Positions 1-64,000 of a DNA stretch of 64,000 nucleotides are shown one piece after another. The notes beneath the pieces were generated by a model. That model saw nothing but the letters and a program-made list of their open reading frames with translations, was not told the DNA's origin and made no database searches. Position numbers and translations under genes: made by a program. Position 1 is the stretch's first letter. Each line of letters opens with the position of its first letter. The DNA is taken from NCBI RefSeq assembly GCF_009730915.1, contig NC_052475.1, positions 30,751,016 through 30,815,015 on the forward strand, in the 5' to 3' direction. This DNA is from Dioscorea cayenensis subsp. rotundata. Taxonomy: Eukaryota; Streptophyta; Magnoliopsida; Dioscoreales; Dioscoreaceae.

Positions 1-1431
1 TTTACAAAATAAAAAACATATTTTTGAAATAAAAACATATGTAAACTTTTTAACTATAGTTAAGCATATCATCATGGCAATATATGAGTATTGGATGAGA
101 ACCTCTTAAACATGATTTGTTTCAAATTAAATTGCAATCATATAGAGTTGTTATATTTTTTTAGAAATATTGCTAAGTTAATATCAACTAAATATAAACA
201 TATTCCATATTCAGATATTCTAACAAGCCGTCTAAAAACCTAGCAAGGTTCCTCCAAAAGGACAGGGATCGGAGACCCCTCCTTTATTTCAAATATTCAG
301 ATATTCAGATATTCTCTTCTCTGTCTCTCTCTCTCTGTCTCTCTCTAAGATTTTATTTTATTTTATTTTAAATCAATTTTTTTACAAATTAATACTTATA
401 GTAAAAAATATATTTTTAAAAAAATTATTATTTGAGCTTGATTTTTTAAAATTAAGATTTAATATATATGTAGATTTTAAAAAAAATATGGTTTACGCCT
501 TGATTATTTTATTTAATTTCCTCTTAAAAAACTTATGATCTAAAACACTCTTTTTATTATTATTATTTTTAAATTAGATGGTTAAATGATTACATATCAT
601 TCGACTGATCTGAAATTTTTTTTTTTAAGATAAATTTTTAAAATTTGTTCTTAGTTTTTTAAGTTAGCACCCTCTTCGTTTTTTTTCCGGTTCTGCCACC
701 GCCTCAAACCAGGTGTACTTTTTTCCTAAACATAAAATCCAAACTTTGTTAATTAGTAAAATTTATCTTTACATGGTTATAGAAATTAAAACACACATAA
801 CATGTTAATTAATTAGGAGTTCCGTGTAATACTAGCATATAAAGCTGGAACAGCAGTTAGAGTAAAAAAAAATAGATCATTAAAAAAAAAAAAAATTCAA
901 ACTAACCCACTTCTCTCATGTTTCAGGTAACCCATATGCCTTTAAACAAATCTTATAATTTATTTATTTTTCCATCTTTTACATATATAAATTGTTATCC
1001 CACGCTCATAAGTCATATATCAGGTACATCATGAGCACAAAGATAATATACTAATTGCAAATGCAATTGCAAGCAAACTGAGGAGGTGGAATGAAATTAA
1101 AGCCAAAGACTTTTTTTTTTTTTTCTCCAAAATAAATGACTAGGTCTTTTTAAGATGTACACATAATTATTATTTATATTCATAAAAAAATATTTCTTCA
1201 TCTATGATTCAAAATTTTATTATTTATAAAAAATTTGAACGAGCATTTGATTACCAATAATTTTTTTTCTTCCCTGATAAAGCCAAAGACTACCCTCCTC
1301 ATTCACACCATAATTATTGATGAAAGCGACCGGAATGGAAGAAGCTCACATTAATTAAATTTGCCCATTTTGATTAAACATTAAATGCTAGTAAAATGCA
1401 TAGTGACGCAAGACATGGGCCTCCTCCGCAC
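1..1431. other. AT-rich intergenic DNA and upstream region of the first hydroxylase gene
   Basis: No coding region is recognisable. The stretch is AT-rich with A and T runs and a short CT-rich tract near 315-346. The last few hundred bases are presumably the promoter of the sphinganine hydroxylase gene that follows. No terminal repeats with target duplications were found. Confidence 0.5.
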
Positions 1432-1439
1432 TATAAAAG
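1432..1439 (+). promoter_or_regulatory. TATA box of the plus-strand sphinganine hydroxylase gene
   Basis: TATAAAAG lies about 205 bp upstream of the chosen ATG. A start site near 1460 would give a leader of about 180 bases. A possible leader intron (GTATGT at 1528 to an AG near 1633) would parallel the leader intron inferred for the second copy; this is inference. Confidence 0.6.
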
Positions 1440-1641
1440 GACCCCTATTTCCTATAAGCAACACCAACAAGAACTAGCTACAGAGAAGATATATCATTCA
1501 AAGCTAGCTCTTGAGCTTTCTTTAATTGTATGTATGTCCCTCACTTTCCTTACATCTTTTCTATCTCACACTGTTTTAATTTCCAATGGTAACTAATTCA
1601 TTATAGTTGGTTTTTTATAATTCATGCATGAAGGATCATCC

Positions 1642-2531
1642 ATGGCTTTTAATGTCTCTGATGAAGTTCTCAGCGTCTATGTGCCGGTGATGGTTTACTG
1701 GACTGTCGCAGCCATATATACATTTATAGGTACATACTTAGAAGACTACCGTTTGCATCCAGTTGGTGCAGAAGAAAAGCAGAACGTTGCTACCAAAGCC
1801 CAAGTTATCAGAGGTGTTCTTTACCAGCAAATTGGTCAGATAGTCATGCAAACCATAGTCACCAAGGTATCATATATACTTGTATTTATATCTCAAACCA
1901 ACCTTCAATATATATATATATATAAATATATAGGCTAGCTGTTATCTATCTTCTTTGTGTGTGTGTATCACTGTATATATATATGCAGATGGTGATGGGT
2001 GATGGTGGTGGAGAGACAAAGCAACCACCATTCCTAATATGTTTATGCCAGTTCTTCATAGCCATGGTGGTTCTTGATCTATGGCAGTACTTGGGACATA
2101 TATACTTACACGTAAACAAGTTCATGTATAAGCACATACATTCATGGCATCATGCATTGGTTGTGCCATATGCATGGGGTGCTTTCTACAACCATCCCTT
2201 GGAGGGATTCATTTTGGATACTATTGGTGGTGGTTTGGCCTTCTTGATCTCCGGCATGACGCCAAGGACAAGCATATTCTTCTATTCTTTTGCAAGTATT
2301 AAGTCTATAGACATGCATTCATCTCTTTATTTGCCATGGAATCCTCTTCGGTTGTGTTTTAGGAATAACGTGGCTTACCATGATATACACCACCGTCTCA
2401 AAGGAAGCAAGTATAACTATGCGCAGCCTTTCTTTATGTCATGGGACTTGGTCTTTGGGACTTACATGCCTTTCAGTGTGGAGAAGAGGGAGGGTGGAGG
2501 CTTTGAGGCTAGGCCACTTAAGGATATGTGA
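1642..2531 (+). CDS. Sphinganine C4-monooxygenase (SBH-type), copy 1
   Basis: Two exons, 1642-1866 and 1989-2531, separated by a 122-bp GT-AG phase-0 intron, encode 255 residues, the usual size for plant SBH1/SBH2. The product is an ER-membrane di-iron hydroxylase that adds the C4 hydroxyl to dihydrosphingosine, giving the phytosphingosine backbone of plant sphingolipids. The three histidine boxes are intact: HIYLH (112-116), HSWHH (126-130) and HDIHH (206-210), as are the NHP and GMTPRTS family motifs. Hydrophobic segments lie in exon 1 and around 90-106 and 150-180. I chose the ATG at 1642 (ccATGGC context, matching the MAF start of copy 2) over an in-frame ATG at 1624. Compared with copy 2 it departs from the family norm in places, for example DMHSSLYLPWN where copy 2 has DDHCGLWLPGN. 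Confidence 0.93.
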
Positions 2532-2993
2532 TTCACTACTGATCATAAACTGTTTTCTTAATTATAAGAGTTTATATAGTATACTAAGTAATTAATAAGT
2601 TTGATCAGATATATTTAATTTTTTGCTATTATTCATTTTGGAAGCACATATATGTGGTTTGATCTCATCCACATGTTTGTATTAATGAATGATTAATCCT
2701 CTCTACATGTTTTTTTTCTTCTTATAATAATTAAGTTTATGTGTTCTTCTTGTAACTTCGAGTACTAGCTCTCATGATTTTCTTTTTCTTTGAGATAAAC
2801 AAATCACTTTATTATTTTCAAATTTACATGTTTTAAAAATCTCTCATTTAGAGGAAATTAATATAATTGTGCAACAACATTGACCATATATAATTAATGT
2901 TAGATGTACCATGTGATAATGTGGCTCCTTATCATTCCTTGTCCCCTTTTTTTCTTTTTTTTTTTGAAGACTAGACTTTCCTCTGGTCAAGGC

Positions 2994-3045
<52 letters not shown>

Positions 3046-3079
3046 CATTATTAATTGCACACATCCATCCATTATTAAT
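2532..3079. other. 3' flank of hydroxylase copy 1 with a (TA)n tract
   Basis: AT-rich DNA containing the presumed 3' UTR. A (TA)n microsatellite of about 45 bp occupies roughly 2997-3042. A 13-bp direct repeat (ATTATTAATTGCA) occurs at 3048-3060 and 3072-3084. No gene seen. Confidence 0.5.
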
Positions 3080-3592
3080 TGCATGAATCGGAATCTGCAT
3101 TTGAGAAGACTATCAGAACTCTCTTACCTGGTCTTTGGTCAGAGGCTGTGGGAGATCAGCATCCTCAATCTCCGGGAGCCAGAAAAAGTGAACAACAGAA
3201 AAAACCCTCCTCCAGGTGGACGGAGGATGCAAGTTTTGTTTCGGAACCTCCTCGGTCGGTGAAGAAGAAATGTACTCGTGACGAGCTCCGTGAAACCTCT
3301 TCTTCTCAGCAGGCGAGTTTTGGTGAGCATACTTCTACACTTCGTCGCAGCTTGGTGTTTTCTGGGCAGCAAGAGGATCCCACCGGTGAAGATGCTCTCG
3401 GTGGAGGGGTCTCTGATCAGGTGCTGGGGTAGTGCTTATCTGTGTGGGTCCTAACCAGTCGGGTGTTTGACTGGCATGTTTTGCCCCCATTTCTAGTGGG
3501 CTTTTGTGTTCTGTTGTTGTTTCTGACCGTTTGGTCTGACTTTTGTTCTTTCTCTTTCATTTATTGCACGTGGTTTATCCACTTTTTTTCAA
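3080..3592 (+). mobile_element. Probable LINE (non-LTR retrotransposon) 3' fragment
   Basis: This is a GC-richer island in AT-rich surroundings. It holds a 117-codon open frame (3079-3432) that I do not recognise, then about 150 bases of untranslated-looking sequence ending in GTGGTTTATCCACTTTTTTTC plus an A-run near 3570-3597. The same 3' tail recurs at several other places in this window, some with target duplications, which is how 5'-truncated LINE copies behave. No reverse-transcriptase motif is visible and no duplication pair was found for this copy. Confidence 0.45.
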
Positions 3593-3599
3593 AAAATAT

Positions 3600-4180
3600 T
3601 TAAGATAAATATATTGGAGGGTTATTGGCGGCATGTCTTTAACTTATCATCTTATTAAAACCCCACTTTCAAACTTGTATGTCCCTGAAAAAATTGTAAA
3701 AAATTAGTTATATTGGTGGGTTGTGACAACCACATTATCTGGGAATCTAATAATATTTATGCATCAAGTTGTATAGATGTACATGAATTACATTGATAAT
3801 TATGCATATAGCACCAGTTTTAAATTAAAAAAAAAAATAAACTATAATATTTTAAATAAATTTTGGATAAAATCCTAATTATTTAAATTAAATGTATGAA
3901 TTTATATAATAATGTGTATTATTTGTAGGGATAAAATTGTTAAATCTATGATGGGTAGATTTGTAATTAATCTCATAAATTTTTTATAAATAAGATATAG
4001 TATCTAATAGATTATGAAATTAATTGCGATTTAAAATTAGAATTTCTCTAAATTATGGTTTATATTTTCTTTTCTACATGTGATTAGTGGTATGCTTTGC
4101 TTATATTTCATGTGCCCTTATTAAACTTTGGAGGAAAATTAATGAAGCTTTAAGAGGAGTTCATAATCAGTGTGAATTCC

Positions 4181-4219
<39 letters not shown>

Positions 4220-4515
4220 CTGCCAAGTTCAAAGATGACGTATATCAAGAGAAATTCAATATGGACAAATATTTAACTTTAATTTACGGTCCACTTGTGC
4301 TGTTCACAATTGAAGGCTTGGATTTCTTTGGAAAGTATTTTTATACCAAAATTATATATATATATATATACACGCATATATAAGTTCGGTGCATATATTT
4401 TTAATTTTTTTAAATTATAAAAATATTTAATAATAGCAAATAACAGCGCATCTAATGGTTATTGTGAGGTATTCCTACATTGTAAATCCAACTACGATGA
4501 TGCAGGCTCTACATA
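3600..4515. other. AT-rich intergenic DNA
   Basis: No gene recognised. It contains (TA)n tracts at about 4184-4216 and 4354-4370. A segment at about 4216-4245 (taggctgccaagttcaaag) resembles sequence just beyond the downstream end of the CACTA element at 8533, so an old local duplication may predate that insertion. Confidence 0.4.
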
Positions 4516-7193
4516 CACTACACCAAATTTTAGTTTTAGAAGCACTTTAATAGAGGGGGTTTTTAGAACCCCCTACATAATTATGTTATATATATATTTT
4601 TAAATAAATTACAGCCGGTTTTAAAAACCCCCACAAATTAAAAACAAAAACTCTCTCTCTCCACTCACTCTCACTCTCACTCACACCCACACCCGCACAC
4701 ACGCACACTCCTCTCTCTCTCTCGATCTCCAGCACTCACTCGCCCGATCTTCACCGATCTTCGCCGCATCGCCCGCACAGCCCGCATCGATGACCGCACC
4801 GCCGCACAGACCACATCGGCGATCGCCTCCGTCGGTGAGTTCTAAACCCCATGAGAGAGGCATTCTCATCTGAGAGATTTTTTTTAGGGTTTTTTCTCAA
4901 TTGGTATGTGGAGGTGGACGTTGTTTAATGTGGAGGTGGACGTTGTTGGGAGGAGGATGGTGGAAAGGAGGAGGAGGAGGAGGAGCAGGGGAGTTATGAG
5001 GATGGGAGACTTTTTGGAGGATGGTGTTGATGATGGTGTGGAAATTTGGGAGGAAGTGAATTAATAGAGGATCTTGATGTTTATTGGTTTATCTTTAATC
5101 AGTTATTAGTTTTACAATAATTGATTCAATAGTTTAGTTCCCTAATTTTTTTGAGACTCCTCTTGGCAGGGGGTTTTTGCTGTGAGTTCCATTGTTTGAT
5201 TCACTTCTATGTCATTAGTTTTGTTGCTTTCACTCTATGCAATTGTATCTCTGAGAGGATTTGTTTGGATAGCACTGGCATACCCTATATGTTCAAAATG
5301 GTTTTTTGATTAGGTAATTCTTTGGAAGATTGATCCTGATATGTTTGTAAGCATTCACAGTTTCTCTAGGACTTTTACATGGACCTGCTTCTTTGTTGAA
5401 AAGGGCATTTTTTAGTAACTTTGTGAGGCAAAAGGGTATATGGTTCAGAACTAGGATATAAGATTATGTACTATACATATCAATCTTTCTTTTGTATTTC
5501 CATGAAAGTTGCTTTCTAATGCCTTTGGAACATCTCTCTCTCTTCTTATTATTCTTTTGATTTGCATGACCAAAAAATATGAGCAGGGATGGGGTGACCT
5601 TGCTTAAAAGGAATTCAAGATTTCTAATGAATATATATGTAGTCCCTTGCAAGAAAAAGAGTGTATTTCCTGAAGATTCCAAACTGCATATTGTGATTCT
5701 TTAAAATTTTTGCAACTTTTGAGTTCTCTTCATGTTTTTAACATTGCATGCATTTGAAATTTGCCATGAGATATCTAAAAACATGTATATAAATGTAGAG
5801 GCTGAGTCTTATTTTTACTTTATTTTAAAAAGTCATTTAGAACTGAAGCTTTGAAGCATCATCTATTAAATATTATATGTTAGCATAGTTTTTGTGGGCT
5901 GAGTAAATTCTGACCTTGGAGTATAATTGGTATTTATATCTATCTTAATTATTACTTCTCACATTTTCCTGTTCCATTCTGTTTTCTGCAGACAATCTTC
6001 TTCCTCTGGTTTGCTTTATCTGGGTGGTTGTTTAGGTTCTTTATTTTAGCAACATGGATACTGCCATTTCTCGCTCCTTTACTTATTGGAACATTTGCCA
6101 ACTGACTTTTGCTATTGAGGGTGCACTTTGTTTTTCTCGCTATTTCAATTTCTAATTTTCTGCAAGCAATCAAAGTTAGTAGATCAGTAGTGTAGGCATA
6201 TAAGCTTGCATATCTATTTGTGGTTATGAATCTTAGATGTTAAAAAAGATACCGAGCGCAATCCTTGCCAGATGACTTTTATCTTTCTCCTACTTATCAT
6301 ATGTTTTTGTTTCGCTCCTTATACTTTGTCCAAAGTCTTGATGTTAAGAGATTGTTTCATAAATATTAATGTATTGGTGGTTAAGTACTTATGTATTTGA
6401 TCTGATGCATAAAATATCTTTCTATTAAATCCTCACAACCTATTCAAAATTCATAATTGCTCATGGGTTTGGAGTTTATTAATATTAATGTATTGGTAGT
6501 TAAATACTTCATAATCTAATTGATGCATAAAATGCATTTCTACTAGATCCTTGCAGGCTATTCAAAATTCATAATTGTCCTTGGGTTTGAGTTTATGCAT
6601 ATGCATGGTTGATTTGGTCACTTGTGCTGGCATTGTTGTTTTGGGAAGTTAACCAAGGTTATTTTTGGATTTAGGTAAGAAATTTAGTGGTTTTTTGAGA
6701 TGTATTTCTAAAAAAATGTTGGTTGGATTGGTTTGTGAAAAAAACAGTAAATAATTTTTATTATTTATTTTTAGCTACCATTAGAATGTGGTAAAACACA
6801 TTTAGAGTGCGATCTTTAAAATAAAAAAAATGGATGTAAACACCTGAATTTTGATTATAGGCTATATAACTGCAGGTAGAAATTGAACAATTTTAATATC
6901 TATGTATATTATTAATATTTACATAATTGGGGCTTTATTTTATTTTAATTTATTTAAGAGATTGATGATGATATTAATCCAATTTAACTTGATGATAATT
7001 TTACCCATTTGATATTACGAGATTGAAATAGCCTACTCCCCCAACAAAAGAATTCACACTCACATGATCTTGAATTATACTGACTAAACAACAAATGATC
7101 TACAAATCAATCAAAGCCTAGAAGCCAATAATAATATACCAGATATTAAATCCCAAAAAATCACTTTTTAAAAAAAAAATTAAAAAAGGAGTA

Positions 7194-7239
<46 letters not shown>

Positions 7240-8531
7240 ATATGGATTACAACAAACACATAACAGTCCTCTTCTTAGTTAAATAGTACAATAGATATAA
7301 CATTAAAAAAGAAAAAAAAAAATCCCTTCTCACTTGGTTTTCTTTATGTTACCTTGTGGTTCTTACTAAAAGTCTCCAAAACAATGTGGCAAATGGAACT
7401 AGCATAAATTGTATTAGTCACCGACGTTGTATATTCAATGTTTTGTATTCTAGTTCAACTAATCATTTTGGTTAAACATCAGTGTAATATCTTTTATTTA
7501 TCTTAACCATTTGTGGGTTCAATAAGTGCATTGATTGACATTATTAGATTGTTTGTTTCTTTGCTCGCCAATTTTTATTTTTCTGCCTTTGAAAATATCA
7601 AATTTACAATTAGGTTTTTTAAAATTAGTGTATTGTGTGTAGGCTTTATTTGGTCATTCTAAATACAAGATTGGATTTTGATTGAATAAGATTGGTTTTT
7701 TAATGTTTTTGCAGATTTTGGAGAATTCATGGTTAAAGATCAAGAGGGTTGAAGATGAAGATACATGAAGCTTTTTTTACTTTGTGTAATTAACTCAAAA
7801 AAATATTTTTGTAATGAAAGTACATAAATAGTGTAAACCTCTTACATTTTGTTATTACTCAAAAACATTGCACTTTAACTCATAACATGTCAATAAAGGT
7901 CAATGAAATTGAATTTAGGGTATTTTTTTGAATGTAATGAAAAAAATTTATGTTTTTTTGATTCTGAGGTTCAATAAATTTATTTATTATTAATAGGAAA
8001 AAATTAAAATTGAATTCAATAACAAATTTAGAGGTGGTTATAACCACCTCTAAAAGTATAAACATGGAAGAAATTAATAGCTATAGAGGCGGTTATAACC
8101 ACCTCTAAAACTATTCAGAATTAATGAAAAATTAGTAGCTATAGAGCGGTAATAACCACCTCTAAAAACTATTCGAACATTGAAAAACTTAGTAGTTATA
8201 GGCGGTTATAACCGCCTCTAAAACTATTGAAGGGTAATGAAAATTTAGTAGCTATAGAAGCGGTTATAACCGCCTCTAAAACTATTGAAGGGTAATGAAA
8301 AACTTAGTAGCTATAGGCGGTTATAACCGCCTCTACTCTTCTTATTAAAAAATCGCTTCCCTAAATAAAACTTACCCTAGCGGTTGATAGAAACCCAGCT
8401 CTAAAGTATAGAGACGGAACGATCTAGCGGTTTAGGCGGGTAAAAAAAACAACACTATACCTATAGAGGCGGTTATAACCGCCTCTATAGAAAGCTTTAA
8501 CCCGCCTCAAAAACACTTTTTTGGTGTAGTG
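4516..8531. mobile_element. Non-autonomous CACTA (En/Spm-type) DNA transposon, 4.0 kb
   Basis: The ends are inverted: CACTACACCAAA at 4516 and TTTGGTGTAGTG ending at 8531, flanked by an exact 3-bp duplication ATA (4513-4515 and 8532-8534), as expected for CACTA elements. Both subterminal regions hold palindromic repeats. There is no transposase-length frame, so it is non-autonomous. The interior looks transcript-like: a C/T-rich, GC-richer leader at about 4640-4840 with a possible GTGAGT donor near 4834, and a terminal segment after a TTTTGCAG acceptor near 7713. This suggests captured or exapted non-coding exons. It also holds an (AG)n tract at about 7197-7238. Confidence 0.85.
8030..8490. 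repeat. Palindromic subterminal repeats of the 4-kb CACTA element
   Basis: About seven units of a near-perfect palindrome with core GAGGCGGTTATAACCGCCTC recur at intervals of roughly 55-65 bp, separated by variants of AAAACTATT...AATGAAAA...TTAGTAGCTATA. Related GGGGG/CCCCC palindromes sit inside the left end (4550-4585). Such arrays are typical transposase-binding subterminal regions of CACTA elements. Confidence 0.8.
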
Positions 8532-8601
8532 ATAGGCTGCTAAGTTCAAAGTATATCTTGATAACAAAAACGTTCAAAGATGACATATGTAGTACATGAT
8601 C

Positions 8602-8636
<35 letters not shown>

Positions 8637-8977
8637 GAACAAATCTGGCATTGAAACCATCACCCGGTTTCTTGCCGTGCCCATTTGACACCTAAACATG
8701 CTTTGAAGAACAACTACTATCATTTTATATAATATATGTCATACTAGGCCAACTGGCACCATGCATATTAAATTATTAATTAGAAAATATATATCGAATA
8801 ACAATTAAACCAAGTTTGTTTGTATATCATTTGTTTTTTAAGGTAACTTGGCAAATTCTATCAGTCTCTTTAGGATTTTTACAATTTTAAAGTATATTAA
8901 AGTAATATTATATATAAATATATAATTTAAAATATAAAAAAATTAGTTTAATCAACCACATTATAGCATTATAGGTA

Positions 8978-9014
<37 letters not shown>

Positions 9015-9795
9015 TTAAAATGTATAAACCACAAATTTATTGGGATAGAAACAGAGTGAATTAGTACATAACAAGCAAAAAGGAAAGAAGAGAATAAAAG
9101 CCCTCACCAGAAAATATTTATACAAAAAAAATGATTTAAGATAAAATAATATTTAATAAAAGAACAATAAAAAAATATGGTCAAGAGATATAAAAAATAT
9201 AATAAATTTAAGTACATAATAATAGATTTCATATCCTCTCTAACAACTCGATGAAAAAAAATCAAAACCACTAAGAACTAATTCTCACATTATAGCCTTA
9301 AATTATGTTGTTCCTTGATTCCCATCAAAATTTTACCAATACAAAAAAAAAAAAATTAGAAACTCAAGTTCCCATTTATTTGTTTTGCATTACATATTCA
9401 ATATATACTTTTCAAAATCAATTATAGCTATTAAAAGAAAATTATAAAAAAAAAGTATACCAATACTTTGCATTATATATAGGAAGTTATTTAAACGTTA
9501 GAGTTTATCGGTCTTATGTTTTGATTGATTACAAAGGTTTTATCATTTTTTATAGTAATATCATCTAACTAAAAACTTTTTTTTTTGTTACACTTGCAAA
9601 CCCAGTTATATATGCCAACCTACGGAAAGATGTTATAATTTAGAGTTGTTTTCTATTTCTATTGTTTCATCTGAAGTTACAATTTGGAGGATTAAATTGT
9701 TTTGTTTTTGTTTTGAATTATTTATCTTTATACAATATTGTCTCAAAACCTATCAAATTGTAAAAACTTTGACGCAAAACAATGGAATTTAACTA

Positions 9796-9796
<1 letters not shown>
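8532..9796. other. AT-rich intergenic DNA
   Basis: No gene or bounded element recognised. (TA)n tracts lie near 8603-8625 and 8980-9013. Confidence 0.4.
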
Positions 9797-9831
<35 letters not shown>

Positions 9832-10071
9832 AAAGGTTCTGCTGGGCGTGCGTAGGCGTCGCAGAGTCTGATAATGATAACCTTTAGCTACGGTGAGGAA
9901 CCAATTTTTAGATTAATGAGTTCGTTAGTTTTAATTTTGTTTTTACTGCTATCTTCATAAAACACTGATACATCTGTTTATTGAATAGTGTCTGACCGTT
10001 GGATCGAAATCCAACGGTCCAAAGCAACGTTCACAGATTTTTAATCTGTGAACGTGCATAGAGGATTGATC

Positions 10072-10121
<50 letters not shown>
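9797..10121. mobile_element. (TA)n-flanked hairpin MITE-like element, copy 1
   Basis: A GC-richer segment of about 255 bp (9828-10084) sits between two (TA)n tracts. It ends in three successive hairpins: GACCGTTGGATC paired with its complement (9994-10019), a GTTCACAGATT stem (10029-10053) and GAGGATTGATCCTC (10061-10074). A reverse-oriented relative lies beside another (TA)n tract near 38040. Placement inside TA microsatellites recalls the rice Micron type of element; that assignment is inference. Confidence 0.6.
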
Positions 10122-10122
<1 letters not shown>

Positions 10123-10428
10123 GGATCATTTGTCCTTTCTCACTGAGGCATTTGAGAGATTAATCACTCTAGGCGGGTCAGTGTTGTCAAGGGATTGATT
10201 TAGCATGGTCATTAATGAAATAATGAGTGCCAAAAAACTCAAGGCTTCTTATATGTTGGTATGGAAATCCTCCAGCTGTTTTATTTTATTTTATTTTTTT
10301 GCTTTCAAAACATGAGAGTGGTTGCAACTAATATATTTTTTTTTAAATATTTGAAACGGGACTATAAATTGTAAAATTTTAATTAATAAAAAAAATCATT
10401 GTATTCTATTGTTAGATAGAAGCTCTAT

Positions 10429-10498
10429 AACTACACAAATACTCTTTTTAATGGTTGTGGTTTATCCACTTTTTTTTTAAAAAAAAACTACACAAATA
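10429..10498 (+). mobile_element. Micro-retroinsertion with target duplication (LINE-tail family)
   Basis: A 44-bp insert (10442-10485) ending in GTGGTTTATCCACTTTTTTT plus an A-run is flanked by an exact 13-bp duplication, AACTACACAAATA (10429-10441 and 10486-10498). The insert is only the 3' tail of a retrotransposon, so it is an extreme 5' truncation. Confidence 0.75.
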
Positions 10499-11639
10499 AT
10501 ATCTGTATAAATATTTGTGAGGTTTTAGTATTTTTTATATTTTAATTTCCAATCCTAAACTTCATTGTTTGAATCGGTTTGAATAAATTTAAAAGCAAGG
10601 GAACAAATATTGCCTGATTTGGTGACTATTTATTTTCAATTAAGTGTTTCTATATCTTTCACATTTTTAATGATATCAACACTTTGTGATGGGATGCCCG
10701 TTTATTTATTAATATATTTAATTTAATTCCTAATAGTTATTGAATCTTAATGGTTTAGACCCAAATAATTTATAGATTTAAAACATAAATAGACAATCAT
10801 CTCAATTCATGTGTAGAATTATTTTTTAAAAAATACTTTAGAATATTTATGATTATATTTTTGAAATTATATGAAAGTAATCACCACTAACACGCACACT
10901 AAATATTCAATTATATCTCAACTTTTGATACGAGAAATAAACTCATTACCATCTGACTATTGTACTAATGGTTTCATGAGTAATTAATCAATAAAATTAA
11001 ATGTGTAAAAATTTATCAAGCATATTAATTTTTCCAAACGTTGTGATAGGTTTTTTAACATTTCATATAAATGTGTGTGTATATAGACATATATTGCAAG
11101 AAAATAAGGAATTTTTTATTTTTATTTTCAACATTTTCTCAAGGTGAGTCTGATGGGCCATGTTGTGCATGGGCCAGCCCGCCCATGCACTGAATGTTAC
11201 ATATATATCTAAATTTTAAAATGAAATATAGTTATTACATATACATTAGATTGGTGTGGGACCTACTTTCTATAGTCATTATCTGGAATATTTGGCTGGA
11301 ATAAAATAATCACATTTTTCAAAACACTGCTTTGTCTTTTCTTCAAGTCTTATTCAAAACGTCTAATTTGCTGCTGGCATATTTTTCTACAGCTTCTTTA
11401 CCTCATCAGTAACTCCTCAACGAAGCTTCCCAGAAGATAAAGCGCTTCCTCGACTTCCTGAGCGCACGGACCGCAGATAACATCGGCAATCTTGACTCCC
11501 CCTTGAATCAGGAATAATCTACTCCACCTTGCAGCTCCGACTGTCCTGTGATTCCAAATGGATTTCTTCGCTGTCCCAGCTGCTTTTTATTTACTTGTAT
11601 TTTTCTTTTTTTGAGCTCTTCACAAGCGCCATTTTTTAT
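10499..11639. other. AT-rich intergenic DNA
   Basis: No gene recognised. A somewhat GC-richer patch at about 11390-11580 has no identifiable coding content. It may be part of an older transposon adjoining the SINE that follows. Confidence 0.4.
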
Positions 11640-11826
11640 GAATATAAACAGTACCAAACAACACTAGAACCCGGATGTACAGTACATGTACAATATGAGA
11701 ATAATATAAAAATCCCAGATGAACAGTGTATGAACAGTACTAGGGAACAGTACTATTGGGGGAGAGATTTGAACCCATGATCTCCCCCTTACACTTTGGT
11801 GTCATACCATTGGGCTATCCAATGGT
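11640..11826 (-). mobile_element. tRNA-derived SINE
   Basis: Read on the minus strand there is an A-box-like TAGCCCAATGGT (11806-11817) followed about 31 bp later by a B-box-like GGTTCAAATCT (11765-11775), the internal RNA polymerase III promoter arrangement of tRNA-derived SINEs. A unique body containing repeated ACTGTTC/ACTGT motifs continues to about 11640. It cannot be a working tRNA gene, as no acceptor stem pairs. The 3' boundary is uncertain. Confidence 0.6.
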
Positions 11827-11924
11827 TGACTTAGAAATATTTTTATCTTAACATATTTCCACTTATATATACTATTATTGCTATCATCATCTTATATTTT
11901 AAGTTTTAATAGCATATGCATATA

Positions 11925-11931
<7 letters not shown>

Positions 11932-11982
<51 letters not shown>
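11932..11982. repeat. (TA)n microsatellite
   Basis: About 25 uninterrupted TA units. The surrounding DNA from 11827 to 12470 holds no recognisable gene. Confidence 0.9.
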
Positions 11983-11985
<3 letters not shown>

Positions 11986-12470
11986 GCATAGTTCTTACTT
12001 GATTTGCACACCCATTGTAATTAGTTTTTAATTATTTATGTTTTTCCTTTAGTTTGTTGAGAAGAATATTTAATTTCATAATTATTTTCAAATCTTTCTT
12101 AAATTCTATTTTTAAGTCTTTCTGTAATTTTAGTTAATTTAGGATATCTACTAATGTTTTCTCATAATATTGCTTCTTATAATATTAATGTTAGAAATAC
12201 ATTTCGGTCTCCATCTTTGCGTATTTGTAATTTGGATTCTGTATAAGTTTAATAAAATTTATATATTTTTATAAAAAGTTAATGAATTTTGATTCTGAAT
12301 CTTACTATTATGATTCTGAAAAATAAAAGACTCAGTTGAAAAGTATGCTCTAAAGTGTTACTTTTACATCTATAAAACTATTATGAAAATGAAATGGTCC
12401 ATTGAGTTAGCTAAATCAATTTGCATTATCTATACAATTATATTCATATTGAATTTTATTTAATAAAAGC

Positions 12471-12561
12471 AAATACTTAAAACATGGTTTTATTTGTCTT
12501 TTCTTTTCAATAAATATGCGGTTTATCCACTTTTATATATAAAAAAAAATACTTGAAACAT
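12471..12561 (+). mobile_element. Micro-retroinsertion with target duplication (LINE-tail family)
   Basis: A 61-bp insert (12486-12546) ending in ATGCGGTTTATCCACTTTTA and an A-rich tail is flanked by a 15-bp direct repeat, AAATACTTAAAACAT (12471-12485) and AAATACTTGAAACAT (12547-12561), one mismatch. Same tail as the copies near 3570 and 10455. Confidence 0.7.
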
Positions 12562-12901
12562 TTTTCATTACAATTTGCCATCACTTAATTATAACAGTCT
12601 AATAATCATGTAATTCAGTCAAGTAGTCACTTTAAATTTCATCAAAGAGTCATCCAAATGCTCTAGCAACTGGATTATTTTTCCTTCTCTATCTCCATAA
12701 TATATGAATTATGGATTAACAAAATCCAACAAAAAAATAATAAAAAATAAAATCAAGTTTTTGCTAAAATGAAGATTTTACAATCCAAAAAATAGAAAAT
12801 ATCAGAAAAAAATCCAAGCTAATCTAATAGATTATAGACTATTTATTTCTTCAGCATGAAATACATATCAATCCAATGATAAAATTTAAAAAATATATAT
12901 T

Positions 12902-12977
12902 AAAGAATTTTTTTGTACACTTTGAATAAAGTGAATAAACCATAATTTATTAAAAAAAAAGAATTTTTCGCACACTT
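12902..12977 (-). mobile_element. Possible minus-strand micro-retroinsertion (LINE-tail family)
   Basis: The complement of the shared tail (AAAGTGAATAAACC near 12925) is flanked by similar segments, AAGAATTTTTTTGTACACTT near 12902 and AAGAATTTTTCGCACACTT near 12959, which could be a diverged target duplication. Weaker than the plus-strand copies. Confidence 0.4.
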
Positions 12978-13145
12978 GATAGTCAGAGTAAAGTGATTAA
13001 TTCAAGATTAATTGTGTTTAGTTAAAAAAAATAGAAAATTAAAATTGGAAGATATTATTATAAAACAACATGTGAGGAGTTACATTCTTCTGCCGTCAAA
13101 GATGTGGGGTTTAAACAGGCATTTGAAGAATACTTTAAAAAGTTA

Positions 13146-13345
13146 GTAGTGTTTGTTTCAAGGGATTTGGAGTTACATGTAACTCCAAATCTCTTACTTT
13201 TTTAAAATCCGGTGTTTGTTTTGATGTATTTCATTTTTCATGTGCTTTTGAAATCCCATCATTGAGGGATTTTGGTTTACGGTCAAAATGACCGTAAAAC
13301 CAAATCCCGGGAGTTCAAAACCAGTATATATGCATATGTATATAT

Positions 13346-13395
<50 letters not shown>

Positions 13396-13787
13396 CTATA
13401 CATATACAAATACATATAGACACATATACATATACACATACATATACACCATACATATATACATAAATCTATACATATACACATATACATATACACATAT
13501 ACATATACACATACACATATGCATATATACACATATATGTATATATATACACATACATATACATACATATATATACACATAAATCTATACATACACACAT
13601 ACACATATACATATATACACATATATGTATGCACATACATATACATACATATATTTATATATACATACATGTATGTATATACATTCCATAGATATACCTA
13701 TATATAGTATGTTTACATATATAAATACACATATATATGTATATATATAAATATATATGTATATATACACAAATATATACATATACA

Positions 13788-13833
<46 letters not shown>

Positions 13834-14049
13834 TATACGCAGACATATCCATACACTTATACACATGTTTTCCAATTCCAGATTTACAAATCCTTCGAAA
13901 CAAACATAAAATCTTATAATACAGTAATTCCAGTTACATCCAACCAAACACAAGATTTTACTGCACTGTATTTTGAAAGCCAAGTATTTCCAGTTACATT
14001 GTAACTAGAAATCCACTGCATTTAGAATTATATTCAACCAAACGCTACC
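13146..14049. mobile_element. PIF/Harbinger-like non-autonomous element
   Basis: The left end GTAGTGTTTGTTT and right end AACCAAACGCTACC are imperfect inverted repeats flanked by TTA on both sides (13143-13145 and 14050-14052), the TWA duplication of PIF/Harbinger elements. The outer ~180 bp on each side contain related ATTTGGAGTTACATGTAACTCC-like and TTCCAGTTACATTGTAAC-like segments. The centre is a large microsatellite. There is no transposase. Confidence 0.65.
13322..13860. repeat. Compound TA/CA microsatellite, about 540 bp
   Basis: An alternating purine-pyrimidine tract of TATA, TACA and CATA units (for example TATACATATACACATA) fills the centre of the Harbinger-like element. Open frames across it are Tyr/Ile/Cys/Met/Val low-complexity artefacts. 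Confidence 0.9.
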
Positions 14050-14287
14050 TTAATGAATTTAAAAAAAAATGAATTTGAAAGTAACGATCACATGACAATC
14101 TCATTGATTGGTGTTGAATAGGGAATTATGGTTCTGTTGACATTTATAATAAAGAAAATTTCTTTTACACATTTGATTCTCACCATCAGAGCTGAGCATT
14201 TATGTTAGTCAACCAATTTTAATTTATAAAATAATGGATAAGATTATTTAAATACATGTACATTGATGTACAATACATCGTGCCTTA

Positions 14288-14751
14288 AGCTTTGTTTGGT
14301 TGGGAGAGGGAGGAGGGGTGAGGGGTGTTGGGGGTGTGGGTGTTGTTTGGTTGGGGGAGTGAAGGGGGGGTGAGAGGGGATGAGGAGGGGTGAGGCACCC
14401 CTCCTCACCCCTCATAATCCACTCCCCCAAATTGGGGTCTTTTGGGGGAGTGGATATTTATTGTTTTTTTTTATTATTTTTTTAAACAATGCAAAATACC
14501 ATTAATGCCCTTCACCTATATGTAAAATTCCTATTGTATCCTATATATTAAAACCCTATCATTATCATTTCACAAATGAGAATAGTTGGTTGCAAAATAA
14601 TGCATATATTAAATAATGCAAAATACCATTAATGCCCTTCACCTATATGTAAAATTCCTATTGTATCCTATATATTAAAACCCTATCATTATCCTATATA
14701 TTAAAACCCTATCATTAGTGTTATTATTATTATTCTACATTTGATTATTAT

Positions 14752-14836
<85 letters not shown>

Positions 14837-15034
14837 TATATATATATTATTACCTATTTTATTGTACAAGGGCAAAATAGTCAAATACACATTACACTCT
14901 TTCTCTCTCCTCCCTACTCCTCTTTTCAACTAAACAAAAAAAAATACACTACTCCTCCACACCCCTCCATGAACCAAACACAATATTTTCTCAAACCCTC
15001 CATACTCCTCCCCCCCTCTGAACCAAACAGGGGG
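14288..15034. mobile_element. Tourist-type (PIF/Harbinger) non-autonomous element
   Basis: The left end AGCTTTGTTTGGTTGGG and right end GAACCAAACAGGGGG are inverted, with TTA duplications at 14285-14287 and 15035-15037. Subterminal G-rich (left, 14300-14400) and C-rich (right, 14900-15020) stretches complement each other roughly. Inside are a tandem duplication of about 85 bp with period 127 (14483-14570 and 14610-14697) and a (TA)n tract at about 14755-14850. Confidence 0.7.
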
Positions 15035-15459
15035 TTAAAGAATTGGAGATGAAATGAGAAAAAGATTGATGATGTTAGGATCTGTTTTTGAAATTAATCA
15101 GATGATAGTGTGAGAAACACATGTATAATATATGGCAAACATAATATACTTATAGGGCATTTGTTTCGTGATTATGTGAAAATATTACCGAAAATTTAGT
15201 GTTAATGGATTCAAATTACCATGTTTAGTTACTGTAGCAGTAGTAATGCTGATGGTAATGTGAGATTACCAATAGTAAAATATTTTCAAATAAAGTGGTA
15301 ATGTGATTACCACCAAAATAGGTGTCCATCCAGATTACCAAGTTGGTTGTAATATGTAATGTTTTTTTTTTTTTTTCCAATTATACCCCACTCATTTAAT
15401 ATAATTCATTATTACACATATTATCAAAACCCTGATTTTTATTTTCCCTTATTATTTTT

Positions 15460-15785
15460 GATATTATAATTTAATTATTTATTTATCTAAACATTTTAAA
15501 TTAAGTTTTTCAAATTTTTATACATAGGAGTATATTGGTAAATACAAGGTATTTTAAAAATTGTGAAAAAAAAATTGATATTATAATTTAATTATTTTTT
15601 ATCTAAATACTTTAAATTAAAATTTTCAAAATTTTATATATAGGGGTATTTTAGTAAATACAAAGGTATATTTAAAAATTATGTAAAAAAATAATTTTAA
15701 ATATTATAATTTAATTATTTATTTATCTAAAAACTTTAAATTAGATTTTTCAAAATTTTATATGTAAGGGTATTTTGGTAAATTT
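15460..15785. repeat. Three tandem copies of a ~120-bp AT-rich unit
   Basis: Units start with GATATTATAATTTAATTATT or near variants at about 15460, 15577 and 15700, and each ends with a GGGTATTTTGGTAAAT-like segment. Flanks from 15038 to 16180 contain repeated GATTACC/GGTAAT motifs near 15180-15330 and 15800-15840. These may be the arms of another transposon, but I could not fix its ends or a target duplication. Confidence 0.7.
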
Positions 15786-16227
15786 GACATAGAGGTGATT
15801 AACATGACTAACCAAATATGGTAACAAAAGATTACCATTAAATTCTTATTTGTTAAACTATATTTAAGTTGAAATATATGGCTTTTTTTTTATAGGTTCT
15901 ATGTGTGTGTTAAATGATAAACTAACACCCTAGTAGAATTCAACCCAAACTCAAACTCAAGATAAACTTCTAGTTAATTTCTTCTGATTAAGAGTTACTT
16001 AAAAAGATAATTATCAAATTCCTTGCATGATAAAATCATGATACCTTGAGGATTTTGGTATTTGAATTCCATGTGATTTAAAGATATCTGAATTGAAACT
16101 AGTGTTCATATAGTAAGTATTGCATTTGATTTTGGCAACTATATATAAATAACAACAAAAGTAGTGAATCTATTTCAAACATGATCAAATGGGAAAACAG
16201 TATGTTAAAAAAAATGAAATGAAAAAC

Positions 16228-17296
16228 TTAATCTCTTTTTATGGGTTTCGCCTCAAATCCTCCTTCCTTTCTGTTCTCAAGAGAATAAGGCATGTGTGTG
16301 CCAAGAATCTTATCCCATGTAGTGAAAAATGGCTGAGAGAAATTGTATTTGTTTCCATAGAGTTGATGATGAACATCATGATAAGCACTATTGTTCCTGA
16401 AGAAAACATGAAGGATATTCCCAGGGAGCCATAAACCGCAATGATCGTCGACAGTTTTGATTGTCGCGAAGGAGAAGAAGAAGATGGATGTTCTCGGTGT
16501 CATGCCGGAGATTAAAAATGAAAGAACACCACCAATTGTGTCTAAAATCAATCCTTCAGCAGGATGGTTATAGAGAGCACCAAATGCATAAGGAACAATA
16601 AGAGAGTGATGCTTTGAATGTATGTGCTTGTACAAGAACTTGTTGATGTGCATGTATCTGTGCATGAAGTATTGCCATGTATCCATAACAAACATTGCCA
16701 CAGCGAATTGAGTAGCAATCACAAGGATCGAAGGTTGTTTCGGTGCGACAGCAGTATCATCCTTAACCACCTGTAAAATGTAAAGAAAATGATCTTTATA
16801 AGTATTAGATGCAAACTAAACATATTATTTGGACCTAATTTAAATCAAAAACTTAAGGTAATAAGATTATTAATCAATTAACTGATGTTTTCACTCTAAT
16901 ACATCTCTTCTTGATATGTGTTATGTTGCAAATAAATCAAACAAACCAAGCTTTGATACAAATATACAAAAGCTTTTAGATTGAAACGGGCTCAAATAAT
17001 ATATTTGGTTAATTTATTTCTAACTGTAAGTAACCTATTTGGACTCATGAAATAGAATTGTGAATTTTGGTTACCATGAAAAGGAGAAGTGAGACAATGA
17101 CTTGGACCGCTTGTTGCAAGAGAACACCCTTGACAACAGATGATCTTGAGACGACGTTTTTTTCGGCTTCTTCGGCTCTTGTATGCAAGCGATACTTGTC
17201 GAAACCATCCAATAAGATGTATAATCCTGAGTATAACCAGTAGACAGCAATTGGCACAAAGGTGCCTAGCAATTCATCTGATATTCCAAAAGCCAT
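16228..17296 (-). CDS. Sphinganine C4-monooxygenase (SBH-type), copy 2
   Basis: Two exons, 17075-17296 and 16228-16770, joined by a 304-bp GT-AG phase-0 intron, encode 254 residues. The product is an ER sphingoid-base C4 hydroxylase of the fatty acid hydroxylase superfamily. Histidine boxes are HRYMH (111-115), HSKHH (125-129) and HDVHH (205-209), with the conserved DTWQYFMHRYMHINKFLYKH context and FEAKP near the C terminus. This copy is closer to the family consensus than copy 1. The intron position and the 543-base last exon match copy 1 exactly, so the two arose by duplication. It faces copy 1 tail to tail. A leader intron with a GAA tract and a TATA box lie upstream. Confidence 0.96.
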
Positions 17297-17334
17297 GAAA
17301 GTTTCTGTTTTTGATATGCAAATTTATTTGAAAC

Positions 17335-17622
17335 CTGTTGTAACAGCAACACAAATTAAATTCAATCAAATTAATAAAAAAAAACATAGCTTATTAGAAA
17401 TCAATGATCTGATTATGATGACAATGATAAAGAAGTAAAACAAGAAGAAGAAGAAGAAGAAGAAGAAGAAGAAGAAGAAGAAGAAGAAGAAGAAGAAGAA
17501 GAAGCATGTCAAAGACAGCGCACAACTTCTCCATCAATCATTAGACACCATGCAAACTTGATTAAAAAAAAAAAAAATCAGTTAACATTAACAACACAGC
17601 ATCTGAAGAACAGAAAGCAAAC
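17335..17622 (-). other. Inferred 5' UTR intron of hydroxylase copy 2, with GAA tract
   Basis: A plausible donor (AAG then GTTTGC at 17622) and acceptor (ACAACAG ending at 17335) bracket a 288-bp leader intron ending 38 bases before the ATG. It contains a pure trinucleotide tract at 17442-17504 (about 21 AAG units on the plus strand, CTT in the gene sense). No transcript evidence is available here. Confidence 0.5.
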
Positions 17623-17707
17623 CTTAATGAATTCTTGAAGATCTTCTTCTTGTTCTTCTTCTCTGATTTTTATTGATATTTGAGCAAGAGCAAGAGAGAG
17701 TCTTGTG

Positions 17708-17715
17708 TTTTTATA
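17708..17715 (-). promoter_or_regulatory. TATA box of hydroxylase copy 2
   Basis: TATAAAAA on the minus strand, about 85 bp upstream of the inferred leader-intron donor, a suitable place for a start site near 17680. Confidence 0.6.
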
Positions 17716-17719
17716 AGGG

Positions 17720-18008
17720 AATTGAAGGGGAAGAAGGATACTAGTCTATAAAGCTGGGCGATGACCAAAGACTAGTATGTTGCTTACGCTTTGTTCTCTC
17801 TTTATTTTTATTTGTATTATTCTTTAAATATATTACACCCTTTCCAGATGGTTAAATCTAAAGTTAGTTTTTAATTTTAAATATTATCTCTAATTAAGTC
17901 GTCATTAGTGATTAATGTTAGTGATGTACCTCTGATTCATGGTTTGCCACCTTAGCCAAGCTAATTTATGTCTTCAATTAGAAACGAGCACATGAAGAAA
18001 GATAATAA

Positions 18009-18055
<47 letters not shown>

Positions 18056-19106
18056 AAAGTTATATATACAGAATTTTATTTTTTAATTTTTAATTTTTAT
18101 TTTTAAAATAAGACCATGTGAAACATCACTCAAATTAGGTTGGTTGGTGTGAATTTTGGGTTGGACCAGGTCATGCCACGAATGGAGATTCCAACCACTA
18201 CTGTTTTTGTTTCATAATTTTTAATCAATTTCAAATTATGGTAAAATAATGTTAATGATCCCGCATCCAAACTTTGACAAGATTCTGAACAAAAAATAAC
18301 AAAAATGAAATCATATTCAATCTGATGGCAAAGAAAACAATCAATATTAAATAATTAATTAGAACAAATCTTTGTAAAATTATTTAACTAGTTTAACAAA
18401 TTTGGATATTTTTGACCAAGTTTACTAAGACTTTAGAGCTCTATTTTGACAAATGGACAATAACAGGAACCAATTAAATAGCTCAAAATTTAATAGAAAA
18501 ACAAGAAGATCAAATTAATTGACTAAGAAAATATGAAATCTTTGAAGGTTTGAACATACAATAATTCTATAATTGAATAAACAGCAAATGCTTATGCTCT
18601 AATAATTATCTTGGCCTAAAACAAACAATAACACATGAAGTGCTTAGCATGAGAAAGTTCTGCGGATGGGCATTAATCCAACAAGACCTGACCACCATCA
18701 TGCAATTTATTATTTATGAACAAGCACAAGAATTCAGTTCAATCCTTCATCCATGGATCTGAATTATGAATATGGTACAGAAGTGAACAAAGTGGATAAC
18801 ACATTTGATGAAACAAAGCAAAATTTTCTAATGATTTTCGCATTTTCAGCTCTTATATTACAACAGATAATATCTCACAGTTTATTTCTAACTAGTCTAA
18901 AATCTTTAAGTATTGTCACTTAACCCTAACAGCAGCCACAAGTTATTGCAGTCAGGATATCCAGCAGCTTCCAAATTCTACAAATAAAACAAGAGGGTTG
19001 ACCAAATAGCCTTAGCATTTGCACTATAAGATCGTGGCAGGTAATCCAAGAAAAACTCCATTTACTATTAGCATATAGTTGGAAAAAAAGAAACCATTGG
19101 TCAGAG
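17720..19106. other. Intergenic DNA and 3' flank of the SUV3-like gene
   Basis: AT-rich. It holds a (TA)n(TATG)n tract at about 18014-18052. The part from about 18850 to 19106 is probably the 3' UTR of the helicase gene. No other gene seen. Confidence 0.45.
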
Positions 19107-22100
19107 TCATGCTGGAGCCTTTCCCAAAGGGTGCTTCAGACTGGAATTTTCTTGCCTTTTCCTGTTAATGAAGAAAGCATGTCATTTTGCAAAGAGTGAA
19201 GGTGGAGTGGTCAACAAAAATTTGCTATGGAATCAACATTAAAAGAATAGGAAGAATGCTGCACATGATTCATATAATATACAAGATGTCAAGGTATGGA
19301 AGGGAAAAAAAAACCAAAAGAATATAATTTTATATGTGATTACTAATGTAAATCTTGTATTACAGAACATTTGGATAATAGCATGATTAAGTTTATTTCT
19401 GCTCCCAAAGAAAATAAATTCTTCGTTAAATACAAGAAGATAAAATCATATTGAGCTTTTACTTTTCAGAAGCTCAAAAAGAGAAACCTTATACAAATGA
19501 GCCTCATGCAAGGTGAATGCAACTATTATTAAGATAGATGACTTTTAGACTGGCAGTACGTGTTTGGCACATGGTCCTAATAAAAAAAGATTATTATTAA
19601 TCTTAAGAATCCTTTGCAAACAAGAGAACAACTAGCTATATATGATACCACTAGAAGGCACAATACAGCAACAAAACCACTAAATTACATACTGACACAG
19701 ACAAAATTGGTACATATTCCAGGCTCACAGTGCAAAAATTGATAGTTGATGCATATGAGACATTAAATATCAATCAAAGCCCTGTTAAATGGTAGATCCA
19801 ATACATTTCCCCTATTTGCAATTGGGATTTTGATGATGATGTTTCTTTGTCTTCTATAAACTTTTGAAATCTTCAAATTATTGGTAGCACTACTATACAG
19901 TTGATGTGTTAAGAATCAAAGTTGTGCTTTCCGAAAACTCAAATTAAACCCATATCTTTCTTTTAACAAACTCTGGTTTATTCACCTTTTTCAAATCATA
20001 ATAATACTAATAATACTAAACCAAATATCTCAAAGAATACTGTATAGTCAAGCAGACAGTATGAGTTGACCGATGAAACAACTTCTTAAGGCACTTTTGA
20101 GTGTGCCAAATAATGTGAAAAAAGTTAGCTAGAGAATTATAGGTAATTTGAAGCCATGCAATGCACGATTCTCATAGTGGGCATCCAACTGACAACTATA
20201 GGCTCTAAAGAGATAAATGAGGGTAAGAGAAAAAATCCAATAGCTGATTTGAATTACTCTTATATTAAAACCCTGAGTCTAAATGCAGTGTACAACAGCA
20301 AAGAATATGAAAGGGCATGAATACATTTGCCACCAAAATGAAGTGTGCAAAAATAAGAACTCACATTTCAAATATGTTAATGAGTGACCTAGGTCTCTCA
20401 AATCCATCTTCAGGCGCAGATATTTCCCCATGATCATCATCAACCTCTTTCAGAGGTTTTGGCTTCCCCTTTTGCCTAGATTCTGGTTTCCAGCAAGCTT
20501 TTGCTAAAGATTCACCAAGCAAACTTGCAATACTAATTGCCATTGTCTCAGCTTTCTGAACATACGGAAATGTCTCCTCCTTAAAGTGGTGTGATAACCA
20601 TAAGTACATAGACAGGATTTGATGCTTTGTCTCAAGATCCAGAAGCTCCGCATCATTCTTAGCAGAACCCTTTGGCATCCCCATGGCTATACCAACAGGA
20701 CGCTTCTCACTGTAGTGGGAAGCAAATCGCAAAAGGTGGTACATTGCTTTTGGATCCCTAATGTTGACAGGCGCAAAACAGAAGTTGAACCGTTCTTGAA
20801 GAGACAACCCTTGCACCTTCTCCAACATATTAGCCACTTTATTAACACCATCGTGCCGGCACAAGAAATAGGAACCATCAAGGCGGCAATTATCTCTGAA
20901 CTTGTCAAGCAGCTCACAGAATGTAACTTTAGGGAACTTAGCAGCAAACAACTCCACTTGCTCAAAGAATGGAAATAGACCAACTTTTTTAACCTCATCA
21001 AATGGCTGCTGCAAGCATTCGATCAGATAATCCAAATCTTCTGACAAGAAGGTAGTCACAAGCCCATCCGGGTATATGCTGCCCCTCCTTCCTGCCCTCC
21101 CAGCTATCTGCTTCACCTGCGAAGCTGCAACTGGCACAATCTTATCCCCATTATACTTTGACAAAGTATTAAACACAACCCTCCTGATATTCAAATTCAA
21201 ACCCATTCCAATGGCATCACTAGCCACCAACACATCATACTCATTTTCCTGATCATTAAACAATTCAGCCTGGTGCCTCCTAGTCTCTGGTGGCAATGCC
21301 CCATAAATAACACAACACTTATGCTTTGTGAACTTCTCAATTGATAGTTTAACCTCAAAAATCTCCCGTCTTGAGAATGCCACAATGCAATCCCCCGACC
21401 GCACATTCTTCAAATCACCCAAGAGTGTCTTTGCTTCCACAACCAAAGGCTTAAACCTAGCATAATGGTTCACCTGGAGTTCATCCCCAGTCTCCTTGCA
21501 AATCTTCTTGACAATCTTAAGCACACTTGGGTCGCCACACAAATGAATCTCATCAGCTTTCAAGCCAAGCAAAGCTCTAGTCCAAGCATACCCACGGGTA
21601 GGATCAGCCATCATTTGAATCTCATCAATGACAGCAACATCAAAAAGATCATCCGTGGAAACCATTTCAATAGTACATGCAATATGATTCGAAAAAGGCA
21701 ACGTCTTCTTCTCCTGCCCGGTATGCAAATTACAATACACACCTAAAGCATTAACCTTATCAAATACCTCCATAGCGAGCAACCTCAACGGGCTGCAATA
21801 AACGCCATTGCCAGCCTCCATGAAGCGCTGCAAAGCATTGTAGGTCTTGCCACTGTTGGTCGGGCCGCAATGGTAAATGATCTTCCGCTTCATGACCCGG
21901 GCGAAGGGGAACCAAGTGTGGGGGCGAGTAAGGTCCGCAGAGTCCATCAGACTACGGAACTGGCGAAGCTCGTCCGCGAAGCGGTCGAGGCAGAAGTCAG
22001 CGAAGATGGGAAAGAGGAATTTGGCAGCAGAGTCGGGATCATCAGGAGGGAAGGAGAGCAGGTGGTGGAGGAGATCACCGGGGACGCGAGAGAGGAGGAA

Positions 22101-22511
22101 GTAGCGGAACTTACGCGCAGCTGAGGGGAAGAAAGAGGCAGGGATATAGATGGCCAGAGCTTGGTCGGCGGCCCATGGAGACTTCGCGAAAGCACGTAAG
22201 GTTTTCGTCAGGGCTTCCCACTCAGAGCGCGTCACCTGCGCGGAGCCATCATCGAGGGCGCGAAGGTGGGAGTAGATACCATCGCCAGAGTGAAAATAGT
22301 GGAGATTAGGGTCTTGGATTGAAGGAGAGGAGCAGAAGGAGGAGGAGGAGGAGGAGAAGAAGTAGGGTTGGGGGCAAAGGAGAGGGATTGGGATCGGAGA
22401 AGAAGAAGGGGATAAGAGGGGAAGGATGCGCAGGGAGGAGAGGAGAGGGACAAGACGAGAGATGGAGAAGCGAGAGGAGACGAGGGATCGGAGAAGGAGA
22501 GAGGCCGCCAT
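19107..22511 (-). CDS. SUV3: Mitochondrial ATP-dependent RNA helicase, SUV3 family
   Basis: Exon 1 (20365-22511) and a short exon 2 (19107-19161) encode 733 residues. The enzyme is a DExH-box RNA helicase of the mitochondrial RNA-degradation machinery. The N terminus is Ser/Arg/Leu-rich with few acidic residues, like a mitochondrial presequence. Motif I is GPTNSGKT (216-223), motif II DEIQ (296-299), motif [12 protein letters not shown] (468-477), followed by the SUV3 C-terminal region. I chose the ATG at 22511 (tccATGGC); the frame extends upstream only to non-ATG codons. Reading straight through gives a stop six bases after GAAAT, but GTGAGT there is a good donor, and the acceptor TTAACAG at 19162 joins in phase to [17 protein letters not shown] and a stop. 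The 5' end is much GC-richer than the 3' end. Exon 2 is inferred from splice signals and phase. Confidence 0.93.
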
Positions 22512-22619
22512 GGATTCAGATGAGCAGAGCCATGAGAGAAAGAGCGAGAGAGGTTGCGGCCTTGTAGGGTTGCGACTTGCGCGGGGAGAACGGGTTCGGA
22601 TGGAGATCACTCATTCGGA

Positions 22620-23142
22620 TCTATTTTTATTATGAATATACCCTTATAAAACCTCATTATTATCAAATTATATATATATATTCTGAAGCCAATTGAGATG
22701 TATAACATTAGAAAATTTTACAAAATTAATAGATTAGACTAGTTTCAATCTGATGCCGGGCACTGACCAGTGGTGATAAAAAACATACAGCATTGACAAC
22801 AATAGCAATAGTCATGAACACAGAGAAACAAATTTGCAAAATTTTCATATGGGAAACACAGGGATTTTACAGACAAAAAGCTGCTGAGTTTTGTGTTTTG
22901 CAAAACCATCAGCAGGCAGAGTAAAAGAAGAAGGATAACTTAGTAGCAATAAAAAGCAAAATTAATCAACCCGGTGCTTGATTACCTTCAATTCTTATGC
23001 CTGACTCGGCTTCCAATCTTTAAATATCCAAGAAAAGTAGGAAGAACTTGACTAAAGATTAGAGCCATGCATTCTATTATCATCCCAGGAATTCGGTTGT
23101 GTTCACAGAAGCATATAGCTGAATTATGATGGTATTGTGCTT
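22620..23142. other. Short spacer between helicase promoter and methyltransferase 3' end
   Basis: About 500 bp holding the helicase promoter/leader and the 3' UTR of the upstream methyltransferase gene; both genes are on the minus strand. Nothing else is recognisable. Confidence 0.5.
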
Positions 23143-26100
23143 TTATTCTTCCTTTGTTTTGTTTCCGCCGACCCAGTACTGCTTCACAGCAAACAGTATC
23201 TTCTCTGGTACTAAAGGACCGTCTTCATGATCCACCATTTTTGTATTCCATCTCATGCCACTGGCCATCCTTTTTACCTTCACCAAGACATCAACTTCAT
23301 CGCGGAAGATAACTGCACCTTCTGGTCTCAAAAGTCTGTCCATCTCTAGAAGGATATCTTCCATTTTGCATCTGATTCAATTACATGCAAAATATCAGAT
23401 TAAAGAAATTATGTGTCACATTTTCATTCTTATCATTCTCAGAAATCCATATGATAAATTAAATAGACACTCAATCCCTGAACTGATCAAATGCCCGTTA
23501 TCTCTAAAATCCACTTACTTGTTCTTGTAAAGACTGAAAACACCATTTGCATGAATAAGATCATATGTTCTTGGGTATGAGGAGAAAGCTTCACACCTAA
23601 AACACAATCAAATGGCAATGTTAAGAGCAACACAAGAATGAAAGGTAGTCTCAGAAGTACCACGATGAATTGTATTAAAAACAGCAATCTCATTTCTAGC
23701 CAACAGGACTGATTCAACAACAAAGTTTATACTTTAAAAAATCTCATTTCTAACTAAAGGTCGTCAGTTCAAAGCATTTGAATATATCACCAACGACCAT
23801 ATATATAGATTTGATTTATAACCAAAGAATTGAATGAGGAATGAGACATAACATAACTATGCAGCAAAAAGATAAATTGAATATAAGCAAAGAACCGAAC
23901 ACACACCAGTCATGATATATGCCAATCAATCCTCGTTCATAGACAACACTCAACATGGATTTCTCAGCAACAGTAGGCACGACATTCATTACCCATAATT
24001 TTGGAGAATCAATTGCTGCAGCAAAACTACCAAAACCAGCATTCATGTCCATTATATTGCGATACCTCCCATTGTCAAGATATTTATTGACTTTCTTATA
24101 AGCTTTGACATGTTTTCTCCACAATCTGTTATCTTCTTGATATGCATCAACAGATGCCCCAGGTACATCACCACTAGATATTCTAGGAGGAACTGCATTT
24201 AGCCTATCGGGGAACGCCTTTAGTTGACCCCCAGCAAACTCTTCGGGCCTATTCACCTCAGGCAAAGGAGTTACACAAGGCTTCATTGGCTTGTACCTAG
24301 CATGGCCAACAAGTTGAAAACAATAAGAATACATCATAAAGAACAAACAGAGTCAGAGCACGGGAACATGCCCAGATATCAGGAGATGGCCAAATGATAA
24401 TAAATAACATCAGCTCTTCCCAGAAGAAACCCACAAGAGAAGCCCAGTACATATTTCATTCACAAATCCTAAATACAGAAATAGGTCCAAATCAGAGATA
24501 TAGAAGAAAATATATATTGTGGAAAAAAAAATTATCACAGAAGCTGGGGATACTACAAACAGAATTTTGCAAGGGATGCCGTTGGGTCACAAATTTTGAA
24601 GGTCAAAAGGTGCAAGACACTGAACAATTTAGGGAAGTCAATGCAATACTGACCTTAAAGAAGGTAATATATTCAGAACAAAAATCTAGAGAATAAGATT
24701 ATCAAGTAAGACAACACCAACAAACACCAGTTTCCAATAAATAAGGTGTCAACCTCGTTCGATAAGATACAGACCATGTAAGGCAGGTGAAATCAAAAAA
24801 GCTGTGGGAGCATGTAAGGTCTTATATGTGCAATATCAAGGTAAACAATGAATCTTACCAGACATCATCTGCATCTCCTGATTCACAAACACTCACACGG
24901 CTATTCCCTTGCTTCCAAGGGCATGAATCTCCATTTATCCTCTTCCTCCAGATAGCAATTTCACCCTTTTCAGAAACCTTATCCCAGCAAAGAAGTGCAG
25001 CAATTTCTTCAATCTTTCTTTGTTCCTCCTCAAGATCATCTTTAGTACGCTGCCATGCCCGGTAGTTAGTCTTCCAATTAATTGGAGGACCTGAAAGAAC
25101 CCAATAGCCACCAGGCCTGAGAACCCGATCCACCTCCATCATGTACATTCCATCTGCAAAATTAGAGTTTCAGCATTGCTATATGGGAATGTTCCATTTA
25201 TCATAGTATCTGTAAAATGCTTTAATAATGCCACTGGACTAATCCCAACAGGAGAAGCTCTTCATAAGAGTAAATGTCATTACTTACCATTTGATCCCCA
25301 CGGAATTAAGCACCTAGAGCAATGAGCCATGTCAAAGGCTCTTGATGGGTATGGAAGCTGTATGGTTCCAAGAACACCAATGACAGCAGGTACACCTCTT
25401 TCTAGAGCAAACTGAACCTGTGCCTCATGCGAGTCTCTTGGTGCAAATGACATCGCAAGCACATTCCTTTTAAGCAAGTAGGCACCCCAGCTCGCAACCT
25501 AAACAAATTTCATAATTAGTGGAAGAAAAATGATAATTGAGACCAATTAATTGTTCGGAAAGACATGAATGTAAACAAACAAGAAGAATACAGATGAATT
25601 TTAAAAAAAAAAAGAAAAGAAAAAGAAAAAAAGAAAGGATATAGTGAAGAGAGATGAGGCATACCCCACAACCAGTGTCAAGGGCAGTTCTAACAGTACC
25701 ATTGGCAATTGGAATAACGGAAGCAAGTTGATTGATGTATGTATCAGCTCCTTGAGGAAACTGTGTGCCGCCACCAGGAAACCGGAACACATTACCCTCA
25801 TACTGGACCCAATTCTGAACAGCCTTCTCGACCGTCAAGCTCTTGTAGGGCACATTAGCATAGGGAACATAGTCACGACTTTTTGGCCAGGGAAATGGGG
25901 CTACATAGCCACTTGGTGCTGGGATAAGACAATAAAGCTTTTCTTCATCAGGGGGACAATGTCTCTCCCTATAATTCATATTCTCTCGAGGAAATGTCAT
26001 TGCCCGGCTTTGATCTTGGCAAGGAGTGTAATCAGTAAAACGGTCATGACATGGCTCAAAGGTCTGAACTTGTGAATCAGAGAGATTGTCAGCATCTGTC

Positions 26101-26306
26101 CCACTGTGATGAGTCTCAAAATTCAAATTAGATAGCACAGTGCAGTCCGTTTGCTTTGTGATTTCAACTGCTATGCTATCTCCTCTACCAAAACCACTCT
26201 TTTGCCAAGCACCAAGGATATAGAAGAAGCAGCACAGACCAATGACAATAAATATAGATACAGAGCTTCGAGTTCTACTATCTGATGCATTTGCTTTTAA
26301 AGCCAT
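23143..26306 (-). CDS. Probable Golgi S-adenosylmethionine-dependent methyltransferase (PMT/DUF248, QUASIMODO2-like)
   Basis: Six exons (26306-25665, 25498-25288, 25153-24859, 24296-23907, 23596-23519, 23371-23143), all GT-AG and phase-compatible, encode 614 residues, the usual size for plant PMT proteins. A single N-terminal membrane span (about residues 14-33) marks a type II Golgi protein. The luminal region has the [14 protein letters not shown] family motif, the SAM-binding ALDTGCG (208-214) continuing VASWGAYLL across the first intron, the [15 protein letters not shown] block, a second [15 protein letters not shown] block, and an end matching [16 protein letters not shown]. Relatives are thought to methylate pectin. 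It most resembles the PMT14-18 branch, but I do not assign an orthologue. The start follows an inferred leader intron by 7 bases. Confidence 0.95.
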
Positions 26307-26313
26307 GCTGCAC

Positions 26314-26955
26314 CTGAAAAAATTATCATGCTGATTTACTACAACAAAAATAGTTTTCCATCATTCTCTGAAATAAGCTGTGCTATTGTCATGAAAAAGG
26401 GTGAGCCAATACAAGATGCAAATAAGACAAGACTCATGCCATCCAACAAATATGGACAGACAAAACAAGGAACAATAGTTCAACACTTCAAATTCCTCCA
26501 AAACATAAGAGACTTGGCACAAGCAAAAGATGAGTAAATTCAGTAAATGTGATGACCCAGGATGATCAACAAACAGATCCAAAGATGTAAACCTGTCAAC
26601 CATATTAAATTTTTTGAAGAAAAAAAAACACTATTTTCACAAAGCATTTATTAATTACACCGTCCTCATGTCCTCCCCTTCAATCCACAAGATTCATCAT
26701 TTCTTTGCATTAAAGATGCAATTTTTAACACTGCAGACATCCAACATTGCCGATTAAGACCATTCAAACCCATTAATTCATCAGGATCTACATACAATGC
26801 ACCCCTACTTCATCAGCTAAATCTCACAACTCCAATCCAAGTAATCCAAGTCAGAACACCCAAAAATCCAAACACAAGAAACAACAGGAAAAAAAAGTAC
26901 AACAAATTACAGGAAAAAAAAAGGTGGAAAAACTGACAAGATCTGTAAAATTTAC
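26314..26955 (-). other. Inferred 5' UTR intron of the PMT gene
   Basis: A donor CATCTG/GTAAAT (26955) and an acceptor TTTTTTCAG (26314) placed just before the ATG suggest a 642-bp leader intron. Inferred from splice signals only. Confidence 0.45.
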
Positions 26956-27047
26956 CAGATGTGAAGAGATTAAGCGTGACCAATATTTCCGCAAGAATTG
27001 AAGAGAAGAACGAGAAGGAAAAATCAATCTCGAGTGGGATCCATAGA

Positions 27048-27075
<28 letters not shown>
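27048..27075. repeat. (CT)n tract in the PMT leader/promoter
   Basis: About 14 CT units, reading GA on the gene strand, roughly 100 bp upstream of the inferred leader-intron donor. GA tracts near plant promoters can bind BBR/BPC factors; that role is inference. Confidence 0.6.
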
Positions 27076-27080
<5 letters not shown>

Positions 27081-27679
27081 TTTCAATTAAATAAATTTTA
27101 TTATTATAGCATTTATTTATGGAAAATACACCGATCCCAAACTATTCTACTAAAAAGGATTGCAAACTAGAAACTTGCAATGGCCTTCCAAGCCGTCCAT
27201 CAACCAGATGTGCTGATCCATATGCACAAACGACTTTTAAAGGAAAACGTGTATGATATTATAGGACTAACTAATATACTCGTTCGACCAAATCTACTGT
27301 CGGCAATGGACAATGATTGATTCGCTGTTATATCTATATATTATTTATTTATTTATTTTCATAAAATAATACATGTTTGATATTTATTATTATTGATGTT
27401 TAAATTATTAAAATATATAAATAAGTATTTTATGAAAAATTATAGCTATATTTTGTTTCATGCACCATTAAACCCTCAACTGAGCTCATCTCTTTGGAAT
27501 TTTTTTTTTTATTTCTTTATCCATATGGTATATTTATGAAATCATTTAATTATATTTATATTTTAATGATAATACACTTTTTTATATGTTTATCCACAAA
27601 TATAAAAATAAATTATCCACAACATTTAAAAAAATATATAACACTTACAAACTAAACAAAAGCAGACTAACTTTTGTTT

Positions 27680-27980
27680 GGTAGATTGTAAGTTTGTTTA
27701 AATTAATTGATTAAATACATTTTTTATCTATATAAACAAACTGGGAATAACTTAGGTGAAATTCGATAGGTGTAGTTAGTGTAATTCACCATTGACATTG
27801 TGACACGTGTCCCAAATATATATATATATATATATAAATATAATAACTTTCCTATAATGTCCTTATCTTTTTTTAAAAATTACTCATCTCATGCCACGTG
27901 TCAAATATCTAATGGTAAACTACCCTAACTACACCTATCTAACTTCACCTAAGCCATTCCCAACAAACTTACAATCTACC
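27680..27980. mobile_element. Tiny hairpin element, split by a younger MITE
   Basis: The left arm GGTAGATTGTAAGTTTGTTT (from 27680) is complemented exactly by the right arm ending at 27980. When the inner 219-bp MITE and one copy of its 8-bp duplication are set aside, the two arms enclose only about 30 bp, giving an element of roughly 74 bp that would fold into one hairpin. No convincing target duplication is visible at its outer ends. Confidence 0.6.
27743..27961. mobile_element. 219-bp MITE with long inverted repeats and 8-bp duplication
   Basis: It begins GGGAATAACTTAGGTGAA and ends TTCACCTAAGCCATTCCC; the inverted similarity extends about 60 bp, including GACACGTGTC on the left and GCCACGTGTC on the right. 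It is flanked by an exact AACAAACT duplication (27735-27742 and 27962-27969). The 8-bp duplication favours an hAT-type MITE. Two G-box-like CACGTG cores lie inside. Confidence 0.8.
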
Positions 27981-30577
27981 TTAACTCTTATAAAAAATAT
28001 TTTTTCACTGCATAAACAGTAAAAAGTCGCTGAGTTTGTGAAAAACCTGATGTGAAGGTGGTCATGACTCATGAAACCATTCATGCCACATATCAAGAAA
28101 AAGATTAGACCAAATATTTCTAGGTGATCTGGAATTGAAGAAATGATCATTTTACAAATTTTGTTTACCAATTTTTACTGAATTATATTAATTTGCAAAG
28201 TATTATTTTAAAAAAATATATTAAATGTGTATTACTTTTATAATCTGACATTGAATTTGATAATTAGAAAAAAGAAATTAATTGATTAAATAATGTTACT
28301 TGAAAAAAATTATTTTGATTTATTTAATCAATTTCCTCCAACATTTCAATTTTTTTTATATAAATTTTTTCCTTGGCAAACGAGAGATGGATGAAACAAG
28401 ATTGGACAACATTATATCATAATATGAAATCCAAATTAATATAAACTTGGCAGCATTATATTATTATATGAAAGTTTTGGTCATTCATTCTACATGGTTT
28501 GATTTCATACAGAGATCATGAAATGAAACAAATTCATGAGATATAAATTTGTTTAATTTAATTATGATATTTGATCTTTTTAGGCAGAAATGGAAACAAT
28601 ATGAACAACTTTATGATTTACTTCAATAAACATCAAAAGAAATTTTACTGGAATTCATAAAACATTTTTCTTTTTACTTTTCTGACAACATTATTCAGCA
28701 GAAACCAGAGTACCCCTGCTATACAGAATTTCAGTATTAAGAAATGAAAGAAATCACTCAATCACCATTAAAAGATGAAATCATGCTCTGATATAAGATA
28801 TAAGTGTTATATGTAACATAATTATATGAAAATAAAGAACATGTATTTGCTAATAAACATGCAGAAATAACAATACAAAGTTAAATGCAAATCAAAACTT
28901 ATCACACAAAATCTTTCTCTAATTTATCAATGAAGACAGAATCTCTAAAATGTGATAATGAACATATCACATGGAGACAGTGGATTGATGAAGATAGTTT
29001 CGCTTTACAAATTCCCATTCTGCGCTTTTCTTTTAATCGGAAAGTCGAGAATTTAATAGATGCATCCAAATGCTTACTTGCTAAGTAAACATACACGAAA
29101 AGCATTCGAAGGGTAGACAAGTATTACAAACAACCGAACTCTCTAATCAGTATTTAGGATTTAGCACGGTCCAAACGGGGCCCTAGACAAATAACACTTT
29201 GCTTTCGAGAAATATTAGAAAAATGCCGCAAACTTTAAGAATCTAGTCTCCAAAGTGAGGCCAAATCATGAAATTCTCTCAAATGACCCTTTAATTTCTT
29301 TTCCTTTCTTAATTAAAACTTCCTACTCATTGTCTATTCTACATTACTACTAATGAACTTGTGGGCTCCTCCCTTAACACAGCCATTCCAAGTATCAAAC
29401 TAAAAAAGGAAATGTATCCGTACACCATCGACACGCTTCCTATCCGGTGTGCGCGTTGTACACCAAAGTACATGCACATACGCATGAATGTGTAACCATA
29501 GACTGATTAATAACATTGACAACATCATTCACTCTGCTGTAAATTCAAAAACAGTACTAAAAAAGATCAACTCTGCTATCAAATAATCTAGTTTTGAGAT
29601 ATGCATATATTAATATACTTATATATCTTTGTTGTTGTCCAAGTTTTTGAGTTGTGTTGCAGAAATTTGGGAGGTAAAGCAGGAACAGGGCACTGTTGCT
29701 CTTTTGCTTTAAGACAAAGTTAAAGGCAGAAGCCCCTCTCAATGGGTGGGCATATCAGAGATGGTTTTGTTTGGCTTGGACCATGACCAGTCCACATTCT
29801 TGAGCTCCATGAAGACACAGCACTTAATTTTTAATAAAGTGGAGGAATTTATGCTTTTTGGAACTCCCCAAGCAGCATGTGATTATGTTGCATTAATTTA
29901 TATGGCCAAAAAAAAGAAAAAAAAAAGAAAAGAAATAGAGATAGTGATGTAAGACCCATGAGATATGGGGAGATCATAGTTTAAGGGAATTTATCTTTGG
30001 AACTTTGAATATTAAGGCTTAGGAGTTTGCAAGTTTAAAAGAAAAAGAGGAAGGTTTGGCTGCAAAAATAGGAAAGAAAAGCACAAAGAAATGCACAAGA
30101 AACCAAGTAGCAGTGTGTTTTTATTTTTTTTTTTTGCATGGATAGCAGTGCATGTTGATTCAAAGGAGAAGTTCTAAAGTAGAGTAAGATCATAGAATGG
30201 AGGAGCATAAAGCAAGAGTTTGGGTATTTTTTTGAGGGCCCCTTGTCTTGCTTACAAGGAAGGAAGCAGTGAAAAGATACTTAGCTTCCCAAGGGCTGTG
30301 TTCAAGTTCTCTTTATTCATACCTGTCAGAACCTTCTAAAACAGCCTTAAATTTGCTTGCATTGCAGTCATATGATTGAAGTGAATCTAAATTTCTCTAG
30401 GTGTTTTTGGGGTCCTATTTAGCTTTATGCTTTTGGACCCAAAATCCACAACTACAGGACTATATCTACAAGAATGATGCATAAGAAGCAGAGGAGGTTC
30501 AGCAGAGTCTCAGAGCAAGCAACCACCTAACAAAGAGTTAACTCTACTCTACTACTAGAGTTATAGAGTTAGCGGCA
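27981..30577. other. Intergenic DNA and promoter region of the CLE gene
   Basis: About 2.6 kb without a gene I can support. Short frames near 28885-29120 and 29557-29952 show no family features. The last ~400 bp before 30578 presumably hold the CLE promoter and leader. Confidence 0.45.
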
Positions 30578-30859
30578 ATGAATTCAAAACGCTCTTATAC
30601 TCACCTCTTCCTCGTCGCTTGCCTCTGGTTCTTTGCAATTCAATCACAGATGACCCATGGCCTCCGCAGCATCGACATTGTGCTCCGGTTGGACAGAGAG
30701 AGGGTGGCGCCACGCATGCTCACCAGTATTGATGCAGTTGCTCTTGATACAACCACCAGAAAGAACCCGGCAACGGCTCCTTCTTCTTCGCTTGATCCTA
30801 ACCAAACAAGCAAAAGAAGAGTTAGAAGAGGTTCAGACCCTATCCACAACAGGTGCTGA
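30578..30859 (+). CDS. CLE45: CLE45-like secreted signalling peptide precursor
   Basis: An intronless 93-residue precursor. Residues 1 to about 28 form a signal peptide (basic start, then HLFLVACLWFFAI), a variable region follows, and the C terminus carries the CLE dodecapeptide RRVRRGSDPIHN (80-91) plus two residues. This core is identical, as I recall it, to Arabidopsis CLE45, whose RRVRRGS start is unusual among CLE peptides. In Arabidopsis, CLE45 signals through BAM3 in protophloem and through SKM receptors in pollen tubes. Whether the function is conserved here is inference. The gene lies tail to tail with the GT47 gene, with about 490 bp between stop codons. Confidence 0.95.
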   Translation: MNSKRSYTHLFLVACLWFFAIQSQMTHGLRSIDIVLRLDRERVAPRMLTSIDAVALDTTTRKNPATAPSSSLDPNQTSKRRVRRGSDPIHNRC

Positions 30860-31351
30860 TGATGATGCTGATGATGATGGAGTTGCTGAGGGAGTTCTTT
30901 CTTTCTCCTCTTGTTTCCTCTTATGGTTTGCATTGTTTTATTATTAAAAAGGTTTTTGCTATAGAGAAGGATTGTACAGAGCTCTCAGAGGAAAAGATGC
31001 CAGGGGACTCCATTCTGCAAAAAAAAACACATCTCTGTTCTATTATATATTATATGCAGTCACTTGTCTTCTTTTACTTGCTTGTTCTCTATAGTGTTAG
31101 TGAAAAGGCGATGAAAAGAATACAATAGTTTGAGTATATGTGCATACCTTTCTTTTGTTGGCTTCAGAGAATGGCAGATTTCCTCTTCATTTCATTCCAA
31201 AGAGATAGTAACTAAAATAGCTTGTAATAAAAAATTCAATAGATTATATGATCAGCCAAGCACTAGTAGTTGATTATTTATGAAGTGCAATCGATGTGTA
31301 TACAAAGTGTAACATTTAGAGATTAGGCATTAGATTGATTGAAATTAGAAA

Positions 31352-32918
31352 TCAATCTTTATGGTGATCTGCTCGGTTGAATCTGTAATGCTTATGAAGT
31401 TGTAAGCGAACAGAGGGTACTTTCCGAGCAATAGCTTCCCAGATCATCTGAACAGCATCTCCTTGCTTCGACGGATACTGATACTCAAAATGATGAGCTA
31501 ATTGTTTCAACCTTTGCCACATCATGGTCCACTTGTTGCGACTGATTCCTCTCAGTAGATTCATTAGAAAACCTTTCTTCACAGCATCCGATGTGCGCAC
31601 AAAGATGCAAAACTCTGAATAGTCTAGGACATCCTCAAAAGGGAGTTCAATGTCATCACTGATGATGACTGGTACACAATGACTGACAATGGCATCAAAT
31701 AGTCTGTTTGAAGAGGGTGTATCTCCAGCGATATTAAAACAGTATTTCGATGATGCCATTCCTTGGCCTGCTTTACTGATTCCATGCGCTCGGACACTCC
31801 CATATGAAAAGTGTACATCCTTCTCATCTTTGAGAAGCTGATATAGTTCTTGCCGGATGAAGCCACCCTGATTAGGAATTCAACATCAGTAATTGAATAA
31901 CAATGAATATCAAATGAAACAATATATGTTTAAAAAAAAAAACAAGAGTAGAAATCAATGTGAAACTTACATCCTTCCGTTGGATCGCTCCCTGGAAGTA
32001 ACCAAGCAAAGGGCGGTCATCGAAGGAGGGAGAGTTGTCGCCAAGTGTTCGAACGACATGCTTGTAAGGAGCAATCAAATCCTTCTTGAGGTTTGCAACG
32101 TCAGCTCGATACCTCCCAAAGTCTGCAAGTATTAACATTGCAGCACCAAGTTTTTTCCGAGCATCCAATAAACTATTCGGATGATGAGCAACAATTACAT
32201 GATCTTTCCCTCCCGATCTCTTCCACTCCTCTTGTTCCAACAAGAACTTCACCAATTTATATTGCAGTAACGTATTCGTTTGAACTTTCTCCTTCAATTG
32301 TCGTCTAGAATGCCGATTGTAACTCACAGAAGCGAAAAACGGCACAAAAATCACATCAGCACATCTAGAATTCATAACTCTAATTACAGTCCTAGGCCTA
32401 TCAATGCCGGTAGAGTTCGAAGATAAAAGATCTAGTGTCAGCCAATACTCAACACTGTGTTGCAGATTCAATCCACCAGGGTAACTAGGGACATCCTTGC
32501 CATTGTTGACATCAGGCCATATCTGACCACTTCTCCCCTTCCATCCCAATAATCCAAAATGAAACTCAGAAGGCAAATCATACATATAAACCCTGAGCAA
32601 ACCACCTTCTTTACTCTGCAAACATTCATCTACTTCAACTTGTTCTATCAACTCCAAATCAGTATCAGCAATTGGTTTCCCATGATCAATCAAAGTAGTA
32701 ACAAATGTTGCAGGTTGTTGATGATCAAGTGCATGATGTTGAGGTTTTGAAGTGACTATTGATGAGTTATTGACAAGCATAAACATAAGAACAGATTCAG
32801 GAACTAAAGAACTACTAGTACTTGACTTGAATAGAATGAAACAAGAGAGGAGCAACAAGAAAATAGACAAAGAGACAACATAAATGAGGAACCTCCTTGT
32901 TTCCATGTTTGCTGACAT
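31352..32918 (-). CDS. Exostosin-family (GT47) glycosyltransferase, ARAD-like
   Basis: Two exons, 32918-31971 and 31867-31352, with a 103-bp GT-AG phase-0 intron, encode 487 residues. The protein has a short cytosolic tail, one membrane anchor (about 10-31), a stem, then the exostosin domain beginning near RVYMYDLPSEFHFGLL (109-124). Conserved GT47 features include the ADVIFVPFFAS block (187-197), the DHVIVAHHPN block (239-248) and the donor-site region GDTPSSNRLFDAIVSHCVPV (364-383) followed by ELPFEDVLDY. A Golgi wall-polysaccharide role is expected; resemblance is best to the ARAD arabinosyltransferase branch, but the sugar cannot be read from sequence. I used the ATG at 32918; upstream in-frame codons are not ATG, and a second ATG lies four codons later. 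Confidence 0.93.
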
Positions 32919-33957
32919 GATCTTCTTCTCTTCTAATACCACTACTTCTCAAGCAATAATCATTGATAAAAATCAAGTAAAACAAGAACAAAAAAAACAC
33001 TGAGATGAGCAAAGACTCACAAACTTGTTGAGATCAAACTTGAGAATGACATGGAGATTGGAGACATAAATATGTGAGGATTGATAAAAGATGAAGGTGT
33101 TGAAAAGGAAGATGGAATGGGTTGGTGAAAATTTTGTTTGGAGGTTTGGTTGGAAGGTGAGTTTATGGTGGACAATTGAGAATCTAAAGAGAATCAGTCC
33201 AAGTTCATAAGCTTCACTTTACCAACTTCTGAGGCCATCCTGCCATTTGGATTGGACCTTGCAAGGGTATCTTTTGTAAATTCTTATATGATTTCTCTAA
33301 AAATCAATTAATTTTATGAATTTTTTATAAATAGATTTATTGTGATAGAATTTATTATTTTTTTTAAAAAAAAATCTGATCCTTTGATCTCTTTTCTCCA
33401 ATGAAATTGGTTTATTCATTTTGAAAAAAAAAAAATTTTAATTTTTTAATAAAGATTATATATACGCATTATATAAGTTGAATACTTAAATGGATGGAGA
33501 ATATTATAAAAATATATTACATGGTTATGGTCAGTTGGTAACACTTAATATATTTTAATTTTATTTAAATTACAAATAAAAGAAAAAAAATAAGTTTATC
33601 CAAATAACAATAAAAAAAAATTACGACACTTCCAAATGATTTAAGATTTCATTCCCCAATAAGAGAATGATTAAAAACACAAATATTTATATCATATCTA
33701 AAGGGAAAAAAACAAACATATATCCCAAAACACCCTCCTAAATCAGCGGCATTTCAAGGACCATACTCATGATAATAAAAATAAAAATAATAAAAAAGGG
33801 GCTATTTGGAGACCATTTTAAGGCCATCTCAACCCATACATCATTAGTAAACAACTTAGAACCAACCATAAGCACATATAGTTATATATATAAATATATC
33901 TAAGATAATGGTGGTAATAAATAGTAGGTCAGGGGTAAAATGGGAATAAGAAGAAGT
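32919..33957. other. Intergenic DNA: GT47 promoter side and snakin 3' flank
   Basis: AT-rich. It contains the GT47 leader/promoter and a possible LINE-tail remnant near 33407-33432 (GGTTTATTCATTTTG plus an A-run). No other gene seen. Confidence 0.45.
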
Positions 33958-34592
33958 TCAGGGGCACTTTGGACCTCCACGCTTGGTCTTCCAGTTGTTG
34001 TAGCAAGGGCAAACACCTTTGTTCCCATAATACCCCGGGGGCACACACAGACATTTTGCACAGCACTTGTTGCAAAAGAACAAACAGGGTTTCTTATACT
34101 GAGTTTGTGAGCACCTTCTTGAGCACTGAGAGGGGCATTCTGGGGACAAAAAAAACTCACAATATTAATAAAATAAATAAATAATAAACAAACATTATAT
34201 AATTTTATTTTAAGATTTACTTACGATAACGTTTTAGACTTCCAAATCCATATTGAGCCTGAAAAATAAAAATAATTATGAGAAAAAAAAAGTTAAAAAT
34301 TTTAAGAGCTAGAAAAAAAAGGTGGAAATTAATATATATACACATACATACCCTGTCCAAATGGTACTGTGCTTCTGGATGAGTTTCTTTGGGCAGCACC
34401 TTTAAGAAAAAAAATGTAGAAATTTAAAAAATAAGAAAAACTAGTTTTAATGTTACAAATGATATGATAAAAATAAATTTTTAAAAAAAAAGTCAAGCAA
34501 TGTAAAGAAAATCAAGTGACCTTGGAGTCCACCATGAGAATGGCAAGGAGAGCCATGGCAACAAGAAGGAAAAGCTTAGTGGCCATGGCCAT
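33958..34592 (-). CDS. Gibberellin-regulated snakin/GASA cysteine-rich peptide
   Basis: Four exons (34592-34521, 34399-34352, 34258-34225, 34139-33958) encode 111 residues. Residues 1 to about 22 are a signal peptide. A short spacer follows, then the 60-residue GASA domain with its full set of twelve cysteines (CPSQC, RRC, KPCLFFCNKCCAKCLCVPPG, VCPCYNNW and final KCP). GASA/snakin proteins are secreted or wall-associated disulfide-rich peptides tied to gibberellin-regulated growth and to antimicrobial defence. All junctions are in phase; the phase-1 junction before exon 4 creates the Gln in KRYQCPSQC. The first donor is GTCACT, a weak but GT-type site. Tiny exons 2 and 3 (48 and 34 bases) are easily missed by gene finders. 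Confidence 0.95.
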
Positions 34593-34684
34593 TGCTGCCC
34601 AAAGTTAGAGAGACAAAGATAGAGAAGGAGAAGAAGAAATAGAAGCTAAGTGAAGGTAGGGTTAGTAATGGTGCCAATGTGCCA

Positions 34685-34692
34685 TATTTATA
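34685..34692 (-). promoter_or_regulatory. TATA box of the snakin/GASA gene
   Basis: TATAAATA on the minus strand, about 93 bp upstream of the ATG, allowing a leader of roughly 60 bases. Confidence 0.7.
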
Positions 34693-34699
34693 GATGGAA

Positions 34700-34751
34700 T
34701 GGATCATGTTTTGTTTTCATTACATAGCCCCACTTCTTTTCATTCTTACTT

Positions 34752-34790
<39 letters not shown>

Positions 34791-34854
34791 CATTTACTCC
34801 CAACAACCAAAACAGTTAAACCAAAAAAGTATAAATGCTAAAAAAATACCATAT

Positions 34855-34902
<48 letters not shown>

Positions 34903-35454
34903 TTTTTATTTGGTTTTTGACCCACTGGTTTCTAACGAGTCTGGTATACTTCCCTCTTAATAGATTTATTTTTTTATAATAAAAATCTAAACTTAAAATC
35001 ACTTATTCAATAACTCAAGCTTCTAAATTTGCAACACTTGTACTAATCCTGTTGATTAACATATATAGATACAGATATGAGAGAAGTAATTATTTAAGTA
35101 TTTGGTTAAACATTTGAGGTGTGATAAAAGAATATTTTATTAGTTGGAACTAGCTAGTTATATCAGCTGGACATGATAGTGCACAGATTATTGAATCATA
35201 TAATTAGGGTTAGGGTTTTGCATGTGAAGTGATAGTGGGTTAATATGATTGAGCGCCATTCAAGGGTGGAAGGAAGAAAGAGAGTGCATGTGATGCTCTG
35301 AGTAGGTCCATGTGCCAGAAACAGACATCAAGGAGACATGCTACATGGTGTGGGACCCATTCTCAGAAACTAAATATAAATAGCTTCTTCAATTCTTCTT
35401 CATCTTCTTCTTCATTTTGTGTGGCTCATGCAAACCCTAATAATAATAATAATA

Positions 35455-35490
<36 letters not shown>

Positions 35491-37108
35491 GGCTATGAGT
35501 TGATGATCCATGTTGTGTTTATTTTCCATTTTTAGCTGTCATCTTGATAAGAATGAGACGCTATCCCATGTTCATTATTGCCATCACCTACACCCGCATC
35601 ACTCATTCTAATACTTAACTTTTTTTTTTTTCTCTAATGGCGGGGGCCATCTTTGGTTTTCTTTTCTTTTTATTCCTTTTTTTTTTAAATTTTTTACATG
35701 TTTATTAAAAAAAATACACGGTATTAAGTTATTGTAACTATTAACAATTAAATATGAAAAATAATAAAAAAGGATTAATTGGAGAACCTCAATAATTAGC
35801 AGTTATATATTTATTTTTTATTGGGCCACTCTTACTATGGAAGTTACTAATAATAAACAAACATACACTAACAATAGAATAACATGTACTAAATAAATTA
35901 ACTTATTAATTTTTAAAAAAATATATGGATATATTATCTTTTACACCGACATGTACTCTTGGTTGACAAAGTATTTTGTCCATTTTTAAAATGGTCAAAA
36001 ATAAAATTTAGGTTATGTTAAAACTGTTGGATTATATGATGTTTGTGATTTATTCCAAACATTTGATATTTAAATAAGAATGCTATATTAATTAATATAC
36101 TCTTGGTTATAATGGTGAGACATTATATATTTATTCCCCTTTGCAAATTATCTATCACCTTTGAGCATTTTATATGAGCGTTAAAGTTGCCATTAAATCT
36201 TTTAAAATCTAAAAGAAATATTATAATAAGATAATTTTATCTTTTTATTAGAATTATTTACTCACATTTATATACACTCTTTCTTTAAATAAATTTTATG
36301 AAATAAGAAGAACAAAATTGAATAAACATATTAATATTTTATAGAATTCTTAAAATTAAGTTACATCTAATGGAGGGAGTCATTCTTAAGACATATTACT
36401 GTTAAACATCCTAATATATATATATATATATTGTGATAGGACACTTTTATATTTTTATTAGGATTATTTGCTTCCATTAAGACATTCTCTTTTCAAATAC
36501 ACTTCATTAAATTAAACCAACAAAATTAAAAAAAATTATGTAATTAATGCTTTATAATTTTTTTTAAAATGACAAATACTTAAAAAAAGAAGATAATTTG
36601 AAACAGAGGAACGAAGATTCTTTCCCTTGATGCTTTTGGAAATTGGATAATTAAAAAAATTAATAATATGGTCTTTCAATTAATACTAACACGCACACGT
36701 AACAACTTAAAATGAAGAACACAATCATCAAACATGAATAAATTATGAAATAAATAAAGAACAAACATATCCAATGAACAAAGAGAATAAATATATTAAT
36801 TAAAATAATAATAAAAAATTATTAGGGCTAGTCTAAAATAGTAGAGGCTGAGGTTAATTATTTAAGTAAATGGTTTCGAGTTTGAATTATTGTGTATGTA
36901 AAAACACCAATTAGAAGAGGTCATCTTATAAATTTTTTTAATATTTTACCTCACTTTGAATTGGTTTAGAGTCCAATGGGAGATGTTTATCACTTATAAT
37001 GCTTTCAGTTAAATATTTATTAGAGAATGTCTATTTTTTTTATAGGGCTGTCATTATTTTGGACTGATTTAGAGTCTATAATTTCTAAAACCGTGTTTCA
37101 AATACATA

Positions 37109-37163
<55 letters not shown>

Positions 37164-39762
37164 GAAAGCTAACATGGGTGGGCGTGGGCAAAAGCATGTG
37201 GAAGCCTTGAGGAATGGCATGACCCCCTCTCATTAAAAGTTAGGTCCTGCCATTTCAAACCATCATCCTGAAGACCTTCACATGCTCTTCAAAGATTATT
37301 AATGATTCATGTCTCCCTCTTCTTTCCTTCATTTATTTATTTTCAAATGTCCTACTTCGTATTTTCTACATTTTTTTTCTTTTCTTTTTTGTTACTTGCG
37401 TAAGATATTATCCACTTTGGATTAATTGTCCATGAATGATTTTTTATTTGATTAAAAATATATTTGTTATTATCAAGCAAAACTACTTTGATTAAATATT
37501 AGTTTATTTTATCTATATGGTCAATCAATTTAATTTATAACCAATTATATAAGTTTTGAGAAAAATATATAAACAACTTGATATATCATACTCTCCTAAA
37601 CGCTATCCAAAATATAAATAAATAAATAAATCAACTCTTGCTATAATTTAAAATAAATAAATTTTTTTTAACTTATTTACATATCAAGCTATGATTGAAG
37701 GGCAACTTCATTTAACTACAAATTAAACAACTTCTTTTTATGATTGAAGGACTAGTCTTAATTATTGCTCAAACTATGTGAGATTTATAGATGTAAATAT
37801 AAATGCAAATTTGGCTTTTAAAAAAGCCTTAGTGTATCATGATGTATATATATTATATCATTATTATTAAGAATCATCAACCTTTAGACTTTTGGATGAA
37901 TAAGAACAAGAAAGAGAACGTCACCTTTTACTCTGTACATTAACAGAAACATATATTATAAGTGGAACATTTCTATAATGATGTTTCCAGCATTGCACAC
38001 TTGCTCATAAATTTAAATATATATATATATATATATATACATGACAATACATATTCATAAATAAAAAATTTATGAAAATCTAATTATCAGCCATTGGATC
38101 ACGATCCAATGACTGACATTGATGAACAGTAATCATTATTTCAAAGTTATAACTTTAATTACCGAACCTATCTAATACAAGATTATAAAAAATAATTTCA
38201 TATATGATATATTTAAAAAAAATTTTGGTTTCATTATGAGTTTTGCATAAAATACCTAAGCTTATTGTTGCCTATTTTTGTTAAACCCCTCAACTATATA
38301 GAATAGCTAAAAATGGCAACCCAAAAAAAGAGAAGTCAGAATATACTTATTTTTAAATTATATTTAAAAAAAAAATCATTGCTTCTATGCATTGTGTTTC
38401 TACCACTAGTTCAAACATAATGGTATTATTTAGCTATTAAATATCCGCAACAATTAATAACAAATTGTTAGTCTCAACTATTTGGGGTTTACTAGATGAA
38501 TTCTTTCCACGTTGCTTTATTAAATATCAAAAGACTTGATAAATCAAGCTCTATCACATTATTACATAAAATTTATGTTAAACACTTTTTAGATTTTTTT
38601 TCTTTTTCATTTTCTATGATTTAATTTGTATTAGGAGAGTTTCCACCTTTTATATGGGAGTATTTCCACATTACCTAAAGACATATTTATATTATTTTAA
38701 TCAATTATCTCTTAACATGGTATTTATACATCCATTGTTAGTAACACTTAGAATCCATCCTGGATTCATAAGACAGATTACTATAGGATAGTTAATAACT
38801 AATAAATTACAGAGTCCATATATATGAAAATCAAGAATGGTACTTCTACATTTATAACTTCACATTCCCTTTGCTAATTAAACTATTTTCTTCAAATATA
38901 AATTGTTAAATTAATGCTACTTGTTATAGTGACTGAATTGGTAGGTACATATATATATATATATATATATAATATTATGTTTGTTCATATAAAGAAGTGG
39001 CCCAAGATTGCTAAGCATTCAAGTCTGGCCTACACTTTCAGCTCAACCTCAGCCACAACCATATTTTAACTAACTCCTCCTAAACCGCCACTCTTGCAAT
39101 CTTGGAACCTTAATAAATCAATATATATTTATATATGAAGAATTTTTTTTTAAAGTTATTATCCCTAAAAATAATGAAATTGCTTGACTTTATAAATATT
39201 TTTTGCTCCCATTACACGATTTTTGATGTTTTAATTTGGACTGAAATGACTCTTTTTTTTATATATAATATATATATATAATTTAATGCATACCAGTAAC
39301 AAATAAAATCATAAGATTTTAATTAAAAATCATAAAAAATTGAAGGTTTTTTCATATTATATATACACTATCTAATTATAATTTATAAACAAAAGAGACT
39401 TTATACAAATAAAAATTTGAAGGAAAAAAAATAATAAACCCAAGAACAAAAAAATGTCACTACTTTGTCCAAGAGGATTCCAAGTAAAAATCTCATCTGT
39501 CTATAAAACCATATTGATGCATCTCTGAAGTCTAGACCATGCCTTCATATATATATATATATATATATACCCTAGTATATAAACAGAAATTAACACACAT
39601 ACAACTGAAATGAAGTTAAGATTCAAATGTGAATAATCAAGCACAAATAATAAAAACAAATCTAAAAGGCAAAGAAATGGAACCAAGAACACACATATAT
39701 ATATAAATTAAATAGTATACCTATAAAGCACAAGACATGCAAGCATGCTTATATAATTAAAC
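34700..39762. other. Five-kilobase AT-rich intergenic stretch with microsatellites
   Basis: No gene supported. (TA)n tracts lie at about 34753-34788, 34866-34900, 38016-38039, 38949-38970 and 39548-39570. AAT/ATT trinucleotide tracts lie at 35439-35490 (a near-palindromic AATAAT...ATTATT array) and 37106-37162. A degenerate tRNA-SINE-like segment (TAGTAGAGGCTGAGG...GTTTCGAGTTTGAAT) is near 36835-36900. Confidence 0.5.
38016..38130. mobile_element. (TA)n-associated hairpin element, copy 2 (reverse orientation)
   Basis: Next to a (TA)n tract lies a CATAAATnnnATTTATG-type stem (38053-38076) and then a CCATTGGATC/GATCCAATG stem (about 38090-38110). Read on the minus strand this has the order and spacing of the hairpins in the 9828-10084 element, with diverged sequence. 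The far end is not definable. Confidence 0.45.
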
Positions 39763-40065
39763 TCACTGCCTTGTTGCAGTGATAAGAGAACAGTCACAAG
39801 AACCTTCATACTCAGGCACTCTCCGGTGAAAACTCCGGTGACAACCACACGCCGCACACTTGAGTGCGTTTGTTGTCCCTTCTTCACCGTCGGCCATGAA
39901 CTCTCTGCAACCATCCACTGCATGCCCTCCAATGCTTGCTGCATGGTTCTTCTGGCACTCTCCATATCTCACACTTCTTGTTCTTCTTGTTCCTCCTCCT
40001 TCTCCTCCTCCTCCTCCTCTACTTGCCTTCTCACACCTTCTCAACACTAAGTGACGTTTCTTCAT
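39763..40065 (-). CDS. Mini zinc finger (MIF) protein, ZF-HD type
   Basis: An intronless 100-residue protein. After a basic, Gly-rich N terminus (1-32) comes the ZF-HD dimerisation zinc finger (about 33-81): [40 protein letters not shown]. It lacks a homeodomain, the definition of MIF proteins. MIFs dimerise with ZF-HD homeodomain factors and antagonise them, affecting hormone responses and meristem or floral development. I chose the ATG at 40065; the frame upstream begins only with a non-ATG codon. A CT tract lies about 135 bp upstream on the gene strand. Confidence 0.95.
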
Positions 40066-40196
40066 CTTCAAATCCTCAAACTAATTAACTCTATACTTCT
40101 TGGTTACTAATATATATATTATAAGTTACCAATGGTATGATCATTTGGTCCACATGAAATATATATATCACTAAACCAAGTTGCAAATATAAATAT

Positions 40197-40198
<2 letters not shown>

Positions 40199-40254
<56 letters not shown>
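40199..40254. repeat. (AG)n tract upstream of the MIF gene
   Basis: 28 uninterrupted AG units, about 135-190 bp upstream of the MIF start codon (CT on the gene strand), likely in its leader or core promoter. Confidence 0.85.
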
Positions 40255-40258
<4 letters not shown>

Positions 40259-40259
40259 G

Positions 40260-40685
40260 AGATACATGCATGGATGATGTAGTATATAGGGTAATTGTTT
40301 AGGCTGTAGACCTAAAGGAACGGCTGAATTGATAGTCCAACCAATTCCACGTCAGTGGGGACATGAGTGAAGGGTGAGACTGATGGAAAGAGCTTTTGGT
40401 TTGCCTCCCACTTTGATTGGTTTGTTATAGGAGATGAACAGCTAAGGGGTCCTCCAAAACCTAAATTATCCCACTGTGTTCATGTGCTGGGTCCCATGAA
40501 TGCAACGGTGCCAACATTGTTTGTCTACAGATCTTTATTTGATACCTTGTTTGCCTAACTGTTTTTAACATTTGTCTTCATGCTATCATTCATCTCTAAT
40601 ATATAAACTATATATATATCAAATATCAAATAATTAATAGTGTTCTTCAAGTAAGAAAGCTTGCACCAAAACGTTGTTTAATGGT

Positions 40686-40719
<34 letters not shown>

Positions 40720-41003
40720 TCAAATGTATCTCAAATGGTTTTATACTATATATTATCACAAACATGTGCAACCATAGCAATAGCCCAGCAGTAAGGCATT
40801 CGATTCCTAAGTAAAATGTTAATGATTTGACTTCTTCCGGTGTGAGATTGAGACCTAAATTATTAAAACGGAGAAATTTAATGCAAGTTAATTTGTCACC
40901 AATATATATATATATATATTCAATTTTAATGTAACAACTATAATTATGTTCACAACTAGTATGGAATTTATATAACACTTGCAAAATATCAAGAGATAGA
41001 AAC
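40260..41003. other. Intergenic DNA
   Basis: No gene supported. (TA)n tracts lie near 40690-40716 and 40901-40919. A segment at 40770-40880 begins like a tRNA A box (TAGCCCAGCAGTAAGG), possibly an old SINE, but the B box is degenerate. Confidence 0.4.
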
Positions 41004-41008
41004 TATAT

Positions 41009-42431
41009 TGATGGTTCCGGTGGAGGTGTGATGTGCTAAGTTCACTCAAAAATTCACTTAAAGATTAAACACTCACACACAATCAAAGCAAGATAAAAGA
41101 GATAAGCAAATTGGTAACCCAGTTCGGCACAATCTTGCCTACATCTGGGGGGCCAGGCCCGGAGAAACAATCCACTAAAAGAGGTATAAGAACAAGAAGT
41201 ACAACACTCACTCACTCTCTCAATACAAAGAATATCCTCTCAAGATTGTCCGACGGCCACACACTCAACTCTCACTGGTTGGCTCATCCTAAATCTTCAA
41301 GCAGGATCTCTTATATAGACGCACCGACATCTAATACAGTTACATCTTTTAGAATTTTTCTCGGTTTCCTAACTTGGATACCTTCCAAAGTTAGATGTTG
41401 CAACACCCAGTTGCAACATGACCCACCTTACTGAACATGACTGAGTTCTAGCCAGATGCACCCGAATCTGCGACCTTCAACCTCCCAGTTCCTTCAGTTC
41501 GCCTCGTAGCAGTTGACTCGACCCGAGCTTCTCCTGCCTGCAGCTGCTTCCTTCCTCACGTCACTTCAGCAGGTCTCCCTCTCCCGAGGGATGTGCCCAC
41601 CAAGGCACACATGACCATCTCACCAAAGATAGCCACCGAAGATCACCCGATCTTCTTTCCAAACTTGGCTCAAGTTTGGTCTTCCCAATTGATCTTGGCA
41701 CATGAAATATTGTTACTAAACTTGATCTCATCTTCATCCAAGTTTAGTCTTCAATATTTTCAAGCATGATCTTCAATCATCCATGCTTGGATCTCCAAAT
41801 CTCTAATCATATCTCTTGCAATCTTCAATTAATCTCCAAACATGATCAGTCTCCATGAATAGTTCCGCCCATAGATAGCTCTTGGATCTTCATTGAAATT
41901 GAGTTTCTAAATATGGTCTTGATATTCTCCTTGGCATGTCTTTATCTTATTTAGTTTATGTCTTCAAATAGCTTCATACCAAGTTTAACTTGTATCTTCT
42001 AATAGCTTCATACAATCTTCATGATCTTGAAATCTTGCCAATATTCCTCTCTCTTCAAATAGATCTTTCGAAAAAAGAGTTCTATCAAAGATTTGAATTA
42101 TCATCCCGGATCTTACCAAGGATAGATAGTTATACCTAAAATAAAACTTACCTTTCTTGAAGAGATCCTTTAGCCTTGATGCACTTTCCAAAAATAGTTT
42201 ATCATCGTATGATTATATTGATAGGAATATCTACTAAATAAAATCTTCAACCTTGATCTTCATAACATCTCCACCTTGATCTTTGTAACATGTCATGACA
42301 TCATCCTTTGCCACATCATCATCCTAGTCACATTTTCTTTTGATGAGTCACTTCTAACCACGTCATCATCCTCATGCAATGTCACCACTTGGCTTGTCAT
42401 ATAATGTCAATCCATGCCATCAGACTTAACA
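41009..42431. mobile_element. Probable solo LTR, about 1.4 kb
   Basis: The segment starts TGATGG and ends TTAACA, the TG...CA ends of LTR retrotransposons, and both sides carry TATAT (41004-41008 and 42432-42436), consistent with a 5-bp duplication. TATAT is low-complexity, so the match could be chance. The interior is GC-richer than its flanks. It includes an ACCCAGTTCGGCACAATCTT...CTACATCTGGGG block, a pattern I associate with plant copia-type LTRs, and later C/T-rich repeats. No gag or pol frame is present. Confidence 0.5.
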
Positions 42432-42779
42432 TATATGAATTTTCATCAATGCCATTAACAAACATTAATTTAGAAAGATGTCAAATGATGTAATAAATAT
42501 TAGGATCCTTAAAAGTCTGAGTTTCACCCAATTAAAAGTTGTTGTAGAGTGTTCGCAAAGAGTGTTTTCAATTTGTCCTATTCCATGTGTTAGCCTTTTT
42601 TTTTTTTTCCTTTGGCTTTTATTTTTTTGGTATGTATTTCTTGCTTCCTTTAAGAAAATGTAGATTTTTCAAAATATATTTTAAGTATAGGTTATTTGGT
42701 TTTTAAAAATGAAATAAAATATATCTTTGAAATTATATTATTGTTATATAATTTGTTGTTATTAAAAATGATGGTGATA

Positions 42780-43305
42780 ATGAACAAATAGTCCCTCTAA
42801 AGTTATTAAAGTATTCACAAAACAATCTCATGACTTTGAGTATTCCCAAAAGATATTTTCTTTTTTGTTACTTTTCAGACCTTTCTTCCATAAAGGAGGC
42901 TAATGTTGACACAAAGATGGCTGATGTTGACATAAAGGTAGCTGATGTTAATAGAATTAACTCTTAGTTTTTTAAGCGAAAACACCAAATTTTAAACGGA
43001 AACCCATAATTTTAAACGGAAAGGCTAAATTTTAAATTTAAATGTATTATATGTTAAGTGAAAACTTATGTGGTTAAAGGAAAACACGCAATGTTAAACG
43101 GAAACTATATATTTTAAGTGGAAAATACATGTTGTAAGATAGAATAAACTAACGGAGTAAGTTGCATTAATTGAAAAATAAATTGTCATGATTGAAAAGT
43201 AAAATATAAAAAAAAAAGGATTGTTTGGCAAATTTAAATGTCATAGGGTTTGTCCGGAATGTTTTGAAACTTTGAAGGAGTTATAATTCATTTTCCCTTA
43301 AAAAT
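42780..43305. mobile_element. Candidate diverged MITE
   Basis: The ends are roughly inverted: left AGTCCCTCTAAAGTTATTAAAG...CTCATGACTTTGAG, right (reverse complement) AACTCCTTCAAAGTTTCAAAAC...CCTATGACATTTAAA. No target duplication was found. Internally, degenerate repeats GATGTTGACATAAAG (42900-42960) and TTTTAAACGGAAA (42970-43130) recur. Confidence 0.35.
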
Positions 43306-43309
43306 GTTA

Positions 43310-45081
43310 TATTTAGTTTTTCATTATTTAGTTTGATGCAAGTTAAAAGATATAGTCAGTGGGATAGAGAGATTACTTCTATTATCAATTATTAGGACTA
43401 ATTATTTTATTCATAAAAATTAATTTTTAAAAACAATTAATTAATTTAATGAATTAAATTTAATTCTAGAATATTTAGTATTTTTTTAAAAAATTGTATC
43501 TAACGAACAAATTTTATACTTAAATTTAAAAATAAATGGTATTTTTGGGAAAAAATATATGAAAAATACACAAATTATTACAAACACGATCACATATATT
43601 AACATATAGATTATAACATTAGCTTGAAGTCATTCAAGAAAAACATTGGTTTTTCCTATTCTCAGTTGAACAAATATATGTGAGAAAACACACACACACA
43701 CAGATATATATATATAGATAAATATGAATAAATATCACAATTTATTAAAACAGAAAATCAAACAATGAGATAAAATAGCACAGACATCTTGGATTGTAGT
43801 GGACTATTTTTATTCTGACTTATTTTAATTAAAATGATTTATTCATCTTTTCATAAAAAAAAAAACAGACAATTCATAATATATATATGCTTGATGGAAT
43901 GCCTCCAAGAAGACTATGGCTTACATCCATGTTTACTTAGAAGAAGACTCCAGGCTTATTATATATCCAATTAATATAAAATCCAGCACAAAGAATAAGG
44001 AAAACAAACAAAACCAAGTAAAGCAACATGAAAATTGTTCTTTTTCTATATAAAGTGATTCACCGAAGGCTCACGAAAAGGCTTAAATGAATCCAAATAA
44101 ATACATCTGTTTAAAAAACTCAGATATGAATGAACATGATGAAAACATGATACGTGCTAAAATTGCATTCAAAACATCGACAACTGCAGAACTATGACCG
44201 AATATTGAACAAATTTTATCTGAAATTCTGCAAAAGAACAAACATTAATTCTCATGATCAGTAATTTATTGAAAATAAAATTGATCTAATAAAGAAGGTA
44301 CTAATTAATGCAGCACAGTCTGAAACAGTGAAGCACAAACAAAAATGTAGATCTTAATAGAACTCAAGCCCAAATCAAATCAAGCATTAATACAGTATAA
44401 GATTTCTTCAACATCAAGCAAGAAGAATTTAGCATCTCAAACAACAACCACCTCTAAATCCCATCACTTGACCAGAACAAAGAATAAAAACTAAACCATC
44501 CCTAAAAAGGAATTCAAATGAGGGATAACCCCAAGAAACCGCAAGGCAATGGAGAAAGGTCTAATCTTAAGCCTTAAAATGACTCGCAAACATTCTCTTC
44601 TTCTCTGCTTTGGAGAATGAGAAATGAATGAAATGGTGAAGGTTTGGGAAAAGGACCTATTAATGGTTGCAATTTTACACTATTTTAGTTTTCTGTTAAT
44701 TTTTGTTGCAAGTGAAATTACTGTAAAACTAGGAGAATTTCAATTTGTTTTATAGTCACCTACTTGTAAGTGGGATTTTCACACAAAAATATACATACAT
44801 ATATACTGCTAAAAGAGCTACACATCACTAAAGGAAAATGCTAACACACAAATTAATATGATTTAACTCAAAAACACAACCTTGCATTAGCTCCTAATTT
44901 AACAATCTATGTAGGAAGTCTTCCTTCGTGAAAGAGGGAAGGCCATGATTTGAGTGCGCAAAAATTTGCCAAGCTATCTGAAAATTCAATGTAACTCTAG
45001 GACCATAGTTCATGTGCACCGTACCCTTGGCTATCAATATATAACTAAAACAACCACTTACATATATATAATTGAAGTTTC
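43310..45081. other. Intergenic DNA with a possible non-coding spliced segment on the minus strand
   Basis: No protein gene supported. On the minus strand the part from about 44680 down to 43900 has a pyrimidine-rich leader-like start (TTCATTTCTCATTCTCC, TCTTCTTCTCTG) and a good acceptor, TGTTCTTTTGCAG near 44230. It therefore looks like the non-coding first exon and intron of a gene or a captured leader. A possible LINE tail is at 43838-43863. Confidence 0.3.
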
Positions 45082-45127
45082 ATTATCCTTGCTTTTTTTT
45101 TTTTTTTGAAAAGGATTATCCTTGCTT
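45082..45127 (-). mobile_element. Minimal retroinsertion: A-tail only, with target duplication
   Basis: The 13-bp segment ATTATCCTTGCTT occurs at 45082-45094 and again at 45115-45127, separated by about 20 bp that read CCTTTTCAAAAAAA on the minus strand. That is the extreme 3' end of the recurring tail family. Confidence 0.6.
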
Positions 45128-46269
45128 GTTAAACTCTAAATTATATTTTTATTTTTCACATATATATATAACCTATTTGGCTTGAAAGAAACAACCACAT
45201 TTTCACTTACACATGATTTTTATGCCTTTCAATAATATGCAAAATTGATCATATGCTAAATAATTGAATTAATGCATCTCCAGCAACCATAAAAGTAAAA
45301 TATGAAGAAGATTTCACGCTGATCAGAAAAAGTCTCAACTTTGTTGGCCCCTCAACGTCTGTATCAGGCATCCCTCTCAGTGCTGGCTATGATCATAGCA
45401 TTTCCTGAAGTGTTGTCTATTGGCCCATCTTAATGTGATTGTGTTCTTTTAATAGGGACTAATGTCACCTATGAAATACAAGTGTATGTGCTAACCAAGT
45501 AATATAATGTGTCGATATACAAGGAACTAGGGAGTACTAGTATTAATTCAAGGCTCATCAATTAGCCTATTCTAAGTCAGCGTCAAATATGAAACGGAAA
45601 CTAAGAATTAAAGCAGATATAAAATCACAGCAAGTCAAGCATGAAAGATGGGTGGATGTTCAAGTATAGATTTTCTCTAGGGTTTGATTAAGCTCCAGAT
45701 AAGGTTGCACATACTATATATTGCAATACAATTGAACTAGGGCAGTTCCTCAATCATGTTGCTCCATTTCTCAAGGTGAACAATAACTAGTCCCATATGG
45801 CATTGATATAAACTACCCTACTACTGCATTACAACATTTGGTGAACTCTATCTAGAAAAACAGATTCAATAAGTAGCCAATCCTTATCTTGAGGTTTTTG
45901 ACCTTAATCCCATACAAAGAAAGATTAGAACCTCTTTCTAATTATACTCAATTTTTACGATTGCACTACAGTTGGAATTCTCATGTCAACTCACTCGAAA
46001 GAATCATGGGGAGAGAAATCTCAATCTCAAAGTGCCCTATTTCTATGCGGACTCATAGTTCTCTTCAATTGTAATATGTCTATACAAGGTGAATCTCTCA
46101 ATACGTCACACAGGTACATCAATCATGAAACTCTCTGCTTTTGCTATGATAGAGTTCAGGACAAGAAATAAGAACAATTGAATTCAAAGCAAAATATAAC
46201 AATAAATCAATTGATATAAACTTCAAAGTCTACAACCATTGTCATAAAAAAGTAAACCCTAGGTTCTAT

Positions 46270-47982
46270 TGATAAGTGCTTGAATGAATGTGTTAGATTG
46301 TTATTATTTATAGCACTTTGCATGTAATTGTTGAATATGTGATTGGATTTGGTGCTTAATTTGCTTCTATTTCATATTCAGGCTAGAATGAGGGCATATA
46401 GATTAAGAGGAACAGGTTTGAGTTGATTTGAGCTAATTTTGGAAGAACAATACAGTTTTTAGAGTGACTTACGGTTGGGCTCATGTCACTCTTATTACGG
46501 ACATTATTTTATGGACACTGTTATGGTATGCATTACAGGGCGTAATCAAGAACTCCGTGAAAAATTACAGGGCGTAATTATGGAGTGCTATCATGCAGCG
46601 TAAGCATCGGGACATAAGGATCTCTTGTGGCCGTAAGAACTCTCCATTTTTGAGTTATAAAAGCTTAGAAAATTACTATGGACACTGTTATGGTACTGTT
46701 ATGATAATGTAGCAAATCACTATTTTATGGACACTGTTATGGTACTGTTACGGGCGTAACCGCAACCTGTGAAAATTACGGACAGTATTATGAGTACTGT
46801 TACAGACGTAAGCATCGGGACATAAGGATCTCTTGTGGCCGTAAGAACCCTCCATTTTTGAGTTATAAAAGCTTAGAAACTTGGATTTTTAAAGGACCTT
46901 CTTCTCTACTCTTTGGTCGCCCTTTGAGGGGAGATTTGGAGGGTTTCTATGGCACATCTTCTATGGGGGAAGGAAGTAAAAGAGAGAAAACAGACAAAGG
47001 TACACAGCTTCAAGGGAAGCCGTTCATGGAGAGATCTCGGCAGTGATATCGGGGAATATTCTTTGAAGAACTTCACCCATCTAAAGAGATTGCGAACTTT
47101 GAGAGAGTTTTATTATTCTCTTTATGTATTTTATTTTATTTGGATTGGATTGTTGTTCTCCATTAATGGAGAACTAATTTTCATGGTGTTTGGGCATAGA
47201 TGAACTCTAGGGTTTATGATTTGATTGCCTTTGGTTGTGGATCTTGAATGCTTTAACATTGATTTATTAATTGCAATCATTTATTATTGAATTCTATTGC
47301 GTGTATCTATTGTCTTGAATGCTATTGAGGCGGGATCCCTAGATTTTTATTTGATGTGCTTGTGTGGTGAGTCAAGAGACCCACCTAGCATAGTCAATCG
47401 GCAACTGAAAAGGATTGTGAGTCCTCCCACAATCCTTCCGAGTGTATTGACAAGTAATTCCACCCTCTATGCAATCGTATGGAGTAGTTTCAGAGAGAGA
47501 TCTTGTTTCTGCTCTATGGGATTAAGGGAACAATTATTTCGAGAGAAGAATTATCTACATTTAGAATTTTTGTCTATCCTTGTTAAAAGTTCATAGAGTG
47601 CAATGCGGTCGTAGGGTTGTCTGCATTAATACCGTATCGGATCACTTATTACTCACCTTGAGAAAGAGGGTAGTATAATTTAGGAACTTTCTCAGTTCAA
47701 TTTGGATTGCTAGACTTATGCAACCATTGCCCAAGACCTAACAACCCCTTGAAGAAATCTATGCTCAGACACCTTTGTCACATGCTTGATTTACCCCTTT
47801 AACAGTTTCCATCATTAGTTTTACTTTAGTATCCTGAATCTTGTTTTAGGCTAGATAGTAGGACGAGCGTTAGTACTAGTATTTCTTAGTTCCTTGTGGG
47901 ATCGACCAACTTACTTTTAAGCACACTATATTACTTGATGGCATGTGCACTTGCATTTCATAGGTGACATTTGTCCCTTTCA
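46270..47982 (+). mobile_element. Solo LTR, 1.7 kb, with TCTAT target duplication
   Basis: It starts TGATAAGTGC and ends CCCTTTCA, flanked by an exact TCTAT (46265-46269 and 47983-47987). It carries promoter-like TTATAAAAG (near 46654 and 46862), no gag-pol coding, and the motif TTCCTTGTGGGATCGACC near its 3' end, which I associate with plant Ty3/gypsy-type LTRs. A 72-bp block is duplicated at 46600-46671 and 46808-46879 (offset 208 bp). Confidence 0.75.
46600..46879. repeat. Tandem duplication inside the solo LTR
   Basis: A 72-bp block, beginning GTAAGCATCGGGACATAAGG and including the TATAAAAG promoter-like site, occurs twice with an offset of 208 bp. Flanking repeats ATTTTATGGACACTGTTATG and related palindromic TTACGG...CGTAA motifs repeat as well. 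Confidence 0.8.
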
Positions 47983-48830
47983 TCTATCTATATATGTCTA
48001 AACACCATGAAGTTTACAATCCAATCGATATGAAGAAAACAAATGAAAATATTAAAACTCCCTCTAAACTTTATCTCCTCGGAGTGCCGGTGAATCTTCC
48101 ATAAATGACGCCGAGAACTTGCATCGACAGCTCCTATGATGCCCTAGATCGTGGATGAAGCCTTGCAAGTCGTTAGATTGTCGAAGAAAGGCCTGAGATT
48201 CTTTCTCCTCTATTTCCTTTAATTAGCAGCTAAAAGTCTCCCTCAAAACCCTAGTAAAATCTTTTATACCTAACCTCTTATGAGTATAAGATCAAGGTCG
48301 TAAAGAACTAGGAATAATGGATCGCATGCCTTACGGGCATCTTACAGCCGTAAGCTTTGCCTGTAAGATCTTATGTCTTTATGTTACGGTCTATTTTACG
48401 GCCGTAAACGCTAGACCGTAAGCTTCTCTAGATGGTGCTTGCGACCTCTTTTACAAACGTATGCCCTGCTTGTAAACTCCTTTGGGTGAATCTTATGCAT
48501 CTACGTACGGGCATAAATCATGCCCATAAGCCCCTATGTCTGGCAGTTATGCTTCTTCTAACGGGCATAAGCATTCCCATAAAGTCCTCTGGATGAGGTT
48601 ATGGCTGTAAGCAGTGGCCTTAAGGGGAGTATAAGGTGCTTTGTTTGGTTTGTTCTCCTATTCTTAATGTCAAGTGAGCTCTTTTTTTCTTATTTTTCTT
48701 TGAAATTGCTTCTTTTAGCTACCTTTTGCTCATTATACATTGTCCGTGACCTAGAAATAATTTTTACACCATGTTAAGCATCATCTTCCAAATGAGTGCT
48801 ACAATCTATGCCATTTAATTGTAGAAAATC

Positions 48831-49090
48831 ATATAACAATATGTCCAACTATGCACCTAATTATCACCTTTGCTGTGTTTTTTTTTCTGGGCTGTTTAAG
48901 CTTTGTTTGCTCTTTTATTTTTGCACTTCTAATGGATGTTTTGCTTTGATTTGGTTTTAGCATAGTTAATTTGCTAACTCTCTTCATTTTGTTTGAGTCT
49001 TTGTTTTGGTCCTACTTAATTACTTTTATTATTCCCATTACTTTATGTACCTGTCGATTTTAATAAATATGATTTAATTAATATTCACCT

Positions 49091-49129
<39 letters not shown>

Positions 49130-49755
49130 TCTTAGTTTATTGATGTGATTGCTAGAGGGTCTTTTCAGATTTTTATGATTCCTCTTTATTTTATCAAAAA
49201 TTTGAATTTCTTTTGCAAGGAGTTGTAAGGTTAAAAATGCGAATGTAGTTTATACATTAGGGTTGTGTGGATAGGCTGAGAATTTATCGTCCAACCCATA
49301 TACTTTCAGTCGGGGATGAGGGGCTTGTGCTGTAAACCCACATCCACAATTGGCAACATGTTACTATTATTGCTTCTAATGAATTTTGAACTTATGATCT
49401 TTTGAATGTCTCACTCTCGTTTTCCGCAATGAGGTCAACCCTTTGGTGTAGTTTGGTTTTTATATTACACATAAGTTTTTTTTTTAATATTCTTCAATAG
49501 TCTTTGCCTTCTAATCCTTTCTCAATATTGCTACCATTTTCTTTATAAATAAAGAACTCTCTTTTAAGAACAATATATATTATTAAATAAATTTCAATAC
49601 ATTATTAATAAAAAAAACCCAACAATAACAACTTTTTCTTAGTTGTAGCGCATGTTCCTGTGTGGATGCATATTTGCAATCCAATTTCCATGTCACTGGG
49701 TGAGTGCGTTCAGATTTGATTAATTCACATCTTTATCCACGTGTCTTTAATTAAC
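48831..49755. other. Intergenic DNA up to the large CACTA element
   Basis: No gene supported. A (TA)n tract lies at about 49097-49127. A minus-strand segment at 49210-49450 has weak tRNA-like A and B boxes (TGACCTCATTGCGG and AAGTTCAAAATTC) and may be an old SINE. Confidence 0.35.
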
Positions 49756-49784
49756 CACTACAAGAAAAACAGGTAATATAAACT

Positions 49785-50410
49785 GATGTTAGCACGGATT
49801 TTGTCACGGAAATATAACCGTGCCTATAGCATGCGTGACAAATATAATTTGTCACGGAATAGTAAAACCGTGCCAAATTTTGTCACGCTTTAACTAAACC
49901 GTGCCAATTTTGTCACGCTTTTTAGAGCCGATTTTTAGTACTTATTTTTGCACAGTTTTTGTTTTGTCACGATTTTTAGGCACGGTTTGTTGTCACTATT
50001 TTTGCATGACGATTTTATTTGTCACATTTCTTGGCACGGTGTTTTGTCACAGTTTTTGGCACGATTGTGTTTTGGCACGATTGTGTTTTGGCACGGTTTT
50101 TGGCACGATTTAGTTGATCACGATTTTTAGCAGCGGTTTTATGTTGTCACGGTATTTATTCTGATTTATTTGAGTACCATTTTTGTCACGGTTTTTGCTT
50201 TTGTCACTCTTTTTTATCACGGTTTATCAGTCAATTTTATCACGGTTTTTGGCACAAAGACAATTTTTGGCACATTTTTTGTCATGATTTTTGGCACAGT
50301 ATTAAATATAATATAGTTGTTAGTACATTTTTATCGCGTTTTTAGAGCACGCGTTTTAAATTTAGTAAGGATATTGGCATGGTTTTTGTCACGAAATTTG
50401 GAACAATTTT
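49785..50410. repeat. Left subterminal repeat array of the 8.2-kb CACTA element
   Basis: Degenerate repeats of TTTGTCACGG and TTTTTGGCACGGTTTT recur every 10-30 bp through about 600 bp. They are T-rich on the plus strand and match the complement of the right-arm motifs. Confidence 0.8.
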
Positions 50411-50563
50411 CTTTAAAAAATTTATAAATGGATTTATTTAATAATAAAACCTGTATTTAATTTCATCAAAATATATATTGCCATATTTGTAAAATAAGTA
50501 AAATTGTTATTACACTCATAGCATGACAATAATAAGGCCCAATCTACATAAATCCACAAAACT

Positions 50564-53500
50564 CTAAACGTAAACCATGTATATTATCACTCTGTTATGA
50601 CTCCCAATGGCTACCTCATTCCATAATTCGTCTTGGTTAATAGAATTCTCATTCACCCCTTGACTGCATTTATCTACTAGTGCTTTGTCAAATTCCTCCT
50701 GCATCCATTAAAAAATAAACATATTATTAAATGATAGTGAGTTAAATTGGCTAATTAATTTGAGTTTATAAAACCAATTCTCAAATATTAAATAAAACTA
50801 AATAAATATTAAAGGTTTTCATACATTAGCTGACTTTCCTAGGTTTTCATACCATTAATGTCCATTGAACAGACCTTTCCTAAAAAACCACTCTCATTAA
50901 TAACATAAATTTAATCAATGACTTTCTTTACAAAGAACATGAAATGCATTCCCATAATTGAAAGTAGTATAATATTTGGACTAATTAAATAAATAAATAA
51001 ATAAATAAAAACAAATGAGATAACGAACACAAGTGGCATCTAAATTTAATATGCATTCTATGGCATCTAAAAGAATGTACAGCAAATCATGAATTGGATA
51101 TATAAAGCTAGAATACGAGCTCATGTTAAAACAAAGTTCAATTTTAACTTATATATTCAAATCCTATTTGATAAATCATCAAATTAACATTTGAGGAGTC
51201 ATACTTCTGCTATCAACCATCAGAATTAAATCTAATGACCCAAGAAATAATTGAACCTTATCAAGTCTTGGACAGATATATTGATGAAGGAATAATAAAA
51301 AATAAGCTCAGCTAGAATTCAAGTACATTTAACTCAAAGAAATAGAATGAGGAAACTTCAAATAGAATCCTGGAAAACTGATATATATAAGAAGATTGAC
51401 CTCTAAAAAAAACCATCAAATCACATCTCATAATATACAATTAATTTCAATGAGATAACATAATGTGCAGACAAGATAATGTAAGCAAATTTCAATACAT
51501 GAAATCAATGTTAGTGGCTCTCTAGCATTTCAATACTAGTGGCTTTTTTCCTGTATGACTCCATGATGCTAATGATACTACTACTACTAATAATAATAAC
51601 TACCATGATGCTTTTTTTCCTGTATGACTAGTGGCTCTCTAACATTTCAAATTTCAATAAATGAAATCAATGTTAGTATAGTATTTTTATTTTTTATTTT
51701 ATTCCAACCATGTCCAAGTGCAGTGCATATTTAGATTTAAAAGACACATTGAACAAACACAATAATGCACACACATACACAATCAAAAATGGAAAAGAAA
51801 GAGGGTGGGAGAAATGGGTGCTATTATGATTCAGATGGTGATTAGGGTGCAAAAGTGTTGATCCATTAATAAAATCATGAATAATGTTAACTAATTTGTC
51901 TCCATAAAGCATATGCACCATAAAGTATCACCAGTTAGTTTGTCTCCATCTTACGATCTCCCAATCATCTAGCACTGCTATATGCATCATTCAACCACCC
52001 AAAGAAATTACCAAAGTATCATTGTATTCCACTGGTTCTTACCAAGAATATTTATATATATATATATAAGAAATGTGATCTTGGCCAATGCCATCAAATG
52101 ATCAGATCATGGCTACAAACCGTATTGTACTAAAGCAGCTTAACAAAAGTTTGATGTTTTCAACAACAAAAAATGATTCTGTGATTTTTTCCTAAAAACA
52201 GAAAAAATAAATTAATCCACTTCTAGTGTTCTTTACATACATGTTTAACAAATGGAATACAATGGACTACCTTTCCAGCAAAGCTTTTTTCACCATCATT
52301 TCTCCTAAATGAAGTGCCTGCTTCCCTGAATAAAAGCCAGAAACAAAAAATAATTCGAACCACAGAACTCCAAAAAAATCTGAAATCTATAAAATAATTC
52401 CAAACAGCATAACTTCATGAAGGCTTCAGTGCAAACTAGTTATCAATGATTATCCGTCTCCAAACCATTTTTTTAAGATAAGTAGATGAAAATTCAAAAT
52501 TATAAGTATAGTACTCGATCATAAACCAAGTTATGACCCTCCATCAATAAAAAATATAAGAAGATTCAATTATGCCAAGGTACCCTGAATGACAGAAAAA
52601 CTGTTTAGCACCAAAGATTCCCCATCATAATAATACAACCCAGCCTGTTCCTCAAATACTTAGGACTTGGGCCCTGATAAAATAGCCCATATTTACACTA
52701 TAACTGACTATCAATTAAATATAAAAAACAAAGCCATAGAAACCATGGAAGGATTATTTATATCAAATTCACTGTATAGATATTCAGACAGTTTGCACTA
52801 CTAATGATCATTAGAAAACAACACAATCCATCAAAACTCAAAAAGTAATTGCAACACAGTGCCAATAGAATCAACAAAGTGATGAGCAAACTCTTTGATA
52901 GTACAGGATTTGGGTATGCATGTGTCAACAGACACGTGAGATATATCATAAACATTATGCTCCCTCTCAACAAATAGAGGAGTCATCAAAAGTCAAACAG
53001 ATATACTACACTGAAGGAAACAAAAGCTTCCTTCCAACATAATAATTTGAAAACATTAAAATCCTTCACAATCACAACAACACCATGCAATGTAAAGCAA
53101 AGTCATTAATGGAGCAGAGATGGACCTTACTTATTCAACTTCTAAGAATTAGCATATACAACATCTGATAGCCAAATCACTATGCAACTCTAACTTTTCA
53201 CCTAACTGAGATCAGAGATGTCTCAAAACTTGAACGTATTACAAACAAGTCATCCAAATAAGAGCTGGATAGGCAATTCTTCAGCCTGACAAGTAAAGCA
53301 TGCCAAGCATTGTTTGAAAACAATCCAGTACATTTGTTAGGCACTAAGTTATAATCAATTGCATTTTAAACCGCTCAGACATCTCAGTTGTATGTACATA
53401 CCTCCAAAACAAATTTCTTATAATGTTGATCATTAAAAAGATAGAAACCATGTTTACCAGTTAAGATACAGATACGTAAAAGAAAGAAAAAAATCACACT

Positions 53501-54493
53501 ATAAAAATAGGCATGAAGCAAAAATACCTTGGCTTGTTCCAATTAACCATCCTGTTGCTGGTGGAATAAGCAGCTGCCCTGTTTGCTGCATTAGCAGTGA
53601 TGGGAAACTGATTTCCTTGGAAGTGAGTCCTCCTCTTGGCAAGCACACCCTACGAATAGAAGTAACAAACGGTGATCATAAAGTTTAGGATATGTGACAT
53701 AGATCCATGTTGCAAATTTTAAGCAGACGAACAAGCAAAGACACCAACCTACCTGTCTAATAGATGATCTAGAGTCCATGAAAAAGGTGTTAACCTTTGA
53801 TATCAAATGCATAGTTTTACTGCTTAGGAAGTAACAAACCTCTCTAGGATAAGTATATCAAGCTTGTATTTTGGCTATTGGTTCAACAACCGATTTGCTT
53901 GATCTCTATTCTTCTTCGCCAAAGCTTTCTTGATCTTTCTCTTATGGGCCCTTATATCCCTGAAGCATAAGATGAAAAACAAACAAACAAAAATGTAAGC
54001 AATTTACTAAACACCATATAGCGAAGATCAAAAGAGACAAAACCAATAAACAGAAACAAAGAGAAGAGACTGATCACCTGAACTTTTCAATCAGGGGGTT
54101 ATGAGCCAGGAAGGTGATATCTTTCATATGATAATAGGTCTTGTGGTTTCCCTCGACCTTCTTCTTGGGCTCTCGAGGGAATATCCCCTTGAGAATACAT
54201 AGCTTCCTGCAAATCAGCAAAAATTGGCATAAAATCGGAGAAAACCAATACCTTTACTGCAAAACAAAAGTGAGAGAGGCACCTGAAGCTGGAGAGACTA
54301 GTCTGGAGGTAATGAACAGCCTTGGTCCTGGTGATGTACCAGGCCGCGTTCCCCTCCTTCTTTTTCCCCTGGAGAAAGAGAATGAACAGTGATTGGTTGT
54401 GGTTGATTGGAGATGGAGATGGAGATCGAGAGGGAGAGGGAAAAGGGAGAGGGGAGAGAAGAAGCTCACTGGAGGGCGTTAGTGCTTCGGCAT
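50564..54493 (-). pseudogene. Captured, chimeric exon chain beginning with pescadillo (PES1) exons
   Basis: The minus strand shows eight exon-like segments with GT-AG borders and compatible phases: 54493-54470, 54368-54283, 54206-54078, 53959-53840, 53819-53753, 53649-53528, 52325-52271, 50698-50564. The first four match the N-terminal part of plant pescadillo, a nucleolar factor for large-subunit ribosome assembly: MPKH start, [55 protein letters not shown]. Codon 5 is TAA where relatives have Tyr, and the fourth exon contains TAG after LLNQ, so the pescadillo frame is broken twice. Exons 5-7 are not recognised (RRTHFQGNQFPITANAANRA). The last encodes DELWNEVAIGSHNRV, loosely like the C-terminal end of CACTA transposase-associated proteins. 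About 240 bp of GC-rich leader precede the ATG. Expression is unknown. Confidence 0.8.
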
Positions 54494-55319
54494 GCCGACA
54501 ACCGCTCGAGAGGATCCAAGACGGAGGAGAAGAATGGAGAGCTTGGCGAGGCGGCAGTGACCATGAGATGAGCAAGGGTCTAATAGGGATGTCGTCGTCG
54601 GCGCCGGCTGTGGCTTCGCCGGCAACGGTAACGCCGAAGGAGGTGCTGAGGGAGAAGATCGCTGGGGTTGGAGCACGAGGCGGCGAGGTTTGATCTTAGG
54701 GCTGGGGCTGAGGGAGAGGATCGCTAGGGTTTTCCGTTGTATTATTTTTGTTCACATGTAAAGCAGTTGGTAATTTTGTAAATAAACCAGAATTTAATAC
54801 AGTTTCTTTTAAGGAAATAATATTACAAAAATTCAAAATGCAACATTCAACCCTAGGGCAAAATTTTAAAAAACATATAATTTTTTCTAATATTATTCAA
54901 AAAAAATTATTTCCAAATTTAGGAAAATCTAAGAAAATCTGTAATTAATTTTTTAAAAAAATAAGCCACTTAGGTTTTTGTGATATATACACTTTTTTAC
55001 ACATGCATGCATACATGATATAACATAAAATTTATTTAAGTATTTAGAGTGGAATAACATTGTGAGAAAAACTTCACAACAGAAGTTAATGGTGTATTAA
55101 TGATATAATTTAAATCATAACAATTTCCGCTCGGAAGCAATAATAAAATTTATCAATATTAATAAAATTTAATAAATTTAACATTGAATATTGTAGAGAA
55201 GAAAAATTTTGTGAAAATATCTAAAAGAACCTTTCACATATATACCCTTTTAAAAAATTTTAAATTTAAATATAAATAAGAATAATAATACTTAAATAAA
55301 ATATTAATTTTTAGATCCT

Positions 55320-55525
55320 TTTTTAGTCCCTTTCTATTAGAAACGGATTAGAAACGGATATTTTTAATATTTAAATAAATTATATTTTAAATTGCCGTTT
55401 GTAAGCCGTTGTTATTTAGATTATATTTAAAACGATTGTTGGTCCATTGTTAATCGGTTGTAAGTAGAAACGAAATAAATTCCGTTTGTAATATTCCGTT
55501 TTTAAACAATAACTTTCTTGTAGTG
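55320..55525. mobile_element. Unpaired second CACTA-type terminus nested in the large element
   Basis: The segment ends ACTTTCTTGTAGTG at 55525, the form of a right CACTA end, and is preceded by subterminal-like repeats AGAAACGGA, CCGTTTGTAA, CCGTTTTTAA. No matching left end is visible in the window, so it is a fragment or its partner is in the gap. Confidence 0.5.
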
Positions 55526-55737
55526 TTCAAGGTCTTTTAAGCACTGAATTAATGTCAACAAAACTTACTAATATAGCTCACACGTTGCCATTATTTTCAT
55601 CGTGTTAAAAAGAAATAATCAAAAGAATAATTAAGGGGAAAAAAAGGCGGGGAATAAAGACCAAGCGAGAGGACCCTAATTTAATTGCCATGATCGATCC
55701 AAAAAGAATGAAAAAGCCTTAAATTATTATTACTATT

Positions 55738-56737
55738 NNNNNNNNNNNNNNNNNNNNNNNNNNNNNNNNNNNNNNNNNNNNNNNNNNNNNNNNNNNNNNN
55801 NNNNNNNNNNNNNNNNNNNNNNNNNNNNNNNNNNNNNNNNNNNNNNNNNNNNNNNNNNNNNNNNNNNNNNNNNNNNNNNNNNNNNNNNNNNNNNNNNNNN
55901 NNNNNNNNNNNNNNNNNNNNNNNNNNNNNNNNNNNNNNNNNNNNNNNNNNNNNNNNNNNNNNNNNNNNNNNNNNNNNNNNNNNNNNNNNNNNNNNNNNNN
56001 NNNNNNNNNNNNNNNNNNNNNNNNNNNNNNNNNNNNNNNNNNNNNNNNNNNNNNNNNNNNNNNNNNNNNNNNNNNNNNNNNNNNNNNNNNNNNNNNNNNN
56101 NNNNNNNNNNNNNNNNNNNNNNNNNNNNNNNNNNNNNNNNNNNNNNNNNNNNNNNNNNNNNNNNNNNNNNNNNNNNNNNNNNNNNNNNNNNNNNNNNNNN
56201 NNNNNNNNNNNNNNNNNNNNNNNNNNNNNNNNNNNNNNNNNNNNNNNNNNNNNNNNNNNNNNNNNNNNNNNNNNNNNNNNNNNNNNNNNNNNNNNNNNNN
56301 NNNNNNNNNNNNNNNNNNNNNNNNNNNNNNNNNNNNNNNNNNNNNNNNNNNNNNNNNNNNNNNNNNNNNNNNNNNNNNNNNNNNNNNNNNNNNNNNNNNN
56401 NNNNNNNNNNNNNNNNNNNNNNNNNNNNNNNNNNNNNNNNNNNNNNNNNNNNNNNNNNNNNNNNNNNNNNNNNNNNNNNNNNNNNNNNNNNNNNNNNNNN
56501 NNNNNNNNNNNNNNNNNNNNNNNNNNNNNNNNNNNNNNNNNNNNNNNNNNNNNNNNNNNNNNNNNNNNNNNNNNNNNNNNNNNNNNNNNNNNNNNNNNNN
56601 NNNNNNNNNNNNNNNNNNNNNNNNNNNNNNNNNNNNNNNNNNNNNNNNNNNNNNNNNNNNNNNNNNNNNNNNNNNNNNNNNNNNNNNNNNNNNNNNNNNN
56701 NNNNNNNNNNNNNNNNNNNNNNNNNNNNNNNNNNNNN
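55738..56737. other. Assembly gap of 1000 N
   Basis: Exactly 1000 consecutive N. A round number suggests a placeholder, so the true size is unknown. It lies in the large CACTA element next to the right subterminal array, where repeats would hinder assembly. Confidence 1.
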
Positions 56738-57925
56738 GGCATTGGCCAACCCTAAACCGAGCCAAACACCGCGCCAAATACCACGGAGCTTCCATCGTCA
56801 CGCGCTGGCACGCCTTTAGGGTCGATCTACGCCAAAAACGCGACAGCAGACGATGATGAGTCGTATGAGCTGTACCGGCCAACCCTAAACCGCCAAAACC
56901 GCCGCCAAATATCACGGACTCCATCTGTCACGGTTTTCTGGCATGGCTAGCTGATCGCGCCAAAAACCGCGATAAAACGAATGATGATGTAGCGTTAGTC
57001 ACTTTTGGCGCACGGCTAGGGTCGATCGCTACAAAACCGCTGTCAAATACCACGGATTCTATTAGTTAGTGTTTTTGTCGCGCTTAGGCCGATCACGCCA
57101 AAAACCGCGATAACAACGATATAGCGAGTTACGCTGCTCGCACGGCCAACCCTAAATCGCGCTAAAATCGCGACAACAAATGAGCATGAAAGTTTGACCA
57201 GGCGACGGCTCAACCCTAAACCTTGCCAAAAACCGCGCTAAAGATCATGCGATTCTATTGTCACGGTTTGTCTACGCTAGTAGCTTTCGATCATGCCAAA
57301 AACCGCGACAAATAAAGGTATATGTTTGTCACGAGCAGATTTGGCACCGAAAACCAAAAACCGCGCAAATACCATCGGACTCCATCAGTACTTGCTGCAC
57401 CCGCTTAAGCTCGATCGAAAAACCTCGACAAATAAATGCATGACGCGTTTGTTTACGGGTAGTTTGAGACGGCCAATCCCCTAAACCGCGCCAAAACCGC
57501 GCTTAAATGCCACGGATTCTATCATTACGTTTTTGACATGCTAGTAGTAATCAGTGCCAAAAACCGCGACAAATAGCGCGATTATACGTTTGTCACGGTT
57601 TTTGTCACGGCTTAGGCCGATTGTGCTAAAAACCGCTCCAAAAAGCCATGGACCCATTGCTATGGTTTTGGGACCGCTTTAGGGATCGTTCGCGCCAAAC
57701 ATCGCGATAAATGTGTTTGTCACTAGTTGTTAGCACGGTTTTTTTGTCTAAATTTTAGACTGAAAAACATAAATGGTGCTAAATATCAGGATAAAATTGT
57801 CACGATTTAGTAATCGCGCTAAATACCGCGACAACATTGTCACTAAATTTTGTTTCGCGCCAATTTTCAGGATAAATTTGGCACGGAATCAAAACCGTGC
57901 CAAATAGATCGTGCCAAATTCCTGT
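56738..57925. repeat. Right subterminal repeat array of the 8.2-kb CACTA element
   Basis: Many degenerate copies of GCCAAAAACCGCGACAAA, AATACCACGGA and CCAACCCTAAACCG recur through about 1.2 kb. The array is GC-richer than the left arm and continues into the gap. Confidence 0.8.
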
Positions 57926-58271
57926 TTTTCTTGTAGTGAACTCATGCCCTTGTCAAGGAAAAATCATCATATGTTATCAAGGTGAGAAATTGATTGGTTT
58001 TCCAAAGCTTTTAAATTAAAACAAGGGTGAAGATCCATAAACAATATAAAGATAATGAATATATGAACTGTGATCCAATTTATACATCAATCCAAATAAG
58101 TAATAACTCTTTATGGTTTATCAATTTTTTTTTAAATCATTTGACTATTACAGTTCTTCCTTCCTTTGCTATATTTTTATGTAAATAAAAAAGTACATGT
58201 GTGCGTTTTCATGTTCACACATCCCGTGAGGAGGTTGTTGTGAGAAAATGCAAATCACAGTATCATAAAAC

Positions 58272-58851
58272 CAAGGTTGTCAGACCCGGCTCGGACAATG
58301 ACCCGGCTAAGCGCAAGAGTCAGGGGTCAATGGGTTCAACCGGATCGAACCAGGGTTGAACAGATGTCAATAATAAAATATAAAAAATATTATAATAATT
58401 AATAATTAGTAAATATAATATTAAAGCTATAATTATAATATAAAAAACTACTCAAATTTGATATTTAAATTGATAAATGACCTTATATACAGTAGTGTTT
58501 TCTAATTATGTCATTTATTTTTACTTTTTTTTAAATATTTGCAAATTTAATATATTAATATATAATTATCGAACTTCTCTCGGCATTATTTATTTATTTG
58601 TTTGTGTATTGGTTGATTTTGTTAAAATAAATAAGAAATTTAATTCACTAATTCTTATATCTCAATTGAGTTTTTATTTCGTTTAAATTCTTATATTTTT
58701 TATTTAATTAGAATACTTTATTTTTATATTTTATAATAAAGTAACACTCATTTATTGTTTTATTTTTTTAATAAATTTAAATTTTAGAAAGTATGTACAT
58801 AACAAATTAATAGATTTTATTTTTAAATATTAATTTTTGTTGGTATGTTTA

Positions 58852-58910
<59 letters not shown>

Positions 58911-59202
58911 AATTCTATTTATTGATTATAAATTATAAATTAATATTAATACATATACACGATTTTGTTGTTTTTAATGAGAAAATAATAATAAATTATT
59001 AAATATTGTAAAAAAAAATTTAAACATTGTGACCCGATTGACCCGGCCGGGTCAACCGGTTCCCGGTTGAACCCCTGGGTCACCGGGTTAACACCGGGTT
59101 TTTTCATACCCAGTTCAATAAGATATACCAAGGCCGGTCACATGGCCGATTCTCAATTTTTTTGGTTGAACTAATTGGACTAATCCGGGTCTGACAACCT
59201 TG
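58272..59202. mobile_element. hAT-like non-autonomous element, 931 bp
   Basis: Ends CAAGGTTGTCAGACCCGG and CCGGGTCTGACAACCTTG are exact inverted repeats. Flanking octamers CATAAAAC (58264-58271) and CAAAAAAC (59203-59210) differ at one base, as for an 8-bp hAT duplication. Subterminal CCGG-rich segments (GGTTCAACCGG, CCCGGCCGGGTCAACCGG) are complementary. The centre is AT-rich with a (TA)n tract at about 58855-58907. No transposase. Confidence 0.75.
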
Positions 59203-59493
59203 CAAAAAACGTAGCATGATCCCTTTGCACAAAACAGAAAGCAATAAGAACCTATAAATATATATCTGACCTTATTTGAAAAGTGCAAGAATTTTCAAAC
59301 CAGCAGTAATGAAGTATGGTTGTCCTAATCAAAAGTGGTTGTACGTAGAATCGTCCTAATTTCTTATATATATATATAGATTACGAAACATAAGCCAGCC
59401 ACGAATTTGTCCTATATATTTATTGCAGCCAGAGGAGGTTGTCATGTTATATATATCTTAACTTTATAGATCCAGTGAAACACTGCACGTTGG

Positions 59494-59532
<39 letters not shown>

Positions 59533-59648
59533 TATACATATAACAAACATATTATTTATCATGCGGAACATACTGTCCATATCTAAACTTTGAGGAATCA
59601 ATAATGGTTTCAATCATATTTATCACAATCACCTACCTTGAGAACAAC
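59203..59648. other. 3' flank of the MYB gene
   Basis: Intergenic DNA with a (TA)n tract at about 59497-59527. It presumably holds the MYB 3' UTR; nothing else recognised. Confidence 0.5.
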
Positions 59649-60576
59649 TTAATTATTTCGGAGTATATCATTCATGACCTCCCCAGCAATTTCATCTAGC
59701 AACCATGTTTCAGGTGACTGTAGTGGCAGTTGAGGTAGAGAGTCTGCAGACTTCTTCTCATATTGATTGATAGGCACAGACTTTGATGAGTCATTCTTCA
59801 TCCAGCCTTGAAGCAACCGAGATATGTTCTCAGTGCTTAATGCATAGGAATAGGATGGTGAGAATGGTGGTTTGGTGCAAGAGCATTGGACTGAGCTGGA
59901 TGGCTTCAAGCCAAGTGATAAAGCTTCGGAAAAAGCTCTTTTAGCCAGGTGGACATCTTTCTGCAGCGTCTTCTCCCACTGTCCTTTAGCAACGATGGCC
60001 TGATGGTCACCATAGTTGTGCAAGTTGCTCAACTTCTTCTTCAGATGAGTGTTCCAGTGGTTCTTGATGTCATTGTCTGTTCTCTGAGGGAGATGAGAAG
60101 CTATTGTTGCCCATCTACATTCATTCACTTTTATATATAATTAAATACTAGATATATCTACATATAAACCATGCCAATACTTAAAAAAAAAGTATTGTGA
60201 ACAAGAAGTAGAGATCACCTGTTACCAAGAAGAGCTTGGAGATGGATGATGAGCTTCTCTTCCTGATCAGTGAAGTTGCCTCTCTTGATTCCTGGCCTCA
60301 GATAATTAGTCCATCTCAGCCTACAGCTCTTGCTACATCTCAAAAGTCCTGATCAAATTAAATACAAAGATATACATACATCATGCATGCAAGAGTGTCT
60401 ATATATATATATATATGTACATACAAAGATATGCATGGATACGAACCAGTGTTTGGAGGAACAGCCCTCCAGTTGCAAGGTCCATGTTCTTGGATATAAG
60501 AAGCAAGAACTATGTCCTCTTCTGGAGTCCAAGGACCTTTCTTCACAATTTTGTCACACCGTGGTGGCCAGTCCAT
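59649..60576 (-). CDS. R2R3-MYB transcription factor, subgroup 1 (MYB60/MYB30/MYB96-type)
   Basis: Three exons (60576-60447, 60348-60219, 60114-59649) with the standard R2R3-MYB intron positions encode 241 residues. R2 (about 13-62) has tryptophans at 16, 36 and 56; R3 (about 65-115) has Phe69 in place of the first Trp, then W88 and W107. Downstream lies the subgroup motif [25 protein letters not shown] and a [12 protein letters not shown] segment, both features of subgroup 1, whose members control guard-cell opening, cuticular wax and stress responses. I judge MYB60-like most likely but do not fix it. The N terminus [16 protein letters not shown] deviates from the usual MGRPPCCDKxGVKKGPW: it lacks one residue and has substitutions. 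Confidence 0.95.
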
Positions 60577-60653
60577 TTTAACCAGATTAATTTTCTCTAT
60601 TTAGAATTGAGACGAAAGGAGATGAGAGTCAGGCAAGAGAGAGTGTGGTTCGG

Positions 60654-60660
60654 TTATATA
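60654..60660 (-). promoter_or_regulatory. TATA box of the MYB gene
   Basis: TATATAA on the minus strand, about 78 bp upstream of the ATG. Confidence 0.6.
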
Positions 60661-60790
60661 TGAGATGCAGGTGCAGATGGTGTGGTGTTTCATCGTGCCA
60701 CGTGAGCTTGTTATAGACAAGAACTATGAGACCATTTAAGCTCTCATCTAACTAACTAATTGTTGTATTTGTTGTATTGTGTGAGTGAGT

Positions 60791-60793
<3 letters not shown>

Positions 60794-60825
<32 letters not shown>
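60794..60825. repeat. (GA)n tract upstream of the MYB gene
   Basis: About 16 GA units, roughly 220-250 bp upstream of the MYB start codon, within its likely promoter. Confidence 0.8.
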
Positions 60826-60827
<2 letters not shown>

Positions 60828-60829
60828 CC

Positions 60830-61281
60830 GTGGGCCGGGCCTGGCGGCTATGAAGTGAAAGATGACAGCCGAAATAATAATAATAATAATAATATAACTA
60901 TATATTAAAGTTATCCCCCACTAGTAACAGTGCTTTCCAGCCATCAATGTAGGACATTTGACAATTTTTCATTTGGTTAGACTTTTCATTGTAACACTAA
61001 GCTTGATTAGGCGATTTTATTAATTTAATCTTAATTAAATAATAACAAAAAATTTATTTTTATTATGCAGAAGACCGGTACTAATTATAAATCAAAAAGT
61101 CGTTGATTATATTATTATCTTTTGTAATTTAACATCAGTTATTAAAATTAGTTTATGTTTTACTATCTGTTTTGCGATTCTAATACAACTGTTGTTCATA
61201 CCCTTTTTAAAAAAACTTTTTTATTTTTATTTTTCATAATTAAAACCTTAATTTTATATATAAAACCTAACCAATGTTAAC
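60830..61281. other. MYB upstream region, AT-rich
   Basis: A short AAT trinucleotide tract near 60872-60893; otherwise nothing recognised. Confidence 0.4.
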
Positions 61282-61392
61282 TATTTGAGTTGATCGTGTA
61301 TTTGTGAGTTTTCCTTTGTCATATTTTGTTTTTACTTCTTATTTTAATAAATTAGTAATTTATCTTTAAAAAAAAATTATTTGAGTTGATCG
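61282..61392 (+). mobile_element. Micro-retroinsertion with target duplication (LINE-tail family)
   Basis: An 81-bp insert (61297-61377) ending TAATAAATTAGTAATTTATC plus an A-run is flanked by an exact 15-bp duplication TATTTGAGTTGATCG (61282-61296 and 61378-61392). The tail resembles the TTAATAAA...TTTATCCAC-type tails elsewhere in the window. Confidence 0.75.
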
Positions 61393-63034
61393 CCAACCAC
61401 TGACGTGGGCCACATGGTAATGGGGTTTAAGACAAAATTGTTATTTCCAAAGAAAAAATTTCATGATGTCCTATGCTGGTAGAATATAATTTTTATATTC
61501 TACGTATATATACAACTACGCTATACACTTTAAAGTTTAATTGATTATATTTCAAAAAAAAATTAAAGTAGTTTTTATCCAAGCATACAAAATAACAGCT
61601 GCATTTTTTAAGAATGAAATCATAATAAAATTAGAAAATTCAATTACGCTCGTTTCAACACCATTAATTAATACAATAAAATTAACGTTCATAAATATAT
61701 TGATGAACTATATATAGTATCCAGGCTTTTTTTCTTGTGATATTACAAAATCAATCATAACTTAATACAGTTTACAGATCTCGGAGCAAATTATATACAA
61801 TAAGATTATCTTATTTTTGAATTAAAAAAAAGTTAAAAAATGTATTGATAATTATGAAAATTTTTCCCGATTAATTTAATAAACATAGCACAACATACCC
61901 ACTCCAAGTGGGATCTTTGTCCAATCATTCCCTAAGATATAATAAAGAAGAGAGAAAAAAAAAACAATATTTGGAACATTGGAGTATCAATTTGGTGATT
62001 TTAATTAAGAATCAAAATTAACAAGCATAATACTCATTTCTATTCAAAATATTTGATATTTCAGGGTTTTTTCCCCAAATTAATTGTCATTTTAAAAATT
62101 TTATAAACATTAATTATAATTTCCAATTTCACTAATTTTATTTAATGAAGTTTATATAAAGAGTGGAGTAAATAATTTCAATAAAAAATAAATAAATTTG
62201 TTCTATCATATTATTTCTTTTTAAAATTTAAAAATTTTAGTAGCACCTATAATCTTTGTGCTAAGTTTAAGTATGATAAATAATTTAAACTAAAGATAGC
62301 AGCATGACAGGATGAATTGAGTGCATTAATATGGGGTTGGACTCGTAGGGCCAACTAATTTAATTATAAAAAGTATGCTTTAAATAGAGTGCATACATAT
62401 CCGAAAATCGGCCTCATGTGTACTCATCTTTCGTGGAAAATCATGTGTCCTAACTCATCTTTTTTAAAGAACCCCACAATCACAATAATTCATGAATGTA
62501 TGATCAAACTCACAATCACAATAATGGTTTGATGTATCTTATTGGATTCTTCATCTAACTACTCTTCAATTTTACACTTAATTCGATTTTTTTTTTAAAA
62601 AGATAGGTAAATCCTAATTTATTAAAAATAATATATTTGTTTGCTATACTTTATTTCACAATGAATTTTTAAACAATAGATAAATCATCAAATATGCATA
62701 AGAAAGAAAACAATTACAAATACAAATATATGGACAATAAAATAAAAAGAGATACATAAAATGTCGGAGTATAATGACAAAAATATATATATATAAAAAG
62801 TTTGAGTCGGACAAAACCATTAGAGAAGCTAGGTGAGTCTATAATGGTAAGAAAAAAAAAATGAGAAGGTAGGATAAGGCTTCCAGAAATAATCGGTTAA
62901 AAAGATCATCAATTCAGGACCTCTACTTTTGTAATCAAGAAAGTAAAGAATTTTCAATTAGGTCCTCTGTCAGAGAGAAGCCAAACATCAACATTTGGAA
63001 ATTAGGGCAAAAAAGACAAAATATATATATAAAG
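61393..63034. other. AT-rich intergenic DNA
   Basis: No gene or bounded element recognised. Short direct repeats CACAATCACAATAAT occur near 62476-62524. Confidence 0.4.
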
Positions 63035-63379
63035 ATCAATTTTAATAAAAATTGAAAGTGGTGGAAAGAGACACTGATTAAATTTTTATTAAATTTTTAT
63101 TAAATATGCAGTTATTTCTCTCTGTTGCTATATGTTCTACAAAATGATTTTAATGAGGAGTTCCCACATATCCCGGCTTCAAGTCTTAAGCTGAGCCAAT
63201 ATATATATATATAATCAATTCTAATTAAAATTAAAAGTGGTGGAAAGAGACACTGATTAAATATTTATTAAATTTTCATTAAATATGCAGTTGTTTTTCT
63301 CTGTTGCTAGATGTTCTACAAAAATGATTTTAATGAGGAGTTCCCACATATCCCGGCTTCAAGTCTTAAGCTAAGCCAC
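63035..63379. repeat. Tandem duplication of a ~168-bp segment (period 179 bp)
   Basis: Copy 1 (about 63035-63200) and copy 2 (about 63212-63379) share long stretches such as GTGGTGGAAAGAGACACTGA and GAGGAGTTCCCACATATCCC, with a few substitutions. They are separated by a short (TA)n spacer. Confidence 0.85.
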
Positions 63380-64000
63380 AAAAAAAATTAAGTCTCAACC
63401 ATTGCAGTTAAATGTTTAATGAGGCCGAAAATATTACAAAAGTTCTAGTAAGAATAGATCTCCACCACAGCGTAACAAAAAGTTCTGTGTTGCTGTAGGC
63501 AAGTCATTACAATCCTGCCTTGCTAAATTCTTTTTAGTCAATTGTGTGTAGCGGGTATAATCTTTTAAACTGCTTAATTAATTGGACACTGATGTGCTCT
63601 TCCCATTTTAGAAAACTAGTTGATGAACGTATGGGTGTTTGAGGGATGGCCGCCTTCTCAGTTCTCAGGCATGTTTTATGTCAATAATGGTTAATTAGTT
63701 AGTGGTTAAGTAGGTGGTGGCTCTAAGCATTAATTGCACACAGTGGTGAATATTCCATTGCAGAAAACAAACTTCTCAAATAGATAACAGAAAACGTCAT
63801 ATCAGGTAACTTCAATTACTTGCACAGGAAAATATCTGTTTAAGGACTTACTTCCCTGTATATGTCTTTTTTTTTTTCATTAAAATTTATGTTCTAGTTG
63901 ATTTAGATTGATTTAGATTTAAAACAACTCTATGACAATTCTTTAATGGAAATATCACCATGATGCTCAACATTCAAATGCTGAGATTAATCTGTTATGG
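63380..64000. other. Window end, no gene recognised
   Basis: AT-rich sequence without a supportable coding frame or bounded repeat. Confidence 0.4.

Follow-up and report, generated by a model that had tools for sequence, protein, structure and literature searches.

A CACTA element of Dioscorea cayenensis subsp. rotundata carrying pieces of a pescadillo gene and a forty-two-three/UIF-like gene, probably acquired in two steps

Ends and parts of the element

The stretch of 64,000 nucleotides analysed here (the window) is C5:30751016-30815015 of a 584 Mb assembly in 2249 contigs. It contains an element that spans positions 49756 to 57938, or 8183 bases with a gap of 1000 N counted in, and whose parts are collected in Table 1. 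The initial annotation had described a CACTA transposon with matched ends and an AAC duplication, and this description holds, since CACTACAAGAAA stands in inverted orientation at the two ends and AAC directly outside of both. Exact matches to CACTACAAGAAA occur three times in the window, the third one inside the element, as compared with a mean of 0.52 in shuffled sequence when one mismatch was allowed. The terminal inverted repeats beginning with CACTA, the 3-bp target-site duplications (AAC in the window, ATC, CTT and GGA in sister copies, and AAT in the related element L020) and the short direct and inverted subterminal repeats are all those of the CACTA (En/Spm) group. A relative with the same type of ends (family A in the following), L027, encodes a tnp2 transposase (PF02992, E 4.6e-79; PF13963, E 2.3e-17); in the window element itself, whose readable sequence is interrupted by the N gap, no tnp2-type transposase was found.

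Table 1 Parts of the element and its cargo, in window positions.
Feature	Position	Strand	Basis
Left 3-bp target-site duplication, AAC	49753-49755		same as 57939-57941
Family A left terminal inverted repeat, CACTACAAGAAA	49756-49767	+	sequence match
Family A left subterminal repeats, TTGTCACGG / TTGGCACGG units	49780-50420		repeat families D1-D4; common to L025-L028
Last exon (EEFDKALVDK...), belonging to family A itself, without its C-terminus	50564-50698	-	compared with L027
Remainder of family A left part, stops where the cargo begins	50585-51102	-	comparison with family A elements
Piece of another multi-copy repeat	51104-51381		same 278 bases within a longer repeat at C13, C11 and C14
Segment common to family B element L016 and L021 (C1:25.33 Mb)	51381-52002		sequence match
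Captured piece of forty-two-three/UIF-like gene	52028-53782	-	donor C5:21801747-21804172
Exon 6 (UIF-like)	52271-52325	-	alignment with donor
Exon 5 (UIF-like)	53528-53649	-	alignment with donor
Captured pescadillo piece, running from some 95 bases ahead of the ATG into intron 4	53777-54588	-	match to C8:2722489 onward
Pescadillo exon 4, stop at Q108	53840-53959	-	GT-AG borders, alignment
Pescadillo exon 3	54078-54206	-	GT-AG borders, alignment
Pescadillo exon 2	54283-54368	-	GT-AG borders, alignment
Pescadillo exon 1, stop at Y5	54470-54493	-	GT-AG borders, alignment
Sequence recurring roughly 0.8-1.2 kb away from right ends of family B	54589-54732		genome matches
Family B right end, own subterminal repeats (AACGGAT units)	55284-55525		sequence comparison
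Internal CACTACAAGAAA terminus, family B	55514-55525	-	exact match
DNA beside the family B end	55526-55737		among 321 matches listed, only in five composite copies
Assembly gap, 1000 N	55738-56737		covers a portion of the window copy
Family A right subterminal repeats, TTGTCACGG / TTGGCACGG-type	56738-57926		repeat comparison
Family A right terminal inverted repeat, CACTACAAGAAA	57927-57938	-	sequence match
Right 3-bp target-site duplication, AAC	57939-57941		same as 49753-49755

Two features go beyond what had been annotated, namely the N gap, which is absent from the other three complete copies of the element, and a third CACTA end that lies inside it. Position 55525 was considered as the true right end, but it is flanked by TTC where the left end has AAC, and its subterminal repeats are of another kind; it was rejected in favour of position 57938, which gives AAC. 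The internal terminus belongs to a second CACTA family (family B), whose right end recurs at dozens of places in the genome. The stretch 54589-54732 is probably native to family B as well, since it keeps a similar distance from other B right ends. For 55526-55737, on the outer side of the B terminus, no source outside the composite copies (those in which family A ends enclose family B DNA and the cargo) was seen among the matches listed.

The chain of exons had been drawn with a possibly transposase-derived last exon. An assignment of this exon to Transposase_24 finds no support in Pfam, where the exon alone gave no family at E up to 10, and we therefore name it merely native to family A. A deletion joint near 50585-50587 cuts its open stretch in the window to 44 aa, as compared with 173 aa in L027, and all four family A elements compared (L025-L028) have approximately 400 extra bases at this joint. 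Outside the element, about 1.7 kb from its right end, a putative R2R3-MYB gene was read by eye at 59690-60500 (minus strand), and a possible separate inverted-repeat element with the ends TTGTCAGACCCGG ... CCGGGTCTGACAA was likewise read by eye at about 58272-59205.

Captured gene pieces and their parents

As had been proposed, the pescadillo N-terminal exons lie in a row on one strand. Exons 1-4 all have GT-AG borders and together match PF06732 with an E of 4.2e-40. The two stops said to break the frame are in-frame at Y5 and Q108 (numbered after the pescadillo gene at C8), and the window copy lacks the open reading frame of a functional pescadillo. Over 54588-53777 it shows 92% identity to the C8 gene (L017), which begins at C8:2722489, bears introns and appears near full-length by its open stretches; its first 356 residues match PF06732 with an E of 4.4e-115, and it is open across the Pescadillo_N domain. 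A later exon (L017 ~6340-6420; C8:2725339-2725419) reads in two frames in the assembly, which may be due to an error in the assembly, a true lesion or an exon border read wrongly, and for this reason we call the C8 gene near full-length and not intact. The genome also contains two intronless pescadillo copies, L033 (C2141:1028-1573), with a frame open for 320 aa that is devoid of middle parts of the protein, and L034 (C17:1303096-1303652), with one stop and a run of N. Since the two have changes and an upstream stretch in common, they are probably one retrocopy that was later duplicated. The presence of the near full-length, intron-bearing C8 gene in the same genome makes the window pescadillo a captured copy, in agreement with the gene capture initially proposed; together with the intronless C2141 and C17 copies it rules out that the window holds the resident pescadillo gene of this genome.

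Exons 5 and 6, which had been listed as unrecognised, retain the intron borders of a donor gene on C5. This gene matches the cargo at 95-99% where scored, and the next loci outside of elements reach 50-51%. A Pfam search with exons 5-6 by themselves found nothing at E up to 10, and the joined donor protein of 159 aa was needed to obtain a match to PF07078 (forty-two-three = UIF), with an E of 1.4e-4 and 21.8 bits over residues 1-25 only. Because this score is barely above the curated cut-off of 21 bits, it is likely rather than certain that the donor gene is forty-two-three/UIF, an mRNA-export adaptor. We take the matching stretch of the protein to be UAP56-binding; a literature search with UIEF1, UAP56 and Arabidopsis gave no match. 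Of the eight segments initially counted in the chain, seven can thus be traced to a source (four to pescadillo, two to the UIF-like gene and one to family A). With fragments of host genes inside a non-autonomous element, and with the parents at C8 and C5, the element has the make-up of a Pack-CACTA.

Copies of the composite and a proposed history

A genome search with the region gave at least 57 matches, and the surroundings of ten and seven loci besides the window were compared. The cargo is present in at least five copies (window, C18, C9, C3 and C20) on several chromosomes. Four of these have both family A ends, and in all four the target-site duplications match and differ from copy to copy (AAC in the window, ATC in C18, CTT in C9, GGA in C3), so that the element was mobilised together with its cargo, as is characteristic of Pack-CACTA elements. 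An empty insertion site for the composites was not seen among the loci compared. The C20 copy has the cargo and the left end, the right end being absent within the sequence compared. A diverged locus, L018 (C3:543500-553499), has the joint between the pescadillo and UIF-like pieces at lower identity and one end, and L020 (C1459) has family A ends without cargo.

Over 53182-54588 the distance from the window is 1.7% for C3, 2.5% for C9 and 14.7% for L018, and it is 5.9% for C18 and 6.7% for C20, two copies with clustered short indels that may be assembly errors, so that their distances are possibly inflated and both these values and their splice-site counts are weakened. Clustered short insertions (such as GC, GCA and TC) that look like assembly errors in repeats were seen in the copies L009 and L014. 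A deletion of 52213-53181, which removes exon 6, is shared by C9, C3, C20 and L018 and absent from the window and C18; the presence in L018, at 14.7%, of a deletion found in the younger copies is not explained by a simple clock tree.

Locus L016 (C3:7.24 Mb) is a family B element with family B ends that carries the pescadillo piece without the UIF-like gene. The last base of its right terminus differs, and either TCT or CTC could be the duplication in its flanks. At the right side of this element (L016 2367-9692) there is an array of a subterminal unit of about 90 bases. The Y5 stop is present in L016 and in the five composites, and the Q108 stop is present in the five composites and absent from L016, which shows that the composite formed only after the pescadillo piece had been taken up and broken, and that it multiplied later. 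The internal family B end points to a two-step history, and we regard the element as a non-autonomous CACTA transposon of the Pack type whose cargo was captured in two steps, a reading to which we assign a probability of about 0.88.

In the history that we propose, a family B CACTA element would first have captured the 5' part of a pescadillo gene, and L016 is a surviving state with this piece and without the second gene. A piece of the UIF-like gene would then have entered between the pescadillo piece and its neighbour, intron joined to intron. The joint lies within introns of both genes and has three shared bases (TTC), such as end-joining or template switching could have left, and the UIF-like piece replaces about 1 kb relative to L016, which would suit filler DNA in the repair of a break. 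Presumably after this, the right part of the B element, including the terminus and a stretch of neighbouring DNA, would have come between family A ends, possibly through aberrant excision from neighbouring elements. A Pack-TYPE review proposes a route in which the ends of neighbouring elements are joined around chromosomal DNA (PMC13317346), and family A ends enclosing family B DNA would fit this model. Finally the composite would have moved as one unit to new sites, the transposase presumably being supplied in trans by family A elements such as L027.

A family B element may also have jumped into a family A element and later lost its left end, and no chromosomal stretch would then have been captured. 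The B right end with its own terminus inside an A element is what such a nested insertion would leave. We nevertheless consider it the less likely explanation, because 51104-51381 and 55526-55737, the DNA flanking the B part, have no match in L025-L028, a comparison that is weak in itself as it covers 10 kb of each element, with a run of N in L026, and because 51104-51381 belongs to another repeat. Since the DNA beside the B part is unlike these family A elements, we favour capture of a chromosomal stretch by family A ends.

Fate of the captured exons and relation to known capture systems

The initial annotation had the exons spliced in compatible phases. This is correct for exons 5, 6 and the last exon, which share one frame, but not for the joint between the two genes, where the pescadillo intron after exon 4 is of phase 2 and exon 5 begins in phase 0. 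Because the natural frames do not meet there, a transcript spliced as first drawn would frameshift at this joint; the proposed fusion to other exons is therefore right in that exons of different origin follow each other on one strand, and not in that they form a phase-compatible fusion. Splice borders were read by alignment column. From exon 1 to exon 5 all nine are intact in the window and in C3, eight in C9, and seven each in C18 and C20; among the aligned borders, L018 retains 3/7 and L016 6/7. The special preservation of splice sites that had been suggested is thus not supported. At a distance of 6.4% to the parent the chance that all 18 border bases survive in the absence of selection is approximately 0.30, so that their retention in the window needs no selection.

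Compared with the C8 gene, the window pescadillo exons have 11 synonymous, 5 amino-acid and 2 stop changes, and taken alone these unpolarised counts look like constraint. We polarised the substitutions with the two intronless pescadillo copies as outgroups, against a background of 73/357 synonymous sites, leaving out of the stem count site 6.3, where the two outgroups disagree, and site 31.3, where the captured copies disagree among themselves. Five of seven changes common to L016 and the composites are synonymous (P 0.005), the Y5 stop being among the rest. These changes may predate the capture, and they suggest that the direct donor was a working pescadillo copy already somewhat apart from the C8 gene. 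Among the changes private to L016, which postdate the Y5 stop, 6/11 are synonymous (P 0.013), and since all six are C-to-T or G-to-A, they could reasonably be put down to deamination at GC-rich third positions instead of selection. The changes of the composite stem and the window alone (2/6 synonymous, P 0.36) give no sign of constraint after the composite formed, on very few changes. As the pescadillo frame had already been lost when the copies spread, the cargo most likely travels as a passenger, and a product under selection from the chimeric chain appears unlikely.

Through small RNAs the cargo could target the pescadillo and UIF-like genes in trans. Of the words in the window copy, 193/848 21-mers and 150/845 24-mers recur in the corresponding stretch of the C8 gene, and 445/1831 21-mers in that of the UIF-like gene, with introns counted; however, recent capture alone accounts for these shared short words, much of them intron, and we consider such an action improbable. 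A broader scheme, which we rate lower still, would make the element a second-order vehicle, in which one CACTA family spreads the gene-carrying element of another, and chimeric RNAs spliced from the cargo would give rise to small RNAs directed at two host genes, of ribosome assembly and mRNA export. Also very unlikely is a functional chimeric gene, with a spliced transcript from the pescadillo side whose product, be it a protein or a regulatory non-coding RNA, is under selection: the borders intact in the window and C3, the frame common to exons 5, 6 and the last, the excess of synonymous changes that the pescadillo piece shows in L016 and prior to formation of the composite, and published CACTA captures that are spliced and transcribed (PMC1947982, PMC4290129) would speak for it, but they are set against two stops and the frameshift, the loss of exon 6 from C9, C3 and C20 and of borders from C9, C18 and C20, the border survival to be expected by chance, and a captured piece that extends merely some 95 bases upstream of the ATG.

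What the locus offers is a series within one genome, from the parents through the one-gene family B element and the two-gene composite in family A to its decaying sisters, which exposes the order and the joints of CACTA gene capture; it also presents a young captured copy in which retained splice borders can be explained without selection. The exact combination of exons, initially called undescribed, still appears to be so, and a search of the open-access literature pairing pescadillo with a CACTA element or transposon gave none; the wider claim does not stand, since multi-gene capture with chimeric splicing (PMC1947982) and capture at scale (PMC4290129) are published.

CACTA elements of Chenopodium likewise contain fragments of captured genes, two CACTA subtypes being present side by side in the genome, and the passages compared describe no cross-family nested capture (PMC8978399). 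Nor is it described in this form in the CACTA-capture literature compared, although the authors of the wheat 3B study, who found one captured gene in two CACTA families, infer recent exchange of DNA between families (PMC4290129). The wheat elements resemble ours in capture, which is on a large scale there, in exon shuffling, and in the same captured gene occurring in two families; they differ in that 13% of the captured genes were expressed with dN/dS below 0.4, whereas the composites show no such sign, on six changes. Pack-CACTA and Pack-TYPE elements (PMC8903248, PMC13317346; Catoni 2019 as cited in the review) have the same non-autonomous CACTA ends around captured gene DNA, but here the captured DNA already contained a gene-carrying element of another CACTA family. 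Soybean Tgm-Express1 (PMC1947982) is also a CACTA element with pieces of unrelated host genes in which exons and introns are kept with canonical internal splice borders. It carries five fragments and has proven chimeric transcripts, whereas two host genes are involved here, and the internal end of a second CACTA family is a feature of our composite, unlike Tgm-Express1. Transposons that capture genes in this way are known, with Tgm-Express1 and Pack-CACTA as the closest, and the element adds a further case to them; it is not a new gene.
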